Source: Candidatus Lambdaproteobacteria bacterium RIFOXYD2_FULL_56_26 | GTDB taxonomy: Bacteria > SAR324 > XYD2-FULL-50-16 | Length of the DNA stretch: 64,000 nt | Assembly: GCA_001783715.1 (NCBI GenBank) | Contig: MFNF01000043.1 | Location: 24,959-88,958, forward strand | Reading direction: 5' to 3' | Part shown: positions 1 through 64,000 of the stretch, piece by piece | Numbering within the stretch: the stretch's first letter is position 1 | Layout of the letters: every line of letters begins with the position of its first letter | Notes under the pieces: generated by a model | The model's input: only the letters and a program-made list of their open reading frames with translations | Databases searched by the model: none | What the model was told of the DNA's origin: nothing | Made by a program: the position numbers and the translations under genes

Positions 1-23
1 CAGCCGGTTCATGGTTTCTCCCG

Positions 24-986
24 TTATTTCTCAAACCCCAGGTTGATCTTGCCTGACTTTTCCAAGTTTTGTTGTACCCCGTCGGTCCCCGGGTCGCTGC
101 TGGTAGCTCCCGGAGGGATTTCGATCGGCGGTGGAGCCACTGGGGGAAAATTGGCTTCGCTCCGCTGGTCCGATTCGGTGGCTTCGTAGGACCGATCAAA
201 TTCCGCATCCTCCCGTTCCGCCGGTTTGATCTCCAAGACAGGGCTGCCCTCCAACGAGTCGCCTAAGCCCACTTCGGTTTGTTTGCTGTCCGCCAGGGTT
301 TTGACATCCACCACCCCCGATTCCACCAACGCAGATTCGGAACTGAAGTCGGAGGCTTCGTCACTGTTTGGGGCCGGGGCCGCCAAACCGGCCACACCCT
401 TGGGAGGCAAAGCGGGTGCGTTCTTGGTCGGGCTGGCCGGTTGTCCGCCCAAGACCAGACTGATCTGCCCCGAACCCACCACCTGTTCCTCCCCCGAAAG
501 CCCCTGGACTCCAACTCTGCCTTCTTGGGTCAGGACCTGAGAGTTGCCCTCGCTGGTGACTTCCTGCTGCCACCGGGTCCCCTTGACCCCGATCACCGCC
601 ATGGCGGTTCGGACCTGGAAGGGAGGCTGGTTGGGGTTGATCTTGACTTGGGAGAATTGGGCCTTGCCGTAAACCATCTTGAGGTAGCCCCGCTTGGAAC
701 CCAGTTTCCAGGGACGGATCTGGAAGAGGCTGTTGGCCCCCAGGTCGAGCCGAGTGCCTTCTTTGGTGGTGAGGGTCGCTTGGGAGTCGGGGCCGACCCG
801 GAGCAGGTCGTCCATCTGTACCTCCACTGGCTTGGCCAACGCCGCCACCTTGGTCTCGCCCAAGCCTCGCAGCAGCACCAGACTGCCCTGCTCCACCTGG
901 ACATGGCCATAAGGCTCCTGGCCCAAAACCAAGCCGGGCAGCGTCAAACCGCACAGCACCAAAATCCAGCTGCCAAAACCTTTCAT
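24..986 (-). CDS. FecR-domain secreted protein
   Basis: A 320-residue protein with an N-terminal signal peptide (hydrophobic stretch ending near LPGLVLGQ) and a FecR-like domain at about residues 30-150. The domain includes the typical AVIGVKGTRW segment near residue 135. The C-terminal half is low-complexity, rich in Pro, Ser, Glu and Asp, and ends in a Pro-rich tail. The frame is open a further 77 codons upstream, but the ATG at 986 is chosen because it places the signal peptide at the N-terminus and has GGAG just upstream. Classical FecR proteins relay siderophore signals with an ECF sigma factor and a TonB receptor. Neither is beside this gene, so a structural or unknown envelope role is more likely. 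The fold call is firm; the function is not. Confidence 0.8.
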   Translation of the reverse strand: MKGFGSWILVLCGLTLPGLVLGQEPYGHVQVEQGSLVLLRGLGETKVAALAKPVEVQMDDLLRVGPDSQATLTTKEGTRLDLGANSLFQIRPWKLGSKRGYLKMVYGKAQFSQVKINPNQPPFQVRTAMAVIGVKGTRWQQEVTSEGNSQVLTQEGRVGVQGLSGEEQVVGSGQISLVLGGQPASPTKNAPALPPKGVAGLAAPAPNSDEASDFSSESALVESGVVDVKTLADSKQTEVGLGDSLEGSPVLEIKPAEREDAEFDRSYEATESDQRSEANFPPVAPPPIEIPPGATSSDPGTDGVQQNLEKSGKINLGFEK

Positions 987-1317
987 CTCCAACTCCGGTA
1001 AAGCCCTGACTTGCAAAACCTCCGCTGGGTCAACCTCCAATTCCGTTGGTATTCTATCAACTTTACCGGAGAACGGGAATTTTTTTTCTGTCGGCGGGAA
1101 CTTTTGGTCTCCAGGGGGGGCAAAACCCGTTAGGGCTGGAGGTAACGGCGTTTGGGTCCAAAGGGAGGTTGCTACCGGTGAGCCAGTGGTAGGTTGGTCT
1201 GGGGCCCAGGCAGCCAAATATTGGGGGCAGAGTTTCGGAGCCGCCAGGGTGAGGGCAAAAAAAAAGCCCGGCTTCCCTTTGCGGGGGAAACCGGGCTTCA
1301 GTCGGGTGGGGTAGAGT
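987..1317. other. Intergenic stretch between rnase E/G and FecR genes
   Basis: About 330 bases without a supported gene. It holds the intrinsic terminator of the upstream minus-strand RNase E/G gene and presumably the promoter of the FecR gene. The FecR frame stays open through part of it, but no better start is seen. I find no RNA gene here. Confidence 0.5.
1257..1299 (-). terminator. Intrinsic terminator of RNase E/G gene
   Basis: On the minus strand a hairpin with arms GAAGCCCGG and CCGGGCTT and a C-rich/G-rich inner stem is followed by nine T residues. It lies directly after the stop codon at 1318 and fits a rho-independent terminator. Confidence 0.85.
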
Positions 1318-3885
1318 TTATTCTACCGCCACCTTGGGTTTGGCCGGAGCCCGGCGAGGCCGAGCGGGCCTTTTGACCGCCGTCTCACCGGCAACCCCAG
1401 GAGCGGCCGGTTTGCGGCTGCGAGGCGGTCTGGGTGGAGCCGGGGTTTCGCCCAGCAGTCCGGTCGCCCTTCTGGGACGAGGGGTCCTGCTGCGACCACG
1501 GGGGGCCGCTTTTTGGACCGGAGGTTCCAGCTCATTGCCGGGGCTGGGGCCTTCCTGGTCTTCATCGTCAATCGGCTCTTCTTCCTTGGGAGGTAGCAGG
1601 TTGCCGTTGACTTCCTCTTCCTCTTCTTCGGGAGCGTCCCCGATCACCGGAGCCTTGAGCAATTCCTCAGGCCGCTTTTTCCGGCCTCGGCTGCCGCGGT
1701 TGCGTTTGCGTTTGGGCCGTTCCCCTTCCGAGGCGGTTCCCTCTTCAGAGGGCTCTTGGCCCTCTTCGATTTCTTCCTCTACGGCAATCTCCTCTTCCTT
1801 TACTGCGGCGACTTTTGCCGGTTTGGGGACGGAGACCACCACTTCTTCGGCCACCAGTTCCTCAAAGGGAGGATCCTCGGTCAAAGGTTTGCCTACGCTG
1901 CGCCAGAGGTAACGCTCCGGGACCACAAAGGGCTTTTTGTCTTTGGCCTTGCCCTTGAGCCGCAACTGGAAGTCCAGGAAAAACCGGTCCAGTTGTTCTT
2001 CAGTGTAAGAGTTCAGCTGGTTGAAAATTGCGCCCTTGTACAGGGGGCTGTCCAGGGGAGCCAAATCCAAAAGTTCCATCGGCTCTGCCCGACCATGGGA
2101 CTTGGGCCGATACTCTTCGGTTTCTTCGGTGTCTGCAAAAGATTCGGAACGGGAACCTTCGATCTGTTCTTGGCCAAAGCCGCCCCGTTCTCGGTCCCGA
2201 CCTCTGCCCCGTCCCCGACCCCGACCACGATTGCGGTTGCGTCCACGGTCGGCGGCATCGCCGGATTCTTCTCCTTCTTCCTTTTGTGAAGCTTCAACCG
2301 GGGTATTCACCTCGGCCTTGGCTTCGTCCTTCTCCTCCTCGGCCCACCGGGGGCGGGGGCTGCGGCTGCGGCTTCGTTCGGACTCTTCCCGCCTTGGGTG
2401 ATCTTCAGCCCGCTTTTTCGGGGGACCATCGGTCACCGCCTTGATCATGTTTTCTTCAAACATGTGCAACATCGGGTTGGCCGAGATGTGAACCTCAATG
2501 CCAAACTCGTGTTCCAGGTCGATGATCTCTTTGCGCCGTTCGTTGAGCAGGTGGTTGGTGATGCCCAAGGGAAGCTCCCCGGTCACCCGTTCCACATTGC
2601 CCCGAGCGGCCAGTTCCCGGATGTGCCGCAAGATCAGGTTGGTGGCGGCCAACAGTGAGGGCACCTTGCCTTTGCCTTTGCAGAAAGGGCAGGTGGACTC
2701 GACTACGTTGGAGATCCGCACCGACATCCGTTGCCTACTGATTTCCAAAAGCCCAAACTGGCTGATTGGCAAAATCTTGTGCTGGGCCTTGTCTCGGGCC
2801 ATGGATTCGGTGATCTTGTCTTCGACCATCCTTCTGGACTTGTCTTTTTCCATATCGATGAAGTCAACTACCACCAAACCACCCAAGTTGCGCAACCGCA
2901 ACTGGCGGGCCACTTCTTCGGCCGCTTCCAGGTTGGTGCGCAAGGCGGTGTCGTCCACGTTGGATTCTTGGTTGCTCCGGCCAGAGTTCACGTCGATGGA
3001 GACCAACGCTTCGGTCTGGTCGATCACGATCGAACCGCCCGATTTGAGCCGCACTTCCCGAGAGGTCAGCTGCTCCACCTGCTTTTCGATGTTGTAGTGG
3101 GAGAACAGGCTCCGGTCCCCAACGTAGAGCTTGAGGATCTTTTGTTTCCTGGGGGCGGCCATTTTGAGGAATTCCAAGGTCTTTTGGAAAACCATCGGGT
3201 TGTCCACCCAGATTTCTTCAATGTCTTCGGTGTAGTAGTCTCGCAGGCTCCTCGTAACCACGTCCTCTTCTTCTTGCAGCAGGCCGGCCGACTTGGCTTC
3301 GCAGAACCGGTCATAGATGTCTTCCCAGTGCTTTTTGATGGCCGTGTAGTCCTTCTTCAATTCGCTCAAATCCCGGCCCGTTCCGGCGGTGCGAATGATT
3401 GCGGCATGTTCTTCGTTTTCCAGGCCGGACAAAAAACCTTTGAGCCGGTCTCGTTCTTCCTTGTCTTCAATTTTTTTGGAGACCCCGCCCTTGTTGCCGT
3501 AAGGCATCAGGACCATAAAGCGGCCAGGCAGGGAGATCTGCATGGTCATGGCCGCTCCCTTGTTGTCCACTTCCTCACGGGTGACCTGGACCAAAACCTG
3601 TTGGCCCACTTTCAGGCGGCCAGTTTTGGCTTCCTTGCTGTTGGGGTCAACCAGTTGGGGGCAGACTTCGGACAAAGGCAGGAAACCATGGCGTTTGGCA
3701 CCATAATCAACAAATGCGGCTTGTACGGAGGTTTGGATCTGGACGACCCGGGCTTTGTAAATGTTCCCTTTGATTTGCTCGCGGGATTGGTGCTCAATCA
3801 GCATCTCTTGGAGAAGCTGGTCTTCGACCAGGGCGATTCGACTTTCATCGTCGCTCGCCATGATCAACATCATCTTTTTTGTCAT
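1318..3885 (-). CDS. Ribonuclease E/G family endoribonuclease
   Basis: An 855-residue Rne/Rng-family enzyme for RNA processing and mRNA turnover. An S1 RNA-binding domain sits near residues 35-125. The catalytic core carries the Mg-binding aspartates in SIDVNSGRSN (about 297) and VVVDFIDM (about 341). The Zn-link CPFCKGKG (about 398) joins protomers in known family members. From about residue 470 the tail is low-complexity, alternating Arg/Gly-rich (GRGRGRGRGRDRERGG) and Glu-rich blocks and ending Lys/Arg/Pro-rich. This resembles the degradosome scaffold of RNase E, but no known partner-binding motif was identified. The start MTKKMMLIMASDD matches family N-termini; an upstream ATG in frame is less likely. 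A terminator follows the stop. Confidence 0.93.
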   Translation of the reverse strand: MTKKMMLIMASDDESRIALVEDQLLQEMLIEHQSREQIKGNIYKARVVQIQTSVQAAFVDYGAKRHGFLPLSEVCPQLVDPNSKEAKTGRLKVGQQVLVQVTREEVDNKGAAMTMQISLPGRFMVLMPYGNKGGVSKKIEDKEERDRLKGFLSGLENEEHAAIIRTAGTGRDLSELKKDYTAIKKHWEDIYDRFCEAKSAGLLQEEEDVVTRSLRDYYTEDIEEIWVDNPMVFQKTLEFLKMAAPRKQKILKLYVGDRSLFSHYNIEKQVEQLTSREVRLKSGGSIVIDQTEALVSIDVNSGRSNQESNVDDTALRTNLEAAEEVARQLRLRNLGGLVVVDFIDMEKDKSRRMVEDKITESMARDKAQHKILPISQFGLLEISRQRMSVRISNVVESTCPFCKGKGKVPSLLAATNLILRHIRELAARGNVERVTGELPLGITNHLLNERRKEIIDLEHEFGIEVHISANPMLHMFEENMIKAVTDGPPKKRAEDHPRREESERSRSRSPRPRWAEEEKDEAKAEVNTPVEASQKEEGEESGDAADRGRNRNRGRGRGRGRGRDRERGGFGQEQIEGSRSESFADTEETEEYRPKSHGRAEPMELLDLAPLDSPLYKGAIFNQLNSYTEEQLDRFFLDFQLRLKGKAKDKKPFVVPERYLWRSVGKPLTEDPPFEELVAEEVVVSVPKPAKVAAVKEEEIAVEEEIEEGQEPSEEGTASEGERPKRKRNRGSRGRKKRPEELLKAPVIGDAPEEEEEEVNGNLLPPKEEEPIDDEDQEGPSPGNELEPPVQKAAPRGRSRTPRPRRATGLLGETPAPPRPPRSRKPAAPGVAGETAVKRPARPRRAPAKPKVAVE

Positions 3886-3998
3886 GTGACTCTCTTTAGG
3901 TACGGACGAAATGGAGAAAATGATTTTCTCGGTTTGCCGCAAGAGAGAAAAGAGAGGGTATCGTTTTTCAACCCCAAGGACGGGGTGCAGGTTTATCC

Positions 3999-4015
3999 GG
4001 GGTCCAACGGACCCC
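3999..4015. other. Perfect 7-bp hairpin in RNase E/G leader
   Basis: GGGGTCC, then AAC, then GGACCCC form a perfect inverted repeat about 115 bases upstream of the RNase E/G start and just after the stop of the small secreted protein gene. No T tract follows on either strand, so it may be an mRNA structure rather than a terminator. Confidence 0.4.
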
Positions 4016-4026
4016 AGGGGGATTGA

Positions 4027-4296
4027 TTACTGTGGTCTAACCTCGCCACAGGCCTTCCGGCTTGCCTCAACCGCATTGGCTGCAGGTACCACGTACCCTT
4101 TGTAGATCCCGCCGTAAACCAGGTACTTGTCCTTGCCTACTTGCTTGACCTTGGCTCTGCCACCGCCGCCAAAATTGTCGCAACGGTAAAACTCAAAGCC
4201 TCTTTCGTCCTTGTAGATAAAATCGACCGCCATAACGAGGCTGGGTCCTAGGGTAATCAACGCCGTAGCCAATGCTGCCAGTGAAATCTTTCTCAT
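4027..4296 (-). CDS. Small secreted hypothetical protein
   Basis: An 89-residue protein with a clear signal peptide (MRKISLAALATALITLG, cleavage probably after VMA). The mature part of about 66 residues has a central Gly-rich turn (NFGGGGRAKVKQVG), several Tyr residues and two Cys that could form one disulphide. I do not recognise the family. It lies upstream of the RNase E/G gene on the same strand with a separate hairpin between them, and is probably its own transcript. A periplasmic or secreted location is the only functional inference supported. Confidence 0.65.
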   Translation of the reverse strand: MRKISLAALATALITLGPSLVMAVDFIYKDERGFEFYRCDNFGGGGRAKVKQVGKDKYLVYGGIYKGYVVPAANAVEASRKACGEVRPQ

Positions 4297-4411
4297 TCGG
4301 TTCTCCGATCGGGATGGATCAATAATCTACCGGTCTCGGATACTGTATGCAAAAAGCCTGCACAATTGGCGGCACCAGTTCTTTTTTTTGGTGCCCGAGT
4401 CATACCTAGGC

Positions 4412-4429
4412 CCTGTCTGTCCCGACAGG
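4412..4429. repeat. Small inverted repeat between map and secreted protein gene
   Basis: CCTGTC and GACAGG are separated by six bases. It lies in the 270-base gap downstream of map. It could be part of a terminator or an operator, but no T tract supports either role. Confidence 0.25.
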
Positions 4430-4566
4430 CGGAGCAACTGTACATTCGGTTGCCCAATCTTTTCTTTCTTGTTCTTGGCTTGGGTGAGAGTATTGGACTC
4501 CGCTCGGAATGTCCAGGGAAATAGCGATTTAGGTTGTATTAACCCACAAAGTTGGTTTTTTGGCGC

Positions 4567-5439
4567 TCAGGCGGTCAAAACCTCGACTCCGGTTTCCGAC
4601 ACATACAAGGTGTGTTCGTACTGGGCGGAAAGTTTGCCGTCCACGGTCACGGCGGTCCAGTTGTCGCCGAGGATTTTTACGGCTTTGCGGCCCAGGTTGA
4701 TCATTGGTTCGATGGTAAAAAACATCCCCGGCAGGATCAAAGTCCCACTGCCGGACCGCCCGAAGTGGGGGACCTGGGGCTCTTCATGGAACTTTTTTCC
4801 GATCCCGTGGCCGACAAACTGCTCCACCACGCTGCAACCCTGGGCATGGGCATGGTTTTGGATGGCAAAGCCAATGTCCCCGATGTGCCCATAAGGCCGC
4901 ACCGCCGCAATCCCCAAGTCCAGACATTCTTTGGCCACCTGAGCAATTCTTGCCGTTTCTGGGGCCACTTCGCCGATCAGGTAGGATTTGTTGGTGTCCC
5001 CAAAGTATCCGTTCAAGATGCAGGTCACGTCCACGTTGAGTAGGTCCCCTTCCTTGACCACTACCTCAGGGGAAGGAATCCCGTGGCAGACCACCTCGTT
5101 GAGGGAGGTACAACAGCTCTTGGGGTAGCCGTGGTAATTCAAGGTCGCCGGGATGGCTCCGTGGTCCAGGGTAAACTCATGGACCCACCGGTTGATCTCT
5201 TCGGTCGTAACACCGGGACGCAGCCTTTGTTCGACCATGGTCAAGGTCGCTTTGGCGAGGTCGCAGGAAGAGCGCATCCCAGCCAGAAATTCCTGGGTCC
5301 TGGGGATCGGTTGGGGTCTTTGGGGGTTTCGGTTCAAAAGCTGCTCCTCAATGTCGTAGTTAAGATGGCACTTCTTGTATTTTTCCCCGCTACCGCACCA
5401 GCAAGGGTCGTTGCGGTTGGGCGCTGAATCCGGCTTCAC
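4567..5439 (-). CDS. map: Methionine aminopeptidase type I with SEC-C zinc motif
   Basis: A 290-residue enzyme that removes the initiator methionine from nascent proteins. The first 35 residues hold a SEC-C motif ([16 protein letters not shown]), a zinc-binding ribosome/SecA-type element found in a subset of bacterial MetAPs. The pita-bread peptidase domain follows, with metal ligands in [12 protein letters not shown] (two Asp), the GHGIG histidine, and Glu residues in [10 protein letters not shown] and the C-terminal EHTLYV. The start is GTG at 5439 and its GTGA overlaps the leuS stop by 4 bases, so translation is probably coupled. SEC-C may help docking at the ribosome; that is known for the motif, not shown here. 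Confidence 0.95.
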
Positions 5440-7853
5440 TTGAGGATCAGGTTCAAGATACGGTCGGGAACGTAAATCACCTTAACCAGGGTCCTCCCTT
5501 CCAGTTGCTTTTGGATCTTTTCGCTTTGTCTGGCCAACTCCATCACTTGCGCCTCGCTGGCCCCCAGAGGAATGGTCAGGTTGTCCCGGTGTTTGCCCAA
5601 CACCTGTACCGGGATGGTCACTTGGTCTTGCTTGAGCTTGGAAGGATCGAAGTCCGGCCAAGGCTCGTAGGCCAGGGTTCGGGTGCCCCCCAACCGGGAC
5701 CAAAGTTCTTCGGCCAGGTGAGGCGCAAAAGGGGAGAGCAACAGGACCAAACCCTGGAGCATGGCCTGATTGCGCTCCTGCTGGCCGGTCAACTCGTTGA
5801 CCATGATCATCAATTGGCTGATGGCGGTATTAAAGCGCAATGCTTCCAGGTCTTCCGTAACTTTCTTGACCGTCTCATGATAAAGCCGCTCGATCTCGGT
5901 GGAGGCCGGGGCTTCGGTCAGAGTCGTCAAAATCTGGTCTTGGTCGTCCAGGTACAGCCGCCAAAACCGGTTCAAAAACCGGTTGATCCCTTCCAGGCCC
6001 GAGGTGCTCCAGGGTTTGGACTTCTCCAGGGGCCCCATGAACATCTCGTAAAGCCGCAGGGAGTCGGCACCGTATTCTTTGACGATGTCATCGGGGTTGA
6101 TCACGTTGCCCCGGCTTTTGGACATCTTTTCCCCGTTTTCCCCCAGGATCATGCCCTGGTTGACCAGCTTCTGGAAGGGCTCCTTGGTACTGACATGGCC
6201 TTGTTCGTACAGGACCTTGTGCCAAAACCGGGAATACAGGAGGTGCAAGACGGCGTGTTCCGCTCCGCCGATGTAGAGGTCCACGGGCATCCAGTACTTC
6301 TCCGCCTCTTTGCTCCAGGCGGCTTGGTCGTTCTGGGGGTCGGTAAAGCGCAGGTAGTACCAGCAGGACCCCGCCCACTGGGGCATGGTATTGCTGCTCC
6401 GTTTGGCCGGTTGCCCGTCCGGCAAGGTGACATTGATCCACTCGGGGAGGTTGGCCAAGGGGCTTTCCCCGGTCGGAGAGGGCAAAAAGTTTTCGGTCAA
6501 AGGGGGGGTCAAGGGCAGGTCCTTGGGGTCCATGGGGAGCACCTGACCGTCTTCCTTGTGCAACAAAGGGAAAGGCTCGCCCCAGTACCTTTGGCGACTG
6601 AAAAGCCAATCCCGCAGTTTGTAGTTGATCGACCGCTTGCCTTTGCCCTGGGCTTCCAGCCAAGCGATGATCTTTTCTTTGGCCGGTTCCACCTTGAGGC
6701 CGTTCAAAAAGCCGGAATTGCACAGTTCGCCGTCTTCCGTGTGGGCCGCTGCCGTTACGTCCGCCCCGGCGATGATGTTTTTGATCGGCAGGCCAAAGGC
6801 CTTGGCGAACTCCCAATCCCGCTGGTCGTGCCCCGGAACCGCCATGATTGCCCCGGTGCCGTAGCCCATCAAAACATAGTCGGCAATCCAGATCGGCAGA
6901 TTTTCCCCGGTCACCGGATTTTTGGCATAACTGCCGGTAAAAACCCCGGTCTTCTTTTTGGCCAGATCGGTCCGGTCCAGGTCACTTTTAGCGGCACAGG
7001 CTTCTTTGTAAGCGACCACCGCTTGCCACTGGTCTTCGGAAGCGATTTGTTCGACCAAAGGATGCTCGGGAGCCAAAACGGCGTAGGTGGCACCAAACAA
7101 AGTGTCCGGCCTGGTGGTAAACACCACAAAGCTTAAGTCCGGCTTGCCCCATACCTCAAAATGGACCTCCGCCCCAATTGAGCGGCCAATCCAATGTTTT
7201 TGCATCTCTTTGACCGACACTGGCCAGTCCAGCCCTTCCAGGTCTTCCAAGAGTTTTTCTGCGTAGGCGGTGATTTTTAGCATCCATTGGCGCATCGGCT
7301 TGCGGACCACCGGGTACCCGCCTCGCTCGCTTTTGCCGTCAATCACCTCTTCGTTGGAAAGCACGGTCCTCAACTCGGGGCACCAGTTGACCGGGGCATC
7401 ATGCTCATAGGCCAATCCGGCCCCAAAGATTTGCAGGAAGATCCATTGGGTCCAACGGTAGTACTTCGGGTCGGTGGTGTTGATCTCCCGGTCCCAATCG
7501 TAGGAAAAGCCCAGCGCCTTGATCTGCCTGCGGAAGTTGTCAACGTTCACCTGGGTGGTGACCGCCGGGTGGGTCCCGGTTTGGATGGCATACTGCTCCG
7601 CCGGTAGCCCAAATGCGTCCCAACCCATGGCGTGCAGCACGTTAAAACCCTTCATCCGCTTGTACCGGCTGACGATGTCCGTGGCGGTGTAACCCTCGGG
7701 GTGCCCAACGTGTAAGCCCTGTCCGGAAGGGTAGGGGAACATGTCCAGGGCGTAGTACTTGGGCTTGTTGGGGTCGATCTCCACCTTAAAGGTCTTGTTC
7801 TGCTCCCAATGTTGTTGCCATTTGGGTTCGATTTTTCCGGGCTGGTAGGGCAT
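5436..7853 (-). CDS. leuS: Leucyl-tRNA synthetase
   Basis: An 805-residue class Ia synthetase that charges tRNA-Leu. The ATP-binding HIGH-type motif is HVGH at residues 48-51 and the KMSKS loop is intact near residue 575. Between them lies the CP1 editing domain with the conserved TTRPDT stretch, and the C-terminal half carries the anticodon-binding helices. Length is normal for bacterial LeuRS. It is the first gene of a two-gene operon with map. A sigma70-like promoter lies about 55 bases upstream. Confidence 0.97.
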
Positions 7854-8167
7854 CGGCGCTGAGGCTGGAGGTGGCTGGAACGGCGATAGGGTTAAAAATA
7901 GGCTATCCTAGGGAACATGGGGCAGTTGGTCAATGCCCTGGGAAACCGAGGTTTGGACCTGCCTCAACCACAAGGCCGGTACTGGTTTGGGCCTAGGTCC
8001 CAAGTCTCGGGATTCTGGTCCCCAAGGCCCCGTCCTTGGAAGCCCGGCATCCGGCCAAGGGCAGCCAAAGGTTCCGGGTGTTTGGTTGGGTACTTTACCA
8101 TTGGCCCCCAAAAGGTTTACCCTAAAAGCAGCGAGAAATTCCAACAATTTTAGGACCGGAGGGTATC
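7854..8167. other. Divergent intergenic region leuS / CsgG-like gene
   Basis: About 314 bases between divergent genes. It contains the probable leuS promoter and the ribosome-binding site (GGAGGG) of the rightward gene. Short frames on both strands have no Shine-Dalgarno site or recognisable protein sequence and were not called. Confidence 0.5.
7905..7933 (-). promoter_or_regulatory. Sigma70-like promoter for leuS-map
   Basis: On the minus strand TTGACC is followed by a 17-base spacer and TAGGAT. This lies about 50 bases upstream of the leuS ATG. The -35 matches consensus at 5 of 6 positions and the -10 at 4 of 6. Prediction by eye only. Confidence 0.5.
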
Positions 8168-9076
8168 ATGTGGACCCGTCAATGGCTTTGGGCTTTGCTC
8201 CTTATGGGTTTTGCCGGACAAGCGTTGGCCCAGGAAGGGTTGTTGTTTGTCGAAGAAGATGCGACCCGTGAGGTTTTTGAAGAATTGGCGGTCCGTCTGG
8301 TGGACAAGGCTAACCTGCCAGGATCGGCGGTGGTCGCCATCCTGCCGCCCAAGTCCGCTGAAGGAGGCGAGACCCCCAAATACCTCCCCTTGATGGAGGC
8401 TTCCTTGGAAACTATTTTGGCCGCCCGAGTGAAGCTGGCTGACCGCTCCAAGGTCAAAGAGATCGAAAAGGAACAACAGCTTTCATTGTCCCTGGGCAGC
8501 AGTGCGGTGACCGGCCTTCGGGTGGGGGCTTTGAAGGATGTGGATTATTTTTTGAGTGCCACCTTTACCCCGGCTGGAGAACGGGGCACCCACCTCAAGC
8601 TGACCTTGACCGATGCCCGTAGCGGCCTGATCCGGGCTTCGGCAGCCAAAACCTTTGCCATCCCCCCGGTCCTCAAAACCCCGCTCGGCCAAGACAGCGG
8701 CCAGTTCTTCGACTACCAAAAACGGTTTGAACGGGCCAAGATGTGGGAAGAGCGGGGCTACCAAGTAGCTCTGGGCGGGGCTGCACTGTTTGTCGCCGGA
8801 ATGATCACCGCTCCTTGCCAGGAAAAAAGCGAACGGGACGGAAAAAAATACTCCAACCTGGTGGAATGTAACCGCCAAGAAGGCGGCCCCGGTTACAACG
8901 GGATGATGACCGTAGCGGTATTCAGCCTCTTTTTTGGTGGCAGCGCCTACTACCTCGGCTCCAGTTGGCTGGACAATCTGAGCGAAGAAGCCCAACAAAA
9001 CCACCTCCCCCACCTCTCCTTGGCCCCGGTTGCAATCGGCCGGGAAGTGGGGCTGATTTTGGAGGGGAGGTTTTAA
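8168..9076 (+). CDS. Secreted CsgG/FlgO-like protein of unknown function
   Basis: A 302-residue protein with a signal peptide (WLWALLLMGFAGQALA) and a good ribosome-binding site GGAGGG. Residues about 40-170 resemble the CsgG/FlgO/LpoB-type alpha/beta domain: a name-the-kinase-like KVKEIEKEQQLSLSLGSSAV helix, then GALKDVDYFLSATFTP and a beta hairpin. The C-terminal part has two hydrophobic segments (about 205-222 and 250-270) separated by a loop with two Cys, which suggests membrane insertion. No lipobox cysteine is seen. The fold resemblance is from memory and moderate; the specific role is unknown. No partner gene for curli or flagella lies nearby. Confidence 0.6.
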   Translation: MWTRQWLWALLLMGFAGQALAQEGLLFVEEDATREVFEELAVRLVDKANLPGSAVVAILPPKSAEGGETPKYLPLMEASLETILAARVKLADRSKVKEIEKEQQLSLSLGSSAVTGLRVGALKDVDYFLSATFTPAGERGTHLKLTLTDARSGLIRASAAKTFAIPPVLKTPLGQDSGQFFDYQKRFERAKMWEERGYQVALGGAALFVAGMITAPCQEKSERDGKKYSNLVECNRQEGGPGYNGMMTVAVFSLFFGGSAYYLGSSWLDNLSEEAQQNHLPHLSLAPVAIGREVGLILEGRF

Positions 9077-9148
9077 GGCAAAAACAAAAAACTCTCTTTT
9101 TGCCAAATAATGATTTGCCCTGTTTTGGGAAGCAACGCCGAGATAAGT

Positions 9149-11063
9149 TCATTTTGAAAAGAACTCCCCAATTTGGCTCACCCAAGCTGGAACACTTGTC
9201 CCTTTGTCTAACTCGCAGTATTTGTATGCAAATTTTACCTTATTTTCAGGGGTGAAAAATTTCTCTAATTTCTCTCTGTTAGATTCTAACAAGTCTAAGC
9301 TTTCGCAAGAATATTTTGCTTCAACTTTAATTGTTGACTGAGGCAAATCAAATCCGAGCTCGCCCACAAACGAAGATAAAGTCGAAATGAAAATGTCCGG
9401 GATCAATGCGTCCTCAATTTCAGTAACAACAGTTTTATTGCTATCTACCTCTAGGAGCTCAATTTGGTGAGTTGCCTTATTCCAAAACAATCGTCTGAAC
9501 AATATCGACTTTTGTATGTTATTGGTGGGACCTCCTCCTAAGGTCTCAACATCCGTATCTATCAAGCAATAGATTTTCCCCTTTGGGTTTGCGATTCCTT
9601 TAAGAGGAAGCAGCAAAAACTCATAGATTTTCTTGACTTCGCTGTTTCCTCCGACCGGTAAAATCCTTAATTTATATGTCTCTATCTCGTTTTTGAAGTA
9701 ATGGGTAAGGTATAGGTAATCGGAGTAGCCCTCACAAATCAGCCAATTAAATGGACTGTCAAGCTGGATGGAGTAGAATATCGACTGGACAAGGTCATGG
9801 GTACTTTTTAAATCAAAGTCAGTTGGGATTCGGCCCCTTTTCTGGTTCGCAATTTGCTCCTTATAACTGGATAAATTATAAGACTCAAACTGAATGTTTT
9901 CATCCTGGGGTCTCAAAAAATGTGCAACCCCATCGTTTATGATCGGAAGAAAGCCATACCAATGTGTGGTTGTAATAACTTGGAAATATTCTGAAAGTCT
10001 CTTTAATCGTTCAAATTGATCAAAACAAGCAGAGGTATGTAATGAAGCTTCGGGTTCATCTATTGCCAGCATAATCAGTTTTTTACGTTTTGGTTCTTTC
10101 ATAAGGAAGGCATAAGCTACCTCAATGAGAGCTTGCCTTTTTTCGCCTGAACTTAGGTCATCTATCTTGATGGAAGTGCTCTGATTCTTTTTGTTTAATG
10201 ACTTTGTATCAAAGTACCCTTCAATAATAATTTCAATAAGCCGGTTTTGCTGAAAGTTTTTTACCTTTCCTGTTTTTGAATACTCGTAGTTTTCAAGAAT
10301 TCCACCGATTTCTTCAATGTATTTTCCAAGCTCATCATTGATCGCTTTTACTATCAACGGCGCATTAATTTTTGTTGCAACTGTGTCCCGAATGTCACTT
10401 CCAACTAGTTTCTGCATTTCTGCACGTTGCAGCTTAGTGAATTCGCTTGGGCTGATTTCAACAGGAATATAAATGTAGTCACAAAAATTATGAAGTGCGT
10501 ATTGTAGTGCTTCTTTAAAATCGTCATTAAAAGCAGAATCGACATCTGATCCTTCCTTCTTGCCTTCATAAAAATGGCTATTGAAAGCGGCGCGAAAGCT
10601 GAAAGTAGAGAGACTACCATCTTGATTGTTTGCAAACAGGAAAAAAGTAGTAATCAGAGCTTTGTTTGTTTTGTTCTTTGATTTTTTTTAATAATTCCCC
10701 CCGATGTTCAAAAAAAGCCTTCATAAAAGGGTTTTGGATGTTAACTTTTATTTCCGTAACTTCCCAGAAGAACTTACTTAGTTTGTCAAGTTGCTCCAAT
10801 TGAACTTTCGTTGGCTTAACATCACCTTTGTCTATTAAGAACACCGGCGCTACATATGGGGCAATGTGAGCGCCTTGATACTTGGTGACGCTATTTGGTT
10901 GCCAACCGGCCCCATTAAAAAACGTGTCCAAAGCTTCTAAAATAGCGCTTTTCCCAATACCATTGTTTCCAACATAAGCTGTAAATTTCGAGTTAGTCGA
11001 AATCGGTATAAAATTGATGTTTTGGTAACACTTGTAATTTCTAAGAAATACGGCAGTTATCAT
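9149..11063 (-). pseudogene. OLD-family ATPase/TOPRIM nuclease, interrupted by one frameshift
   Basis: One gene of about 637 codons split by a single +1 shift. The first part (11063 to about 10614) has MITAVFLRNYKCY, Walker A GNNGIGKS (residues 32-39), and ends at a TAG. The second part continues in another frame from at least 10680 to 9149. It has the ABC signature LSSGEKRQALIEVAYAF, Walker B KLIMLAIDEPEASLH, then a TOPRIM domain with LICEGYSD (metal-binding Glu) and CLIDTDVE (DxD). This is the layout of class 1 OLD nucleases, several of which act in phage defence. The shift must lie between an A8 run (10682-10689) and the TAG at 10614. Skipping one base restores the full protein. The gene is much more AT-rich than its surroundings, indicating horizontal transfer. 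It starts 35 bases after the rsgA stop on the same strand, with GGAG upstream. Confidence 0.85.
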
Positions 11064-11097
11064 AGTACTAGCTCCAAATTGCTCTTTGTTAAAAAAA

Positions 11098-12003
11098 CTA
11101 CTCCCCCCCCTCCAGCAACCCCACATAACCGGCGTAGAGGTCCTTGTCGATGCGGCCGGCTTCGACTTCGGCTTTGACGAAACAGTGGGGTTCGTGGGTG
11201 TGGGTGCAGTCGGCGTGTTTGCAGTGGCCGCTGAACTGGCGGATCAGAGGGAAGTGGTCTCGGATGTTTTTGGGCTCCAGGTTCCAAAGGCCAAACTCCC
11301 GGACTCCAGGGGTGTCGATCACCGCTCCGGTGGGGCCGACATTGAGCATCCGGGCGTAGGTGGTGGTGTGGCTGCCTTTAGAGGTCTTTTCGTTGACCTC
11401 CCCCACCTTGAGGTCCAGGTCCGGGAACAACCGGTTGAGCAGGCTGGACTTGCCGACCCCCGAATGCCCGGCGACCACCGAGACATTACCGCCCAAAAGG
11501 TCGGCCAGCCGGTTGTCGTCGGCACCGCCGCCTTTGCTGCTGAAAAGGATTTCCAGGTCGATGTTCAAGAAGGGACGTAGCCAGGGGAGGTCCTTGTGGT
11601 GGTGGACCAAGTCCAGCTTGGTCACCAACAGGACCGGTCTGACCGAGCCTAGGTTGGCGGCGACCAACATCCGCCAGACCAGCCCCGGTTTGGGCTCCGG
11701 GTCTTTGGCGGCGACCACCAGAAACATTAGGTCCAGGTTAGCGGCGATCACCTGCTCCACCTCAATCCCCACCCTAGTGCGGGACAAAAAGCTTTTGCGG
11801 GGTAGGACCCCTTGGATCATGCCCAATTCCTGCCCTGGCTCCAGTTGGTAGGTAACTTTATCGCCAACGGCAATCTGGTTGTCGTATTTGCTGTTCCTAA
11901 AGAGGCTGCCCTTGGCCTTACATTCGATTTCTTGGCCCTCAGGGGTGGTCAAGTAATAAAAGCCCTTGGTGCGGCGGACCACGGTGGCGACGGCTTCGGT
12001 CAT
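11098..12003 (-). CDS. rsgA: Ribosome small-subunit-dependent GTPase A
   Basis: A 301-residue circularly permuted GTPase that assists late 30S ribosome maturation. An N-terminal OB fold (about residues 5-75) is followed by the permuted G motifs: VTKLDL (G4), GHSGVGKSSLLNRL (G1) and DTPGVREF (G3). The C-terminal zinc finger is GHCKHADCTHTHEPHC. The ATG at 12003 fits family N-termini; a TTG nine codons upstream (12030) is possible. Neither has a strong ribosome-binding site. The AT-rich OLD gene follows immediately downstream on the same strand and could be read from the rsgA transcript. Confidence 0.95.
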   Translation of the reverse strand: MTEAVATVVRRTKGFYYLTTPEGQEIECKAKGSLFRNSKYDNQIAVGDKVTYQLEPGQELGMIQGVLPRKSFLSRTRVGIEVEQVIAANLDLMFLVVAAKDPEPKPGLVWRMLVAANLGSVRPVLLVTKLDLVHHHKDLPWLRPFLNIDLEILFSSKGGGADDNRLADLLGGNVSVVAGHSGVGKSSLLNRLFPDLDLKVGEVNEKTSKGSHTTTYARMLNVGPTGAVIDTPGVREFGLWNLEPKNIRDHFPLIRQFSGHCKHADCTHTHEPHCFVKAEVEAGRIDKDLYAGYVGLLEGGE

Positions 12004-12091
12004 GGGCGGGTCGGTCAGATTGAGGTTCAAGGGGCAGAAACGGGGTCAGCTTACTTTATCTGGCCGCCCTTTGGCAAGAATTTCAGGGCCA

Positions 12092-12508
12092 TTACCAATC
12101 CCCAATGTTGGCCATAGAGGCCCAGGGTTCTTGGACAGGCAGGCGGCCTTTTTGGAGCAGTTCCACCGGGATGCCATCGGGGCTTTTGACGAAGGCCATG
12201 TGCCCGTCCCTGGGGGGCCGGTTGATCGTCACTTTGTGGTCCATCAGCTTTTGGCAGAGCCCATAGAGGTCTTCAACCTCAAGGGCGATGTGACCAAAAA
12301 AGCGACCGGTCGGGTAGGGCTCTGTTTGGTCCCAATTGTAGGTCAATTCCAGTTGGGCTTCTGAGGGTCCCGCTTGGAGAAAGACCAGGGTAAAGCGGCC
12401 CTGTTCGTATTCCCTGCGGGAGACCTCTTTAAAGCCCAGGAGTTCCACCCAAAAGTACAGGGCTTTTTCCAGGTCCAGCACCCGGATCATGGTGTGCAGC
12501 ATCTTCAT
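12092..12508 (-). CDS. gloA: Lactoylglutathione lyase (glyoxalase I) family
   Basis: A 138-residue vicinal-oxygen-chelate enzyme. The start MKMLHTMIRV and the four expected metal ligands are visible: His in LHTMIRV, Glu in AQLELTY, His in FGHIALEV and Glu in GIPVELLQ. It would isomerise the hemithioacetal of methylglyoxal and glutathione to S-lactoylglutathione. GGAA lies upstream of the ATG. The same frame stays open far upstream, but that extension is antisense to leuC and is rejected. Related VOC enzymes with other substrates share this fold, so substrate is inferred from the near-canonical GloA motifs. Confidence 0.88.
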   Translation of the reverse strand: MKMLHTMIRVLDLEKALYFWVELLGFKEVSRREYEQGRFTLVFLQAGPSEAQLELTYNWDQTEPYPTGRFFGHIALEVEDLYGLCQKLMDHKVTINRPPRDGHMAFVKSPDGIPVELLQKGRLPVQEPWASMANIGDW

Positions 12509-12550
12509 GGCTGTTCCGACAAGAAAAAGAGGGTTTCCGATGCCTTGGGC

Positions 12551-12579
12551 TTGAGAATTTTTGGACTTTCGGCTATAGA
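12551..12579 (+). promoter_or_regulatory. Sigma70-like promoter for leuC-leuD-cimA
   Basis: TTGAGA, a 17-base spacer and TATAGA lie 43 bases upstream of the leuC ATG. Spacing is ideal and both boxes are close to consensus. No T-box or leader-peptide attenuator was seen in the short leader. Confidence 0.55.
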
Positions 12580-12622
12580 GAAAGATTAAACCAAAACACA
12601 AAAAAACAACAGGGATCAATCG

Positions 12623-14023
12623 ATGAAAAAGACGATGTACCAGAAGATTTGGGATGCCCACTTGGTCTTTGAACAAGAGGGGTTGACCCCGCTTCTGTAT
12701 GTGGATCGGCACTTGATGCATGAGGTAACCAGTCCCCAGGCCTTTGAAGGCCTGCGGCAGCGGGGCGCAAAGATCCACCGGCCCGAGGCCATCTTGGCGA
12801 CCATGGACCACTGCATCCCCACAATCCACAGGGACCAGCCGATTGCCGACCCCATCGCCGCCAAGCAGGTCCAAACCTTGGAGGACAACTGCGAGGTCAA
12901 CGGTCTCTTGTTGTTTAACATGCACAGCCCCAGCAACGGGATCATCCACGTGGTGGCCCCGGAGAACGGCTTTACCCATCCGGGTATGGTGGTGGTTTGC
13001 GGGGATTCCCACACCGCCACCCACGGAGCCTTTGGGGCCTTGGCCTTTGGCATCGGTACCAGCGAAGTGGAGCATGTCTTGACCACCCAAACCCTGCCGC
13101 AAAAGAAGTCCAAGACCCTGCGGATCGAGGTCAAAGGCAAGCTTGGGGCCGGGGTAACCTCCAAAGACGTGACCATGGCCATCATCGGCAAGATCGGCAC
13201 CGCCGGGGGGACCGGCTTTGTGATCGAATACACTGGCCAAGTGATCCGGGAGATGTCCATGGAAGGCCGAATGACCTTGTGCAACATGGCCATCGAAGCC
13301 GGAGCCAAGGCGGGCATGGTGGCCCCGGACGAGAAGACCTTTGCCTACCTGCATTCCAAGAAGCAGGCTCCCTCCAAGGAACATTGGGAGAAGGCGGTGG
13401 CCTACTGGAAAACTCTGCCCAGCGACGAAGGTGCCGTGTTCGACCAGACCGTGGAAATCGATGCCACACAGATCAAGCCCCAGGTCACCTGGGGGACCAG
13501 TCCCGAACAGGTAATCTCCATCGACCAAAAGGTCCCCGGAGAAGCGGACTTCTCCGATCCGGGCAAGAAACTAGCGGTCAAAAACGCCTTGGAATACATG
13601 GGCCTCAAGGCCGGGCAAAGCCTGACTGAAGTAGCCTTGGACTGGGTCTTCATCGGCTCTTGCACCAACAGCCGAATCGAGGACATGCGAGCCGCCGCCC
13701 AAGTGGCCAAAGGCAAAAAGGTCAACCCCAAGGTCCGGGCCATCGTGGTCCCCGGTTCTTATCCGGTCAAGGTCCAGGCGGAAGCCGAAGGGCTGGACAA
13801 GATCTTTGTGGCCGCCGGTTTTGAATGGCGAGAGCCAGGTTGCAGCATGTGTCTGGCCATGAACGGAGACGAACTCAAACCCGGAGAGCGCTGCGCCTCA
13901 ACCAGCAACCGAAACTTTGAAGGCCGCCAAGGCAAAGGGGGCCGCACCCACCTGGTTTCCCCGGAAATGGCTGCGGCAGCGGCATTGGCAGGGCATTTTG
14001 TTGACATCCGTACCTGGAACTGA
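12623..14023 (+). CDS. leuC: 3-isopropylmalate dehydratase large subunit
   Basis: A 466-residue aconitase-family large subunit. The [4Fe-4S] cluster cysteines are present in [11 protein letters not shown] (about 347) and GCSMCLAMN (about 407 and 410), along with the [12 protein letters not shown] segment. With LeuD it isomerises 2-isopropylmalate to 3-isopropylmalate, and in many organisms the same enzyme converts citramalate to beta-methylmalate. leuD begins 12 bases after its stop and a citramalate-synthase-like gene follows, so the enzyme may serve the isoleucine route. Length is typical of the bacterial LeuC class. Confidence 0.96.
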
Positions 14024-14035
14024 GGAGAAAAAACC

Positions 14036-14653
14036 ATGGAAGCCTTTACCCGTTTGACTGGCCTTGCCGCGTTACTCAATCGCAACAACATCGATACTGA
14101 CCAGATCATCGCCAAGCAGTTCCTGAAAAAAACCGAAAAAACCGGCTACGGCCAGTACCTGTTTTTTGACTGGCGCTACTTGGCCGATGGTTCGGAAAAC
14201 CCGGAATTTGAACTCAACCAAAAAACTTTTCGGGGCTCCAGTATCCTGGTAACCGGGGACAACTTCGGTTGCGGCAGCTCTCGGGAACATGCCCCCTGGG
14301 CGTTGGCGGACTATGGCTTTAGGGCCATCATCGCCACCAGCTACGCCGACATCTTTTTTAACAACTGCTTTAAAAACGGGATCTTGCCGGTCCTTCTCCA
14401 GGCCGAGCAAAGGGACCAGTTGGCGGCGGAAATCACCAAAAATCCGGGGGTCAACCTGACCGTGGACTTGGAGAAACAAGAGGTGACCAGCCCCGGCGGC
14501 TTGAAGTTCAGCTTCGAGATCGACAACTTCCGCAAACAGAAGTTGCTCAAAGGGTTGGACGACATCGACTTCAGCCTGACCTTGATGGACAAGATCAAGG
14601 CCTTTGAAAACAAACAGGCCAAAGAGCTCCCTTGGCTGTGGAAGACGACCTGA
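14036..14653 (+). CDS. leuD: 3-isopropylmalate dehydratase small subunit
   Basis: A 205-residue swivel-domain subunit that completes the active site with LeuC. Conserved stretches [10 protein letters not shown]-type (here [17 protein letters not shown]), DWRYLADG, and the substrate-binding loop [17 protein letters not shown] are intact. GAGGAG lies just upstream of the ATG. Its stop is 13 bases before the ATG of the next gene, in keeping with one operon. Confidence 0.96.
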
Positions 14654-14666
14654 ACCCCCAAAAACC

Positions 14667-16178
14667 ATGACCCATAGCCTGGAAATCCTCGACACTACCC
14701 TTCGGGACGGTGAGCAAACCCAAGGGGTCGCCTACACCGCCGCCGAGAAGACCAACATCGCCAAAGCCCTTTTGGAGGTTTTGCAGGTGGACCGGATTGA
14801 GGTGGCTTCGGCTCGGGTTTCCGAAGGGGAGAAGCGGGCGGTCACCGGGATCAACCAATGGGCCAAGGAAAAGGGCTTCCTGGACCAAGTGGAGGTGCTG
14901 GGGTTTGTGGACCAGACCCTGTCGGTGGATTGGATCGTTGAGACCGGCGGCAAGGTGATCAACCTTTTGACCAAAGGCAGTCTCAAACATTGCCGGGAAC
15001 AACTCAAAAAGACCCCGGAGCAACATTGGGCGGAGGTCAAGTCCACCATCGGTTATGCCAAGTCCAAGGGGCTGAAGGTCAACGTCTATTTGGAAGACTG
15101 GTCCAACGGCTATGCCGACAGCAGGGACTATGTTTTTTCCATGATGGAGGCCCTTTTGGACCAGCCGATCCATCACTTCATGTTGCCCGACACCTTAGGG
15201 GTGATGGGTCCCGAAGAGGTTTATGCCGCCCTGGGGGAGATGACCGCCCGGTTCCCGACCAAAGACTTTGATTTTCACCCCCACAATGACTACGGCCTCG
15301 CTACTGCCAATGTACTGGCAGCGGTCAAAGCCGGGGTCAAGGCGGTCCATTGTACCATCAACTGCCTCGGAGAGCGGGCAGGAAACGCCAGCCTTTCCGA
15401 AGTGGTGGTCAACCTCAAGGACCGGATGGGCCTTGCCCTGCGGGTCAACGAGTCGGAACTGGTGACCTTGAGCCGAATGGTGGAGAATTTCTCGGGTAAA
15501 AGGATCGCTGACAATGCCCCGGTGGTGGGCGACGGAGTCTTTACCCAAACCGCCGGAATCCACGCCGACGGAGATGCCAAAGGGGGGCTTTACCAGTCCC
15601 GGCTGCGGCCCGAGCGTTTTGGCCGCAAACATACCTATGCCTTGGGCAAAATGGCCGGAAAGGCCAGCTTGGCCAGGAACCTGGAAGAACTGGGTTTGCA
15701 GCTGACCGAAGAGAACCAGAAAAAGGTTTTGAAGCGGATCATTGAGCTGGGGGACAGCAAGGCGGAGATCACCCCCGAAGACCTGGAATTTGTCATTGCC
15801 GATGTGCTGGAATCAGCGGAAACCGAAAAGATCAGCCTGCTCAACTGCACCATCACCAGCGGCCTGGAACTGGAATCCACGGTCAGCGTTAGGGTCGCCA
15901 TGGCCGGAGAAGTGCACTTGGCCTCGGGGATCGGCAACGGCGGTTTTGATGCCTTCATCCAGGCCATGAAAAAGGCCACCGGCCTGGGGGAGGAACGGTT
16001 CCCCGAGCTGCTGGACTACGAAATCCGCATCCCCAAAGGGGGCAAGTCTTCGGCGTTGACCGAATGTATCATCACTTGGCAAGGCCCCGACCGGCCCTTC
16101 AAGACCCGTGGGGTCCACCACAACCAAGTCTTCGCCGCCGTCCATGCGACCATGAAGATGCTCAATCTGGTGGGGTAG
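14667..16178 (+). CDS. cimA: (R)-citramalate synthase / 2-isopropylmalate-synthase-like
   Basis: A 503-residue DRE-TIM metallolyase. LDTTLRDGEQTQGV (residues about 7-20) holds the catalytic Arg and Asp; HPHNDYG near residue 205 supplies metal-binding histidines. A C-terminal regulatory LeuA-dimer domain covers about 390-500. The overall sequence, including VNVYLEDWSNG and LPDTLGVMGPEE, resembles my memory of the Leptospira citramalate synthase, where hydrophobic and Tyr residues select pyruvate over 2-ketoisovalerate. If correct, it condenses pyruvate and acetyl-CoA to (R)-citramalate for threonine-independent isoleucine synthesis. A leucine-pathway LeuA is the alternative. The ATG at 14667 is chosen over an upstream in-frame start inside leuD because the family begins here. 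Confidence 0.82.
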   Translation: MTHSLEILDTTLRDGEQTQGVAYTAAEKTNIAKALLEVLQVDRIEVASARVSEGEKRAVTGINQWAKEKGFLDQVEVLGFVDQTLSVDWIVETGGKVINLLTKGSLKHCREQLKKTPEQHWAEVKSTIGYAKSKGLKVNVYLEDWSNGYADSRDYVFSMMEALLDQPIHHFMLPDTLGVMGPEEVYAALGEMTARFPTKDFDFHPHNDYGLATANVLAAVKAGVKAVHCTINCLGERAGNASLSEVVVNLKDRMGLALRVNESELVTLSRMVENFSGKRIADNAPVVGDGVFTQTAGIHADGDAKGGLYQSRLRPERFGRKHTYALGKMAGKASLARNLEELGLQLTEENQKKVLKRIIELGDSKAEITPEDLEFVIADVLESAETEKISLLNCTITSGLELESTVSVRVAMAGEVHLASGIGNGGFDAFIQAMKKATGLGEERFPELLDYEIRIPKGGKSSALTECIITWQGPDRPFKTRGVHHNQVFAAVHATMKMLNLVG

Positions 16179-16202
16179 AATTCCGCCTTCGGGCTTCTAC
16201 CC
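16173..16202 (+). terminator. Hairpin at the end of leuC-leuD-cimA
   Basis: GGGTAGAA pairs perfectly with TTCTACCC, enclosing a smaller GCC-TTCG-GGC stem-loop. The hairpin overlaps the cimA stop codon. The T tract is weak (a short TTTT appears about 12 bases later), so it may be a terminator or a 3'-end stabiliser. Confidence 0.5.
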
Positions 16203-16555
16203 GCTGGACCAAATTTTCTCAGTTTTCACTTTTCCCTTTGTTCTGCCTACCAAGGCACTGTCTTCAGACTTGCGCCGCTCTTCTCTCGGGACTTCACCCT
16301 ATCTTCCCCAAAGTTTTTACTCCCCCCTAAAGGTCCTTCTTGTGGGGATGCACAGGGAGTAAGGTAAGAGCCTAGGGTAAACTCCTTGCTTTTTTATCCC
16401 CAGTCGGGCAAACTGCATCTGAGAGCTTCAAAGAACCAGAGGGAATTTCCTTATGGTTTGGAGCAGAAGGGGGTTGGCCGGATCGTTGCCAAGTGGGGGC
16501 TAGGTTTAGGCCTGAAGGCTTTTCAGGTAGTTTTCACTTTTTTTGGAGAAGAACC
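16179..16555. other. Intergenic region after cimA
   Basis: About 375 bases, with the cimA end hairpin at its left. On its right, CCTGAA-loop-TTCAGG (16511-16527) is followed by a T-rich stretch and then the GGAG of the small ORF at 16556. I see no RNA gene or convincing promoter. Confidence 0.4.
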
Positions 16556-16663
16556 ATGAAATTAAATACCGCTACCTTTAAACTCAATGTAGCCCAGTCT
16601 CCCCGGTGGATTTTTTTGGTCAACCTGATGGTTTGGACCACTTTGCTGGCCTACTACCTCTAA
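16556..16663 (+). CDS. 35-residue single-TM small protein
   Basis: A short frame that begins with ATG seven bases after a good GGAGAA ribosome-binding site and ends at TAA (16661). The product has a polar N-terminus (MKLNTATFKLNVAQSPRW) and one hydrophobic segment (IFLVNLMVWTTLLAYYL) running to the C-terminus. That is a typical layout for a small inner-membrane protein. A hairpin with a following T-rich stretch lies just upstream. It converges on the MASE1 kinase gene. No family is recognised. The ribosome-binding site and clean TM segment support a real gene, but the length makes chance possible. Confidence 0.5.
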   Translation: MKLNTATFKLNVAQSPRWIFLVNLMVWTTLLAYYL

Positions 16664-16750
16664 GGAGGCTCTACCAAGCCGTTCGCTCCTGGGAGCCGGT
16701 TTGTTGCTCGGTTTTGGTGCGCCGGTCTGGCCGCCAGAACCGAACCTCCC

Positions 16751-18445
16751 TCAAAATGCGGAGGGTTTGGTTTCCGCTCCCGGAATCGCCTGCGGGTCCA
16801 TAACCTTGGGCAGGGTGAACCAAAAGCGGCTGCCTTGGCCCGGTTCCGATTCGACTCCAATCTTCCCCTTGTTTTTGCTGATAAATTCGTGGCAAAACAG
16901 CAGCCCTAATCCGGTCCCCTTTTCGGCATTGGTCCCTTCAGTGGAGGGAATGTTTTCGCCCAGCCGAAAAAGCTTTGCCTTCAAAGAAGGGCTGATCCCT
17001 TGCCCCTGGTCGGTAATCCAAAACTTGACCTCCTCCCCTTGGGGTTGAGCGTTCACGGTGATCTCCCCTCCCACCGGGCTGAACTTGATGGCGTTGCTCA
17101 GAAGGTTGCGGATCACCGTGGTCACCATGGCCCGGTCGGCATAGAGGGTCAGCCCAGGCCAGAGGTTCAATTCAATGGTGAGTTGTTTTTGCTGCGCTTG
17201 GGGAAACAAGAGGTCGTACATTTCCCGCAAGGGGGCGGCCAAATCAAACCTTGTGGATTCCGGTTCCAGGTGACCGGATTGTCGCAACGCCCAATCAAGC
17301 AGGTCGGTCAACATCCGGTAAGTGTTGCGGGTGGTCTCTTTGGTCAGGGTGAGCAGCTCTTCATCCAGGTCTTCAGGCCTCTGGAGGACATCGTTAAAAA
17401 TAAAATGTAAGTTGCCGATCGGCCCCCGAAGGTCATGGGAGATGATGCCAAAAAACCGGTCTTTTGCTTGGTTGGCCTCTGTCAATTCTTGGGTCCGCAG
17501 GGTTACCCTGCTTTCTAGATCTCGGTTGGCAAGTTGCAGTTCCTGTTTGAGCCTCCGAAGCTGCCCCACCGAAGCGCCAAACATCAAACTGGTAACGCTG
17601 ATCAAGCCGATGAACCACTGGGCGGAGGTGATCGGTTGGGTCAACCCTTCCAGGTGAAAATGCCCGTAGCTCCAACTGGTAAACAGCCACACCATCACAA
17701 AGGCCTGAGCGTTCCACAGCAAGGTGGCCAATAGGGAAAAGCGCATCGCCGCCCAAAGCAGCGGGAGGATCAGCAAAAAGGGCTCGGAAAAAAGATGGAT
17801 TTCGCTCCACATTGGGCCAAAGACATAAAACCCCAAAAGCACAATCAGCATGGTCACCAGGAGGGCTTCAGCCAACCGTTTCCCTCGGGCAAGTTTGGGT
17901 GGGTTTGTGGCCCACAACAAAACCAAGGGGCTGACCAAGAGTACCCCTACCAAATCGGAAATCCCCCATTGGAGCCAATAGGTCAAAAATCCGGTGCCAC
18001 CAAAAAACAGCAATGAAATGGCCCCAGCACCCACCAATGCAGCCACCGCCGCTGCAGGCAGTGCTCCAGCCAGGACAAAGCGCAGCACAAAATGGTAGTC
18101 TTCAAACAAGGCTTCTTCGCTTTGGAACCGCTCAAAACATTTCGCCCCGACCCAAGGGGCCAGCAAGTTGCCCACCGAAACCAGGGAAATGGCCCCCAAC
18201 AGCTGCCCCCCACTGGGGTGGTAGGCCCACACAAAATGGGTATTGGCCAAAAGGGAGCCCAAGGCCAAAGCGGGCCAAATACGGTGGGAATAGAGCAGCC
18301 AAGCGGCAAAAGAGATTCCTGCCGAGGGCCAGACAATTGCGGTGCCAATGCTCTGCAAAGAAAGTTGGATCGACAGTTCAGCGGTCAGAAAGTAACCGGT
18401 AAAAACCCAAAACTGGACGGCGAGGGTCGGCGGTCGAGGTTGCAC
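16751..18445 (-). CDS. MASE1-type membrane sensor histidine kinase
   Basis: A 564-residue kinase. The N-terminal 300 residues hold about eight hydrophobic segments of the MASE1 sensor type (TAIVWPSAGISFAAWLLYS is characteristic). A short coiled coil links to HisKA with the phospho-acceptor in ISHDLRGPIG (His about 336). The HATPase_c domain has the N box IRNLLSNAIKFSP, G1 ITDQGQGIS and G2 GTGLGL. The ligand of MASE1 domains is unknown. No response regulator adjoins it, so it is an orphan kinase. The start is GTG with AAGGTG upstream. Confidence 0.9.
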   Translation of the reverse strand: MQPRPPTLAVQFWVFTGYFLTAELSIQLSLQSIGTAIVWPSAGISFAAWLLYSHRIWPALALGSLLANTHFVWAYHPSGGQLLGAISLVSVGNLLAPWVGAKCFERFQSEEALFEDYHFVLRFVLAGALPAAAVAALVGAGAISLLFFGGTGFLTYWLQWGISDLVGVLLVSPLVLLWATNPPKLARGKRLAEALLVTMLIVLLGFYVFGPMWSEIHLFSEPFLLILPLLWAAMRFSLLATLLWNAQAFVMVWLFTSWSYGHFHLEGLTQPITSAQWFIGLISVTSLMFGASVGQLRRLKQELQLANRDLESRVTLRTQELTEANQAKDRFFGIISHDLRGPIGNLHFIFNDVLQRPEDLDEELLTLTKETTRNTYRMLTDLLDWALRQSGHLEPESTRFDLAAPLREMYDLLFPQAQQKQLTIELNLWPGLTLYADRAMVTTVIRNLLSNAIKFSPVGGEITVNAQPQGEEVKFWITDQGQGISPSLKAKLFRLGENIPSTEGTNAEKGTGLGLLFCHEFISKNKGKIGVESEPGQGSRFWFTLPKVMDPQAIPGAETKPSAF

Positions 18446-18562
18446 GGGGTCACCTTAGAGAGGCTAAAACAGAATCTGTCTTTGGTTAAAAGCTTGGTCC
18501 AACGAGGGGGATGCAGCTAGTCGTAAAAATACGGGTTGGCCCTGACCTCCTGGTTTAAGGGG

Positions 18563-19435
18563 CTAATCTTTTCCCCAAAGGCTGATCAGCACGACCCCCA
18601 GCACCATTACCCCGGCGGCCAGCCCGCGCAGCTCGGTTTTGGTTTCCTTGAGCACCAACCGGCCCAAAATCACCGAAAAGACCAGATTGAGCCGTTTGAC
18701 CGACATCATGTAGGCTGCCTGAGCCAGGATCACCGCAAGGTTGTGCAGCACCATGTGGCTCAGGTAAAACCCGGAGACCAAGAGCCCCGGCTTCCATTGG
18801 CCCTTAAGTTCGGCCAGCCGAAACCAGCCTAAGACCCAAAAGAGCGGCAACATCCACAGGTCTTGGACCAAATTAAAGAAGAACGCATGCCAAAGGGCAT
18901 CGGAGTTTTCCACCGAAACCTTACCCAGCAGGGTGCTGAAAGAAAAAAGCAGCGCCACCAGGAGCATGGTCCTGGCTCCGGCATCTTTGGCCAAGGCCCG
19001 AAATGGCCCCCAGAGCCCCGTTTCCCCCTCACCGGCAAACAAGAGATAACCGCCCAACACCAAGACCAGGATCCCCAAGACCCCAACCCAAGACAGGGTT
19101 TCGTCCAGGAACAACCAGCCCAAGAGGGCCAAAATAGCGGGGGTCAGCGCCAACAGCGGCATGGTCAGGCTGATCGGCGAAAGTTTGATCGCCCGCATGT
19201 ACAGCCACATGGAAAGGCCGTTGATCGGCTGGTCCAGCCAAAAGCTCCACCAAAACTGTGGCCCCAAGTGGGGCACCGGCAGCCACAAGGCCCCGGCCAA
19301 ACAGCCGGGCAAACTGTAAAACATCAGCACCGACAGCATCCTGGCTGCGCTTCCCTGGCCAAAAAACCGTTTGGCAAACACATCCTCCAGGGACACCGCC
19401 AAGGCGGTGGCCAACGACAGACTCAACCAAAGCAT
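18563..19435 (-). CDS. EamA-family (DMT) transporter, copy 1
   Basis: A 290-residue protein with about ten transmembrane segments in two five-helix EamA repeats (about residues 3-130 and 155-288). Typical motifs are SLTMPLLALTPAILALLGWLFLDE in the first half, here split by helix ends, and VKRLNLVFSVILGRLVLKE in the second. DMT transporters move small metabolites or amino acids across the inner membrane; substrate cannot be told. It shares clear position-by-position similarity with the neighbouring gene upstream (start of each: SLxDxxxKRFFG), indicating tandem duplication. The gap between the two genes is about 60 bases. Confidence 0.85.
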   Translation of the reverse strand: MLWLSLSLATALAVSLEDVFAKRFFGQGSAARMLSVLMFYSLPGCLAGALWLPVPHLGPQFWWSFWLDQPINGLSMWLYMRAIKLSPISLTMPLLALTPAILALLGWLFLDETLSWVGVLGILVLVLGGYLLFAGEGETGLWGPFRALAKDAGARTMLLVALLFSFSTLLGKVSVENSDALWHAFFFNLVQDLWMLPLFWVLGWFRLAELKGQWKPGLLVSGFYLSHMVLHNLAVILAQAAYMMSVKRLNLVFSVILGRLVLKETKTELRGLAAGVMVLGVVLISLWGKD

Positions 19436-19496
19436 AACCTACCCCTCCTTTGGGGGCCAAACATTGGGGACCGGGGCCAATCCCCGGTTTGGAAAA

Positions 19497-20375
19497 TCAC
19501 CCCAAAAGATAAAGAATCACCACTCCGGCCAACATCGCCATCGCCGCCAAAGCCCGTTGGCCGGTGTCCTGCTCCCCCAACACCCAGCGGCCTAAAAAAA
19601 CGCTGAACACCAGATTGAGCCGTTTGACCGAGATCATATAGGCGGTTTTGGTCAAGGCCACGGCCAGGTTGTGGAAGGTGATGTGTAAAAAGTATAGATT
19701 GCCGACCACCAACCCCAAACGCCACTGGGATAACAGAAACCGGAACTGGATCTGCTTGGTCAGGGAGAAAAAAAGCAGAATCGACAGGTTGTGGGCAGAA
19801 AAAAAGCTGAACGCAAAAAAAAGGGCGTTGGAATGGCCAATGGCCATTTTGCCCAAGGCGGCACCGACCGCAAAGACCAAGGCCGCCCAGAGCATCGCCC
19901 GGCTACCCGGGTCGGCCATCAAGGCGGCAAAGGGAGCGGCAAAGATCGAGGCCCCGCCTTTTTGTTGGGGCCTAAAGTGCAAGAGGTAACTCCCCGAGAC
20001 GATCACCAAAATCCCCAGGATCCCAAAGAGGCTCAAACTTTCTCCCAACAGCACCCAACCCACCAGGATCAGGAAGGCCGGAGAGAAGGCCAAGAGCGGC
20101 ATGGTCAAGGACAAGGGGGATTGTTTGATCGCCTGCATGTAAAGCACCATGCCCAGGCCGTTGACCGGAATCCCCAAAACGAAGGCCCACCAAAAGGTGG
20201 AGTCCAACTCCGGCACGGGGGTCAAAAAGAGCCCCAACAGACATCCGGGCAGGCTGTACAAAAGCAGGAAGGAAAACATCTCCATGGGCCGAGTGTGCCC
20301 AAAAAACCGTTTGTTCAACGCATCTTGCAGGGAAACAAAAACGGCGGTCGCCAAGGCGTAAACAAACCAGGTCAT
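19497..20375 (-). CDS. EamA-family (DMT) transporter, copy 2
   Basis: A 292-residue paralogue of the downstream transporter gene, with the same two EamA repeats and about ten helices. Shared landmarks include SLQDALNKRFFG near the N-terminus, LYSLPGCLLGL, SLTMPLLAFSPAFL and SVKRLNLVFSVFLGR. Retention of two diverged copies suggests either a heterodimeric transporter or divided substrate range. Some DMT proteins work as pairs, but that is usual for the four-helix SMR class rather than ten-helix EamA proteins. It is probably the first gene of the pair's transcript. Confidence 0.85.
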   Translation of the reverse strand: MTWFVYALATAVFVSLQDALNKRFFGHTRPMEMFSFLLLYSLPGCLLGLFLTPVPELDSTFWWAFVLGIPVNGLGMVLYMQAIKQSPLSLTMPLLAFSPAFLILVGWVLLGESLSLFGILGILVIVSGSYLLHFRPQQKGGASIFAAPFAALMADPGSRAMLWAALVFAVGAALGKMAIGHSNALFFAFSFFSAHNLSILLFFSLTKQIQFRFLLSQWRLGLVVGNLYFLHITFHNLAVALTKTAYMISVKRLNLVFSVFLGRWVLGEQDTGQRALAAMAMLAGVVILYLLG

Positions 20376-20472
20376 TCCAGGTGGAGAAAGGGGGTTTGGT
20401 CCACTCTGAGCTTTGGCCCCAGGGCCGTCAAGGGGTAACCCTGGGGGAGCCTCAGGTCAGGAAACCCTGGCT

Positions 20473-20500
20473 AAATCCCCAGGGATGCTCCTGGGGATTT
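20473..20500. repeat. Perfect 11-bp inverted repeat in divergent promoter region
   Basis: AAATCCCCAGG and CCTGGGGATTT are separated by seven bases or fewer, between the divergent EamA and GGDEF-fusion genes. No T tract follows on the plus strand. It could be a leader hairpin or an operator; the arms are long enough to be unlikely by chance. Confidence 0.5.
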
Positions 20501-20640
20501 GGGACCTTGCCTTTTGCCCCCCTGACGGGTTGGGGGTTCTACCCCTTGGTTGGGCCGAATCCGGGACTCTTAAAGCTCTTGGCAAAGGCAAGCGGAGCAT
20601 TTAACATAAAGACTACTCTGCCTTATTTCCGGGAACGGCG

Positions 20641-22629
20641 TTGACCAAAACTTTGCGTCCAATTTGTTTGCTGCTGGGGCTGGTTCTTTTTTTGCTCCTG
20701 CCTCCTCTCTTGTTTGCCAAAGGGCCGGACAAGGTTGTGCTCCAGCTCCGTTGGACCCACCAATTCCAGTTCGCCGGTTATTACGCCGCCAAGGCCAAGG
20801 GATACTACCAGGAAGAAAGGTTGGACGTGGAAATCCTCCCGGCCGGACCGGGGACGGAAAGCCCGACGGCGATGGTTCTCTCCGGCTTGGCGGACTTCGG
20901 GGTGACCAATTCGGGCCTGATTCTCAGTCGGATGAAAGGGGAACCGGTGGTGGCCCTGGCCGCACTCTTCCAAACCAGCCCCAACGCTTGGCTGGTGCTG
21001 GCGGACTCCAAGATCGGCTCCCTCCACGATCTGGTGGGCAAAAACCTGATGACCTTGCCGCTGCCCGAAAGTGCCGACCTGCTGGCTATTTTTGTCCATG
21101 AGGGGATCCCGCTTTCCAAGTTAAAGCTGCAAAAGATGAGCTTTGACATTGAAGACCTGATCCAAGGCAAAACCGATGCCTTTGATGCTTACTCCACCAG
21201 CGAACCTTATTTTTTGGCCCAAAGGGGGATTGCCTACCGGATGATCCGAGCCCGGAACTATGGGATCGACTTTTATTCGGATGTGCTTTTTACCACCGAA
21301 GCCCAGATCAAAGAGCGGCCCGAGCGGGTCCGGGGGTTTCGTAAGGCTTCCCTTAGAGGTTGGATTTACGCCCTCAACCACCCCAAGGAAATTGCCTTGC
21401 TGATCCAACAGGACTATGGCTCGAAAAAAAGCCTGGAGCACCTGGAGTTTGAGGCGGAAGAGATGGTCAAGCTGATCATGCCCGACCTGATCGAGGTGGG
21501 GCATATGACCCAAAGCCGGTGGGAGTTCATCGCCAAAACGGACGTGGCTTTGGGGCTGGTCCCGGAGGTGAAGAACCTGGAGGGCTTTATGTACGACCCT
21601 CACTACAAGCCCGATTATTCCTGGGCCTACAAAACCCTGGCCTGGACCCTGGCCCTGTTGATGGCTTTGGCCTTGACCGCTCTTTGGGTCTTGCGGCTCA
21701 ACCTCAAGCTCCGAAGGGAGGTCCAAGAGCGGCACAAGGCGGAGGCCCACCTCAAGGAAAGCGAGACCCGGCAAAGGTACATGATCGAACGGGCCCCTTT
21801 CCCCTTGGTCCTGACCCAGAGAAGCTCGGGGGAGATTTTGTACGTCAACAAACCGGCTCGAAAGTTTTTTGTCCGAGATGCGTCCCAAGATCCGGTGGGC
21901 CGTACTACCATGGAGTATTACGCCGACAAGGACCAACAACGGTTGTTTGCCGCCGAGCTCAAGCGGGTGGGTAGGGTTGAAGGCATGGAGATCAAGCTTC
22001 TGGTTCCCGGCGGGGAACTGGTTTGGGCGATGGTCAGCGCCAGCCCCATGGACTTTGGGGAAGAACGGCAGCTGTTGGTCGGCCTGACCGACATCACTCG
22101 GGCCAAGGCCTTGGAAGAGGAACTACGCCGCCGGGCGACCACCGACGACTTGACCAGCTGCACCAACCGGCCCCACTTTTTTGAACTGGCCCAAAAGGAA
22201 ATGGAACGGTCCAAGCGGTTCAAACGGGAATTGGCGATCTTGATGTTGGACGTGGACCACTTCAAAAAAATCAACGACCTCTACGGCCACGAAGTGGGGG
22301 ACTGGGCCTTAAAGGCCTTCACCAAGGCAGTCACCCAGGAACTGCGCACCATGGACCTTTTGGGCCGCATTGGCGGGGAAGAGTTTGCCGCCCTTTTACC
22401 CGAAACCCTGCTGGGCGGTGCGGGTGTAGTGGCGGAACGGATCCGGTTGGCGGTAGAGCAAATCACCCTGCCTTTGGCAGGGGAAGAAACCTTGCGCTTT
22501 ACGGTCAGCATCGGAGTCACCAACCTGCGGGCTGGAGACAAGGACTTTGCCGAGCCGCTCAGCCGGGCGGACAAGGCGCTCTACCAAGCCAAGGCCCAGG
22601 GGCGCAACCGGATCGCCTTTTTGCCCTAG
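20641..22629 (+). CDS. Periplasmic-binding-protein/PAS/GGDEF fusion, diguanylate cyclase
   Basis: A 662-residue fusion. After a signal/anchor segment comes an NMT1/THI5-SsuA-type substrate-binding domain (about 30-320; LRWTHQFQFAGYYAAKAKGYY is typical of the pyrimidine/riboflavin-type binders). A TM helix (about 335-358) and a PAS domain (about 375-495) follow. The GGDEF domain has an intact GGEEF active site (about 578-582) preceded five residues earlier by RTMD, the product-inhibition I-site. It should make cyclic di-GMP in response to a small periplasmic ligand carried by the binding domain. The start is TTG at 20641 with GGGAACGG upstream, so the start call is weaker than the domain call. 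Confidence 0.9.
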   Translation: MTKTLRPICLLLGLVLFLLLPPLLFAKGPDKVVLQLRWTHQFQFAGYYAAKAKGYYQEERLDVEILPAGPGTESPTAMVLSGLADFGVTNSGLILSRMKGEPVVALAALFQTSPNAWLVLADSKIGSLHDLVGKNLMTLPLPESADLLAIFVHEGIPLSKLKLQKMSFDIEDLIQGKTDAFDAYSTSEPYFLAQRGIAYRMIRARNYGIDFYSDVLFTTEAQIKERPERVRGFRKASLRGWIYALNHPKEIALLIQQDYGSKKSLEHLEFEAEEMVKLIMPDLIEVGHMTQSRWEFIAKTDVALGLVPEVKNLEGFMYDPHYKPDYSWAYKTLAWTLALLMALALTALWVLRLNLKLRREVQERHKAEAHLKESETRQRYMIERAPFPLVLTQRSSGEILYVNKPARKFFVRDASQDPVGRTTMEYYADKDQQRLFAAELKRVGRVEGMEIKLLVPGGELVWAMVSASPMDFGEERQLLVGLTDITRAKALEEELRRRATTDDLTSCTNRPHFFELAQKEMERSKRFKRELAILMLDVDHFKKINDLYGHEVGDWALKAFTKAVTQELRTMDLLGRIGGEEFAALLPETLLGGAGVVAERIRLAVEQITLPLAGEETLRFTVSIGVTNLRAGDKDFAEPLSRADKALYQAKAQGRNRIAFLP

Positions 22630-22662
22630 TCCCGTTTTCCCTTGGGGGGGCCTTGGTACAGC

Positions 22663-23613
22663 TCAGTTCCCCGCCACTTCGGGGGGCAGAGGTTTGGTTT
22701 TGACCGGCCTCAACGCCCCCAACCCACCTTGGGTCAATCCCCAGACCAATTGTTCCTTGACCGGTGCGGCCCTTAGGCTCAGGGGCGGGTTGAGGTCCAA
22801 AAACCGCAACCCCAGCCACAGCTCCAAAGAGGCCTGTTCTGGTTTAAGCCCTGGGGCCAAGGTTTGTTTGCTCAGCTTCTCCCCTTGGGCATTGACGGCC
22901 ACCGGCAGGTGCAAGTAGGCGGGCCGAGTTTGGCCCAATCGGTCGAGCAGATAAAGTTGCCGGAAGGTGGAGGTCAAGAGGTCGGCCCCTCGGACTACTT
23001 CGGTGATCCCGTCCAACCCCTCGTCCACCACGGTGGCCAGATGGTAGCTGGGCAGGCGGTCAAACCGGCAGACCGGGAAGTCCCCCACTTCGGTGTTCAG
23101 GTCCAGGGCCTGGGTGCCGTAAAGCCCATCCTCCCAAGTAATCCGTCCCTGAGTGCGGACCCGGTAGGACCGTAGGGTCCCGGCCATGCCGGTGCGACAG
23201 GTGCCGGGGTAAATCGGCCCTTCCGGCCCCTGGGGTGCGGTGGCGCTCAAGTCTTTGCGGGAGCAGGAACAGGGGTAGATCCAACCTTGGGCTTCCAGGG
23301 CTTCGATCCCCGCCCGATAGGCTCCCAGCCGGGCGCTTTGGTAAAGCACCGGGCCGTCCCATTCGAGCCCCAACTGTTCCAGTGCAACCAGAATCCGGTC
23401 CACCGCACCGGGGACTACCCGCGGTTGGTCCAGGTCATCGATCCGCAGCCGCCAAATGCCTCCTTTCACTTTGACGCTCAGGTAACTGCCCAGGGCTCCT
23501 ACCAGACTACCAAAATGCAGGTCGCCGCTGGGAGTCGGCGCAAACCGGCCCACCGGCACAGGGGAGGGAAAAGCAGAACCGTTCGGATCAGGGAGAAGCG
23601 AGGAAAGGGGCAA
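22663..23613 (-). CDS. gluQRS: Glutamyl-Q tRNA(Asp) synthetase
   Basis: A 316-residue truncated GluRS paralogue that attaches glutamate to queuosine in tRNA-Asp. The class I signature FAPTPSGDLHFGSLVGAL, the zinc ligands CSC in YPCSCSRKD, the distal Cys in YPGTCR, and a KLSKQ loop are present. No anticodon-binding domain follows, as expected. The start is uncertain: a TTG at 23613 overlaps the upstream TPR gene by 26 bases, and a GTG at 23559 just before VGRFAPTPSG also fits. It is the last gene of the long minus-strand operon but is probably functionally separate from it. Confidence 0.93.
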   Translation of the reverse strand: MPLSSLLPDPNGSAFPSPVPVGRFAPTPSGDLHFGSLVGALGSYLSVKVKGGIWRLRIDDLDQPRVVPGAVDRILVALEQLGLEWDGPVLYQSARLGAYRAGIEALEAQGWIYPCSCSRKDLSATAPQGPEGPIYPGTCRTGMAGTLRSYRVRTQGRITWEDGLYGTQALDLNTEVGDFPVCRFDRLPSYHLATVVDEGLDGITEVVRGADLLTSTFRQLYLLDRLGQTRPAYLHLPVAVNAQGEKLSKQTLAPGLKPEQASLELWLGLRFLDLNPPLSLRAAPVKEQLVWGLTQGGLGALRPVKTKPLPPEVAGN

Positions 23614-24265
23614 AGGGTGCGGTTGGAAGAGGGGATTGGGGGGGAATCAATTGGGTCAACAGTTTCCCGGCCCGCAAATTGGTGGGGTCTAAAATCTGGA
23701 TATCCTTGAGGACCCTTATGGCTTCTTGGTCTGCCTTTAAGGCCACCAAGTTCTCGGCCCATTCGCCCAAGACCAGGACATCTGAAGGGTACAAAGGCAA
23801 CAGCCGGTTGACCACCGCCAGCGCTAACTTGGGCTTGCCTTGCCGGCGGAGCAGGTAGCTGAGCCGCAGGTTGGCGTAGTAGTTAAAATAATCGATCTTC
23901 AAAATCTCTTCGAGCACCCGCTCCCCCTCCTCAAACCGCTCCAGGGCGATCAGGGGCAACACCAAGCCCAGCTTGGCATCAAAGGATTCGGGCAGGATGG
24001 CCGAGGCCAGTTTGTAGTATTCCAGGGAGTTGACTTGGGCCCCTTGGAGGTAGGCTAACCACCCCAGCCGCAGGTTAAGGCTGTATCCCCTGGGGTAGAG
24101 TCTGTACAAAGGGGCCATCGCTTCGAGGGCCCTTTTGTAGTCTCCTGCCCTTTCAAAACTATAGGACAGCGAATAAACCGCAGCCGGGTCCACCTGGGTT
24201 TGGGCGTTGGCCCAAGGTCCCAGGAGGCAACACAGCAACAGGGTCAAAAAAAAGGCTTTTTTCAA
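23588..24265 (-). CDS. Secreted TPR-repeat protein
   Basis: A 225-residue protein with a signal peptide (KAFFLTLLLCCLLGPWANA) and a run of TPR-like helical pairs (SYSFERAGDYKRALEAMAPL; ALERFEEGERVLEEILKID; QGKPKLALAVVNRLLPLYP). TPR arrays mediate protein-protein contacts, here in the periplasm. The ATG overlaps the stop of the barrel gene upstream by 4 bases, so the two are translationally coupled. It is the sixth gene of the PqqD operon and probably assembles or positions its envelope partners. No enzymatic motif is seen. Confidence 0.8.
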   Translation of the reverse strand: MKKAFFLTLLLCCLLGPWANAQTQVDPAAVYSLSYSFERAGDYKRALEAMAPLYRLYPRGYSLNLRLGWLAYLQGAQVNSLEYYKLASAILPESFDAKLGLVLPLIALERFEEGERVLEEILKIDYFNYYANLRLSYLLRRQGKPKLALAVVNRLLPLYPSDVLVLGEWAENLVALKADQEAIRVLKDIQILDPTNLRAGKLLTQLIPPQSPLPTAPFAPFLASP

Positions 24266-25101
24266 AAACTTTTTCCGTAGCCAAGGGCAACAATGGTTTC
24301 CTTCAGATCCGTTCCATAAGTGGATTCCTGGTAGGTATCCTGGGCAACCGTCAGGTTCATGGAACTAGTGGCACCCAGCACATAGCTGGCCCCCAGGTTC
24401 GTTCCACCCTTAAAGATCAAAGGGGTAGAATACAGCGTTTGGGCCCGGCCACCCTGGTAAAAGGCCCGCTTGCCCGACCAACTGCCTGCCCAGATGCTGC
24501 CACGGTTCAAAAATAAACTCAAGGTCGCAGAGAAGCTGTTAAAACTGGTCCCCACATAACCTGGGTCTTTGGAAAGGTTGATCATGTCGAAGGCAAAACT
24601 GGCGGAGGTGCGGCTGGTCACCGAAACCGAAGCGGAAGGACTGATCTGGGTCACTGAAAAACCGGTGCCCCCGCTGGTGATCGGATAGTTGGGGTAGCTG
24701 GATTGGCCCAGATCCAAACCAACCGACCATTTGTATCCATTGAACCGGTGGTAGCTGAAGTCCACCGCTTGGGCCCCTTTGTTGGCCGAGGCGCTGGAAT
24801 TCAGGGTTTTGGCCCCTACCGCAAAGGAGTTGGCCAGACCCACCCAATTCCAAACCACCCCGATCCCCAGCTCGTTGACATCGTCGCTGGTCTTGTTTTG
24901 GATCATCGTCTCGTCCATCCCTACCTCCCAGCCAACATTGAGGCTTTGGGGTACAAACAAGGTAGCGGAAACCTGGGACTGGGACTTTTTGGAGGCATTA
25001 CCGTCCAGCCCCCAACCCACGCCGGTCACCGACAAACCGGCGGCAAACAAGGATTGCCAAGAAACCACCAGACCCAAACCCAACAGACTAAGTTTTTTCA
25101 T
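24262..25101 (-). CDS. Outer-membrane-barrel-like protein of the PqqD operon
   Basis: A 279-residue protein with a signal peptide (KKLSLLGLGLVVSWQSLFA). It has alternating polar/hydrophobic strands throughout, many Ser, Gly, Thr and aromatic residues, and ends in a C-terminal Phe (YGKSF), the usual outer-membrane sorting signal. About 12-14 strands can be drawn by eye. The ATG at 25101 overlaps the end of the transporter-peptidase gene by 14 bases, and its stop overlaps the TPR start by 4. An upstream in-frame start is rejected because the signal peptide begins here. It may be the outer-membrane exit or receptor of the operon's system. Confidence 0.75.
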   Translation of the reverse strand: MKKLSLLGLGLVVSWQSLFAAGLSVTGVGWGLDGNASKKSQSQVSATLFVPQSLNVGWEVGMDETMIQNKTSDDVNELGIGVVWNWVGLANSFAVGAKTLNSSASANKGAQAVDFSYHRFNGYKWSVGLDLGQSSYPNYPITSGGTGFSVTQISPSASVSVTSRTSASFAFDMINLSKDPGYVGTSFNSFSATLSLFLNRGSIWAGSWSGKRAFYQGGRAQTLYSTPLIFKGGTNLGASYVLGATSSMNLTVAQDTYQESTYGTDLKETIVALGYGKSF

Positions 25102-27166
25102 GCTGTTTTCTCTCAAAAGTCCAATCTCCAACCTGAAACTTGGTAAACCCCACAACGGAGTCCAGGTGGATTTCGGTGTTGAACTCCCGCCCCAAAGGGC
25201 CGGAAATTTTACCGGTTAAAACCCCTCTTTTGTACCGATAAACTCCCCTGGGGCTTTGGGGGAGGTCAAACAAGGCGCTGCCCAGCAAAAGCCAACGCCG
25301 CAACCACCCTGGATAAAGCAGGTTCAAGGGCAGGCGTTCCTCGTAAACATAATCGTTGCAGCCCCCCAGGGGCAGGCGAGGCAAGGCGAGGAACAGGGAG
25401 CTTAAGAGCTTATCCTGGCCTTGCAGGCTGTAGTGGCAATGGCCGTCATGGACCCGGCCAAAGTAGAGTTTGCCGGTGGTCGAATCAAAGTACAAAGTCC
25501 CTTCCGGGTCCATACGGACCACCAGATTCCGGGTCCCTTTGGGGGTCCCTTGGTGGAAACATTCGAGCTCGATTTCCTGGTCCAACACAAAAGGTTCCGG
25601 CCCGGCTTGGGAGAGCGGGGTCAGGACCTCGTCCTTGCCCGGTTGACCGAGGGTAAAATAGGTTTGCCCGGACAGGTAGCTGGTCAGCCGGAAATCCAAG
25701 GTCGCCGAGCCGGGGTCGGGTCCGGCTTGGACCTGGAGGTGAATGTGCGGCTGGGGAGAATAACCGGAGTTCCCGCACAGCCCCAACAAGGAGCCCCGTT
25801 CCACCCAGTCCCCTTCCTTGACCTTGAGGCTCTCTTTGGCCAAGTGGCTGATTTCCACGTGGTACCCAAAGTTGCTGCGGATCACCACCAGATTGCCCCA
25901 GTTGTTGCGGCTGTCGGTTTGGCCGATCTCCTGGTCCGGCAGATTGTCCACCGTCTTGACCACCTGCCCGGCAATCGGAGAGAGCACCGGTTTTTTGTAG
26001 GCCAGATAGTCTTCGAGCCGTTTGCCTGGGCCGGTAAAGCTTTGGCCCTTGCCGTCAGCCAGGATAAAGTCGTAGGCATGCCGCCAATTGCCCTGGTGGG
26101 TCCAGGGGCCTTCAAAACCTTGCCATACCGTCCAGGCCCCGGAAAAGGGGAGGTTGATGCCGATCGGGCAAGGGTCAAACCGCAAGGCGACTGACCGGTG
26201 GAAATCCAGGCTTTCTTCGGGGCTGCCCAAGATACGTCTGGAAATCTGGGGAAACTTCAAGGCCCCCAGGGCGTAAACAAAGGTCAAGGCAACCAGGTTA
26301 AACGGCAAGGTCAAAACCGGCAGGCCATAGGCCGACCAGAAAACCTGCACCGCATCCACCAACAACACCGAACAGGAAACTCCGACCAGACTGACCACCA
26401 GACTGACCCGAGAGGGCACCAAAAAAACCCCGCCCAAGGCCATACCGATCAGGATGAAGTTAAAGTGGTTGAGGTTCAAAAAAGACTGTTGGAAGCTGCC
26501 GGTCATCAGTCCCGAAATGAGACTGCCGGTAAAGTACCCGGTCAGGCTCAGGCCAAAAAGAATGGGGCTTGCGGCCAGCAACACCAAGGCGATGCCCAGG
26601 CCCACGTAAGGGTGGGGCAAAAAGAAGATGGCCGCCAAACATTTGAAGTACCCGGTCGCCCAAGCGGGCCAATCGGGGTTGGGCAGCAGGTTCGCCGCCG
26701 GGTACAGGCTGGAGACGTACAGGTTGGAATATTTTCCCGAAGCAAGGCTCACCGCCCCAATCACCACCACAAAGGGCAAACTCAGGATGGGCAGAGCCAG
26801 ATAGGCGTAAAAGACCCGGGACAGCGCCAAGGTAATGGCCAAGGTCAAGAGCCCGGCCATCAAAAGGATCAGGACCGACAAGGGGGTCAGTCGGTAGATG
26901 CTGCCTACCCCCAAACCCACCAAAAGAGTGTTGTAGGTGTAAACCCCGGATTCCAGAAACTCCTTGCCCATGCCCATCAGGTAGGCGAACCCATACCCGG
27001 CCACCACCGCCAAAAGGCCGGAAATCGCCAGATGGGGGTTGGCCAGGGAGAGGAGCAAAAAGATCGCCCCTACCCAAGGTTTCCCCAGGAAATAAACCCG
27101 AGAAAAGCTGTTGAGCAGGACCTTAAAATGGCTGATCAGTGCAGTTTGAGGTCCGGGGGCAGACAT
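25088..27166 (-). CDS. Urea-channel domain fused to M23 metallopeptidase
   Basis: A 692-residue fusion. Residues 1-305 form a urea-transporter (UT/SLC14-type) membrane domain with about ten helices. Its two pseudo-repeats each carry the pore signature, LPILSLPF (125-132, Ser in place of Thr) and LPVLTLPF (282-289). From about 350 a periplasmic M23/LytM peptidase domain has all expected zinc/catalytic residues: His363 and Asp366 (HAYD), His441 (ISHLA) and His474/His476 (HIH). A Cys-containing C-terminal domain of about 190 residues follows. UT-M23 fusions are known in databases but their substrate is not established. It overlaps the decarboxylase gene by 31 bases, so it is locked into the operon. 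Confidence 0.88.
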   Translation of the reverse strand: MSAPGPQTALISHFKVLLNSFSRVYFLGKPWVGAIFLLLSLANPHLAISGLLAVVAGYGFAYLMGMGKEFLESGVYTYNTLLVGLGVGSIYRLTPLSVLILLMAGLLTLAITLALSRVFYAYLALPILSLPFVVVIGAVSLASGKYSNLYVSSLYPAANLLPNPDWPAWATGYFKCLAAIFFLPHPYVGLGIALVLLAASPILFGLSLTGYFTGSLISGLMTGSFQQSFLNLNHFNFILIGMALGGVFLVPSRVSLVVSLVGVSCSVLLVDAVQVFWSAYGLPVLTLPFNLVALTFVYALGALKFPQISRRILGSPEESLDFHRSVALRFDPCPIGINLPFSGAWTVWQGFEGPWTHQGNWRHAYDFILADGKGQSFTGPGKRLEDYLAYKKPVLSPIAGQVVKTVDNLPDQEIGQTDSRNNWGNLVVIRSNFGYHVEISHLAKESLKVKEGDWVERGSLLGLCGNSGYSPQPHIHLQVQAGPDPGSATLDFRLTSYLSGQTYFTLGQPGKDEVLTPLSQAGPEPFVLDQEIELECFHQGTPKGTRNLVVRMDPEGTLYFDSTTGKLYFGRVHDGHCHYSLQGQDKLLSSLFLALPRLPLGGCNDYVYEERLPLNLLYPGWLRRWLLLGSALFDLPQSPRGVYRYKRGVLTGKISGPLGREFNTEIHLDSVVGFTKFQVGDWTFERKQHEKT

Positions 27167-28488
27167 TCTCTGCTCTCCATGTCGCTTAAGGTTTCTTTTT
27201 CACGGATTACGTCAACCGTTCCGTTTTCCCGGACCAGCACTACATTGGGCCGGTAACCGATGAACTGCATCGACTGGGTCTGGTTGTAGGCCCCTACCGG
27301 GGAGAGCACCAACCGGGTCCCTCGGGACAAGGAGGGCAGCAACACCCCTTCGTCCACCACGTCGATGTTCATGCACAAGGGGCCGTAGATGACACTGGGC
27401 TCGTTGACCCCGGTCACTTCCTTTTCGATCTCGATGTTGTACCGGTACCAAAAGGCGGAATAAAGCAGGTTGATCCCGGCATCGGCGATGTAGGCCTTAC
27501 GTCCGTCCAAGAGACGCTTGCTGGCGTGCAGAGTGGTGATCAGGTAGCCAGCCTCGTCGATCAAGGCCCGGCCCGTTTCCAGGTAAAGGGTGGGCAGGCT
27601 CTGGGGCTTCAGGTACCGGTACATTGTGGAGGTGATGGTCTCGGCGTAGCTCTCCAGGTTGGGCAGCGAAACCTCGGGGGGCAACACCGCCCCCTTGAGG
27701 CGGCTCAAACTGGGGAAACCGCCGCCCAGGTCCAGGTAGTCCAGCTTGTAGCCCAACTCGGCCTCCAACTTGGCGGCAAACTCCAGGAGCTTGCGGGTCG
27801 CAGTGCCGTAGGCCTCGGGCTCCATGATGTAGGTCCCGATGTGGCAATGGAGCCCGTTGACCTCCAAGAGCCCCTTGGCCTTGATCCTTTTGGCCGCTTC
27901 CCAGGCTTGGCCGGACTCCAGGTTAAAACCGAACCTCGACCATTGAGGGTAGATGCCCGCATCCAGGTTGAGCCGTAGGCCGACCTTCAGTTTCCGCCCC
28001 AATTGGGTGGCCACCTGCTCGCAGTCGGAAAGTTCGTCCTGGTGGTCCAGATTGACGATCGCCCCTTGGGCAAAGGCGGTTTCCAAAGCGTCCATCGGCT
28101 TGTAGGGGCCGTTGAAGATGATCTCCTTGCCCTTGAGGCCCAGGCCCAAGGCCTTGTCGTACTCCATTTGGCTGACCACTTCGGCCAAGCTGCCCCCTTG
28201 GTGCATCAAAGCGCAGATCGCTTGGAGGTAGTTGGTTTTGTAGGACCAAGCCAACTCGACCTTGGGGTAACGGACGGTCAAGGCGGTTTTGAGTTCCTTG
28301 AGCTTTTCCTTGATCTGCCGCTCCGAATACACGAACAACGGGGAGCCGAACCGCTCCACCAAACCGGCGATGGTTTGGCCATCGATTTCGGTGCGGACCT
28401 TGCGGCCATAGTAGTTCCCGCTGCCGTATTTATTGTGGGAACCTTGGGCGAGCTTGCGAACGGAGGGTTTTTGGTAGGGTTCTTTCAT
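27136..28488 (-). CDS. PLP-dependent decarboxylase, DapDC/ornithine-decarboxylase fold
   Basis: A 450-residue fold-III PLP enzyme. An alanine-racemase-like barrel carries the Schiff-base lysine in AWSYKTNYL, His in NGLHCHIGTY and the Gly-rich phosphate loop LDLGGGFPS. The C-terminal beta domain has the YGPLCMNIDVVDE segment, whose Cys and Asp bind substrate in diaminopimelate and related decarboxylases. The N-terminus has about 45 extra residues. It probably decarboxylates a D- or L-amino acid or an amino-acid adduct. It is not an obvious housekeeping lysA because it lies between an ATP-grasp gene (4-base overlap) and a transporter-peptidase gene (31-base overlap). Confidence 0.88.
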   Translation of the reverse strand: MKEPYQKPSVRKLAQGSHNKYGSGNYYGRKVRTEIDGQTIAGLVERFGSPLFVYSERQIKEKLKELKTALTVRYPKVELAWSYKTNYLQAICALMHQGGSLAEVVSQMEYDKALGLGLKGKEIIFNGPYKPMDALETAFAQGAIVNLDHQDELSDCEQVATQLGRKLKVGLRLNLDAGIYPQWSRFGFNLESGQAWEAAKRIKAKGLLEVNGLHCHIGTYIMEPEAYGTATRKLLEFAAKLEAELGYKLDYLDLGGGFPSLSRLKGAVLPPEVSLPNLESYAETITSTMYRYLKPQSLPTLYLETGRALIDEAGYLITTLHASKRLLDGRKAYIADAGINLLYSAFWYRYNIEIEKEVTGVNEPSVIYGPLCMNIDVVDEGVLLPSLSRGTRLVLSPVGAYNQTQSMQFIGYRPNVVLVRENGTVDVIREKETLSDMESRECLPPDLKLH

Positions 28489-29522
28489 GTATGGCCGTGC
28501 AGGGTCAGGTTCTTAAAGTGGGTCATGTCGGTGATCATTTCGTAGGTGTAACGCAAAAACAGTTTGCCTGCTTCGTAGTCCTTAACCGGCTCGATCTCCA
28601 GCCCCAAACCCGCTTTGACCAGCTGGGCCGGGAGATTGACCCCTACGGCGGTGGCAAAATAGACCCAGGCAGGGAACCTGGGGTTGATCTCGATCATGTG
28701 GATCTCTTCGTCCTTGAGGATACATTCCAGCTCAAAGGCCCCCCGCCACTGGTACCGGGCCAGGAAGCGTTCGGCCGCTTTGGCCAGGGCCTCATGGCGG
28801 ATGGTGACCCCGGCGAAGATCTTGTTTTGGGAACTGACCACCAACTTTTTGGCGCTCACCTGGCCCAAACTCCCGCCTTTGCCGTCTCCAACCCCCACCA
28901 GATTGATCTCCTCTCCTTCGATCCGGGCCTGGACCAGGACCGGATAACCCCACTGGGTCACCACCTCATGGTAGGCCGCCACTGCCGCCAAGGGGTTGTG
29001 CACCAAGTGGGCAGAATAAAAGGCTCCCTTGACCAGCAGGGGAAAGCCGACCTCTTCGCAGGCCTCTTTCAGCTCTTCGAGGTTGTTGACCACTTTGGTT
29101 TGGGGCATGTGGAGGCCCAGTTCTTCGGCCAGTTGGCCCAGGTGTTCCTTGCCCCGCAGTTTGAATTGGGCCATGTCGGGCAAAAAGGTCTTGACCCCCA
29201 AGGCTTCCAGTTCCGGGGCGCAGCGGATGTAAAGGGGCAGCTCCAGGTCCAGGTTGGGGATGGCGAAGTTGAGCCCCTCTTGGGCCACCAGCTGGCTGAT
29301 CCGTTCCAAAAAGGCACTTTTGCCCGCCAGCGGATAGGGCATCATGTAGGCCCGGTCCACCAGCCATTCCATGTGGGCCCCCGGCTCTAGGGCATCGTAC
29401 ACCAAGCCCAGCATCTTGGGATCAAGGCCTTTGTCTTCCCGCAAACTCCTGGCAACCCCCACCCCCGGTCCGGGGTTGTCGGTGGCGTTGAGCCCCGACA
29501 AAGCGACCACCAAAGGGTTCAT
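28485..29522 (-). CDS. ATP-grasp ligase of the PqqD operon
   Basis: A 345-residue ATP-grasp enzyme of the carbamoyl-phosphate-synthase-like type. ATP/Mg-binding residues are visible in PLLVKGAFYSAHLV (Lys) and IHMIEINPRFPAW (Glu-x-Asn-Pro-Arg). Such enzymes activate a carboxylate as acyl phosphate and join it to an amine, as in peptide or amino-acid ligation. The N-terminal 100 residues form a pre-ATP-grasp domain. Its ATG overlaps the stop of the PqqD-like gene by 4 bases and its stop overlaps the decarboxylase ATG by 4 bases. Substrate cannot be read from the sequence; a carrier bound by the PqqD-like protein is a reasonable guess. Confidence 0.87.
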   Translation of the reverse strand: MNPLVVALSGLNATDNPGPGVGVARSLREDKGLDPKMLGLVYDALEPGAHMEWLVDRAYMMPYPLAGKSAFLERISQLVAQEGLNFAIPNLDLELPLYIRCAPELEALGVKTFLPDMAQFKLRGKEHLGQLAEELGLHMPQTKVVNNLEELKEACEEVGFPLLVKGAFYSAHLVHNPLAAVAAYHEVVTQWGYPVLVQARIEGEEINLVGVGDGKGGSLGQVSAKKLVVSSQNKIFAGVTIRHEALAKAAERFLARYQWRGAFELECILKDEEIHMIEINPRFPAWVYFATAVGVNLPAQLVKAGLGLEIEPVKDYEAGKLFLRYTYEMITDMTHFKNLTLHGHT

Positions 29523-29761
29523 AAGAGTTTGAGGTATTTGAGTTGTTCGATCATCTCCCCGACATCCAAGGCCGCCTGCTCCAAGGAGACCTCATAACCT
29601 TCGGTAAGGTGCAGCGCAATCTCCTCCGGTCCCTTGCCCACCCGCAGTGCTTCGAGAACCAAGGCCCCGGTGGAGTTGGCCACATAGCTGTTGCCGGTCA
29701 AGGGGTCAAAGGCAAAGCCCTCTTGGTTGAGGGCCAACCGACTGAGTCGGGTGATTTCCAT
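29519..29761 (-). CDS. PqqD-like peptide-binding protein
   Basis: An 80-residue PqqD/RRE-like small protein: MEITRLSRLALNQEGFAF, then TGNSYVANSTGALVLEALRVG and a C-terminal helix ending LKYLKLL. PqqD-fold proteins bind leader peptides and hand them to modifying enzymes. No radical-SAM gene or separate precursor ORF is seen, so it may act on a protein partner or on a precursor elsewhere. The ATG at 29761 has GGAG seven bases upstream; a longer GTG/TTG-type extension upstream is rejected. It heads a 4-base-overlap cascade with the ATP-grasp gene. Confidence 0.82.
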   Translation of the reverse strand: MEITRLSRLALNQEGFAFDPLTGNSYVANSTGALVLEALRVGKGPEEIALHLTEGYEVSLEQAALDVGEMIEQLKYLKLL

Positions 29762-29851
29762 GTTGCTCCTGGGAACTGGACGGTATTGTTTAAAAAATGA
29801 GGCTCCTCGACCAAAACTCTTTTGAGCGCACTCGCCCAAGGATTTTGGCGG

Positions 29852-29880
29852 AGTATTTCAGTTTAAATCTTAGAAAACAA
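29852..29880 (-). promoter_or_regulatory. Possible promoter of the PqqD operon
   Basis: On the minus strand TTGTTT, a 17-base spacer and AATACT lie about 90 bases upstream of the PqqD-like start. Both boxes match consensus weakly, but the spacing is right and the stretch is AT-rich compared with its surroundings. Confidence 0.3.
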
Positions 29881-29885
29881 CCGGT

Positions 29886-31097
29886 TTAACGGACGCAACG
29901 GACATAATTGTTGGCCTGGACCAAGTCCTTTTGGTCCCCCAGCGAGGTGGGCAGGTTCCCGTTGTCGTACTTGGGGTCGCTGCGAATCGCTCCGGGGCCG
30001 TGTACGTCTGAGGTCAGGAGGTAGTCCCAGCAATGACCGAAACAAACGTAATAGGCATATTTGGGGGCTTCTTCATCGGTGGTTCCGGTCCAAAAAAACG
30101 GACCGGTGTTGGTTGTATAGGTGCTGGTAAAGACAGTGGTGTCGATGCTGTAGCTTTGGTTGGTGTAGTCCAGGATGCTGGCCAGTTCCTTGACGTTGGG
30201 CAGCCGCCAGTCGGTATGGGAAGCCAAGGTCAGGGACTCACAATAGTTCATCGCCGCCGTCCAGGTGAACTGGTAGTCGCCGGTCGATTCGGTGGCATTG
30301 GCCTTTTGCCACACCAACCCGGTCTTGGAGTCGCTGACCGTTTGGTCCCCATTGTCGGTCAGGCTGTTGGTCACCCCGGCACTGTCGCCCCGGACACAGC
30401 GGTACATCGCCGTGGCGGTGGTCACCGAGTTCAGGTTGCTTTTGAGGTGGCCGTCCAAAAAGTTGTAAAAATAATTGGAGGTACTCAAGTCCGGCCTGAC
30501 TGTGGCCGACCAAGTTTGCCCCATCATCTGGACCACATGGGTTCCGGTTAGACTGGACAAGGCGGTGTCGTAGGCAATGTCGAAGTACTGGGTGTCCAAG
30601 TAGGGGTTGGAAGGGCTGGTTGAAGAGGTGTCGTCCACCGAGCCGCTGAAGTCGGCAAGGGTCACCAGCTCCTTGATCCCCGGCAGCCGCCAGTCGGCAT
30701 AACCGCCCAGGTCCAAGCCATCGCAGTAGGCGCTGGCGGTCGAATAGTTGGCTTGTCCGTGGTAGGCCTTCTCCCACATCAACCCGGTGTTGTAGTCCAA
30801 GGTCACCTGATTGTTGCTGCAAAGACCAAAGTGGTTGGCCCTGCCGGTGTAGTTGCCGTCTTGGCCGTAGTAGTTGCCGGTCGAGCTGGGGCAGGTGATG
30901 TTCAGACCGTTGGCATCAAAACAGAGGGTTTGTCCCGATTCGGTGACTAGGTATTGGGCGGTCAGATCGGCGGTGGAGCAGGCGGCGGCGAGCGAGCTGG
31001 TGGTCTGGTTGCCGTTGTTGCAGGCCCCCGTCAGCCCCGCCAACCCCAGCAGGAACCACCACCGATTTGGTTTCAAAAACCCCTTTTGCCTGAACAT
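29886..31097 (-). CDS. DUF1566 (Lcl-like) lipoprotein, two tandem domains
   Basis: A 403-residue probable lipoprotein: a hydrophobic segment followed by the lipobox-like LTGAC, then a Thr/Ser linker. Two DUF1566 units follow. Each has a GLMWEKA/GLVWQKA strand, a Cys-containing helix, a WRLP motif (YADWRLPGIKEL and HTDWRLPNVKEL) and a terminal YRCVRG/YVRCVR. Eight or more Cys suggest disulphides. Lcl of Legionella binds glycosaminoglycans and aids biofilm formation; here only surface location and adhesion-like function are inferred. The ATG at 31097 is chosen over an upstream TTG. The barrel gene lies 39 bases upstream on the same strand. Confidence 0.82.
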   Translation of the reverse strand: MFRQKGFLKPNRWWFLLGLAGLTGACNNGNQTTSSLAAACSTADLTAQYLVTESGQTLCFDANGLNITCPSSTGNYYGQDGNYTGRANHFGLCSNNQVTLDYNTGLMWEKAYHGQANYSTASAYCDGLDLGGYADWRLPGIKELVTLADFSGSVDDTSSTSPSNPYLDTQYFDIAYDTALSSLTGTHVVQMMGQTWSATVRPDLSTSNYFYNFLDGHLKSNLNSVTTATAMYRCVRGDSAGVTNSLTDNGDQTVSDSKTGLVWQKANATESTGDYQFTWTAAMNYCESLTLASHTDWRLPNVKELASILDYTNQSYSIDTTVFTSTYTTNTGPFFWTGTTDEEAPKYAYYVCFGHCWDYLLTSDVHGPGAIRSDPKYDNGNLPTSLGDQKDLVQANNYVRCVR

Positions 31098-31136
31098 CCG
31101 TCTTTTTTTTGAAGTGAAAAACAAAACCCGCCCGCC

Positions 31137-31676
31137 TCAGAAAGCAAGCGCCACACCCACCGTAGTCAAGGTCCCGCTGGCTTGGAGGTAAGTGCCGCCG
31201 GCGGTGTATTTTGGGGTAGCGCTCAGCACCTGATAGCCGCCCAAGATTTTAAAGACCCCCAAGGGAATCCCCAGTTTCAGCAGATACTGGGTTGCGGTCG
31301 CACTTTCGTAGCTGGATTCGTAGGTGCCCTTGACCGCAGCGTTACCGGCACCGACCCCCACCCCAATGTCCAAAAAGGGCAGGGACAGAAAGTAGATATA
31401 GTCCAACATCTGGTAGGTGATGCTGTGGCTGCCCTGGTTTTTTAAGGCCACCTCGTAACTTTCCAAGGCAAAGGCCCCGAGCACCGGGAAATTGACCGTC
31501 AAGATCCCCCCGGAGGGAGTCTTGGCTTGGGTGAACTTCCCGCCGTCGTCGGCGGCTTTGAAGGCATAAGACAAAGGGGCCTCCAACCCAACAAAAAAGA
31601 GGTCTTCCGCCTTTGAGGTTTGGCTCCAAGACAGCAGGCCCAAAAGACAGGCTGCGGCGATCCAGTTTTTTTTCAT
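31137..31676 (-). CDS. Small outer-membrane-barrel-like protein
   Basis: A 179-residue protein with a signal peptide (NWIAAACLLGLLSWSQTSKA) and alternating strand pattern with Gly, Tyr and Ser, ending in VGVALAF, a C-terminal Phe expected for outer-membrane insertion. About eight strands are plausible. The ATG at 31676 has GGAG five bases upstream. It resembles the 187-residue barrel at 37.8 kb in size and in the terminal strand. It is probably cotranscribed with the DUF1566 lipoprotein downstream. The function is unknown. Confidence 0.7.
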   Translation of the reverse strand: MKKNWIAAACLLGLLSWSQTSKAEDLFFVGLEAPLSYAFKAADDGGKFTQAKTPSGGILTVNFPVLGAFALESYEVALKNQGSHSITYQMLDYIYFLSLPFLDIGVGVGAGNAAVKGTYESSYESATATQYLLKLGIPLGVFKILGGYQVLSATPKYTAGGTYLQASGTLTTVGVALAF

Positions 31677-32121
31677 AGCCACTCCGCTGGTTTGAAGGCA
31701 CAGAGCCCCCTGGGAGCCTGCCGCCTTTTTGCACTCTAAACTGCCCGAATGATCCCCCAATTCTATCAGTGTTTTTACCGGTCCGCAAGGCAGTTCCGGC
31801 CTAGGCCCTAGTGACCAGAGAAAAGAGAGCCGGTTGGGTCGGAAAAGGGGCTTTGCATTTGTCTCCACCCGAACACAACCTTCAACCCGGTCTGACGCTG
31901 TTGTCCTAGGGTAGGGCATTGGGTCCCAAAGTCTCAAGCCCGTATTGTCAGACAGTTTCGGACAAAATATATTGGGACCGACCGACTATCCGCTTCAAAA
32001 TTTTTCCTTCCTAGGTTAGAGTCCGCAGAGTTGTTTTGCACCACCGGCCAGGGTTCTTACCGGATTTTTTGGTTTTCTGGAGGCTGAAGGACAACCGGAA
32101 CCGAAGAAATCCCGAGAGGCC
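31677..32121. other. Divergent intergenic region with response-regulator promoter
   Basis: About 445 bases between divergent genes. The right side carries a near-consensus promoter and a leader of about 140 bases ahead of the response regulator. The left side holds the barrel gene's leader. No small RNA or tRNA structure was recognised. Confidence 0.5.
31945..31973 (+). promoter_or_regulatory. Sigma70 promoter for response regulator-kinase pair
   Basis: TTGTCA, a 17-base spacer and TATATT, each 5 of 6 to consensus. TTGTC and GACAA form an inverted repeat that spans the -35 box and the spacer, which could be an operator. Transcription would start about 140 bases before the response-regulator GTG. 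Confidence 0.6.
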
Positions 32122-32874
32122 GTGGCAACACCAGCCCGCAACCCTATGAGCCTCACCCCCGTTTTGTTGGTTGAAGACGATCCTCATGGCATTGAACTGT
32201 TGACCAAATACCTGGGCAACCATCACTTTGCCCTGACCGTTGCCCGGGATGAGACGGAAGCCTTGGCGGCTTTGGATCAGCCCAACCGGCCTTGGTTTTT
32301 GATCACCGATTTGAACCTCAAGGACGACCCCAACGCCGGGCTGAGCTTGATCGCCAAGTTGAGGCAGAACCCCAGGTGGGCTGAACTGCCGATCTTGGTT
32401 TTGAGCGGTCGGGGGGACGCTGCGGTGATCCTCAAGGCCTTGGAGTTGGGGGCCAGCGATTACATGACCAAGCCGTACCGGTTGGAGGAACTGGCCAAAC
32501 GTTGTGACCGTCTTGCCCGGCAAAGTCTGCTGTTCGACCTTGCCCTCCCGGCACAAAGGCCCCCCAAAGGGGTCCGGGAATTGTCCTTGGAGGTGTTGCA
32601 AGCAGCGGTACAGGGGTGGGAACTGGTGTCCGGGAAAAACAAGGTGGAGCTGGCAATCGAGTCGGGGGAATGGAAGGTCCATGCAAATCCAAACGGCTCT
32701 TACAGCGCCCGGACCCTGGACCGGTACTTAAACCTGGAAACCTTGCCACACAAGCCAAACCTGGGTAAGGTACTGAGAACCGTAGAATTTGTGGCCCAAC
32801 GGGTGGTTCTTCCGCCCTCCTTGGCCCAAAAGCTGGCCAGGCTCAGCCAAGGGCTGAGCGAAGGGCTGCTTTAA
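32122..32874 (+). CDS. Response regulator with uncharacterised C-terminal domain
   Basis: A 250-residue protein. The receiver domain (about 12-130) has the acidic pair VEDD, phospho-acceptor Asp63 (ITDLNL), Ser95 and Lys117 (MTKPY). The C-terminal 115 residues do not look like a DNA-binding, GGDEF or kinase domain; they may interact with the partner kinase or a target protein. The GTG at 32122 follows GAGAGG; an ATG eight codons later (32146) lacks such a site. A 7TMR-DISM kinase gene begins 23 bases after its stop, so the two form a two-component pair. Confidence 0.85.
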   Translation: MATPARNPMSLTPVLLVEDDPHGIELLTKYLGNHHFALTVARDETEALAALDQPNRPWFLITDLNLKDDPNAGLSLIAKLRQNPRWAELPILVLSGRGDAAVILKALELGASDYMTKPYRLEELAKRCDRLARQSLLFDLALPAQRPPKGVRELSLEVLQAAVQGWELVSGKNKVELAIESGEWKVHANPNGSYSARTLDRYLNLETLPHKPNLGKVLRTVEFVAQRVVLPPSLAQKLARLSQGLSEGLL

Positions 32875-32897
32875 ACCTATACCCAGGGGGAGGGTTG

Positions 32898-35000
32898 GTG
32901 ACAAGGTTGGCATTTTGGTTCTGCCGTCCCAAAAACCCTCGGGCGCTGGGCCTCCTTTTGCGCTTAGGTGCGCTCCGGTGGGCCTTGGGCCTGGGCCTGC
33001 TGCTGGGAGGTTTCCCCGGCCTTATGCAGGCGGTCCCCTTGGCCCCTCACCAAGACAAGATTGATCTCAACCGCCATTACCAACACCTGCTCACCCCGCC
33101 CGGAGAGCTGACCATTGAGACCGTGAGCATTCCGGCGGCGGCCACTCGTTTTACGCCCAACGAACCAGGAAAATACAGCTACGGTTTCACCAACCAGGAC
33201 CTTTGGCTGAAGCTGGAAGTACAAAACCCCAGCTCCCTGCCCCAGGTGCGGTGGTTGGAATTTCTCTATCCCTTGGTGGACGAGATCGTAATGTTCCAGC
33301 CCACCCCAACCGGTTGGACCCGGAGGGTCACCGGCGACCACTATTCGCTCAGCCAAAAGGAACTGGCTTACGCCAACAATCTCTTGGTCCTGGATTTGGC
33401 TCCAGGGGAACAAAAGACCCTGTACTTTAGGGTCCGCTCGGAGTCCACCCTGCTGGTGCCACTCCTGGCCTGGACCCCCCAGGGGTTTGTGGAGCAAACC
33501 TACAAGTACCGTCTCTTTTTTGGGTTGGTCCTGGGGGTCATCTTGTTGATGTCCGTGTACAACCTGTTTTTGTTGTTCATGTTGCGCCGGGGTTTTTACC
33601 TGTATTTTGTGTTTTATATCTGCATGTCGGCTTTGTATTCGCTCGGGTATTCGGGTCTTGCGACCCAATACCTGTGGCCGGAGCATCCCTTGTACAGCCA
33701 GTTGATCCTTTTTTGGAGCATCAGCCTAGCTTCCTTGGCCGCATGGTTTTTTTTCAAGAGCTTTTTGGAGCTGGAGCTTTGCTGGCCCTGGAGTCGCTGG
33801 ATCGGCTATGGGGTCGTAGGGCTCAGCTTGCTGCTGCCGCCTCTTACGCTGCTTGGGTACTACCGGGCCTGTGGGATTTATGCCAGCCTGTTTGGAGCCG
33901 GGACCGTATTGCTGTACTGGCTGCTCAGTTTTTTCAGGATGGTCCAAGGGGACAAAACGGCAAGGCTGGTTTTTTTGGCCCTCTGTTTGAACCTGTTTGG
34001 CCTTTTTTTGGCGGTTTCCCGGTTGGCCGGGTTCTCCTTGCCCGCCCAAGTGGGGGTTTATTCTCACCAGCTGGGCATTCTTGGTGCCTTGTTGCTCTAT
34101 TCGGCGGCGATTGCCTACAAGTTGGGAAAACTCCGGTCCCAGGCCGAGGCCGCCGAAAAGGCGCTGATCGAAAGCCTCCAACGGGAAAATCAACTCAAAA
34201 CCGACCAAGCCCAAACCTTGGAACGGGAGGTGGACAACCGCACCCAAGCCTTGGGCCAAGCAAACCAGGAATTGGTCCGGCTGCATGAGGAAAAAAAGGA
34301 CTTTTTTGGCATCACTGCCCATGACCTTCGGGGCGGGGTGGGGACGATCCTAGGTTATTTGGAGCTCTACAAGACCGAGGCCAGCCCGGAGGAAAAGGAA
34401 AAATACATCAATGTACTACGTGATGTAGCCGGTTCCATGGTCAACCTGATCTCCAACGTCATGGAAGTGGGGTTTGTTGAAGAATCCACCATCAAATACA
34501 ACCCCAAGATTTTTAGTCTAGCCCAGGTGCTGGCCCAGGTTACGGCATTGGAGACCCCGGCAGCCCACAAAAAGGGTATCCAACTGGTGCTGCAAAACTT
34601 GGAGCCCCCCCAAAGGATGTTGGGAGATGACCAATGGTTGGCCCAAATTTTGTCCAACCTGATTTCCAATGCGATCAAGTACAGTCCCGGACAGACGGTG
34701 GTTACGGTCGAGGCGAGCCTCAAGGGAGCCACCCTTCGTGTGGAGGTCAAGGACCAGGGACCGGGGATCCCGCCTAAAGAACAGAGCCGTTTGTTTACCA
34801 GGTTTGGCCGCCTTTCGGCCAAGCCGACCGGCGGGGAGTTCCAAACCGGTTTGGGCCTGTACGGTGCCAAACTGCTGGTGAACCGGATGGGTGGGGAGAT
34901 TGGCTGTGAGCCGAACCCTACCGGCGGCTCGGTCTTTTGGGTGACTTTCCCCGAACCGCCACAGTTGCAAGGGAAACCGGAGCCTTCGGTGCTGGGATAA
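32898..35000 (+). CDS. 7TMR-DISM sensor histidine kinase
   Basis: A 700-residue kinase. After a signal/anchor segment comes a 7TMR-DISMED2-type periplasmic beta domain (about 45-175; YGFTNQDLWLKLEVQN) and a seven-helix 7TMR-DISM region (about 195-395). A coiled coil leads to HisKA, with the acceptor His in ITAHDLRGGVG (about 473). HATPase_c has NLISNAIKYSP, VKDQGPGIPP and a GLGLYGAKL lid. DISM extracellular domains are thought to bind carbohydrates. The GTG at 32898 has GGAGG four bases upstream; the TTG just before it is too close. The H-box AHDLRG is of the HDLRGPIG type also seen in the MASE1 kinase. Confidence 0.9.
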   Translation: MTRLAFWFCRPKNPRALGLLLRLGALRWALGLGLLLGGFPGLMQAVPLAPHQDKIDLNRHYQHLLTPPGELTIETVSIPAAATRFTPNEPGKYSYGFTNQDLWLKLEVQNPSSLPQVRWLEFLYPLVDEIVMFQPTPTGWTRRVTGDHYSLSQKELAYANNLLVLDLAPGEQKTLYFRVRSESTLLVPLLAWTPQGFVEQTYKYRLFFGLVLGVILLMSVYNLFLLFMLRRGFYLYFVFYICMSALYSLGYSGLATQYLWPEHPLYSQLILFWSISLASLAAWFFFKSFLELELCWPWSRWIGYGVVGLSLLLPPLTLLGYYRACGIYASLFGAGTVLLYWLLSFFRMVQGDKTARLVFLALCLNLFGLFLAVSRLAGFSLPAQVGVYSHQLGILGALLLYSAAIAYKLGKLRSQAEAAEKALIESLQRENQLKTDQAQTLEREVDNRTQALGQANQELVRLHEEKKDFFGITAHDLRGGVGTILGYLELYKTEASPEEKEKYINVLRDVAGSMVNLISNVMEVGFVEESTIKYNPKIFSLAQVLAQVTALETPAAHKKGIQLVLQNLEPPQRMLGDDQWLAQILSNLISNAIKYSPGQTVVTVEASLKGATLRVEVKDQGPGIPPKEQSRLFTRFGRLSAKPTGGEFQTGLGLYGAKLLVNRMGGEIGCEPNPTGGSVFWVTFPEPPQLQGKPEPSVLG

Positions 35001-35202
35001 CCTTGTACTCCTGCCTCCCTTCTCTTCCCTCCCAACCGGCTAAACCCTGCCCAGACTGGGTTGTACCCTTGAAAGCAAGGGAAGGAGCGGGCAGGCCAAA
35101 GCTCAGGTTGGTCGGGCAGCTTCGCCCTCCAATGGCCCGTCCAAGGCAACCCACCCCTCACTTGGCCCCCTGACCAAAGCAAGCAGATCTTTGGGAAAGG
35201 GC

Positions 35203-35234
35203 AAAAAAAAACCCAGCTTTCACCGGGCTTTTTT
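35203..35234 (-). terminator. Terminator between convergent kinase and cytochrome genes
   Basis: On the minus strand CCCGG-TGAAAG-CTGGG (one G-T pair) is followed by nine T residues, just past the cytochrome stop at 35263. The plus strand has a shorter T run after the same hairpin, so it may work weakly in both directions. Confidence 0.6.
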
Positions 35235-35262
35235 ATCCTAACTTCACAACATTCCCGGCAGA

Positions 35263-35847
35263 CTAGTCGGGAATGTTGATGTGCTTTTTGATGTACAACC
35301 CGCCGTGGGCCGAGATGTGGCAAGCTTCACAGTTGGCCAGGGACCGAACCGATTTGCGGGCCAAAACGTCCGCACCAATGCCTTCATGGTGTTTCTTGAC
35401 AAACGGGATGTCCATGATCCGAATGGGGGCCTCCTCAGCACCCAGGTCGGCCATCACCTTCTTGGTCAAGGCGGCCTTGGAGACATCGGCAGTCCGTTTC
35501 ATCACGAACTTTTCAATCACCCGAACCTGACCGGGAGTCAAGGAAACCTCTTCCCCAAAGTGATCCTTCAAATTCCCCAAAAGCTTGGTCCAAGACCGTT
35601 TGGGCAACCATTCGGGCTGGTAGGCCAAGTGGCAGGTCCCGCATTCGTCCAGGTACAAGACGTTGTCCACCCTTTTGAAGGCAGGCTTTTGCTCGGGGTT
35701 GTCCCGCAGGTGGCAATAGTCGCAGGCCAAGGGGGTGTGAGAGTGGCTGGGCCGGTTGGGGACCAATCGGTCGTTGGCAAAAGCCATCAAGGGGAACAAG
35801 ACTGAGGCCAAGGCCAACAGACCAATTTTTTGAATCGACAAGCTCAT
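35263..35847 (-). CDS. Diheme-family (DHC) cytochrome c, three CxxCH
   Basis: A 194-residue periplasmic c-type cytochrome with a signal peptide (IGLLALASVLFPLMAFA) and three heme-binding motifs: CDYCH, CGTCH and CEACH. The central stretch YQPEWLPKRSWTKLLGNLKDHFGEEVSL is the DHC fold, split here by known helices, also present in the neighbouring b561 fusion. The ATG at 35847 is chosen because the signal peptide starts here; upstream frame is open but antisense-like. It begins 67 bases after the b561 fusion stop and is probably cotranscribed. It would carry electrons to or from the membrane cytochrome b. Confidence 0.9.
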   Translation of the reverse strand: MSLSIQKIGLLALASVLFPLMAFANDRLVPNRPSHSHTPLACDYCHLRDNPEQKPAFKRVDNVLYLDECGTCHLAYQPEWLPKRSWTKLLGNLKDHFGEEVSLTPGQVRVIEKFVMKRTADVSKAALTKKVMADLGAEEAPIRIMDIPFVKKHHEGIGADVLARKSVRSLANCEACHISAHGGLYIKKHINIPD

Positions 35848-35914
35848 CACACTCCTCTTGTCAGGTTGTGGCCCATTTACAGGCCGTTGGAGGCGGATAC
35901 ACCGCCGGTTTTTT

Positions 35915-37042
35915 TTAAGGTTCTGGCTCCGGGACCTTGATATGGGCGTTTTCAAAGGACCCATATTCGGCATACTTGTGACAGGCGTTGCAATGGATCT
36001 TGTTGCCGATCGGTTTTTGCTTGAACCGTTCTTCAGCAATCTCCTCATGCCGCATCTTCCAATAGTCCAGCCCGGTGATCCTCTGGGGGGCCTCCTCGGG
36101 GGCCAAGCTGTGGGTCAGACGGTAGCTGGCCGAGCTTAGGGAAGTCTCCGCCGCATGGCTCACCAAATAACCTAAAATCTGTTCCGCTTCGTCCGGCTCC
36201 AAACTGGCATCGTCCCCGAAGTGGTCTTCCAGCTGGGTCATCATCTTTTCCCAACTTCGCCGGGGCAGCAGGTTGGCCGGAAGGGCGAAGTGACAACTGC
36301 CGCATTCTTCCTTGTAAAAGGCCAGCTCTTCCGAAATTTTGCCCGTCAGGGCTTCCCGAGTCTCTTCGTTGTGGTAGTCCAACGGCCACAGGACCAGGAA
36401 ACCGACCGTCAAAAAAAACATCACCCCCAGGTAAGCCCTGGAAGCACACTTGGGCTTCAAGACCGCCGAATCCGGTGCTTGGTAACCTTCGGGAGCGGTT
36501 TTAAGCCCGGTCAGCAGGCTGAGCGCCGCATTCTCCTTGTGCAGCCAAGAATCCACTAGGTTCCCGGCCAAATGCAGGACCACTGCTCCCAACAAACTGT
36601 AAACCACCCAGGTGTGGACCTCCATCGCCTGGGCCCCCTGGGCGGGGGTAAAAAGCTCGGCCAAAAGGCCAATTCGCTCCTGCCCAGCCAAAACCATCAG
36701 CCCGGTAACCCCCGCAGCCACCGAACCCACCACCATCAAACCAAAAACCACCGCCGCCAAAGGGTTGTGCTCCACCATCACCGGCGGGTGACGTTTGGCC
36801 AAGGCCAGGGCGTAACCTACAATTGCTTTGGGACCCTTGAGGAACGAACCGTAACGGGCGTAATAACCGCCCAGGAACCCCCAACCCAACCGGAACAGGC
36901 CCAGGCACAAGGACAGCTCGCCAAAGTAGAGGTGGAGAGTCAGTCCCTCAGGCGGTAGGCTGGTGACAAAGGCTCCGGTAACGGCCAGGGCCAACAGCCA
37001 GTGGAAGATCCGGGTAGGCAGGTCCCAAACTTTGACCTTCAT
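35915..37042 (-). CDS. Cytochrome b561 fused to diheme cytochrome c
   Basis: A 375-residue membrane protein. The N-terminal 190 residues are a four-helix b561/HupC-type di-heme cytochrome b (KVKVWDLPTRIFHWLLALAV start, with helix histidines also in LTLHLYF, VEHNP and EVHTWVV). A further TM helix (about 215-235) leads to a periplasmic DHC domain with CGSCH and CNACH, plus the SWEKMMTQLEDHFGDDASL core. It joins quinol- or dehydrogenase-side b hemes to periplasmic c hemes in one chain. GGAGG precedes the ATG. A promoter with a palindromic spacer lies upstream and a triheme cytochrome gene follows. Confidence 0.9.
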   Translation of the reverse strand: MKVKVWDLPTRIFHWLLALAVTGAFVTSLPPEGLTLHLYFGELSLCLGLFRLGWGFLGGYYARYGSFLKGPKAIVGYALALAKRHPPVMVEHNPLAAVVFGLMVVGSVAAGVTGLMVLAGQERIGLLAELFTPAQGAQAMEVHTWVVYSLLGAVVLHLAGNLVDSWLHKENAALSLLTGLKTAPEGYQAPDSAVLKPKCASRAYLGVMFFLTVGFLVLWPLDYHNEETREALTGKISEELAFYKEECGSCHFALPANLLPRRSWEKMMTQLEDHFGDDASLEPDEAEQILGYLVSHAAETSLSSASYRLTHSLAPEEAPQRITGLDYWKMRHEEIAEERFKQKPIGNKIHCNACHKYAEYGSFENAHIKVPEPEP

Positions 37043-37090
37043 GGCCGCCTCCCGGACGCAACCTGCAAGCATCTTGCGCTTTGAATATAT

Positions 37091-37120
37091 CTATATGCGC
37101 ATAAACAATACATAGTCAAC
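37091..37120 (-). promoter_or_regulatory. Promoter of cytochrome operon with palindromic spacer
   Basis: On the minus strand TTGACT, an 18-base spacer and TATAGA lie about 50 bases upstream of the b561 fusion start. The palindrome TATGCGCATA (37095-37104) overlaps the -10/spacer and would place a bound regulator on the RNA polymerase site, as expected for repression. Confidence 0.55.
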
Positions 37121-37259
37121 CGCCTCTTGCGCTAGCAAAAAAAAAATTGTCGGTCTCCCCAAGTTCACGCCCTAAAGTTGCGGACACACCCAAAAACACA
37201 GGGTTCCTGGGTTTCCAAAAGGTCTAACCGATTTTTCTGGGATTGAGAAGAGGGCAGCC

Positions 37260-37649
37260 TTAAGGTCCGCCGGAAGAAGCACGTCCAAAATCACGGCCCA
37301 GCCGCTTTTTTTCCTCTTCCGGCATTTTGTCCATCAGACTCATCGCCGTTTGGACCAATTGTTCCGGCTCCAGTTTGGAGATCTGCTCGGGCTTGACCAG
37401 TCCTTGGGTGATCCCCCAAACCAACACCCGCTGGATCAACTCCCGCTGGGCGACCACTTGGGACTTGGAGAGGCGGGGTTCATATTCGATGGTGATTCCC
37501 TCTTGGGGGTCCGGGACCCTCGTGCCGGAGCTTTCGGTCTCTACCCGCACCACTCCGGAAACCAGACGAATCGCCTGGAGTCGAAGCTCCACTTCGGCTT
37601 CGCTCAAGTTCGGATCAAAAACAACCTTACAACGGTGGCTGGCTTCCAT
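37260..37649 (-). CDS. Hypothetical cytoplasmic protein
   Basis: A 129-residue soluble protein without signal peptide or TM segment. It begins MEASHRCKVVFDP with GGGGAG four bases upstream. The first 45 residues form a beta-alpha-beta-like pattern (CKVVFDPNLSEAEVELRLQAIR); the rest is helical and charged, ending in a Gly/Ser tail. No family is recognised. Its ATG and a possible rightward ATG overlap head to head, so it is divergent from the barrel gene at 37.8 kb. Confidence 0.6.
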   Translation of the reverse strand: MEASHRCKVVFDPNLSEAEVELRLQAIRLVSGVVRVETESSGTRVPDPQEGITIEYEPRLSKSQVVAQRELIQRVLVWGITQGLVKPEQISKLEPEQLVQTAMSLMDKMPEEEKKRLGRDFGRASSGGP

Positions 37650-37812
37650 GAAACTCCCCAAAGGCCTATTGTCGAGGGAACCAAGAAAGTTGACAACTAA
37701 AATCCAACTTTCCGATCTTCCAAGGAAAGGCTGGGCTAGAAAATTGCACGGAAGTCTAGGTGGGCTGCTTTGTTTTAAGGCCCAAACCATCCAACCCGAA
37801 CCAAAGCGACTT

Positions 37813-38376
37813 GTGGGAAAGGGACTTTTATTGCTGGGCATATTCTTAGGCGGGCTCACCCCTGCTGCCTGGGCCTTTGATCTGGAACTGGGGGTGCAAA
37901 GGACCAAGCCCCAGATCGGCTACCATGTCCAAACCTACAAAAGCGCCAACAGCTCCTTGACCTTCAAGCCCAATGGCGAGGAGACCATTTTTGGTCAGTC
38001 CATGATCTTGGGGGTGGGGATTGGCGACTATTTGGTCGAAATGGAACAGGCCGAATACAAAACCACCACCATCTACACCGACGGCACCGGCACGGACAAC
38101 CTGCTTTCCCCCCACTTCACCGAAAAACGTTTGGGCCTGATGTACCGTGCCGAGCGGGAGCTGGCCGGGTTTTTCCTGGGCCTGGGGGTGGAGGATTACC
38201 AGGAATCCTTTGTCTTCCAAGGAGAAACCTACGCCAACCAAGGCAAGGCCCCCTACGCCAAGGCCGGTTTGGCCCTGATCTTCGGCCCCCTACGGATCCG
38301 GGCAGAACAGTTGTTTTCGAGCATCGGGGAACACAACCTCAAGACCAACAGCCTGGGGCTACTGGTCCACTTTTAG
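37813..38376 (+). CDS. Small outer-membrane-barrel-like protein
   Basis: A 187-residue protein with a signal peptide (GKGLLLLGIFLGGLTPAAWA) and amphipathic strands with regular aromatic girdle residues, ending in LGLLVHF (C-terminal Phe). It looks like an eight-stranded outer-membrane barrel similar in size to the one at 31.1 kb. The start is uncertain: GTG at 37813 puts the signal peptide first but lacks a clear ribosome-binding site, and an ATG at 37648 would add 55 unusual residues. The 3' end overlaps thiD by 18 bases in convergent orientation. Confidence 0.6.
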   Translation: MGKGLLLLGIFLGGLTPAAWAFDLELGVQRTKPQIGYHVQTYKSANSSLTFKPNGEETIFGQSMILGVGIGDYLVEMEQAEYKTTTIYTDGTGTDNLLSPHFTEKRLGLMYRAERELAGFFLGLGVEDYQESFVFQGETYANQGKAPYAKAGLALIFGPLRIRAEQLFSSIGEHNLKTNSLGLLVHF

Positions 38377-39258
38377 GGACCGCAGGTCCCAGTAGGGCTT
38401 GCCCTGGCCCACTGGCCGGGCGGTGCGGATCAGCCGGGTGACCTGCTGCTTGGCTTCGCCGATCCCCTGGGTCCAACTCCGGCCTTGAAGGACCAACCCC
38501 AAAACCAAGCTGGAAAGCAGACAGCCGGTGCCGTGAGGGTCTTTGCCCTCGACCCGCCGGTCCCGAAATTCCACCAAACCTTCCGGCCCCAAGTACAAGT
38601 CCAACGGCTCCCCGTCCAGATGCCCCCCCTTGACCAACACCGCTTTGGCCCCCAGCCGCAAGATCGCTTCCGCCGCCCTTTTGAGGTCTTGGGGGCCACG
38701 GACGGTTAGGCCACAAAGGGCGGTGACCTCCCGAAGGTTGGGGGTGATCAGGTCCACCAAGGGCAACAGCTCGGCCACCATCAAACGAACCCCCGTCTCG
38801 CTGAGCAGGGCAAACCCACTAGAGGAAACCAGCACCGGGTCCAAAACCTTGGGCCCCGGCACCTGGGCCAAGAGTTCCACCGCCAGCTCCACCTGGGGCC
38901 GATCGCACAACATGCCCAGCTTGACCCCGGCCAAAGGAATGTCTGCAATTAAACTTTGGTACAGGGGCCGCAACACCGAAAGCTCGACCGCCGTCACCGC
39001 CGAAACTCCCGCCGAGTTTTGGGCGGTCAGCCCGCTGGGCAAGGCCACCCCCCAAAGGCCCAGGGCCTCAAACACCTTGAGGTCCGCCAACAGTCCCGCT
39101 CCGCCGGTAGGGTCAAAACCGGCGAAACTCAGGGCGACCTTTGGGCTTGTCTCTTGACCTGCCTTTGGAAGCGAACTAGGGTCCAAGGAAACTTGACCGA
39201 AGGCTGGGATGTTTTTTTGGTTCTCCAAGATCTTGCGTTTCCTCTTGGACCCCATCAC
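38359..39258 (-). CDS. thiD: Hydroxymethylpyrimidine/phosphomethylpyrimidine kinase
   Basis: A 299-residue ribokinase-fold enzyme that phosphorylates HMP and HMP-P in thiamin synthesis. Core motifs are ALSFAGFDPTGGAGLLADLK, split by the usual Gly turn, LDPVLVSSSG, and the anion-hole GTGC (HGTGCLLSS). The conserved domain begins near residue 41; the first 40 residues are Lys-rich and not conserved, and the ATG at 39258 overlaps the divergent YdcF-like gene by 50 bases. A TTG at 39186 would remove that overlap. The start is therefore uncertain. No other thi gene lies in the window. Confidence 0.9.
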   Translation of the reverse strand: MMGSKRKRKILENQKNIPAFGQVSLDPSSLPKAGQETSPKVALSFAGFDPTGGAGLLADLKVFEALGLWGVALPSGLTAQNSAGVSAVTAVELSVLRPLYQSLIADIPLAGVKLGMLCDRPQVELAVELLAQVPGPKVLDPVLVSSSGFALLSETGVRLMVAELLPLVDLITPNLREVTALCGLTVRGPQDLKRAAEAILRLGAKAVLVKGGHLDGEPLDLYLGPEGLVEFRDRRVEGKDPHGTGCLLSSLVLGLVLQGRSWTQGIGEAKQQVTRLIRTARPVGQGKPYWDLRSLKVDQ

Positions 39259-39958
39259 CTGGGGGTTGTTGTTGCTGGGCTATGCCGGGTGGCGGAGTCG
39301 TTCCCGATTGGTTTGGGCCGGGTTGGCGCTGCTTTTTGGCTTGGCGACCCCGGTGGTCTCCAAAAATCTTTTGTACCTCCTTGAGCATACAAGGGCAAGC
39401 TCGGCGAAGCGGTCGGGCTACAACTTTGTGATCGTCCTGACCGGGATGCTCAACCTGGAAGAGTCCGGGGAAACCTTGGAGTTCAACGGTGCGGTGGACC
39501 GTATCCTGGCGGGGGCCGCCAAGGTGAGCGCCGGGGAGGGGGACAGGCTTTTGATCGTCGGGGGTGATGGGTCCTTGGTGCCCACCAGGCGAAGTGAGGC
39601 ACAGCTGTTGGCCCGGTGGGTCCCCCGGTTGGGGGTTCGGCCCGAACAAATTTTGGTGGAGCCGGTTTCCCGCAACACCGCCGAGAATGCCGCCCTGGCC
39701 CTTGGGTTGACGGGAAACCGCCCAGGGGATAAACTTCTTCTGGTCACCTCGGCCTTCCACGGTCTGCGGGCTTTGGGGGCCTTCGAGGCCCAAGGGGTCA
39801 AGCCGGATTTGCTGCTGACCGACTACCGGGGCGCTCTGGCCGGTGGTCAATTTTTGGATTACCTCCCCAGCTCCAATAGTCTTGGGGAAAGCGCTTTGGT
39901 CCTGACCGAAGTCTCCGGGCTTTTGGTCTATCTTCTCACCGGGAAAGCCCAGCTTTGA
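39209..39958 (+). CDS. YdcF-like (DUF218) membrane-anchored protein
   Basis: A 249-residue protein with two N-terminal hydrophobic segments (about 10-30 and 33-52), then a DUF218 domain: IVLTGMLN, a GGDGSL turn, EPVSRNTAENA, and LLLVTSAFHGLRAL. This matches the SanA/ElyC/YdcF family, in which ElyC affects peptidoglycan and lipid-carrier metabolism. The exact chemistry is unresolved for the family. A ferredoxin gene follows after 13 bases on the same strand, an unusual partner. Confidence 0.85.
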   Translation: MFFWFSKILRFLLDPITWGLLLLGYAGWRSRSRLVWAGLALLFGLATPVVSKNLLYLLEHTRASSAKRSGYNFVIVLTGMLNLEESGETLEFNGAVDRILAGAAKVSAGEGDRLLIVGGDGSLVPTRRSEAQLLARWVPRLGVRPEQILVEPVSRNTAENAALALGLTGNRPGDKLLLVTSAFHGLRALGAFEAQGVKPDLLLTDYRGALAGGQFLDYLPSSNSLGESALVLTEVSGLLVYLLTGKAQL

Positions 39959-39971
39959 GTCACCTGAAATC

Positions 39972-40370
39972 ATGCGAAAATACCGAGTCCCCCTGCCTCC
40001 TCCTCCCGCCAAAAGGTACAAGCTGACCTTGCTGCCCAGCGGCAAGGTTTACGAGGTGGACCCGGCAGCCTTGCCCTACTCCCGCCATGGTCTTCCCGGC
40101 TCGGTTTTGGACGTGGTCAGCGCCCAGGACGAACATTTGATCGAACACACCTGCGGCGGGGTCCAGGCCTGCTCGACCTGCCACGTCTATGTGGAACAAG
40201 GGGCAGAGAGCTGCAACGAGGCCAGCGAACGGGAAGAGGACTATCTGGAACAGGCCCGGGCGGTCAAGCTCAACAGCCGCCTTGCCTGCTGCTGCGTCCC
40301 GGACGGAACCAGGGATGTGGTGATCCTGGTGCCGGAGTGGAACAAAAACGAGGTCAAGGAAAACAGCTAG
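39972..40370 (+). CDS. [2Fe-2S] ferredoxin, ISC/adrenodoxin type
   Basis: A 132-residue plant/adrenodoxin-type ferredoxin. The cluster cysteines follow the C-x5-C-x2-C pattern in TCGGVQACSTCHVYV, and the distal ligand is within LNSRLACCCV, where three consecutive Cys replace the usual single Cys. The N-terminal 15 residues are Pro-rich and extra to the family. It lies 13 bases after the YdcF-like gene. It likely donates electrons in Fe-S assembly or to an oxygenase; no isc genes are nearby. Confidence 0.9.
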   Translation: MRKYRVPLPPPPAKRYKLTLLPSGKVYEVDPAALPYSRHGLPGSVLDVVSAQDEHLIEHTCGGVQACSTCHVYVEQGAESCNEASEREEDYLEQARAVKLNSRLACCCVPDGTRDVVILVPEWNKNEVKENS

Positions 40371-40434
40371 TCACGGCCTACCGGCGGTGGAACCGGGGCC
40401 AGCAGCCCCCGCTGGTGCTCTGGGCCGGAACGGT

Positions 40435-42081
40435 TTATTCCTTGTTTTTGGGCTTGGGAGGGCTCTGTTCCACCGCTTCCCAAAAGCTGCCATCGCTGGC
40501 CGCCTTGAGGTCGTCCGGGTTCCAGTCGGGCATCGGCGGTTCGTCGGCCAGATTCAGCTCCAAAGGTGCGGAGCGCAAGGTTTCCTCCAACATATCCGGC
40601 ACGTCTTCGGTGCCGCCGACAAACTCCTGCAACGCCTCTTTGTTGATCTGCCCTTTGGGAGCCGCAACCTCGGAGCTGGTGGCCTCCAAGAGGGAGAACA
40701 CCTCTTCAAGTTCCCCAAGGGTGCGGTCCCGCAGCTCGGTGAGCAGTACCTGCTGCAGGTGTACGCTGGAGCGCTCCAAGGTGGAATTGGTGACCAAGAC
40801 TTCTTCCCTGCCCGCACAGGCACAAAGGTAGGATGCGGCGGCGGCGGCGGCACCGATGAAGGTGTAGGAACTGGTCTTGGGTCCCAAGGTCCCGGCGATC
40901 CCAGCGGCCGCATGGATCCCGATGCCATAATCCAACATTTTTTGGCCCAACACTTTGCGCTGGTGGTTTTGTTCCTTCCAGGCCTTGTTCAGCCGCAAGG
41001 AGGCCCGCAGGGCGTTGTTGATCCCGTTCATCCCCTCAAAGAGGGTAAACACCTTGTCCCCGATGATCTTGGTCACCTGTCCGCCACTTTCGACGATGAT
41101 CGTTTCAAAGGGGGTCAGAAACTCATGGATCTGTTTGGCGATTTGCTCCGGCTTTTCGGTGGTCACCCAATCGTTGACACCGGGGATCCGGGCGCAAAGG
41201 CAGGTCAGGTCTGCCTTACGCAAGGAAAGTTCGGCCCCGGTTGAACTGGGCTTCGACTTGGCCTGCCGCTGTCCCGCATCGGCCTGGGCATGGCGCAAGG
41301 CTCCCAACATCTGGTTGAACGCCCCGTAAACCAAGCCGATTTCGTCCTTGTAATGGACGGCCAAGTCTTGGTCCAACTGCCCGGTGGTCACTTGGCTCAA
41401 AGCCAGGGTCAGCCTTTCTAGGGCGCTGGAGATAGGCAGGTACAGCAACCACAACAGGACCAGCCCACTGGCGGTGACCCAAAGCCCGTGGAGGATGAGG
41501 CTACGGCCCGTTTCTTCCAAACTGTTTTCCGTGCCGATCAAGACCTGCACTGTGCCGACCCTTTGCTCGCTCTCCCCGACCAGCCGGGTGATCGGCTTCA
41601 AGAATTGGTAAACCCGCTTGACCTTGCCGTCCACCTGGTAGGGAATCTCCTGGGTCAAGACCGGGCCTTCCCCAGTGGAGGTGAGTTGGCCGATCAAGGA
41701 AGAATGACCTTTTTGGCCGATGTATTCGGACCTAGTGGAAGCGTAATAGGTCCCTTCCGGTTGCAGGATCACCGATATCTGGGAGAACTCCCCCAAGCTG
41801 GGGGCGGTTTCGGCCTGGAATTTTTGCAACAACTCCTCCAGCTTGTTCTGCTCCCCGGTCTCCAGGGCCTGGGAGGCCAGATCGGCAAACAAGAGCGCCT
41901 GGGACTTGCCCAAAACCTGGAGCTTTTCCAGCTTGGGCTGGGCCAGCTGGGGCAAGAAAAAAAGGTACATCGCCAAGATCAGGCAGCCCGCAGCGGCACT
42001 GAAGGAAAGCATCTGTTTGACCACCACGGGCAGGTTGTTGAGTCCCGTAGGGGTACTTCCTTGGAATGGGCCTTGGCTCAT
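40435..42081 (-). CDS. Membrane protein with HAMP and degenerate class III cyclase domain
   Basis: A 548-residue protein: TM helix (about 26-45), extracytoplasmic sensor (about 46-200), TM helix (about 205-222), HAMP (about 222-275), class III nucleotide-cyclase-like domain (about 285-460) and an acidic, Pro-rich tail. The second metal Asp survives in KIIGDKVFTLFEG, but the first is missing (TCLCARIPGV in place of the F-x-D-I motif), and the transition-state Asn/Arg are replaced in YTFIGAAAAAASYL. It is therefore probably not catalytic and acts as a sensor or scaffold. It follows the secretion ATPase gene after 25 bases. Confidence 0.85.
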   Translation of the reverse strand: MSQGPFQGSTPTGLNNLPVVVKQMLSFSAAAGCLILAMYLFFLPQLAQPKLEKLQVLGKSQALLFADLASQALETGEQNKLEELLQKFQAETAPSLGEFSQISVILQPEGTYYASTRSEYIGQKGHSSLIGQLTSTGEGPVLTQEIPYQVDGKVKRVYQFLKPITRLVGESEQRVGTVQVLIGTENSLEETGRSLILHGLWVTASGLVLLWLLYLPISSALERLTLALSQVTTGQLDQDLAVHYKDEIGLVYGAFNQMLGALRHAQADAGQRQAKSKPSSTGAELSLRKADLTCLCARIPGVNDWVTTEKPEQIAKQIHEFLTPFETIIVESGGQVTKIIGDKVFTLFEGMNGINNALRASLRLNKAWKEQNHQRKVLGQKMLDYGIGIHAAAGIAGTLGPKTSSYTFIGAAAAAASYLCACAGREEVLVTNSTLERSSVHLQQVLLTELRDRTLGELEEVFSLLEATSSEVAAPKGQINKEALQEFVGGTEDVPDMLEETLRSAPLELNLADEPPMPDWNPDDLKAASDGSFWEAVEQSPPKPKNKE

Positions 42082-42106
42082 CGGTTCCTTGAGGGTTGGG
42101 GTAACT

Positions 42107-43861
42107 TCATATTTCGTTCTCGGGGCTGGAAACCACCCGCATCATCTCTTCTAGGCTGGTCAAGCCGTCCAATACCTTTTGGGCACAGTCGTGCCGCATT
42201 TCCTTCATCCCGGAGGCTTCGGCCAATTGGCGCAGGGTGCTGGAGTCCGCTCCCTTGCTGATCGCCCGGCGGATCGGTTCATCCAAAATCAAAAGTTCAT
42301 AGATCCCCAATCGCCCTTGGTAGCCGCTGTTTTGGCAGGCCGGGCAACCTTCGGCGTGCCAAAGTCGGCCCTGGTAACAGTCCAGTTGCACCTGGTCAAA
42401 CCCCAAGTGCTCCAGTTGCACCTTGGGGATGGACACTTGGGTCTTGCAGCTGGGGCAGAGTACCCGCACCAGCCGCTGGGCCACCACGGCGGTCAAGGTG
42501 GAGGACACCAAAAAGGGCTCAATCCCCATGTCCACCAGCCGGATCACCGAGCTGGGGGCATCGTTGGTGTGCAGGGTCGAAAGCACCAAGTGGCCGGTCA
42601 AGCTCGCCTGGATGGCAGTTTGGGCGGTATCCGGGTCCCGCATCTCGCCGACCATGATCACGTCCGGGTCTTGGCGCAACATTGCCCGCAGACCTTTGGC
42701 AAAGGTCACGCCGGTCTTTTCGTTGACCTGCATCTGGCCGTATTCGGAGATCCGGTATTCCACCGGGTCCTCGATAGTGACGATGTTCTTTTGGGCCGCA
42801 TCAATCTTGGCGAGCAGGGAATAGAGGGTGGTGGTCTTCCCAGAGCCGGTCGGGCCGGTGACCAACAGAATCCCGTGGGGCCTTGTCACCAACCGTTCCA
42901 AGGTGGCGGCCATCTCGTGACTGAAGCCCAATCGCTCCAGGGCGATAATGCCCAAGGACTGGTTGAGGATCCGCAAAACCGCCTGTTCCCCGTGGACGGT
43001 GGGGATGATCGAAACCCGGATGTCGATTTTTTTTCCGGCCAGCAGGATCATGCTGCGCCCGTCCTGGGGCTTGTTTTTGGTGGAGATGTCCAGCCCCGCC
43101 ATGACCTTGACCCGGTTGATCAAAGGCACTTGGCCCTGCTTGGGGACCTTGGTGACCGGCCGCAGAACCCCATCGATCCGGTACCGGACTTGGGTTTCGT
43201 TGAACCCCGGATCTATGTGGATGTCCGAACTCTTGTCCTTGACCGCTTGGAACAAGATCGAGTTCATCAATTTTTTGATCGGTTCTTCGTCTTCTGCGTC
43301 CAGGAGGTCTTCGGTTTCGTCTTTGGACCATTCCTTGAGATAGTTGAGGTCCGAATCCCCTTCCAGGACCTCGGCGGCTTCTTCGGCGCTGGATTGGTTT
43401 TTGTCGAAACTCTTGTTGATCGCCCCGAGGATTTCTTCTTTGGGACACAAGGCCAAGGTCAACCCCTGGGCACCCAAGGCCTTGGCCACCTCGTCGTAGG
43501 TTTGGAGCGGCCAGGGGGAAACCACCGCCAAGGTGAGCCGTTGGTTTTCCAGGGTCAGGGGGTAAATATGGTGGGCTTTGGCAAAACGGATCCCAACCTT
43601 GTCGGTAAAAAGGTCCTTAAGCCCCGGTTCCGCCTCGGGCAGCCGTTCGACCAGCTCCAGGCCCAGGACCTCGGCCAGGGCCTTTTGGTACCCCAGTTCC
43701 TTGACCAGACCCGACTTGAGCAACGCTTCCTTGCCGCTTTGCCCCTTGTCGGGCGCACCCAAGAGGAGGCCTTGGAATTCTTGGGCTTTCCCCAAATTCC
43801 CTGAGGCCAAAACACGGGCCAACTGTTGGTCCAATCGGGGCAAGGGTCGTGGTGCGTTCAT
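42107..43861 (-). CDS. gspE: GspE/PilB-type secretion or pilus ATPase
   Basis: A 584-residue hexameric ATPase. An N-terminal N1/MshEN-like domain (about 60-150) precedes the core with Walker A GPTGSGKTTTLYSL (about 335-345), the Asp box, Walker B DPDVIMVGEMRDPDT and the His box LSTLHTNDA. The zinc-binding tetracysteine appears as CPSC (about 467) and CPAC (about 507). It would power a type II secretion system or type IV pilus; none of the other components lies in the window. Its ATG overlaps the exonuclease stop by 4 bases. Frame upstream of 43861 is open but antisense-like and is rejected. Confidence 0.93.
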   Translation of the reverse strand: MNAPRPLPRLDQQLARVLASGNLGKAQEFQGLLLGAPDKGQSGKEALLKSGLVKELGYQKALAEVLGLELVERLPEAEPGLKDLFTDKVGIRFAKAHHIYPLTLENQRLTLAVVSPWPLQTYDEVAKALGAQGLTLALCPKEEILGAINKSFDKNQSSAEEAAEVLEGDSDLNYLKEWSKDETEDLLDAEDEEPIKKLMNSILFQAVKDKSSDIHIDPGFNETQVRYRIDGVLRPVTKVPKQGQVPLINRVKVMAGLDISTKNKPQDGRSMILLAGKKIDIRVSIIPTVHGEQAVLRILNQSLGIIALERLGFSHEMAATLERLVTRPHGILLVTGPTGSGKTTTLYSLLAKIDAAQKNIVTIEDPVEYRISEYGQMQVNEKTGVTFAKGLRAMLRQDPDVIMVGEMRDPDTAQTAIQASLTGHLVLSTLHTNDAPSSVIRLVDMGIEPFLVSSTLTAVVAQRLVRVLCPSCKTQVSIPKVQLEHLGFDQVQLDCYQGRLWHAEGCPACQNSGYQGRLGIYELLILDEPIRRAISKGADSSTLRQLAEASGMKEMRHDCAQKVLDGLTSLEEMMRVVSSPENEI

Positions 43862-44700
43862 GCGCCTTTGGCACTGGGGGCTCGGGTTTGCCGGCGTTTG
43901 GATTCCTGCCGTTTGATGCGTTTTTGGATCTGTTCCCTGCTCAGTCCGTCTTTTTGGAACTGGATCAACTGGTGCAGACGGGTGATACCCTTTTCTTCCA
44001 GTTCCTTGATGAACTCGCCCAAAAAGTACCGGGTCGCCAAGACATCGGGCATCGCCCGGTGCCGGTCTTCCGACTCGTAGCCAAAGTGTTTGGACAACCC
44101 GGTCACCCCGCAAGCCTTGAGTTCGGGGAGCAGCTTCTTGGCAATGGCAAAGGTGCAGATCGGGACCCGCTTTTTCATTGGCTCCAGGCCCAGCCGTTTG
44201 ATTTCCGCCTGGATAAAATAAAAATCAAACGGGGCGTTGTGGGCCACAAAAACTGCGTCCCCCACAAATTCCAAGAACTGGGGCATGACCTCTTCGATCA
44301 GGGGGGCCGTTTCCACGTCCTGGTTGCTGATCCCGGTCAGCTGGGTGATGTGCCTGCTGATCCGCCGGTGGGGGTTTACCAGGGCCTCGAACCGGCCCAG
44401 TTCCTTGTCTCCCTTGATCTTGACCGCCGCCAGATCGATGATCCGGTCGGTCCCGCGGATCGAACCGGTGGTCTCGATGTCGGTGATCACAAAGGAGGTT
44501 TCGGTCAGGGGCAGATCCTCAATCAGGTCTTCAAGCGCCGTAGCCGCCCACTGTTCCTGGGGCAGGGCGCAAAACCTGGGGTCCTGGCCCATTTGCTCCA
44601 AGGTCTCTTCCTTGACCTTGAGGCCCAGAAACTTGGCGATTTGGTTTTGGGTCAGAGGCTTTTCGTGCCGGAAAAGCAGTTGAAAAATTGAGTCGATCAA
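43858..44700 (-). CDS. DEDDh 3'-5' exonuclease, DnaQ/epsilon-like
   Basis: A 280-residue exonuclease. The DEDDh residues are in VITDIETTGS (Asp, Glu), HNAPFDFYF (Asp) and HRAMPDVLAT (His, Asp). The fold matches the DnaQ/PolC proofreading exonuclease. An N-terminal helical region of about 80 residues and a basic C-terminal tail (KRIKRQESKRRQTR) frame the domain and may bind nucleic acid or partners. It is the first gene of an operon with the GspE-type ATPase (4-base overlap) and the degenerate cyclase. A repair or RNA-trimming role is inferred. Confidence 0.88.
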   Translation of the reverse strand: MIDSIFQLLFRHEKPLTQNQIAKFLGLKVKEETLEQMGQDPRFCALPQEQWAATALEDLIEDLPLTETSFVITDIETTGSIRGTDRIIDLAAVKIKGDKELGRFEALVNPHRRISRHITQLTGISNQDVETAPLIEEVMPQFLEFVGDAVFVAHNAPFDFYFIQAEIKRLGLEPMKKRVPICTFAIAKKLLPELKACGVTGLSKHFGYESEDRHRAMPDVLATRYFLGEFIKELEEKGITRLHQLIQFQKDGLSREQIQKRIKRQESKRRQTRAPSAKGA

Positions 44701-44727
44701 GGTAAATTCCCTTATGCCAAGTCCGCA

Positions 44728-44756
44728 AATTTAAGGCGGTGGATCCCGAAGTCCAA
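44728..44756 (-). promoter_or_regulatory. Possible promoter of exonuclease-gspE operon
   Basis: On the minus strand TTGGAC, a 17-base spacer and TAAATT, about 30 bases before the exonuclease ATG. Moderate match by eye only. Confidence 0.35.
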
Positions 44757-44984
44757 GGCTAGCAACTTGGACTCACCTTGCCTAGCCCCAATTTCCCGGC
44801 GGGGATAGACCCGCCTCGCCTTGCACAGAGCCAAGGGAGGCCGGTTTCGTCCCTAGGTTCGGGTGGGGATTCGGCTTTGGGCCGGTGGTCCTTGGTGTTG
44901 TTGGTGTTTTCTTTTTACCCCAGTGATTTGACCTCTATTTTTGTTTGTACCGCCCCCTATCGGTTTTGCCCCTCAAGGCCCTCC

Positions 44985-47336
44985 ATGTTGACCAAACTTA
45001 GGCAAACCGGCCTGCTTTCTCCAACGCTCTTGCCGCTGGGGCTGCTTTACCTGGGTTTTAACCTTGGCTACAGTTTCACCTTTTACCATGTCAACAGCTA
45101 CAAACTGCTGGTCGGCCTCTTGGGGGCCTTGGCTCTGGTGGTTTGGTTCGAGGGCCGCAAACAAAAGGCGGACGGTCCGCTGTGGCCCCAAGGGCTGTTT
45201 TTTGTATTGGCCCTGCCGGTGCTGGTCACCCTGCCCGGAGCCTTGGTGGGCGGGTTTGCGGAAAACTACAACTTTGCCTATGAGCTGGGAACCGGCTTGG
45301 TCCTGTGGTTGTGGGGCTATTACGCCTTCCAGGGAATGGCCAGGGCCAAACCGCTGGCCGACTGGACCGGTTGGCTGGGAGTGAGCCTCTTGTGGGTCGG
45401 ACTTTGGGCCTTGGGCCAAGGGATGGGGATCTTGGATTCGCCAAACCTGCTGGCCGGAGAGGTCAAGGCCAGCTTTGGGCACCGAAATTATTTTGCCAGC
45501 TACCTGATCCAAATGTTGCCGCTCTTTTTGGTCTTGGGGCTCCCGGCGGAGGGGGAGGCCTGGGTCACCAAGGGGCGACCATGGTTTGTCGGCCTGTTTC
45601 TGCTCGGTGGCCTTTCCTTGTGGTTGACCCAGTCTCGGGCGGCGATTGTGACCTTTGGGTTGGTGGCCTTTTTGTTGGCCTTGGGGTTTGTGCTGCGGTT
45701 GACCTCCAAAAAGGTCAAAAAGAAGCTTTTGCTGCTGCTGGTCGGGCTTGCCCTTTTGGGCGGCGCTGCGGCGGCGACCTACGTTTCCCGCCTGACCCCC
45801 GACCCGGTTTACGGCTCTCGGTTTGAACAGCTGTTTTCCAAACGAGCCTGGATCGGCCGGATCATCCCTTGGCAAGCGGCCACCAATGCGGTCCTGGCGG
45901 CTCCGGTCTGGGGGCATGGGCTGGGCAGCAGCTACAATCTCTTTTTTACCTACGTGGACCCAAAAACCCGGCTGTACCACCCGGAACGGAGCTACAACCA
46001 TGCCCACTCGGAGCCGCTGGAGTTCCTGGAGGAGGCGGGGCTGTTGGGGCTTTTAGCCTACGGGTTGATGTTATTTTGGTTGGGTCGGGCCTTTTGGCGC
46101 ACCTTCTTGGGTGCTACGGACCTGGGGACACAAAAACTGGCCTTGGGGCTGGGGGGCGGACTCTTGGCCTTTGTGCTCCACGGAGTGGTGGAGGTGGCTC
46201 CCCGGATGATCGTTGCCGAACTGCCCTTTGCCTTGGGGGCCGCCGCCTTGTTGGCCTTGGAGGCCCAGGTGGCCGGTCCAGCCCCCGCTTCGGCGCTCCG
46301 GGCCAAAGCCCTGCCTTGGGTCAACCTCGCCTTGTGGGGGCTGGCCGCCTTGCTGCTGTTGCCTTGGCTGGCCAAACAAAATGCCTATTACAACCTGCTC
46401 AACCTGCCCGAAACTCCGGGCAAAGCCCAAGAGATGGAAGAGCTGGTCAAAAGCTCCAACGACATTTATACCCTGGATGACCTTCTGCACCTGGAAGCCA
46501 AACTGGGCCGGTTGGAGCAGATGAAACCGGTGATGGACCGCCTGGAGGCCCTGATCCCCAACTACCGGGACCTGAATTACCAAAAGGCCGTCTGGGCCTC
46601 CTTGTCCGGGGACTTGAGTCTGGCCAAGCAACTGGCTTTGGAGGGACAAAAGCGGGACCGGTATTACTTGCCCAACCTGCGGCTTTTGATGAGTTTGGCG
46701 CTGGAAAGCAACGACTTTGAAGGCTTTGCCACCCAGTTCGGCTTGACCACCCGATTTTTGTTGTTCCAGAACTTTGTGATCATCGCCTTTGAGGAGGAAG
46801 CGGCCCCGATCCTGCTGCGGCCCACCTCCTTTGGGGTCGAGCTGGCCCAAAGTCCCGAAGGGATCAGGATCAAAATCGACCCGCTGTGGCTGCGCCAGTT
46901 TTTTGACCAAGCCAGGGCCTTGCGTGCTGCACCTCCGGGGCCGATGGAACGTTCGGAGTTGATGAACCGGATTGCCCGGCAGGTGTCACTGAACCCCTTC
47001 TTTCACATCGAGATCAAGGAACCTTACCTGATTGACGAGCCCCAGATTTATCTCCTCTTGGACCGTTACAAAACCGCCAACCAAGAGCTGGCACAGCAGG
47101 AAGACTACCTTCGGTTCAGCCTGAACAAGGAACTGGAACAGGCAGGCCCCCAAGAACGGGGGCAGATCGAACGGCAGTACCAAGAAAAGTTCAGACAAGC
47201 CCAGTCGGAGAGCCAAAACCAGATCCACAAGCTGGAAACCCAGCTGGAACAAAAAACCCTCTTCCGGCATTTTCTCAACAAACATCGTTTTGCCGCTGCG
47301 TGGCTTTCGGAAATCCAGCAGCTTTATTTCCCCTGA
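44985..47336 (+). CDS. Wzy-type O-antigen polymerase/ligase with C-terminal helical domain
   Basis: A 783-residue protein with about eleven TM segments in its first 520 residues and the family loop NHAHSEPLEFLEEAGLLG (about 338-355), typical of Wzy_C/O-antigen ligase proteins that join polysaccharide to lipid A-core or polymerise it. The remaining 270 residues are soluble and helical, ending in a Gln/Glu-rich coiled coil (about 700-765). The ATG at 44985 has AAGG nearby; earlier in-frame starts lack a ribosome-binding site. A similar TPR-like tail is known in some family members such as PilO/PglL-type ligases. The glycan substrate is unknown. Confidence 0.8.
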   Translation: MLTKLRQTGLLSPTLLPLGLLYLGFNLGYSFTFYHVNSYKLLVGLLGALALVVWFEGRKQKADGPLWPQGLFFVLALPVLVTLPGALVGGFAENYNFAYELGTGLVLWLWGYYAFQGMARAKPLADWTGWLGVSLLWVGLWALGQGMGILDSPNLLAGEVKASFGHRNYFASYLIQMLPLFLVLGLPAEGEAWVTKGRPWFVGLFLLGGLSLWLTQSRAAIVTFGLVAFLLALGFVLRLTSKKVKKKLLLLLVGLALLGGAAAATYVSRLTPDPVYGSRFEQLFSKRAWIGRIIPWQAATNAVLAAPVWGHGLGSSYNLFFTYVDPKTRLYHPERSYNHAHSEPLEFLEEAGLLGLLAYGLMLFWLGRAFWRTFLGATDLGTQKLALGLGGGLLAFVLHGVVEVAPRMIVAELPFALGAAALLALEAQVAGPAPASALRAKALPWVNLALWGLAALLLLPWLAKQNAYYNLLNLPETPGKAQEMEELVKSSNDIYTLDDLLHLEAKLGRLEQMKPVMDRLEALIPNYRDLNYQKAVWASLSGDLSLAKQLALEGQKRDRYYLPNLRLLMSLALESNDFEGFATQFGLTTRFLLFQNFVIIAFEEEAAPILLRPTSFGVELAQSPEGIRIKIDPLWLRQFFDQARALRAAPPGPMERSELMNRIARQVSLNPFFHIEIKEPYLIDEPQIYLLLDRYKTANQELAQQEDYLRFSLNKELEQAGPQERGQIERQYQEKFRQAQSESQNQIHKLETQLEQKTLFRHFLNKHRFAAAWLSEIQQLYFP

Positions 47337-47357
47337 AACAACCAGAAAAAGACCAAA

Positions 47358-48203
47358 GTGAACCTAACCGAAAAATTTGCCCAGATTCGTGAAGCCCAAG
47401 GTTTTGGCGGTGCCGCCAGTTATGCCAAGTTTTGCACGCCCTTGCTTGAAGCGCTCGACCAAGCCAAAATGCCCCTTTTGATGGGCCTTTCGGGAGCCCA
47501 AGGGAGCGGTAAAACCAACTTGGCCCAGGCCCTGTCTCGGCTGTTGATGGCCGAACGGGGGTTGAGGGTGCTGGTACTGTCCTTGGACGACTTTTACCTG
47601 ACCCAAACCGAACGCAAGACCTTGGGCCAGGAGGTCCACCCTTTGGCCGCCACCAGGGGCGTGCCGGGGACCCATGATCTGGTTTTGTTGCAGGCGGCCA
47701 TTCACGCAGCCTTGGGCGGGGGGCCGGTGGTGGTGCCTCGGTTCGACAAAAGTAAGGATGACCGGGCTGGGTTCACCGAACTCAAGGGCCCCTTCGACCT
47801 AGTGATCTTTGAAGGCTGGTGCTTAGGAGCCAAGCCCCAAGGGATGCCTCGGAAACCGATCAACGCCCTGGAGGCCCAGGAGGACTCACAAGGGGTTTGG
47901 CGCAGCTGGGTGGAAGCCCGACTGGAAGCCTACCAACCGCTCTTTTCCCAAGTGGGCCTTTGGGCCTTTTTGGCCGCCCCGGATTGGCCGATCGTCGCCA
48001 AGTGGAGAAAGGCCCAGGAAATGGACCTGAAAAAAGCGGGCCGTGCGGCACCGATGTTGGAGCCAGGGGTTTTGGACCGGTTTATGATGTTTTACCAAGG
48101 GATCAGTCTGAGGTTGCTCGAACAGATGCCCCAACAGGCAGACTGGTGCGGTTTTTTGGATGCCGACCAGCGGATCGTTTCGATCCGAACCGGTTTTAAA
48201 TAA
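47358..48203 (+). CDS. P-loop kinase, D-glycerate 3-kinase-like
   Basis: A 281-residue P-loop kinase. Walker A is GAQGSGKT (46-53); SLDDFYLTQTE and VIFEGWCLGA supply the catalytic Asp and Glu, as in GLYK/YGR205W-type kinases. Plants and cyanobacteria use such enzymes to make 3-phosphoglycerate from D-glycerate. The start is GTG at 47358. It begins 21 bases after the Wzy-type gene and 24 bases before the phosphoglycerate-type phosphatase. The two small-metabolite genes may work together on glycerate or its glycosides. Confidence 0.8.
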   Translation: MNLTEKFAQIREAQGFGGAASYAKFCTPLLEALDQAKMPLLMGLSGAQGSGKTNLAQALSRLLMAERGLRVLVLSLDDFYLTQTERKTLGQEVHPLAATRGVPGTHDLVLLQAAIHAALGGGPVVVPRFDKSKDDRAGFTELKGPFDLVIFEGWCLGAKPQGMPRKPINALEAQEDSQGVWRSWVEARLEAYQPLFSQVGLWAFLAAPDWPIVAKWRKAQEMDLKKAGRAAPMLEPGVLDRFMMFYQGISLRLLEQMPQQADWCGFLDADQRIVSIRTGFK

Positions 48204-48227
48204 CTAACTTTTTAGGGGGTGGCACCG

Positions 48228-49061
48228 GTGAGCTTGAATCCAACAGAAAGACTTTTGTTTTACTCCGACTTGGATGCGACCCTGCTTGAAGCCCGAACCG
48301 GCAGCTTCGAGGCCGCAAAGCCGATGATCAAAAAACTGGAGGCCTTGGGGATTCCCTTGATCCTCAATTCCTCCCGTACCGCTCCCGAGATGCTGCACCT
48401 ACGCCGGGAAATGAACAACCGGCATCCTTTTGCGGCCGAACATGGCGGAGCGGTTTGTACGCCGGTCGGCTATTTTGAGGGCCAAAAGATCCCCTTGGAC
48501 CACGAGGTCAAGATGGATTACCTGGGGCTGCACTACAAATCGATCCTGCACCACTTGATTGAACTCAAGGACCTGCACGACTTTTCTTTTTTGGGTTTTG
48601 ACGACATGTCCATCCCCGACTTGACTCGGGAAACCGGCCTTTCCTTGGAAGTGGCGATCCAAGCCAAGCACCGCCTCGCTTCCGAAGCGCTGGTGTGGCT
48701 GGACCGGGCGGAATTGCTGGACCACTTTAAGGCCACCTTGGCCGAGCGTGGGCTCCGTTTGGTCAAGGGGGGGCGCTTTTATTTTGTCATTTCCGAACGG
48801 GCCGACAAGGGTGGGGCGGTCACCTGGATCAATTTTAACTACCAAGCCCAAGACAAGTCCCGGCCCCTTAAAACCGTTGGTATTGGCGATGGTCCCAACG
48901 ATTTGGACCTGCTCAACCAGGTGGACCTGCCCGTAGTGGTGGCCCCCCCCAGGGGTTCCAGGCTGGCCTTCGACAAACCGGGGACGATATTTACCGAAAA
49001 ATCCGGCCCCGAAGGTTGGGCGGAAGGGGTCGAAAAAGCGCTGGCTCAATTGGGCTTGTAA
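48228..49061 (+). CDS. Mannosyl-3-phosphoglycerate-phosphatase-like HAD hydrolase
   Basis: A 277-residue HAD-IIB phosphatase. The nucleophile motif is SDLDATLL (DxDxT), motif II lies in LILNSSRT, and motif IV GIGDGPNDLDLL binds Mg. The cap domain and overall length match MpgP/GpgP, which dephosphorylate mannosyl- or glucosyl-3-phosphoglycerate to the compatible solute. No synthase gene is in the window. The GTG at 48228 is chosen because AGGGGG lies eight bases upstream; a GTG nine bases earlier is possible. Sugar preference cannot be told from sequence. Confidence 0.85.
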   Translation: MSLNPTERLLFYSDLDATLLEARTGSFEAAKPMIKKLEALGIPLILNSSRTAPEMLHLRREMNNRHPFAAEHGGAVCTPVGYFEGQKIPLDHEVKMDYLGLHYKSILHHLIELKDLHDFSFLGFDDMSIPDLTRETGLSLEVAIQAKHRLASEALVWLDRAELLDHFKATLAERGLRLVKGGRFYFVISERADKGGAVTWINFNYQAQDKSRPLKTVGIGDGPNDLDLLNQVDLPVVVAPPRGSRLAFDKPGTIFTEKSGPEGWAEGVEKALAQLGL

Positions 49062-49142
49062 GGTTTTAAACCCCCCTCCCCCTAGGGGTACCCCCTGAAG
49101 AGGCAGAAGACACGGAGCTTCATAGGAATATTTGAATAAATG

Positions 49143-49171
49143 TTGTAATCACAAAGGTTTTTATCTAAAAT
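49143..49171 (+). promoter_or_regulatory. Promoter of small protein gene at 49.2 kb
   Basis: TTGTAA, a 17-base spacer and TAAAAT lie about 70 bases upstream of the ATG at 49240 in a locally AT-rich stretch. The -10 matches 5 of 6 positions. Confidence 0.45.
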
Positions 49172-49239
49172 TACGGCGTGGTGCCTCTTGCAATATCACG
49201 GGAGGCATGACCGTTTAATCTTCTGTCAATTTATTTGCT

Positions 49240-49614
49240 ATGGACAACGAAACCTTCAAAAACCTGATTCCCACCGACTGGTTGGCCCCCTATTACAACG
49301 AATATCTTTCGTTGAACGAAAAAATCACCACCACCCTGATCCAAGTCACGGCCCACCAACGGCAGTGGGGCAAGACATTGCATCGGCCCCAGGACTTTGA
49401 GGAGTTCTTTGAGGCAGAAGCGGAGGTATTGGGGAAATCGGTGGAGGAGATCAAGGGATTTTTCCAGCAAATCGCCCAGACCAAGGCGAAGGAACAGGTC
49501 TTTGAAAAACACTACGGCCACTTGGTCCCCAAAGACGAAAAGGGCCACCCGAAAATCAACCGGAAGGCCCTCGACAGCATTCTTGGGCCGGATATGAAGT
49601 TTAAGACCGAGTAA
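49240..49614 (+). CDS. Hypothetical 124-residue protein
   Basis: A soluble, helical protein without a signal peptide. Aromatic residues cluster near the N-terminus (NLIPTDWLAPYYNEYLS), followed by charged helices (DFEEFFEAEAEVLGKSVEEIKGFF) and a Lys-rich end. No family is recognised. The ATG has no Shine-Dalgarno site, but a promoter-like sequence lies about 70 bases upstream, and codon use resembles neighbouring genes. It converges on metH. It might be a small regulator or partner protein; nothing more can be supported. Confidence 0.6.
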   Translation: MDNETFKNLIPTDWLAPYYNEYLSLNEKITTTLIQVTAHQRQWGKTLHRPQDFEEFFEAEAEVLGKSVEEIKGFFQQIAQTKAKEQVFEKHYGHLVPKDEKGHPKINRKALDSILGPDMKFKTE

Positions 49615-49694
49615 CTGCGCCCCAACGGGGGAACTTTGCCTTGGTCGGTTTTTGCTTCTTCCTGCCCACTTGAGCCCGATCCCCTGCCTCCAGA

Positions 49695-52600
49695 CTAGTG
49701 GTAACCTGCCTCGGGGTGGAAACAAACCACTGCCGCCGTGGTTCCGGTCGGGGAGAATTCAAACCCTTCGGTCAAACTCACCCCGATCTCTTGGGCCGCC
49801 AGGAGTTCAAAAATCGGCCGGTTCAGCTCGATTTTGGTCATCGCCGGGTAACCGGGAGAGTAGCGGCAGCTGCTTTTTGCCTCCAGTTGGGCTTCCAAAA
49901 GACGGTTCAGCTCCGAAGCCATGTCTTCGGCCACTCGGTCCGAGAGCCCCTGGAGCATCCAGGCGGATTCGCCGTCCTGGCCCTTGAGTTCGGCCAAGGC
50001 CGGTTCCACCTTGTTGCCGCTGGTCGCAAGCAAAAGGCCGATCCAGTCCAACCCTTGGGGGTTGAAGTAGTGGGCTACGTTGGTCTTGTCTTGCCCCCCT
50101 TGGCCGACAATGTCGTTGAAGGACAACCTAGCCGCTTCGGTCTTGCCGTCCGGTTGGTAAATCACCACCTCGTTGCCCAAGGACCGACAGGGGAAGAGGC
50201 CAAACCTCCCTTGCGGAGTGATCCAGCCTTGGGTCTCCGCTTTTTGGGACCAATGGTCCAACTGGGCCAAAAGCTCCGCCTCCCGGACCCCTTTTTTCTC
50301 CCAAGACCCTTTGCCGCCGTACTTCCAGTTGAGGGTAAAGAGCAGGGTTTTGTTGAGCTTTTCCTTGAACCGGGTCAAAGGAACGGTGAAGGTCCGGGGG
50401 CCGGTACAAAGGCCCAGGTCCACCGCCCCCGCTCTGGGGGCCACCGTTCGGAAAGAAAGGCTTTCCAGCTGGGCCGCCTGGGCTTGGGCCCGGCGGTGGC
50501 CCAGGTCCAGGGCCAACTCCATCCGTTCCAAGTTTTTTGCCAACAACGGTCCCCGCCGTTGGGGGTCGGACAGCTGACCCAGCAGGTTGACCCCGTCCAT
50601 CGCCGAAGCGCAGTAAAAGACGTTGGGTCGCATCTCGACGCTGTCCTCCCCGCCCGCCAGGGCGACCTGGGCGGCGTGGCGGAAGCTGACCGGGGCACCA
50701 CCGATCAAAAGGTCGATCTCTTCGGCCAGCCCTTGTTCTTCGAGCATTTTTGACAGGGCAATCATGTGGTTGCTGGTTTGGACCAACAAGGCGGAACAGC
50801 CGATGATCTTGGCCCCATGTTCCTTGGCGGCATCGATGAAGGCCTGCAAGGGCACCTGGACCCCCAGGTCGATCACTTGGTAACCGTAGTTTTCCATCAA
50901 GGTTTTAGTCAGGTCTTTGCCGATGCTATGGACATCCTGGTACACCGTCCCCAACACCACCTTGCCCTTGACCTGGATGGCCCCACTCTGGCCTTGCCGG
51001 GACTTGATGTACCCTTCCAAAAAGCCCATTACCTGTTTCATCACGTCCGCCGCCTTGAGCAGGTGGGGCAGGGACACCTCCCCTTGGGCAAAACCGGCAC
51101 CCAATTCTTCCATGGCTACCATCAGGTGGTCATTGATCAGCACCAACGGCTCCATGCCCCCTTGGATCACCTTGGCGCAGTCCTCCACGATTTTGTCCTG
51201 GTAGGGGTACACAAAGGGGCCGACCGTGACCTCGCCGCTGCTCCGTTCCTTGAAGCCTTCCTTGATCTTCAGGCAAATCGCCTGGGCGGGTTCAAAGTCC
51301 TCGTACTTGGGCTTGGCCTTGACCGGGCCGCCGGATTTGAGGGCGGCAATCTCTTCGAGCTTGGCGAAAGCCTCCATGTCCCGTTCCAGCACCACCTTGC
51401 GGCCCAACTCTCGGTCCACCGGGTCAAGGGACTCGACCGGGACGTAGTGGTGGGGGTTGACGATCGCTGCATCGAGACCCGCTTTTCTTGCTTCGGCCAA
51501 AAAGACCGAAGTCAAAACCTTACGCATATAAGGTTTTTTGGCCAACCCGTTGGTCAGGTTGCCCACCCCGATGGTGGTTTTGACCCCCGGATACAGGGCC
51601 TTGATCCCCGGAATGGCCCGGATCGATTCCAAGGCAAAGTTCATCCCCTCTTCCGATTCGGAACCGATGGGGAAGGCGTTGATGTCCACCAAAAATTGTT
51701 CCGGCTTTTGGCCGTGTTTTTGGATCGCCTTGTCCAAAATCTGTTTGGCTAGGTCGATCTTTTCGGCCTGGGTCACCGCCGGACCCTTGGGGCCGGTGGT
51801 CAGGGCGATGTACAAAGGCGCATGGGCCTTGGTCACCGCCAAGACCGCATCCACCTTGTCCAGGCCGGGGGCGTATTCTTCCATGGAAATGGAGTTGATG
51901 ATCGGCCGGCCCGGATAGGCCTCAATCGCTTGGCCCAGGGCCTCCACGTCAAAGCTGTCCAGACACATGGCCCCGGGGAAGTCCACCGACTGGGCCCGAA
52001 CCACCGCCACTAAGGTTTGGGCGGTGTTGACCTGGTTGGAATCCATACAAACATCGATGATCTCCAGCCCCAAGTCGCCCACCTGTTCCTTGACCACTTC
52101 CTCCAGGGATTCCTGGTCGATCGATCCTTCCCGTTCCACTGCGTCCCGGACCTTTTTGCTGCCCCGGACGTTGAGCCGCTCCCCGATGCGGATCAGGGAT
52201 TCGCTGGAATCCAAGGCAATCGCCTGTTGGGGGCCGGAGAGGTAAACCTGGGTGACCGGTTTTCTTGGGACTGGCGCTTTGCCTTGCAGCCGCTTGGCTA
52301 CCTCGGCAATGTGGCCGGGGCTGGTGCCACAACAGCCGCCGACGATGTTGACCCCCATCTGGTAAAAGGGCTCCACAAAGCGACCAAAGTCTTCTGGGCT
52401 CAACTTGAACACCGTCTTGCCCCCTTCGGAGACCGGCAGGCCAGCATTGGGGATCACCGAAATGGGGATCTTGGAATGGGCGACCAACTTTTCGACCGTT
52501 GGCCCCATCAGGTCGGGGCCGATGGAACAGTTGATCCCAAAGGCGGAGATGCCCACTTCCTGCAAGGTGGTCAAGGCAGCCACCACATCGGTATTAAAAA

Positions 52601-53294
52601 TCTGCATCTTGCTGAACTTGTCCACCGTCACCTGGGCGATGATTGCCAATTCCTTGCCCATTTCGGCCATTGCCTGTTTGGCCCCAAAAACGGCGGCCTT
52701 CAGCTCCAACATGTCTTGTTGGGTTTCAAACAGCAGCACATCCGCTCCCCCTTCGATCAGGCCTTTGACCTGGAGGCGGAAGTTGTCTTCGATCTGGGCA
52801 AAGGTCCCTTTGTGCAGGTCTGCGTGGGTCGGGGAAAGGACCCAGTTGCTGGGGCCGATACTACCCAAGACCAAAAGCGGCCTGCCATCGTAGCCGGAGC
52901 TGTTTTTGTATTCTGCCAAGGCTTCCTGGGCGAGTTTGGCTGCCTGCCGGTTCATCAGCAAGGTCAGTTCTTCCAGACCCAACCCGCCGATCTGGTGCCA
53001 CTCTTGGGGGAACTCCTTGAGGTCGAGCCCGGAAAAGTCGAACTCCGCCAAGCGCAGGGGGCTGGCCCCAAAGCTGTTGGTTTCCACCGCCATGGCCCCG
53101 GCCTCAAAGTAGGCCTTGTGCACCGCCTTGACCGCTTCGGGACGAGAAAAGACCAAAAGGTCCCCCAGCATCTGGTAGGCCTCTCCGCCATAAACCTCCG
53201 GCCCAAAATGGTAGTTCTGGATCATGGTGCCCATCGCCCCATCGATGATCAGCAACCGTTGGGCAAGGAGTTCGGCAAAGGCTTTAGGGGTCAT
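49695..53294 (-). CDS. metH: B12-dependent methionine synthase
   Basis: A 1199-residue full-length enzyme. Homocysteine domain (1-325) with zinc Cys in GINCSIG (about 256) and GGCCGTSPG (319-320); pterin domain (about 350-620) with RIGERLNVRGSKK and DVCMDSNQ-type motif; B12 domain (about 640-890) with DVHSIGKDL (about 788), whose His ligates cobalt; and C-terminal activation domain (about 950-1199). The usual DxHxxG reads DVHSIG. It transfers methyl from methyl-THF to homocysteine. The gene lies 31 bases after the nnrS stop on the same strand. Confidence 0.97.
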   Translation of the reverse strand: MTPKAFAELLAQRLLIIDGAMGTMIQNYHFGPEVYGGEAYQMLGDLLVFSRPEAVKAVHKAYFEAGAMAVETNSFGASPLRLAEFDFSGLDLKEFPQEWHQIGGLGLEELTLLMNRQAAKLAQEALAEYKNSSGYDGRPLLVLGSIGPSNWVLSPTHADLHKGTFAQIEDNFRLQVKGLIEGGADVLLFETQQDMLELKAAVFGAKQAMAEMGKELAIIAQVTVDKFSKMQIFNTDVVAALTTLQEVGISAFGINCSIGPDLMGPTVEKLVAHSKIPISVIPNAGLPVSEGGKTVFKLSPEDFGRFVEPFYQMGVNIVGGCCGTSPGHIAEVAKRLQGKAPVPRKPVTQVYLSGPQQAIALDSSESLIRIGERLNVRGSKKVRDAVEREGSIDQESLEEVVKEQVGDLGLEIIDVCMDSNQVNTAQTLVAVVRAQSVDFPGAMCLDSFDVEALGQAIEAYPGRPIINSISMEEYAPGLDKVDAVLAVTKAHAPLYIALTTGPKGPAVTQAEKIDLAKQILDKAIQKHGQKPEQFLVDINAFPIGSESEEGMNFALESIRAIPGIKALYPGVKTTIGVGNLTNGLAKKPYMRKVLTSVFLAEARKAGLDAAIVNPHHYVPVESLDPVDRELGRKVVLERDMEAFAKLEEIAALKSGGPVKAKPKYEDFEPAQAICLKIKEGFKERSSGEVTVGPFVYPYQDKIVEDCAKVIQGGMEPLVLINDHLMVAMEELGAGFAQGEVSLPHLLKAADVMKQVMGFLEGYIKSRQGQSGAIQVKGKVVLGTVYQDVHSIGKDLTKTLMENYGYQVIDLGVQVPLQAFIDAAKEHGAKIIGCSALLVQTSNHMIALSKMLEEQGLAEEIDLLIGGAPVSFRHAAQVALAGGEDSVEMRPNVFYCASAMDGVNLLGQLSDPQRRGPLLAKNLERMELALDLGHRRAQAQAAQLESLSFRTVAPRAGAVDLGLCTGPRTFTVPLTRFKEKLNKTLLFTLNWKYGGKGSWEKKGVREAELLAQLDHWSQKAETQGWITPQGRFGLFPCRSLGNEVVIYQPDGKTEAARLSFNDIVGQGGQDKTNVAHYFNPQGLDWIGLLLATSGNKVEPALAELKGQDGESAWMLQGLSDRVAEDMASELNRLLEAQLEAKSSCRYSPGYPAMTKIELNRPIFELLAAQEIGVSLTEGFEFSPTGTTAAVVCFHPEAGYH

Positions 53295-53325
53295 GGGACG
53301 CTCGGGAAAAGGAGAAGCAAAGGGC

Positions 53326-54540
53326 CTAGCGGTTAGGCTCGTTTCCCTCTGGTTTAAAGGATAGAGGCAAAAATCTCAAGGCCCAAGGGCCAAAACAAAG
53401 CAGCCAAAAGACCACGGGCAACCAGATCCAAGTCACCAAACCCGGAACCCCATCCATCCCCAATTCCAGGCCCACCCTGGAGAGGGCGGCCAGTTGGAGA
53501 AAGAAAAAACAAAGGTGAGTGAACCCATTGGCCCGGACCGGCTGGCCTGAATGGCCCAGGTAAACCCGGCTGGCCATAGACAGCAACATCCCGGCCAAAA
53601 GGCCGATGGTCAGTGCGTGGAGCCCGGCCAAGCTCAGGTGTTGGTTGTAGCCGCCCAAAAACCGGTCCACCCCCGCCCAAAACCCCAAGCCTAAACAAAC
53701 CGGCAGCCAGTACAAGGAGAGGTAAAGGTAACTCAACATCCCTTCTTTTTTTGGCAGCCAGACCTTCCAGCCCCAAAACTGCACCAAGGTCACGACCAAA
53801 AGCAGGCTGTCACTCAAAATCCACAGCTCTTGGCGGTCGGTCATCTGGCCCAGGGCCTTCAGCAAAAAACCTAGGGTCCACAGGGGCAAACTTTGGGGGT
53901 AACTTTTGAGCCCCAGGTCGCCCATCCGGCTTTGGGTGAAAAAGGGGACCAACCGGTGGCTGATCGACAAGACTAACAGCGGCCAAAAGCCGTAAACCCC
54001 TAAGGACAAGGCCAACTGGTAGGTTTGAGGGGTTAGGGCCAACTGGTGGGCCAGGGAAAACAGACTCCCCACCACCCCCAAAAACAAGGCAAACAGCACA
54101 TATCCAGGTTGCCGTTTTTCAAATCCCTGACCGGCCCGAAACAGCCGCACCAGATGCATCAGCGCCCAAAGCAACCCGGCGAACAGCAAAAAGGCCCCGA
54201 TCCGCCCCCAAGGTTCGCCGATCCAAAGCTGGGCAAAATAAAACCCCGAACCCACGGTCAAGGCCCACCAAGGGCCAAGGTAGGCTTGGTTGAGCTGGTC
54301 TAGGGTCCCGGTCCAACGGGGAAAGGCGGTGAACAAAAAACCCAAGGCGGCCATCGGGAAGACCCCATACAGCAGCCCAAACCCGTGGACCGCCAGGGGG
54401 TTGGCCTTGTAGGCCAGCGGCAGGGTCAGCCGGAAGTAAAGGTACCCTCCCCACCACAACAGCGGCAGCACCAGCAAAAGCCCCGCCGTAGCGAGGTAAA
54501 GCCGATGCGGCTGGCCAAAGAGCCTAGCGATTGGGCCCAT
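53326..54540 (-). CDS. nnrS: NnrS-family heme-copper membrane protein
   Basis: A 404-residue protein with about twelve TM segments. Family marks include AVHGFGLLYGVFPMAALGFL near residues 49-68 (one of the heme-linked His), LSISHRLVPFF, and the characteristic LHALTIGLLAGMLLSMASRVYLGHSG. NnrS proteins protect cells from nitrosative stress, lessening the effect of NO on iron and cobalamin enzymes. It starts 6 bases after the thrH stop and is followed by metH after 31 bases, a notable context because NO attacks cobalamin. Confidence 0.88.
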   Translation of the reverse strand: MGPIARLFGQPHRLYLATAGLLLVLPLLWWGGYLYFRLTLPLAYKANPLAVHGFGLLYGVFPMAALGFLFTAFPRWTGTLDQLNQAYLGPWWALTVGSGFYFAQLWIGEPWGRIGAFLLFAGLLWALMHLVRLFRAGQGFEKRQPGYVLFALFLGVVGSLFSLAHQLALTPQTYQLALSLGVYGFWPLLVLSISHRLVPFFTQSRMGDLGLKSYPQSLPLWTLGFLLKALGQMTDRQELWILSDSLLLVVTLVQFWGWKVWLPKKEGMLSYLYLSLYWLPVCLGLGFWAGVDRFLGGYNQHLSLAGLHALTIGLLAGMLLSMASRVYLGHSGQPVRANGFTHLCFFFLQLAALSRVGLELGMDGVPGLVTWIWLPVVFWLLCFGPWALRFLPLSFKPEGNEPNR

Positions 54541-54546
54541 GTTCCC

Positions 54547-55167
54547 TCAATAGGGTTCGGGGAGGACTTTGAGCAATTCCTGCCGGAAAGCATTGTAGTC
54601 CTGGACCACCGGATACTGGGGGTATTGGGCGGCAATGGCGGCTGGAGGGCGAAAGAAGATTCCCTGGTGGGCTTCTTCGAGCATCGAAAGGTCGTTGAAG
54701 GAATCCCCGGCAGCCACGGTTTTAAAATTCAGGTTTTTGAAGGCCTGCACCGCCTTGCGTTTGGGGTCCTTGATCCGCAGGTGGTAATTGGCGATCTTGC
54801 CTTGTCCGTCCAGGCTCAGGCTGTGGCAAAAGATCGTGGGCATCCCCAGCTTGGTCATCAAAGGCTTGGCGAACTCGATGAAGGTGTCCGAGAGGATCAC
54901 CACCTGGGAACGCTCCTTGAGCCAGTCCAAAAACTCCAAGGCCCCTTCAAAAGGGTCAAGGGTGGCGATCACCCCTTGGATGTCCTTGAGGGTCAGGCCG
55001 TGTTTTTCGATCACTCCCAAACGAATGCCCATCAGCTTGTCGTAGTCGGTGATGTCTCGGGTGGTGAGTTTCAGTTCTTCGATCCCGGTTTTTTTGGCGA
55101 CGTTGATCCAGACCTCAGGGACCAGTACCCCTTCCAAGTCCAAACAGGTTACGAACAAATCCTTCAT
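54547..55167 (-). CDS. thrH: Phosphoserine phosphatase / homoserine phosphotransferase
   Basis: A 206-residue HAD enzyme. The nucleophile segment is CLDLEGVLVPEVW, where Glu in DLEGVL is the mark that separates ThrH from SerB. LSDTFIEFAKPLMTKLG and AAGDSFNDLSML supply motifs II and IV. In Pseudomonas ThrH dephosphorylates phosphoserine and can pass phosphate to homoserine, linking serine and threonine synthesis. It heads a thrH-nnrS-metH operon with spacers of 6 and 31 bases, tying serine/homoserine metabolism to methionine synthesis. Confidence 0.9.
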   Translation of the reverse strand: MKDLFVTCLDLEGVLVPEVWINVAKKTGIEELKLTTRDITDYDKLMGIRLGVIEKHGLTLKDIQGVIATLDPFEGALEFLDWLKERSQVVILSDTFIEFAKPLMTKLGMPTIFCHSLSLDGQGKIANYHLRIKDPKRKAVQAFKNLNFKTVAAGDSFNDLSMLEEAHQGIFFRPPAAIAAQYPQYPVVQDYNAFRQELLKVLPEPY

Positions 55168-55289
55168 GAGGTGGTAAGATTGGAGGTGGCCCTTGAGCTA
55201 GTGCCTGGGTTCAAGTACTCTCCCCCTTGGGAGACCGGCGAACCACCTTAACCGTTCATTGCTGCACAGACAAGCCCAAAAGCCCCTTG

Positions 55290-57317
55290 ATGGACCAAAC
55301 CAGCCTGACCCAAGCGCAACAAAAACTGGAACTCCTGCCCGATGAGCCGGGGGTGTACCGTTTTTTGGACGGCAAGGGAAAGATCATCTACATTGGCAAG
55401 GCCAAGAACCTGAAAAAAAGGGTCAAAAGCTACTTTACCCCCCGTGCCGCCGTGGACCCCCGGATTGTGGCACTGGTGCCGATGATCAAAGACTTGGCTT
55501 GGATCGTCACCAAAAACGAGATTGAGGCCCTGATCCTGGAAAACCAGATGATCAAGACCCACCGGCCCAAGTACAATGTTGAGCTCAAGGACGACAAGAC
55601 CTACCCCTACTTCCGGTTGACCGTTGGAGAACTTTTTCCCCGGTTGTCGTTGGTTCGTAACCCCAAAAAGGACCGGGCCTTGTACTTTGGCCCCTATGTG
55701 GCGGTCCGCACCGCCCGTGAAGCCCTGGCCACGATCAGGAGGTTCTTCCCCTTACGGCAATCCAAAATGGAGCTGGACGGCAGCAAGACCTACAAACCTT
55801 GCCTCAACTTCCAGCTCAAACGATGCCTCGCCCCCTGTTCGGGCCAAGTGGCGGTGGAGGAGTACGGCAAATTGGTGGAAAAAGTGGTCTGGCTGCTCAA
55901 GGGCAACTATGAGGAACTGCTCAAACAGCTGCAATCAGAGATGCAAAAACGCTCCGAAGCAATGAGGTTTGAAGAAGCCGCGGCCCTACGGGACCAAATC
56001 CGCTCCTTGGAACGGACCTTCACCAAACAGCAGGTTTTGAGCAAAGAACGGATCGACCGGGACATCCTCTCCCTGGTCCGGCAAGGGGGCTTTGCCGGGG
56101 TTGAGGTGCTGTTTGTGAGGGGTGGCATCCTGCTTTCAGACGACTTTTTGTTTTTTAAGGAAGGGGGCCTGTACTCGGACCAGGAACTCCTCCGGGCGGC
56201 CCTGACCAAGCTCTACTTCGCCGGGGAAAAACCTCTGCCCAAAGAGATTTTGCTCCCTGAAGTCAACGACGACATTTTGATCCTGGAAGAATACTTCTCC
56301 ATCCGCCGGGAATCGAAGGTGACGATCCTCAACCCCCAGCGAGGGGACAAGCTCAGGCTCCTGGAAATGGCCACCCGCAACGGGGAGGAGAACCTCAAGC
56401 AAAGGCTCGCCGGGGCGCAGGCGGAAGAACAGATTTTGGCAGAGGTCCAAAACCACCTGCACCTGACCCGCAGCCCGGTCCGGGCCGAGTGTTTCGACAT
56501 CTCCAACCTGATGGGCAAACATTCGGTGGCCAGTATGGTGGTCTTTGAAAACGGCAAGCCCCTCAAGTCGGACTACCGAATTTTTAAGATTAAAACGGTG
56601 GAGGGACCCAACGACTTTGCCAGCATGGAAGAGGTCTTGACCCGTAGGTACGGTAGGCTCTTAGAAGAAGGCGGCGCTTGGCCGGACTTGATCATCATCG
56701 ACGGGGGATTGGGGCAGCTGAACAGCGCCATCCGCATTTTGACCGGCCTCGGGGTCAACCTGGAAACCACCGACCTGATCGGCCTCGCCAAAGGGCGCTC
56801 CGAAAAGGCAAAGGACCAAAAACGAAAGGACCGGGCGGAAGAACGGCCTGGGAGCCTGGAAACCCAAGCAGCACCGGAGCCAAACCGGGAGGAACAAGAG
56901 CGCCGGGACCCAGCCGGGGAAGATTCAGGGGACCTGGAAGCCCAAAGACCTGCCCCCGTGGCCCCAGGGGAAGCGGGGCACAACCCGGAGGAGGACTTTG
57001 AATATGTAGTCAAACCCAACCGGAAAAACCCGATCCCCTTACGGAAAAACAGCAGCCCCCTGTTCTTTTTGCAACGGATCCGGGACGAGGCCCACCGCTT
57101 TGCCATCACTCACCACCGCAAGCTCCGGGGCAAAGCGGCGGTCAAGTCCAGCCTCGAAGACATTCCAGGCATCGGCCCCAAAAAACGGGCCGCCTTGCTC
57201 AAACACTTCGGCAGCCTCCAAGCCCTCGAATCCGCCACCCCCGACCAACTCGCCCAAGTCCCCGGCCTCGGCCCTAAGGATGTGGTGATGCTGACGGGGT
57301 ATTTTGAGGCAGGTTGA
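55290..57317 (+). CDS. uvrC: Excinuclease ABC subunit C with linker insertion
   Basis: A 675-residue UvrC. The GIY-YIG nuclease (about 15-95; GVYRFLDGKGKIIYIGKAKNLKKRV), UvrB-interacting UVR motif (about 215-250), RNase H-like 5' incision domain with DGGLGQL, and C-terminal HhH2 (IPGIGPKKRAALLKHFG, VPGLGPKD) are present. Between LIGLAKGR and the PIPLRKNSSPLF segment lies an extra charged, Pro/Glu-rich stretch of about 65 residues (about 503-568) not normal for the family. It joins the two halves of the incision domain. The start ATG at 55290 fits the family; its 3' end overlaps the convergent KAP gene by 44 bases. Confidence 0.95.
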   Translation: MDQTSLTQAQQKLELLPDEPGVYRFLDGKGKIIYIGKAKNLKKRVKSYFTPRAAVDPRIVALVPMIKDLAWIVTKNEIEALILENQMIKTHRPKYNVELKDDKTYPYFRLTVGELFPRLSLVRNPKKDRALYFGPYVAVRTAREALATIRRFFPLRQSKMELDGSKTYKPCLNFQLKRCLAPCSGQVAVEEYGKLVEKVVWLLKGNYEELLKQLQSEMQKRSEAMRFEEAAALRDQIRSLERTFTKQQVLSKERIDRDILSLVRQGGFAGVEVLFVRGGILLSDDFLFFKEGGLYSDQELLRAALTKLYFAGEKPLPKEILLPEVNDDILILEEYFSIRRESKVTILNPQRGDKLRLLEMATRNGEENLKQRLAGAQAEEQILAEVQNHLHLTRSPVRAECFDISNLMGKHSVASMVVFENGKPLKSDYRIFKIKTVEGPNDFASMEEVLTRRYGRLLEEGGAWPDLIIIDGGLGQLNSAIRILTGLGVNLETTDLIGLAKGRSEKAKDQKRKDRAEERPGSLETQAAPEPNREEQERRDPAGEDSGDLEAQRPAPVAPGEAGHNPEEDFEYVVKPNRKNPIPLRKNSSPLFFLQRIRDEAHRFAITHHRKLRGKAAVKSSLEDIPGIGPKKRAALLKHFGSLQALESATPDQLAQVPGLGPKDVVMLTGYFEAG

Positions 57318-59442
57318 GTTGCTTTTGTCCGGCCCGGTCCACATAGTCCTGCAACAAAACATAGTCCGGTGCGGTAGGTTCGTGGGAGTCGAGGTAGGCT
57401 TGGGCTCTCTCCAAAAAGACGGCTGGGGGGACAAAACTTTCTAACTTTCCATCCTCTATTTGCCTTGTACCAAATCTGTCAGTGCGGTCGAAAATTGGCT
57501 GTCCAAGTGAACAGTTGGCGATCAGGCTTAAGCCCACTTCCGTTTGGACTGTTTTAAGACAATACTCTCGAAGCTTGTCCTGCTCTTGGTCATCACCCCA
57601 CTTTGCCCAAGACCAAATCAAAACTTGAGCTCCAAAATCGGTAGGGAACCCATCCGATTGGGCAAGTTCACTGATTTTTTGTATGGCAATTCGCTTTATT
57701 TCTTTTAGAGCCGATGGGCTCAAGGTCCGTTCCTCAACAGGCCGGTTGCTGGCCTCTTTTTCTTCTAAAGCAAAATCTCTAGTTAAGCTGATCAAGAGGC
57801 TCAGCTCGACCTTGGCACTGTTTATCGACCGCAGCAAAAGGTCTGACCGAGACTTTTGGTCCTTTTCTCTTTTTAACAAACCCAAAACCAACCGATCACC
57901 GCTAGAGTAGGTCCAGCCTTCATCAAAGCGGGTTGGGAACAGGGTTTCACTGGCTTTTAAAAAAGCCTTTAACAAGGGTTCAACCGATTCCATCGGGAGT
58001 TGGTCCACAAAGTCCAAAAGAAAGTTCGGGAAATCCGTATATCTTTGTGGCGCTACCAACTGGAGCATTCGTTCGGTAATACCCTCCCAGTCTTTTCCGT
58101 CCTCCAAAATGCGGGACACAAGACCGCTGGTCAGCTGCCCTGGGGAGAGCGACAGGTTAAAATATGCGTTAAAATGCTCTGGAGCACTGATTCGGTTGTT
58201 TTGGATGGCCTCTTTTCGCCTACTGCTTATGTCTTGAAAACTATAGTCAGAACTGATGCGCGGGAAAAGTTCTGCTAAGGAAAAGTAGTTGGTTTCTTTT
58301 CTAAAATTACTTCCCAATAAGTCAATTAGGTTGGTTTGATACCGTGTTGTCTCAGGCTCAACCTCATTATACGAAAGCTGTGTTTCCCATTCCCCACGTA
58401 CTGGCTCCCAAAACAGTTCTGGATGTTCCTGAATCTTGGCATGTACTTCCGGGACGAGGATTTCCAGCGCCAAAATCCCAATCAGGTCCAACAGGTCCAC
58501 TTCCTCCCTGAGGGCACCCAAGGCAAAGTCCAGCCGGTTGAGCAACTTGATGGGACCCCGGAGGGTCTTAAACTGCCGGTCCAGTTGCAGACTGTCGTAG
58601 CTATCAAATCGCTCTGTTTGCCAAAGTTTCTCCAAATCGATCTGGTGGCTCTTGCAGGTGGCTTGTAGTCCATCACGGAGGAATTTGTCGATTTGCACCC
58701 TGCCGAGTGCGGGCAAGGGGAAGGGCATCTGGATGATTTTGTCCAGGTATCCTTTGCCAAATCCTGGCTGAGAACTCTCCAAGGCCTGTTCAATCACTTC
58801 ACGGTCAAACCCAAGGACATAAACGGTATTGGGAAAGTCGGCCAGGGATTTGACCAACTGGAACATCTGGTTGATCTCGGTGAAGTTCAACCGGTCCAGC
58901 TCATCAATAAAAATGACCAGCTTGAGTTTGTTGTCTCGGATAGCCGAAGCGATTCCTGCTTTGGCCGCTTCGACCGACAGAGGCTCTTGTGCACCAAACG
59001 CTTTGGAGAGGCCCTTTATGCCACTGATGGCCAGCTTGACCAACGAATGAGACTCTCCCAGGGGCTTAACCGCAACACTCAATGCTTCTAACAGCTTGGC
59101 AATTTTTTGGTTAGACTCGCCCTCTCCCTGTTTTAACACTCCTGCCCGAAAGGCCCGGAAAAACTGTTCGATCAGTTGGTCTTGGTTGGCATAGTGCCAA
59201 GGTTGGAACTCCAAGAGGGCCAGCTTTTTCCCGTCTTTCTCAAAGGCTTCTTTCTTTTCTTTCAGACTGCCTTTGAGCAGATTCAAAAAAGAGCTTTTCC
59301 CGGTCCCCCAAGCGCCGGTGACCCCTACCACCAGACTGGCCCCTTCTCCTGCCGCCAAAACCGCTGCAGCCAGTCGCTCGGCCAAGGGAGCTCGGTCCAA
59401 AAGATCTTCTTTTGGTTCTTTGATTGCTTCATCAATCCGCAT
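57274..59442 (-). CDS. KAP-family P-loop NTPase
   Basis: A 722-residue STAND-like KAP NTPase. Walker A is GAWGTGKS (43-50), followed by LLEFQPWHYANQDQL, and Walker B LVIFIDELDR (175-184). FPNTVYVLGFDREV is a further KAP motif. Unlike many KAP proteins it has no clear TM insertion between the motifs; the long C-terminal half is helical with no recognised effector. KAP NTPases occur in membranes, plasmids and some candidate defence islands. Base composition is somewhat more AT-rich than in neighbouring genes, which suggests transfer. It stands alone; its 3' end overlaps uvrC. Confidence 0.88.
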   Translation of the reverse strand: MRIDEAIKEPKEDLLDRAPLAERLAAAVLAAGEGASLVVGVTGAWGTGKSSFLNLLKGSLKEKKEAFEKDGKKLALLEFQPWHYANQDQLIEQFFRAFRAGVLKQGEGESNQKIAKLLEALSVAVKPLGESHSLVKLAISGIKGLSKAFGAQEPLSVEAAKAGIASAIRDNKLKLVIFIDELDRLNFTEINQMFQLVKSLADFPNTVYVLGFDREVIEQALESSQPGFGKGYLDKIIQMPFPLPALGRVQIDKFLRDGLQATCKSHQIDLEKLWQTERFDSYDSLQLDRQFKTLRGPIKLLNRLDFALGALREEVDLLDLIGILALEILVPEVHAKIQEHPELFWEPVRGEWETQLSYNEVEPETTRYQTNLIDLLGSNFRKETNYFSLAELFPRISSDYSFQDISSRRKEAIQNNRISAPEHFNAYFNLSLSPGQLTSGLVSRILEDGKDWEGITERMLQLVAPQRYTDFPNFLLDFVDQLPMESVEPLLKAFLKASETLFPTRFDEGWTYSSGDRLVLGLLKREKDQKSRSDLLLRSINSAKVELSLLISLTRDFALEEKEASNRPVEERTLSPSALKEIKRIAIQKISELAQSDGFPTDFGAQVLIWSWAKWGDDQEQDKLREYCLKTVQTEVGLSLIANCSLGQPIFDRTDRFGTRQIEDGKLESFVPPAVFLERAQAYLDSHEPTAPDYVLLQDYVDRAGQKQLNLPQNTPSASPHP

Positions 59443-59609
59443 AGTTCCTCATAGGCAGAAAATTGGAATCTTGAAAAATCGCCCACACCAAGCAGGCTTT
59501 CCGCAAGATACCAAAGAATCGGCACTAAGGTCTAGGAGGAACCTTGGATAAAACAAGGGAGGCAAACGAGAGGGAAAATCAAACCGGGGAAACGAAGGCC
59601 TAAAAAAGC

Positions 59610-60338
59610 CTACTCCTCCCCCATCAGCCCCCGCAGCATACCAATGGCTTTGGTGCGCAGTTGGCTGACTCTAGATTCGGTGAGGTCGAGGACGGCGCCG
59701 ATTTCCTTGAGGTTCAGCTCTTCGTTGTAGTACAAAGACAGCACCATCTGCTCCTTCTCGGGCAGCTTCATGATGGCGGCGGCGAGGCGCTCTTGGGCTT
59801 CGTTGCCCAACAGGGATTGGGAGGGGTCTTGGGCATCCGGGTCGCTGACCGTGTCCAGGATGTCCATGTCGTCGTCATCGGTGTGGGGCGAGAGACCTTC
59901 CAAGGAAAGCAGGGGAATGGGCCGAGCCTTTTCCAAAAACTCTGGCAGCTCCTTGGGCGGCATTTCCAAGGCTTCGGCCAGTTGTTTGTCGTTGGGGTGG
60001 TCGATGTTTTTGGCCCTCAGGCTGGTGAAGGCCCTTTCGAGCTTGGAGGAGTTGTCCCGGACCGACCGGGGAATCCAGTCCACCGAGCGGAGGTCATCAA
60101 GCATCGCCCCTTTGATCCGGTGTTCGGCGTAGGTCTTAAACTGGTTGCCTTGGGTAGGGTCAAACTTCTCAGCGGCTTCCAAAAGTCCGATCATCCCCGC
60201 CTGGATCAAGTCGTCCCGCTGGACCCCTTCGGGCAGGCGGGCGGCCAAGCGGTTGGCGATGTGCTTGACCAGGGGTGCATATTGCAGCACCACCTCTTCT
60301 TTGCTGGGCTTCGCTTGTTGGAGGTATGGGTTTAACAT
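59610..60338 (-). CDS. fliA: FliA/WhiG-type sigma factor (sigma 28)
   Basis: A 242-residue sigma factor with regions 2 (LIQAGMIGLLEAAEKFDPTQG; FKTYAEHRIKGAMLDDLRSVDW), 3 (SSKLERAFTSLRAKN) and 4 (LPEKEQMVLSLYYNEELNLKEIGAVLDLTESRVSQL), in the order typical of FliA/WhiG. FliA directs late flagellar genes. No flagellar gene is nearby, so it may serve another regulon or flagella encoded elsewhere. The ATG at 60338 is chosen because the family begins here. A hybrid sensor kinase gene lies upstream on the same strand, about 90 bases away. Confidence 0.93.
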   Translation of the reverse strand: MLNPYLQQAKPSKEEVVLQYAPLVKHIANRLAARLPEGVQRDDLIQAGMIGLLEAAEKFDPTQGNQFKTYAEHRIKGAMLDDLRSVDWIPRSVRDNSSKLERAFTSLRAKNIDHPNDKQLAEALEMPPKELPEFLEKARPIPLLSLEGLSPHTDDDDMDILDTVSDPDAQDPSQSLLGNEAQERLAAAIMKLPEKEQMVLSLYYNEELNLKEIGAVLDLTESRVSQLRTKAIGMLRGLMGEE

Positions 60339-60428
60339 CGCTGTTTGTCGCCTTTGTTCCCGGTTCCAAGGGAATGGGTTTTTGTTTCCTCTGAAAAGCA
60401 AGGGCCGTGCCCATTCGGTAAGGGCCTA

Positions 60429-62654
60429 TTAGGACAGGTGACGACGCAGTACCTCGTAGAGGGCTTGGGCGTTCACCGGTTTGGAGAGGTAGTCGTTGAC
60501 CCCAGCAGTGAAGGCTTCTTTTTTGCCATCGACCAAGGAATTGGCGGTCAGGGCGACAATGGGGATTTGGGGGTTGAGCGCCTGGGAAGCACCACTCCTG
60601 ACCAGCTTGATCGCCGAAAGCCCATCTAAAACCGGCATTTGCAGGTCCATCAGTACCAGATCAAAGGGCTTTTGCTGGAGCAGGATCACCGCTTCTTGAC
60701 CGTTGACCGCCTCTTGGACCGAGGCCTGGGTTTTCTCCAAGACTTTTTGCATCACCTTGCGGTTGACTTGGTTGTCTTCGACCAACAAGAGCCGTTTGCC
60801 CAAAAGGTTGGGCGGTTCCAAGGGTTGCGGCAGCTCGGGAGCAGAGGCGGCGGGCAAGGGCAGGGTGAGGACAAAACGGCTGCCTTGGCCCAGGGCGCTG
60901 GTTAAGGTCAGCTCGCCGCCCATCAACCGGGCCAACCGTTGGGCCAAGGTCAGGCCCAACCCCACCCCTCCTTGGGCCTTGGTGGCCGAGCGGTCCACCT
61001 GGGCGAAGGGAGCCAGGATCAAGGCCTGCTGTTCCTTGTTGATCCCGATTCCCGTATCGGCGACCTCCAGGGAGATCAACCCGGAGTCCTGGGTTTGGGC
61101 GGTCAATTTGATCCCCCCGGCTTTGGTGAACTTGAGTGCGTTGGCCAGCAGACAGCCCAGGGCCTGGACCAACCGGTTTTTGTCCCCCCTGACCCAAACG
61201 GGAAGCTTGGGGTCAAGGCTCAGGGTCAGCAACAGTCCCTTGGCCTCTGCCTCGATCCCGTACAGGTCCTTGAGGTTGTTGAGAGTTTTTGCCAAATCGA
61301 AGTTTTCGGGCCGGAGCACCATCTGGCCTTGTTCCAATTGGGTAAAGTCCAGCAGTTCATCAATCACTGCCATCAGGCCTTGGGCCGACTGGGTCAGCAG
61401 AGCCAGACTGGACCTTTGCTCCCGGTCCAGCTCGGTCTCCTTAAGCCACAAGGAAAGGCCCAAAATCCCGTTCATCGGGGTGCGCAGTTCGTGGCTGAGG
61501 TTCGACAAAAACAGGCTCTTGCTCTGGTTGGCCCGTTCGGCATCCAGTTTGGCGCTTTCCAGGTTGCGTTCGGTCTTGCGCCGCCGGTTGATCTCCCGTT
61601 TGAGCCGCAAGGTGACCAGAAAGTTTTTCCAAGCAAAACCCAAGACCAGCAAAAGCACCATCAGGCCCAAGACCAATTGCCACCGGTAGGTCTGGGCAAA
61701 GGCCCGCAACGAGACTTCCCCGGACTGCCGGTAGGGGCCCAGTTGGAGCTTTTTGAGCAACCGGTGGACCTCCTGGTAGTTTTGGGCCGGGAGCCAACCG
61801 GAGACCTCGGGACCCAAGGATCCCGGCGCTTGGGTTTCTTGGGTCAACAGGGCCACCAAAATCCGTTTGGCCAGCGGCATCGGCAGCCGGGGCAGTTTGG
61901 CCAAGGGCCATTCGGAATACAAGGGGGAAGACAAAAGGTAAGGGAAACCAGCGGACTTTTGGGGATTTAAGACCACTACCTGTTCCAACCTGATTCGGCC
62001 TTGTTGGGCCATCTTCTCCAGCACCCCGGTGCGGACGATTCCGGCATCGGCGGAGCCGCTGAGCACGGCGGTCACCACCAGATCCTGGGGCATGCCGGTA
62101 AACCGAAGGCCGCCCAGGTCCTGGGCCGGATCCAGTTCCTGGTCCACCAACAGCTCCAACCCGGCCAGATAGCCGCCCAAAGATTCGGGACTAGCGGCGA
62201 CCAAGAGGCGGCCCTTCAGCTCCTCTAGGGACTTGATCTTGGTGGCTTTGGCGGTAAAAATCACGGCCCCGAACTGGCCCAAGGGGGCCCCTGCTTCCTG
62301 CCGTTGCAAGGTGGCGATCCGAGAGGCCCCAGACTGGACTTCCAACGAAATGTAGTGGGCCGGGTTGGTCAAGACCAAGTCCAAAACCCCGGAACGGCAG
62401 CCTTCCTCAAGCTCGGCGGCAGACAGCGGCCAGATCTTGAACCGGTATTCCGGCAGTGCCTGGGAGAGGTAAAGGGCGGTTTTCTCCCACTGGGCCAGGG
62501 TTTCGGCCTTGGACCGGTAGGACAGCACCCCAATGGCCACCTGCTCCGCCCCTTGGGCCACCGACACCCAGGGAAAGCCCCAGAGGCAGAGCAGCAGCAG
62601 GCCTACCAGTCGCAACTGGGGGGGATCGGTTTTTAACCTTGGGGCTAGGGACAT
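60429..62654 (-). CDS. PhnD-like hybrid sensor histidine kinase with receiver domain
   Basis: A 741-residue hybrid kinase. A signal peptide and a PhnD/phosphonate-type periplasmic binding domain (about 50-320) precede a TM helix (about 348-368). HisKA (LSNLSHELRTPMNGILG, acceptor His about 389), HATPase_c (VADTGIGI, GVGLGLTLAQ) and a C-terminal receiver with phospho-acceptor Asp in LVLMDLQMPVLDG (about 668) follow. The ligand may be a phosphonate, phosphite or similar anion. It has no Hpt domain of its own, so phosphorelay needs a separate protein. The ATG at 62654 is preferred over a TTG 15 codons upstream. Confidence 0.9.
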   Translation of the reverse strand: MSLAPRLKTDPPQLRLVGLLLLCLWGFPWVSVAQGAEQVAIGVLSYRSKAETLAQWEKTALYLSQALPEYRFKIWPLSAAELEEGCRSGVLDLVLTNPAHYISLEVQSGASRIATLQRQEAGAPLGQFGAVIFTAKATKIKSLEELKGRLLVAASPESLGGYLAGLELLVDQELDPAQDLGGLRFTGMPQDLVVTAVLSGSADAGIVRTGVLEKMAQQGRIRLEQVVVLNPQKSAGFPYLLSSPLYSEWPLAKLPRLPMPLAKRILVALLTQETQAPGSLGPEVSGWLPAQNYQEVHRLLKKLQLGPYRQSGEVSLRAFAQTYRWQLVLGLMVLLLVLGFAWKNFLVTLRLKREINRRRKTERNLESAKLDAERANQSKSLFLSNLSHELRTPMNGILGLSLWLKETELDREQRSSLALLTQSAQGLMAVIDELLDFTQLEQGQMVLRPENFDLAKTLNNLKDLYGIEAEAKGLLLTLSLDPKLPVWVRGDKNRLVQALGCLLANALKFTKAGGIKLTAQTQDSGLISLEVADTGIGINKEQQALILAPFAQVDRSATKAQGGVGLGLTLAQRLARLMGGELTLTSALGQGSRFVLTLPLPAASAPELPQPLEPPNLLGKRLLLVEDNQVNRKVMQKVLEKTQASVQEAVNGQEAVILLQQKPFDLVLMDLQMPVLDGLSAIKLVRSGASQALNPQIPIVALTANSLVDGKKEAFTAGVNDYLSKPVNAQALYEVLRRHLS

Positions 62655-62791
62655 CCGTCCATCCGGGTGCAGAGGTTGGGCTCGGTTTGGGCCGGTCAAA
62701 GGGACCGGGAAAAAGTGTTTTTACTGGCTGCAAAAGGAAGCGGTTTGCTGTACCCTGACTTCGTTCCTTTTTGTCCGTTTTGGGGAAAACG

Positions 62792-63646
62792 ATGGGTGTC
62801 TGGTCCTGGTCCGATCCTTGGCCTTTGTTTTGGCTGAAGGTTTTAATTCTTCAGGGGCTCTTCTTTTTTGCCCGTTACCTGTTGGTGGCCGGTTTGGCCC
62901 AAGCCCTCTTGGTCTGGAAGGGGGCAAGGCTCCATCCAGTCCGCATCTACCCCGATGGCCCCCCGACGGGACAAAAGCTCCGAGAATTCGGCTGGTCCCT
63001 AGTGACCTTTTGGGTCTTTGGGTTTACCGGTGTGGTTGGTTTTTCTTGGACCAGGTTAGGTTATACCCAACTGTACCGGGAAGTCCACCGGTACGGACCT
63101 GGGTACCTGGTCTTCAGCTTGGTTTTGCTGGTCTTTTTTCATGATGCTTATTTTTATTGGCTCCACCGGTTGATGCACCGGCCAAACTGGTATTGGGTCC
63201 ACCAACGGCACCACCAATTCCGCCGCCCGACCCCTTGGGCAAGCTTCGCCTTTGGCCCAGTCGAGGCCTTTTTGCTGTCTTGGGTGGTGCCGCTGGCCTT
63301 GTGTTTGTTTCCGCTGCACCCTTGGACGGTCTTGGCTTTTTTGTGGTTCATGACGGTCATGAACGTGATCGGCCACCTGGGGGTGGAGTTGTACCCGAGC
63401 GGACTTTTGGGCCGGTGGGGGTTGCGGCTGTTGAACAACGCCACCCACCACGGGATGCACCATGGGGAATTTAACTGCAACTATGGCTTGTATTTTAACA
63501 GCTGGGACCGGTGGCTGGGGACCAACCACCCTTTGTACGAAGAAAAGGTGAAGGCAATTTTGGCAGCCAGGAGCGGCCTCGGCAAAAAAGACGACCCAAC
63601 CCCGGAAGAGCCAACTCGCCTGCAGGAGGAGGAAGGTTCAGGTTAA
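62792..63646 (+). CDS. Fatty acid hydroxylase/sterol desaturase-family membrane protein
   Basis: A 284-residue integral membrane di-iron protein with about five TM segments. The eight-His pattern is present: HDAYFYWLHRLMH (about 117-129), HQRHHQ and HHGMHH with HxxH spacing. Such enzymes hydroxylate or desaturate lipids, carotenoids or sterol-like compounds. The ATG at 62792 has GGGG seven bases upstream. The substrate cannot be told; an oxygen-dependent lipid modification is the family role. Its TAA shares a TTAA with the stop of the next convergent gene. Confidence 0.88.
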   Translation: MGVWSWSDPWPLFWLKVLILQGLFFFARYLLVAGLAQALLVWKGARLHPVRIYPDGPPTGQKLREFGWSLVTFWVFGFTGVVGFSWTRLGYTQLYREVHRYGPGYLVFSLVLLVFFHDAYFYWLHRLMHRPNWYWVHQRHHQFRRPTPWASFAFGPVEAFLLSWVVPLALCLFPLHPWTVLAFLWFMTVMNVIGHLGVELYPSGLLGRWGLRLLNNATHHGMHHGEFNCNYGLYFNSWDRWLGTNHPLYEEKVKAILAARSGLGKKDDPTPEEPTRLQEEEGSG

Positions 63647-64000
63647 AGCCTTTGGCGGACCACCGCCCGCCACCCCAGCCCCCGGTAGGTCTCAAAACCG
63701 GGGGTGAGGGCCTGGGCCAACAACTGGTTGTGGACCAGGGAGTACCCTTGGGACTTGGAAGTATCCACCTCAATCCTTTCGATCAAAAACCCCGCAATGC
63801 CGGTGGGGGCCAAGATCACCCCGTTTTTGTCCACTACGAAGCATTGGGTGTTTCGCTTTTCTGCTTCGGTCAAACGCACCCCTTCAATTGCACCGTTGGC
63901 AAGCTTGGCCCAGTTCATCATCACCAGGATGACCCCAATGGCCCTACCGGTTTCCGATCCTGCTTCCCGCACCGCCGTGCCGTAGGGGATCACCACGGTT
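63643..64000 (-). CDS. Cache-domain protein, C-terminal part cut by window edge
   Basis: The C-terminal 118 or so residues of a gene whose start lies beyond the right edge. The segment (FVVDKNGVILAPTGIAGF; YRGLGWRAVVRQRL) matches the membrane-distal part of dCache/sCache sensor domains. No HAMP, GGDEF or MCP domain follows, so the protein ends after the sensor unit, which is unusual unless the effector lies N-terminal. The true length and architecture cannot be read here. Confidence 0.6.
   Translation of the reverse strand, partial: TVVIPYGTAVREAGSETGRAIGVILVMMNWAKLANGAIEGVRLTEAEKRNTQCFVVDKNGVILAPTGIAGFLIERIEVDTSKSQGYSLVHNQLLAQALTPGFETYRGLGWRAVVRQRL

Follow-up and report, generated by a model that had tools for sequence, protein, structure and literature searches.

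The described systems closest to the gene treated here are those built around an OLD protein. In Class 1, to which P2 Old, Thermus scotoductus OLD and E. coli YbjD/OldB belong, an ABC ATPase and a TOPRIM domain are joined in one protein encoded by a gene without a partner, and Class 1 is the single-gene OLD by the definition given in PMC10568477. Isolated Class 1 genes are described in a passage of PMC13261556 as rare, and YbjD as toxic at higher expression. PARIS is made of AriA and AriB, which are sometimes fused; the system and its fused form are described in parts of PMC12409363. In the account given in PMC12839542, TOPRIM-linked OLD ATPases and PARIS-like modules are backup effectors in BREX. 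Class 2 comprises OLD proteins such as GajA of Gabija, and Class 3 the OLD effector of retron-Eco8.

The window, by which we mean the whole 64-kb stretch of DNA analysed, carries a gene of this kind between rsgA and leuS. We consider it probable that this is an acquired stand-alone OLD gene inactivated by a small recent deletion. It is read in two frames, designated frame 0 and frame 1, and the features of the locus are as follows.

11098..12009, minus strand: rsgA, the upstream flank (Pfam RsgA_GTPase, E 1.9e-45)
11063-9149, minus strand: the OLD-type gene as a whole, in two frames
10614..11063, minus strand: frame 0, first part of the ABC ATPase domain, ATG 11063 to TAG 10614, 149 aa
10947..10970, minus strand: Walker A GNNGIGKS, from the frame 0 translation
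10682..10689, minus strand: A8 tract on the gene strand, ~40 nt before the meeting point of the frames
10641..10646, minus strand: T6 run on the gene strand, followed at once by the conserved Pro codon; the sequence-only reading did not name it
10631..10640, minus strand: meeting point of the frames as placed by the profile, with the Pro codon at 10640-10638
9149..10687, minus strand: frame 1, rest of the ATPase domain and TOPRIM domain, 512 open codons, TAA 9149
10139..10156, minus strand: ABC signature LSSGEK, from the frame 1 translation and alignment
10049..10069, minus strand: Walker B LAIDEPE, from the frame 1 translation and alignment
9152..9838, minus strand: C-terminal region with the TOPRIM domain, from the AlphaFold2 model and structure matches
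about 9728-9742 and 9551-9559, minus strand: acidic motifs ICEG and DTD, respectively, in the TOPRIM region
5436-7853: presumably leuS, the other flank of the insertion

Like Class 1 OLD, the gene joins an ABC ATPase and a TOPRIM domain in one protein and stands without a partner. The similarity to Class 1 is nevertheless low (PADLOC Old, E 3.7e-10 over part of frame 1), the protein would have about 640 residues against about 550-580 in Class 1 (profile length 578), and the window copy is broken. The PADLOC model of AriA is the best one for 12 of 12 members of the gene's family, with a best E of 2e-26, and the fused AriAB model matches nine of the 12. In contrast to PARIS, the window gene encodes one protein and has no separate AriB. 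Gabija shares the two-domain fold, as described below, but the PADLOC match to GajA is weak (E 6e-6), and no GajB-like helicase is seen among the ORFs neighbouring the window gene. Neither a UvrD-like helicase nor a reverse transcriptase gene, the latter a difference from retron-Eco8, was recognised beside the gene, judging from the names given to its neighbours by their sequence. By context the gene is placed in Class 1, but the PADLOC scores favour AriA, so that Class 1 OLD and fused PARIS are both candidates.

The family identity is borne out by domains and structure. Pfam AAA_15 matches both halves of the gene, and OLD-like_TOPRIM (PF20469) matches the second half with E 8e-4, below its curated cut-off. 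GNNGIGKS, LSSGEK and LAIDEPE, which we take to be the Walker A, ABC signature and Walker B motifs, are all present and are spread over the two frames. In the TOPRIM region, the E of CEG and DTD are invariant in 34 of 34 alignment rows. The AlphaFold2 model of this region of the window (mean pLDDT 88.3) is best matched by the C-terminal domain of a Class 2 OLD, 6nk8_A (Z 11.2, rmsd 3.4, 162 aligned), a better fit than that to the PARIS complex 8ux9_A (Z 8.4, rmsd 5.0, 160 aligned). Further matches are retron Eco2 9lm3_A (Z 8.4, rmsd 3.9, 170 aligned) and Ts OLD 6p74 (Z 7.6, rmsd 3.4, 128 aligned). As modelled, the C-terminal TOPRIM domain is folded like those of OLD nucleases. A full-length intact relative, L091, was also modelled (mean pLDDT 83.9). 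Over both domains it matches retron-Eco8 OLD 9lpa_B (Z 16.0, rmsd 18.8, 426 aligned), GajA 8x5i_D (Z 15.8, rmsd 16.7, 424 aligned) and Ts OLD 6p74 (Z 14.2, rmsd 14.6, 402 aligned), a likeness to Class 3 and Class 2 as well as Class 1, and it also matches many SMC-type ATPase heads. A phmmer search against solved structures returned two chance matches and no OLD entry, and NCBIfam gave nothing on frame 1 and only matches far below cut-off on frame 0. The sequence-only reading had called the gene an OLD-type nuclease, with which AAA_15 on both halves and the TOPRIM fold agree, and the defence role that it proposed is probable by analogy.

From the characterised OLD and PARIS proteins, we infer that the most likely role of the gene, when intact, is that of an anti-phage effector needing no partner gene. 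Its ATPase part would restrain the metal-dependent TOPRIM nuclease until it senses infection, and the released nuclease would cleave nucleic acid, stopping the phage or the infected cell. In the window copy, a deletion of net about 5 nt just after the Pro codon has most likely shifted the remainder of the gene into another frame. The stub that translation would then give has 149 residues and retains Walker A. The window gene is most likely inactive, since this stub lacks the signature, Walker B and the TOPRIM domain. The source assembly consists of 68 contigs and may contain errors.

The position of the frame change was located with a profile of 46 full-length relatives in which no window sequence was included. 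The short or cut L027, L029, L045, L046 and L047 were left out from an initial 42 (L007-L047 and an Acinetobacter protein), and L088, L108 and L072 from 12 later loci, L072 being open throughout; the 46 rows contain near-duplicates, for instance L013-L016 and L018-L020. All 46 encode the OLD protein in one frame. Frame 0 corresponds to model positions 1-140 (138.6 bits), ending at PVCK, and frame 1 to positions 141-643 (478.8 bits), starting at ANNQDG. The two matches abut at 140/141 and place the join at about 10640-10631, some 40 bases beyond the A8 tract and also beyond the T6 run. The stop codons alone bracket the change between about 10690 and 10614; the TAA at 10690-10688, whose last two bases lie inside the A8 tract, sets the opening limit of frame 1. 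The 1915 nt less one base make 638 codons including the stop. Much of what the sequence-only reading had proposed is confirmed by these results: one OLD protein encoded in two frames at these coordinates, a single disruption lying between the A8 tract and the TAG at 10614 with frame 1 otherwise open, and about 637 codons after a one-base skip. A second site that it had suggested, AAACAA near 10627-10634, is close to the meeting point found here.

Both the residues and the spacing at the join are altered. A proline, which is P in 43 of the 46 relatives, is read in frame 0 just before the join. The glycine two residues after it is present in 46 of 46 relatives and absent from both window frames. 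In every one of the 46 relatives 13 residues (39 nt) or more separate the proline from the downstream anchor, exactly 13 in 29 of them, as against 34 nt in the window. All allowed crossing points were scanned with a 37-row profile: a crossing placed after the proline scored 598.1 bits, one at A8 594.3 and one at T6 592.5. The late crossing is thus preferred by a modest 3.8 bits to A8 and 5.6 bits to T6. The missing glycine and the short loop make a stronger argument than these bit differences. Since the loop is about 5 nt short and the invariant glycine is gone, a one-base homopolymer slip alone is insufficient. One small deletion, of net about 5 nt, probably explains the frames, the glycine and the loop together, whereas a one-base slip needs a second, earlier change. 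The window protein is, however, a lone long branch in a quick tree, which itself warns of long branches; an ancestor could therefore already have had a short loop without the glycine, and a one-base event at T6 or A8 would then be possible.

The rest of the gene is well kept. Read through with X at the join, the window copy retains 80 of 84 near-invariant residues, one of the four lost positions being the glycine at the lesion. Because these residues are so well kept, the gene was probably working until recently, and the best reading of the sequence is that its loss is recent, with everything else preserved. By descent the gene belongs to the OLD family, but it is no longer a single intact open reading frame and its product is broken.

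Such preservation, in an assembly of 68 contigs, would also suit a sequencing or assembly error, with the gene intact in the organism. The usual error is a one-base change in a homopolymer, however, while here a net loss of ~5 nt and of a conserved residue lies outside any homopolymer, and broken members are found in other genomes too. We therefore consider an error unlikely.

In the sequence-only reading the gene was taken to be possibly phase-variable. On such a view, slippage at A8 (or at T6) would toggle a costly OLD nuclease in part of the population. Both tracts do lie within the stretch in which the frames could be joined by changing one base, and OLD proteins can be toxic when expressed, as a passage of PMC13261556 describes for YbjD. 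Nevertheless, the profile puts the frame change past both tracts, at 10640-10631 and not inside a repeat, although by a modest bit margin, and the missing glycine and the ~5 nt go beyond any one-base slip. The A8 run is itself unremarkable, since such runs are expected by chance in so AT-rich a gene: 2,000 first-order Markov resamples, used in place of exact shuffles, gave 1.27 A8/T8 runs per gene and a P(>=1) of 0.72, where one is observed. The window as a whole has 14 A/T runs of eight or more. Phase variation is accordingly very unlikely, and the claim for the A8 tract is not upheld. There is a slightly slimmer chance that the gene can still function: within the tract-rich 10631-10716, slippage or recoding would give a low level of full-length OLD without the glycine, and thus a switchable defence in part of the population.

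Programmed recoding, whether by ribosomal frameshifting or by transcriptional slippage, could likewise produce a full-length protein. The 512 codons of frame 1 are all open and well conserved, and the T6 run lies directly before the meeting point. This is hardly probable, however, given that 46 of 46 profile relatives are single-frame, that inspection by eye for familiar motifs revealed no known +1 signal, and that the glycine would be absent even so. Least probable of all is an old decaying pseudogene long without selection, for although the gene is disrupted and one relative, L027, has several lesions, the window copy has one disruption only and 512 open codons, and keeps a larger part of its near-invariant residues than some intact long-branch relatives (L007, 76/89; L070, 79/91; L071, 71/91).

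A recently acquired gene that was lost by a small deletion, the reading that we prefer, also fits the composition of the locus. The GC of the OLD gene is 37.7% as compared with 56.6% for the window, and its region is the lowest-GC stretch of that size in the window (0.377, where the mean is 0.565 and the SD 0.034). At third codon positions the two halves of the gene have a GC of 0.378 and 0.382, leuS and rsgA one of 0.76-0.80. This near-equal composition, unlike that of rsgA and leuS, indicates that both halves are one foreign gene. The OLD ATG lies 34 nt past the rsgA stop, with GGAG eight bases upstream of the ATG. On the other side the gene is flanked by an ORF at 8168-9076, then by leuS and leuC, names that we presume from the sequence. 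A comparison of the rsgA locus, which had been suggested by the sequence-only reading, was made in nine family relatives. In all nine leuS adjoins rsgA, with 87-593 nt between match ends; in one of them, G008, the rsgA gene is divided between two contigs, with leuS next to its terminal part. In the window the distance between rsgA and leuS is 3.2 kb, occupied by the OLD gene and the ORF at 8168-9076. The claims that the gene is AT-rich relative to its flanks, sits directly after rsgA and is a recent acquisition are all supported by these data.

The other 57 genomes of the kinship search yielded no further member, and neither did the phylum's other 51 genomes when searched with a profile, where three weak matches were short ATPase stretches only (E about 1e-4); the profile of this search (A4) included the frame 1 protein of the window, and match boundaries from it were not used. 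Flanking direct repeats were sought as insertion marks and none was convincing. The foreign composition and patchy distribution are best read, from sequence, as recent acquisition.

Three other features of the window were observed. The ORF at 8168-9076, on the plus strand, has host GC, a signal-like start and no Pfam match, and has one relative (37%) among 38 other genomes. The final codons of rsgA, immediately ahead of the stop, contain a run of eight C at 11103-11110 (G8 when read on the gene strand). The minus strand at 57274-59442 encodes a KAP-family P-loop ATPase of 722 aa (Pfam KAP_NTPase, E 1.9e-46); this is possibly another acquired gene, located in the second AT-richer stretch of the window, where GC falls to 0.47.

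Relatives of the OLD gene occur in mobile settings. For instance, that of the Acinetobacter plasmid p10FS3-1-4 (L003, 5569-7503) is intact, has 644 residues, is 36% identical, and is flanked by pglX and pglZ in a BREX locus, a position matching what is said of TOPRIM-OLD modules in PMC12839542. Tblastn with Acinetobacter brxC, pglX, pglZ and brxL gave no match in the loci of 41 relatives (L007-L047), and the BREX setting of L003 is therefore one case. BREX membership of the window copy itself was considered and rejected, its genome being without PglZ and these 41 loci without BREX genes.

Of the neighbouring ORFs of 34 loci, 72 of 107 were scanned, and among the matches listed for these 72 are eight integrases, seven CI repressors, four portal proteins, three P2 GpR and two sets of type I restriction genes; the portal and GpR matches recall the P2-like prophage in which P2 old has its niche. 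No UvrD-kind helicase appeared near the relatives in the best 25 of 66 families from the same 72 neighbours. A plasmid search returned 16 records, all below 60% identity and 15 of them from Lactiplantibacillus. No close relative was found in phages, or in viral contigs with a single-protein scan. Viral-contig scans yielded 21 and then 29 contigs, partly the same, and a genome-contig scan yielded 20. In Vibrionaceae 15 of 296 genomes matched, and six were counted as true members by score.

Broken copies are not confined to the window. Five of 54 relatives (53 loci and the Acinetobacter protein) are broken, namely L027, L029, L045, L047 and L088, and three more (L028, L046 and L108) are cut by contig ends. 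L029, from Vibrio splendidus 12E03, has an in-frame TAA (about 7953) at residue 133, near the position of the window break, and the lesion is a point nonsense change and no tract slip. L088 has a nonsense codon near 287, while L045, L047 and L027, the last with several lesions, carry frameshifts or gaps; L047 comes from a contig of coverage 2.3. In the window copy and the five broken relatives alike, fewer than about 290 of the about 645 residues precede the first lesion. As a weaker companion idea, noticed after the fact, the OLD lineage may have been silenced repeatedly and early in the gene.

Our study suggests that a profile of relatives is a cheap test of claims of phase variation made from a single assembly, as it locates the join and reveals missing parts; here it argues for plain loss of function. 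The window copy itself looks ordinary, a probable defence gene recently gained and recently lost. With it, a little-studied OLD lineage of prophages, plasmids and restriction/BREX islands is extended by a diverged branch.

Follow-up and report, generated by a model that had tools for sequence, protein, structure and literature searches.

The well-studied discrete RiPP recognition elements (RREs) act on separate precursor peptides, and RRE-based RiPP discovery assumes that a precursor peptide is what is bound. The RREs of lasso and LPP systems with YxxP leaders (TfuB1/FusB1, TbiB1 and LppB) share with the locus described here the PqqD fold, the contact register and the motif [YW]xxPx[hydrophobic]. 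In contrast to those systems, the motif is borne here not by a precursor peptide but by a 450-aa PLP enzyme, at its N-terminus, and the six-gene set has no Asn-synthetase-like lasso lactam cyclase, no B2 protease and no HprK-like kinase.

That PLP enzyme has its nearest solved structure in FigC/FslC (7kh2) and shares a Cys-Met motif with it; SbnH, AcsE, MccE and BtrK are relatives. The clade includes enzymes working on conjugated or carrier-bound amino acids, N-citrylornithine itself being amide-conjugated; the cassette enzyme (~31% identical in the structural alignment) differs in adding a leader-like tail and in having an ATP-grasp ligase and an RRE as partners, not an NIS synthetase. Butirosin synthesis (BtrJ/BtrI/BtrK), in which BtrJ is the ATP-grasp ligase, likewise combines such a ligase with a fold-III PLP decarboxylase whose substrate is a carrier-bound amino acid, but here an RRE and a tail would replace the acyl carrier protein, and a channel-peptidase and envelope proteins are extra. 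BtrK belongs to the same clade as FigC (PMC7857480). Pearlin pathways (3-thiaglutamate, ammosamide) share the idea of an amino-acid product that is assembled while amide-linked to a ribosomal peptide and then freed by a protease, whereas here there is neither a PEARL ligase nor a separate scaffold peptide, and ATP-grasp would do the loading. Finally, the SLC14-type urea transporters dvUT and UT-B share the full UT domain with the fourth gene product, UT-M23, which adds C-terminal M23 and beta domains and differs at the position of dvUT E187. Among the open-access papers searched, none was found that links PqqD with a urea transporter and a decarboxylase.

Results

A conserved six-gene cassette

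Within the 64 000-nucleotide stretch analysed here (the window), which comes from a SAR324/Lambdaproteobacteria-type genome, six minus-strand ORFs occupy positions 23588–29761 (coordinates checked), with successive overlaps of 4, 4, 31, 14 and 4 bases, as the original prediction had described. The same order, PqqD, ATP-grasp, decarboxylase, UT-M23, barrel and TPR, is repeated in Aquificota, Desulfobacterota, Pseudomonadota, Verrucomicrobiota and others. Among 136 Aquificota genomes the decarboxylase, the ligase and UT-M23 are each found in 42 and PqqD in 44, and the first four genes occur together in 40, genomes with dispersed loci included. Among 399 Pseudomonadota genomes the decarboxylase is found in 37, UT-M23 in 34 and both in 30; at the thresholds used, seven of the 37 decarboxylase genomes are without a UT-M23 match and four UT-M23 genomes without a decarboxylase match. 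Of the genomes sampled, ~31% in Aquificota and 9% in Pseudomonadota carry the cassette, and PqqD and the ligase usually stay paired where the other cassette genes are scattered. Since both gene order and co-occurrence are conserved, the arrangement lies far beyond chance. The proposal that the six genes form a system is supported, and chance assembly, which would have been indicated by genes found mostly apart, is ruled out by the co-occurrence in Aquificota and Pseudomonadota and by the recurring order. A seventh conserved gene was sought beside the cassettes and none was found, flanking genes varying from locus to locus. Searches of viral contigs for UT-M23 relatives and of plasmids for decarboxylase relatives returned none.

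The decarboxylase and its N-terminal tail

The third gene (27136–28488, minus strand, 450 aa) encodes a fold-III PLP decarboxylase (Pfam Orn/DAP/Arg decarboxylase, 9.6e-33) to which N-citrylornithine decarboxylase 7kh2 is nearest (profile 7e-79, fold 1.6e-33). K84, H214, R307, C372-M373 and Y401 are invariant in 78 homologues. In FigC, M355 (of the motif C354-M355) replaces the acidic residue that ODC and DAPDC have beside the catalytic Cys (PMC7857480), and its counterpart is M373 here, in 78/78 homologues; the cassette enzyme therefore shares with FigC-type AR-fold PLP decarboxylases a Met next to the catalytic Cys. The earlier label 'DapDC-like' does not fit this active site: a plain DapDC is ruled out by these residues together with the separate LysA that coexists in at least 7 of the 13 hosts. 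The enzyme also scores under the NCBIfam cut-offs for lysA (209 bits, cut-off 297.9) and for every other curated decarboxylase; since FslC is among these (229 bits, cut-off 500), we do not claim that it shares the substrate N-citrylornithine.

The first ~30 residues of the decarboxylase (residues 1–30; 28399–28488, minus strand) form a tail predicted to be disordered (pLDDT < 50 in the structure model), which in 65 distinct sequences carries, with few exceptions, [YW]xKPx[ILFV]...G..NKFG. Its core, [Y/W]xxPx[L/V/I/F/A], is the motif bound by lasso-type RREs and reads YQKPSV in the window (residues 5–10; 28459–28476, minus strand). A lysine follows [YW]xxPx[ILFV] at +15 in 61/65 distinct tails (K20 in the window; 28429–28431, minus strand), and the NKFG block is conserved about as strongly as the YxxP block; a small clade (REK/RDK) that otherwise has the full cassette shows a different residue in place of K20. 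All listed decarboxylase homologues whose N-terminus is complete have the motif, those with a gene lying apart from PqqD included, and canonical LysA paralogues in the same genomes do not; the background rate comes from neighbouring genes only, 6/355 of which carry such a motif within residues 1–40. Comparison of the tail with all Pfam and NCBIfam models gave nothing above cut-off, and we gave no weight to a weak match with DUF5972 (12.3 bits, cut-off 22.6).

The PqqD-like protein and the ligase

The first gene product (29519–29761, minus strand, 80 aa; Pfam PqqD PF05402, 1.5e-9) has as its nearest solved structures two lasso RREs, TfuB1 (1e-10) and TbiB1 (8e-9). The peptide-contact register of LppB, N33-D70-F74-M78-L83 (PMC13381572), corresponds to N29-D66-F70-L74-L79 of the PqqD-like family, and D66 is present in 65/65 and N29 in 63/65 distinct sequences. 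In the window's protein N29, D66, L74 and L79 match N33, D70, M78 and L83 of LppB; residue 70 is Met here and Phe in nearly all homologues. The features of an RRE, the fold and the leader-contact residues (N29/D66/F70), are thus conserved in the family. An expected pairing of a Tyr-to-Trp switch in the tail with loss of N29/D66 was not seen, the switch occurring without the RRE Asn/Asp change known from paeninodin systems; we regard this missing covariation as neutral, because LppB itself tolerates Trp. Considering the tail motif, the lasso-RRE relatives and the conserved contact residues together, the leader for the PqqD-like protein probably sits on the decarboxylase itself.

The adjoining ATP-grasp ligase (CPS-like/PRK12767 type; 28485–29522, minus strand, 345 aa) matches several Pfam ATP-grasp models (best 1.6e-8), and its residues K125, K165, E264, E278, N280 and R282 are invariant in 73 homologues.

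UT-M23, the barrel and the TPR protein

In UT-M23 (25088–27166, minus strand, 692 aa) an inner-membrane UT (SLC14-type) channel is followed by an M23 metallopeptidase, with a beta domain at the C-terminus. The channel domain (residues 15–299; 26270–27124; Pfam UT PF03253, 8.7e-59) has the full UT fold, with 335 columns matched to dvUT 3k3f (TM 0.80, normalised to target length). The position of dvUT E187 is A, T, S or C in 12/12 sequences, which leaves room for a permeant other than urea, but UT-A2 differs at this position too (PMC4357013). The M23 core (residues 357–481; 25724–26098; Pfam Peptidase_M23, 3e-12) retains its zinc ligands and catalytic His (H357, D366, H441, H474 and H476) in 73/73 homologues, and catalytic residues are thus intact in ligase, decarboxylase and peptidase alike. 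The positive-inside rule gives the UT domain an N-in/C-in topology, and from this charge pattern and UT homology the M23 domain is predicted to be cytoplasmic; its previous description as a periplasmic peptidase is probably wrong.

The outer-membrane beta-barrel-like protein (24262–25101, minus strand) has a signal-peptide-like N-terminus and a sequence that looks beta-strand-rich, with no significant Pfam match; it is fast-evolving, its position in the cassette being conserved. Its conserved partner is the secreted TPR protein (23588–24265, minus strand; Pfam TPR, 4.8e-14), which also has a signal-peptide-like start.

Discussion

The analyses presented here lead us to lean, by a small margin over doubt, towards a biosynthesis-and-export cassette for a small compound derived from an amino acid, one that employs RiPP-type recognition without a precursor peptide, the RRE ligand being the tail of the decarboxylase. 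We infer as follows how the proteins dock, in which order they react, on which side of the membrane M23 lies and what the channel does. The PqqD-like protein would take the decarboxylase N-terminal tail as its ligand and gather the ATP-grasp ligase and the decarboxylase; the ligase would amide-link an amino acid to an acceptor, which could be a small acid, an amine or perhaps K20 of the tail; and the FigC/BtrK-like decarboxylase, docked through PqqD, would strip the carboxylate from the conjugated amino acid. The M23 domain, predicted to be cytoplasmic, may then cleave the conjugate at the mouth of its fused urea-type channel, and the channel and the barrel/TPR pair may carry a small product or by-product through the envelope. 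The original prediction is supported in outline, with recognition, ligation and decarboxylation in the cytoplasm and later steps at the membrane and envelope; the amendment is that a leader-like sequence does exist, on the decarboxylase N-terminus.

What appears to be new is a leader-like motif on a decarboxylase within a conserved RRE cassette. If this is true, a leader motif riding on an enzyme would widen the roles of RREs and alter the annotation of stand-alone PqqD-like genes, the UT-M23 fusion family would gain a pathway, and M23, a family known for cell-wall cutting, would have a cytoplasmic role.

A more specific form of this reading, which we put forward tentatively, is that the enzyme serves as its own carrier: the tail, presented by PqqD, would be loaded with an amino acid on its lysine by the ligase. 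Decarboxylation would follow in cis or within the dimer, and M23 would release the product at the exit channel. Pearlin carrier peptides and the ACP-bound glutamate of butirosin synthesis would be parallels. The +15 lysine within the conserved NKFG block, the use of conjugated substrates by FigC-type enzymes (with BtrK and MccE in the same clade; PMC7857480), the amide-linked assembly of pearlins on a carrier peptide (PMC9303977) and the release step that a cytoplasmic M23 domain could supply are all in its favour, but the loss or shift of K20 in a small clade with an otherwise complete cassette weakens this residue as an obligate tether.

It is unlikely, in our view, that the PqqD-like protein instead senses free decarboxylase or loaded tail and tunes expression or activity, with catalysis not being organised by it. 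Several Pseudomonadota have the PqqD domain at the C-terminal end of a larger protein (~265 aa) with a TetR-like portion, and one such protein has a Pfam TetR_N match above cut-off; however, a second one tested gave no significant TetR match, and in the majority of loci, the window included, PqqD stands alone as a protein of ~80 aa that lacks a DNA-binding domain. Its gene opens the operon, next to that of the ligase, a pairing that usually survives dispersal of the cassette.

Rather less probable still is a short precursor, encoded elsewhere in the genome, as the true RRE ligand, with the tail motif incidental. The habit of discrete RREs and the weakness of small-ORF detection speak for it, and so do the Cys-rich small ORFs that some Aquificota have between the ligase and decarboxylase genes; yet these are clade-limited and motif-free, the 28 motif-bearing small ORFs near cassettes are scattered and unrelated with no recurrent one among them (in agreement with the prediction that no separate precursor lies beside the six genes), and the tail motif persists where decarboxylase and PqqD are unlinked. 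A routine role in polyamine or lysine metabolism, as a DAP/ornithine decarboxylase accompanied by transport genes, would fit the fold and superfamily shared with LysA/ODC but is very improbable in view of the hosts' own LysA, the Met at the acidic substrate-reading position, the sub-cut-off scores and the conservation of the decarboxylase alongside an RRE and an ATP-grasp ligase.

In the window a GluQRS ORF (22663–23613) stands seventh in the row and has 26 bases in common with the TPR gene; comparison of loci places it outside the conserved set.

Conservation of the six-gene cassette

Six minus-strand ORFs occupy positions 23588–29761 of the window, overlapping by 4, 4, 31, 14 and 4 bases as originally noted. 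Pfam assigns to them PqqD, ATP-grasp, fold-III PLP decarboxylase, UT plus Peptidase_M23 (UT-M23) and TPR domains; no significant Pfam family was found for the barrel protein. The cassette also occurs in a same-family relative (G003) matching Candidatus Lambdaproteobacteria bacterium RIFOXYD2_FULL_50_16, the same locus being seen in L033 and L038; this places the window in the SAR324/Lambdaproteobacteria group. Searching GTDB contigs with an alignment of UT-M23 gave 14 loci, carried by MAGs labelled Aquificota (several), Verrucomicrobia, Desulfofervidaceae, Hippea/Desulfurellaceae, WOR-3, Deltaproteobacteria, Cellvibrionaceae and Lambdaproteobacteria, most of which keep the order PqqD–ligase–decarboxylase–UT-M23–barrel–TPR over the stretch that each contig covers (gene calls at the homologous loci were made here, with mechanical ORF starts).

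The special decarboxylase was present in 13/13 other host genomes searched, with UT-M23 located elsewhere in three. Among 136 Aquificota genomes, decarboxylase, ligase and UT-M23 were each found in 42 and PqqD in 44, all four coinciding in 40; six genomes had just part of the set, possibly through fragmentation. Outside Aquificota, where genomes were sampled in part and absence of a gene from a MAG may reflect fragmentation, 37 of 399 Pseudomonadota genomes had the decarboxylase, 34 UT-M23 and 30 both, and the decarboxylase occurred in 15/395 genomes of the phylum of the Desulfofervidaceae genome. Evolutionary distances of PqqD, ligase, decarboxylase and UT-M23 correlate across 49 loci (r = 0.87–0.95), which indicates shared history, not interaction. 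Comparison of the neighbours of cassette loci revealed no conserved gene outside the six. Since the genes co-occur and retain their order, they are not mostly apart, as a chance assembly would have them, and the original view of a real, unassigned system is borne out within the open-access literature.

A leader-like tail and its putative recognition element

Although no leader or precursor had been noted originally, one leader-like sequence had been overlooked: ~30 residues precede the LysA-like domain of the decarboxylase, and residues 1–30 are predicted to be disordered (pLDDT < 50 in the structure model). Most homologues have a tail reading M(K)KxYEKPVIxKLxTGxMNKFG; in many Pseudomonadota it reads WxKPxLxxHxxGxLNKFG. 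In all 65 distinct tails the motif opens with Tyr/Trp and has Pro at +3, with I/L/F/V at +5; the Tyr/Trp...Pro pattern was itself used in selecting them, yet no decarboxylase examined with a complete N-terminus lacked it. Gly at +11 (61/65), Asn at +14 (59/65) and Lys at +15 (K20; 61/65) are also conserved. As background, [YW]xxPx[LIVFA] falls within the first 40 residues in 6/355 neighbouring genes, and ordinary LysA paralogues of the same genomes carry no such tail.

By sequence, the PqqD-like protein, whose cassette copy is the only PqqD match in the host genome, comes closest among solved proteins to TfuB1 and TbiB1, both lasso B1 proteins. Discrete lasso RiPP recognition elements (RREs) recognize [Y/W]xxPx[L/V/I/F/A] (PMC13381572), and W/Y/LxxP-type motifs are common to several RRE groups (PMC12710340). 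In the discrete RRE LppB, D70 contacts the leader Tyr, N33 and F74 the Pro, and F74, M78 and L83 among others the +5 residue, and N33A nearly abolishes binding (PMC13381572). N29, D66, F70, L74 and L79 of the PqqD-like protein match these spacings exactly, in a register set by spacing and by the TfuB1/TbiB1 alignment; D66 is present in 65/65 and N29 in 63/65 distinct PqqD sequences. From these sequence comparisons we infer that the decarboxylase tail is probably the ligand of the PqqD-like protein.

Enzymes and orientation of the channel–peptidase

The N-citrylornithine decarboxylase 7kh2 (FigC/FslC) stands closest to the cassette decarboxylase, both by profile (7e-79) and by fold (1.6e-33), and FigC shares a clade with SbnH, AcsE, MccE and BtrK (PMC7857480). 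FigC has Met where ODC and DAPDC have an acidic residue that reads a free side-chain amine (PMC7857480); the cassette decarboxylase shares this Met, and its C372-M373 pair is invariant (78/78). Given this nearness and invariance, a conjugated amino acid is its probable substrate. Invariance extends to the ATP-grasp residues tested and to the zinc/catalytic residues of M23 (73/73 each), so all three enzymes should be active.

The UT domain aligns with dvUT and UT-B along its length, and we take its ten-helix assignment from the UT family, in which both termini are presumably inside. Its loops (Lys/Arg summed by hand) carry a mean of ~9.8 basic residues on the side of the N and C termini versus ~2.1 on the opposite side, and the structure model has no extra transmembrane helix between the UT and M23 domains. 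Loop charge and family topology together place the M23 and C-terminal beta domains, by prediction, in the cytoplasm; the periplasmic side first proposed for the peptidase is thus probably wrong. The position of dvUT E187 is A/T/S/C in 12/12 sequences, so the channel need not carry urea, although UT-A2 varies there too (PMC4357013).

Possible mechanism

The whole cassette fits none of the families tested, and we file it as a variant of RRE-guided biosynthesis. In the best-supported reading, the RRE would bring an amide ligase together with a decarboxylase that acts on conjugated amino acids; a cytoplasmic peptidase step would follow, and then passage via the channel and envelope proteins. We keep open a regulatory role for the PqqD-like protein, given that in some Pseudomonadota (L146, L148, L154, L156 and L157) the PqqD domain is C-terminal in a 263–276 aa protein with an N-terminal part of ~190 aa, which in L146 gives a TetR_N match above the Pfam cut-off, pointing to a possible fusion of this RRE with a DNA-binding regulator. 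A stronger form of RRE-guided pairing, in which the tail itself is the carrier through its conserved lysine (an enzyme-borne carrier of a new class), seems less likely than not; displacement of that lysine in one small clade (L113–L115) argues against an obligate role for it.

Variation among loci and flanking genes

L150 (G759) has PqqD–ligase–decarboxylase without adjacent UT-M23, barrel or TPR genes, and four genomes (G639, G663, G667 and G727) have UT-M23 and no decarboxylase match at 1e-120. Directly upstream of the cassette in L151 and L152 lies a second, divergently oriented barrel–TPR pair, which suggests that these two proteins form one unit. Between ligase and decarboxylase, some Aquificota loci (L088, L089, L094 and L098) have small secreted-looking Cys-rich ORFs (e.g. 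...GSCCPCTKRCFNPCKPCKPCKCLRR), and L099 a cytochrome c-like ORF. Single in-frame TGA codons interrupt the otherwise intact G186 decarboxylase, G201 UT-M23 and L113 decarboxylase genes, through pseudogene formation, sequencing error or recoding.

In the window, a GluQRS gene (22663–23613, minus strand, TTG start) shares 26 bases with the TPR gene and may be co-transcribed with the cassette, though outside the conserved set. Just upstream of the cassette, an Lcl_C-domain protein (5e-42) with a lipoprotein-like start (29886–31124, minus strand) is not conserved with it, and at 20641–22629 (plus strand) lies a sensor diguanylate cyclase combining an NMT1/THI5-like periplasmic binding domain with PAS and GGDEF.
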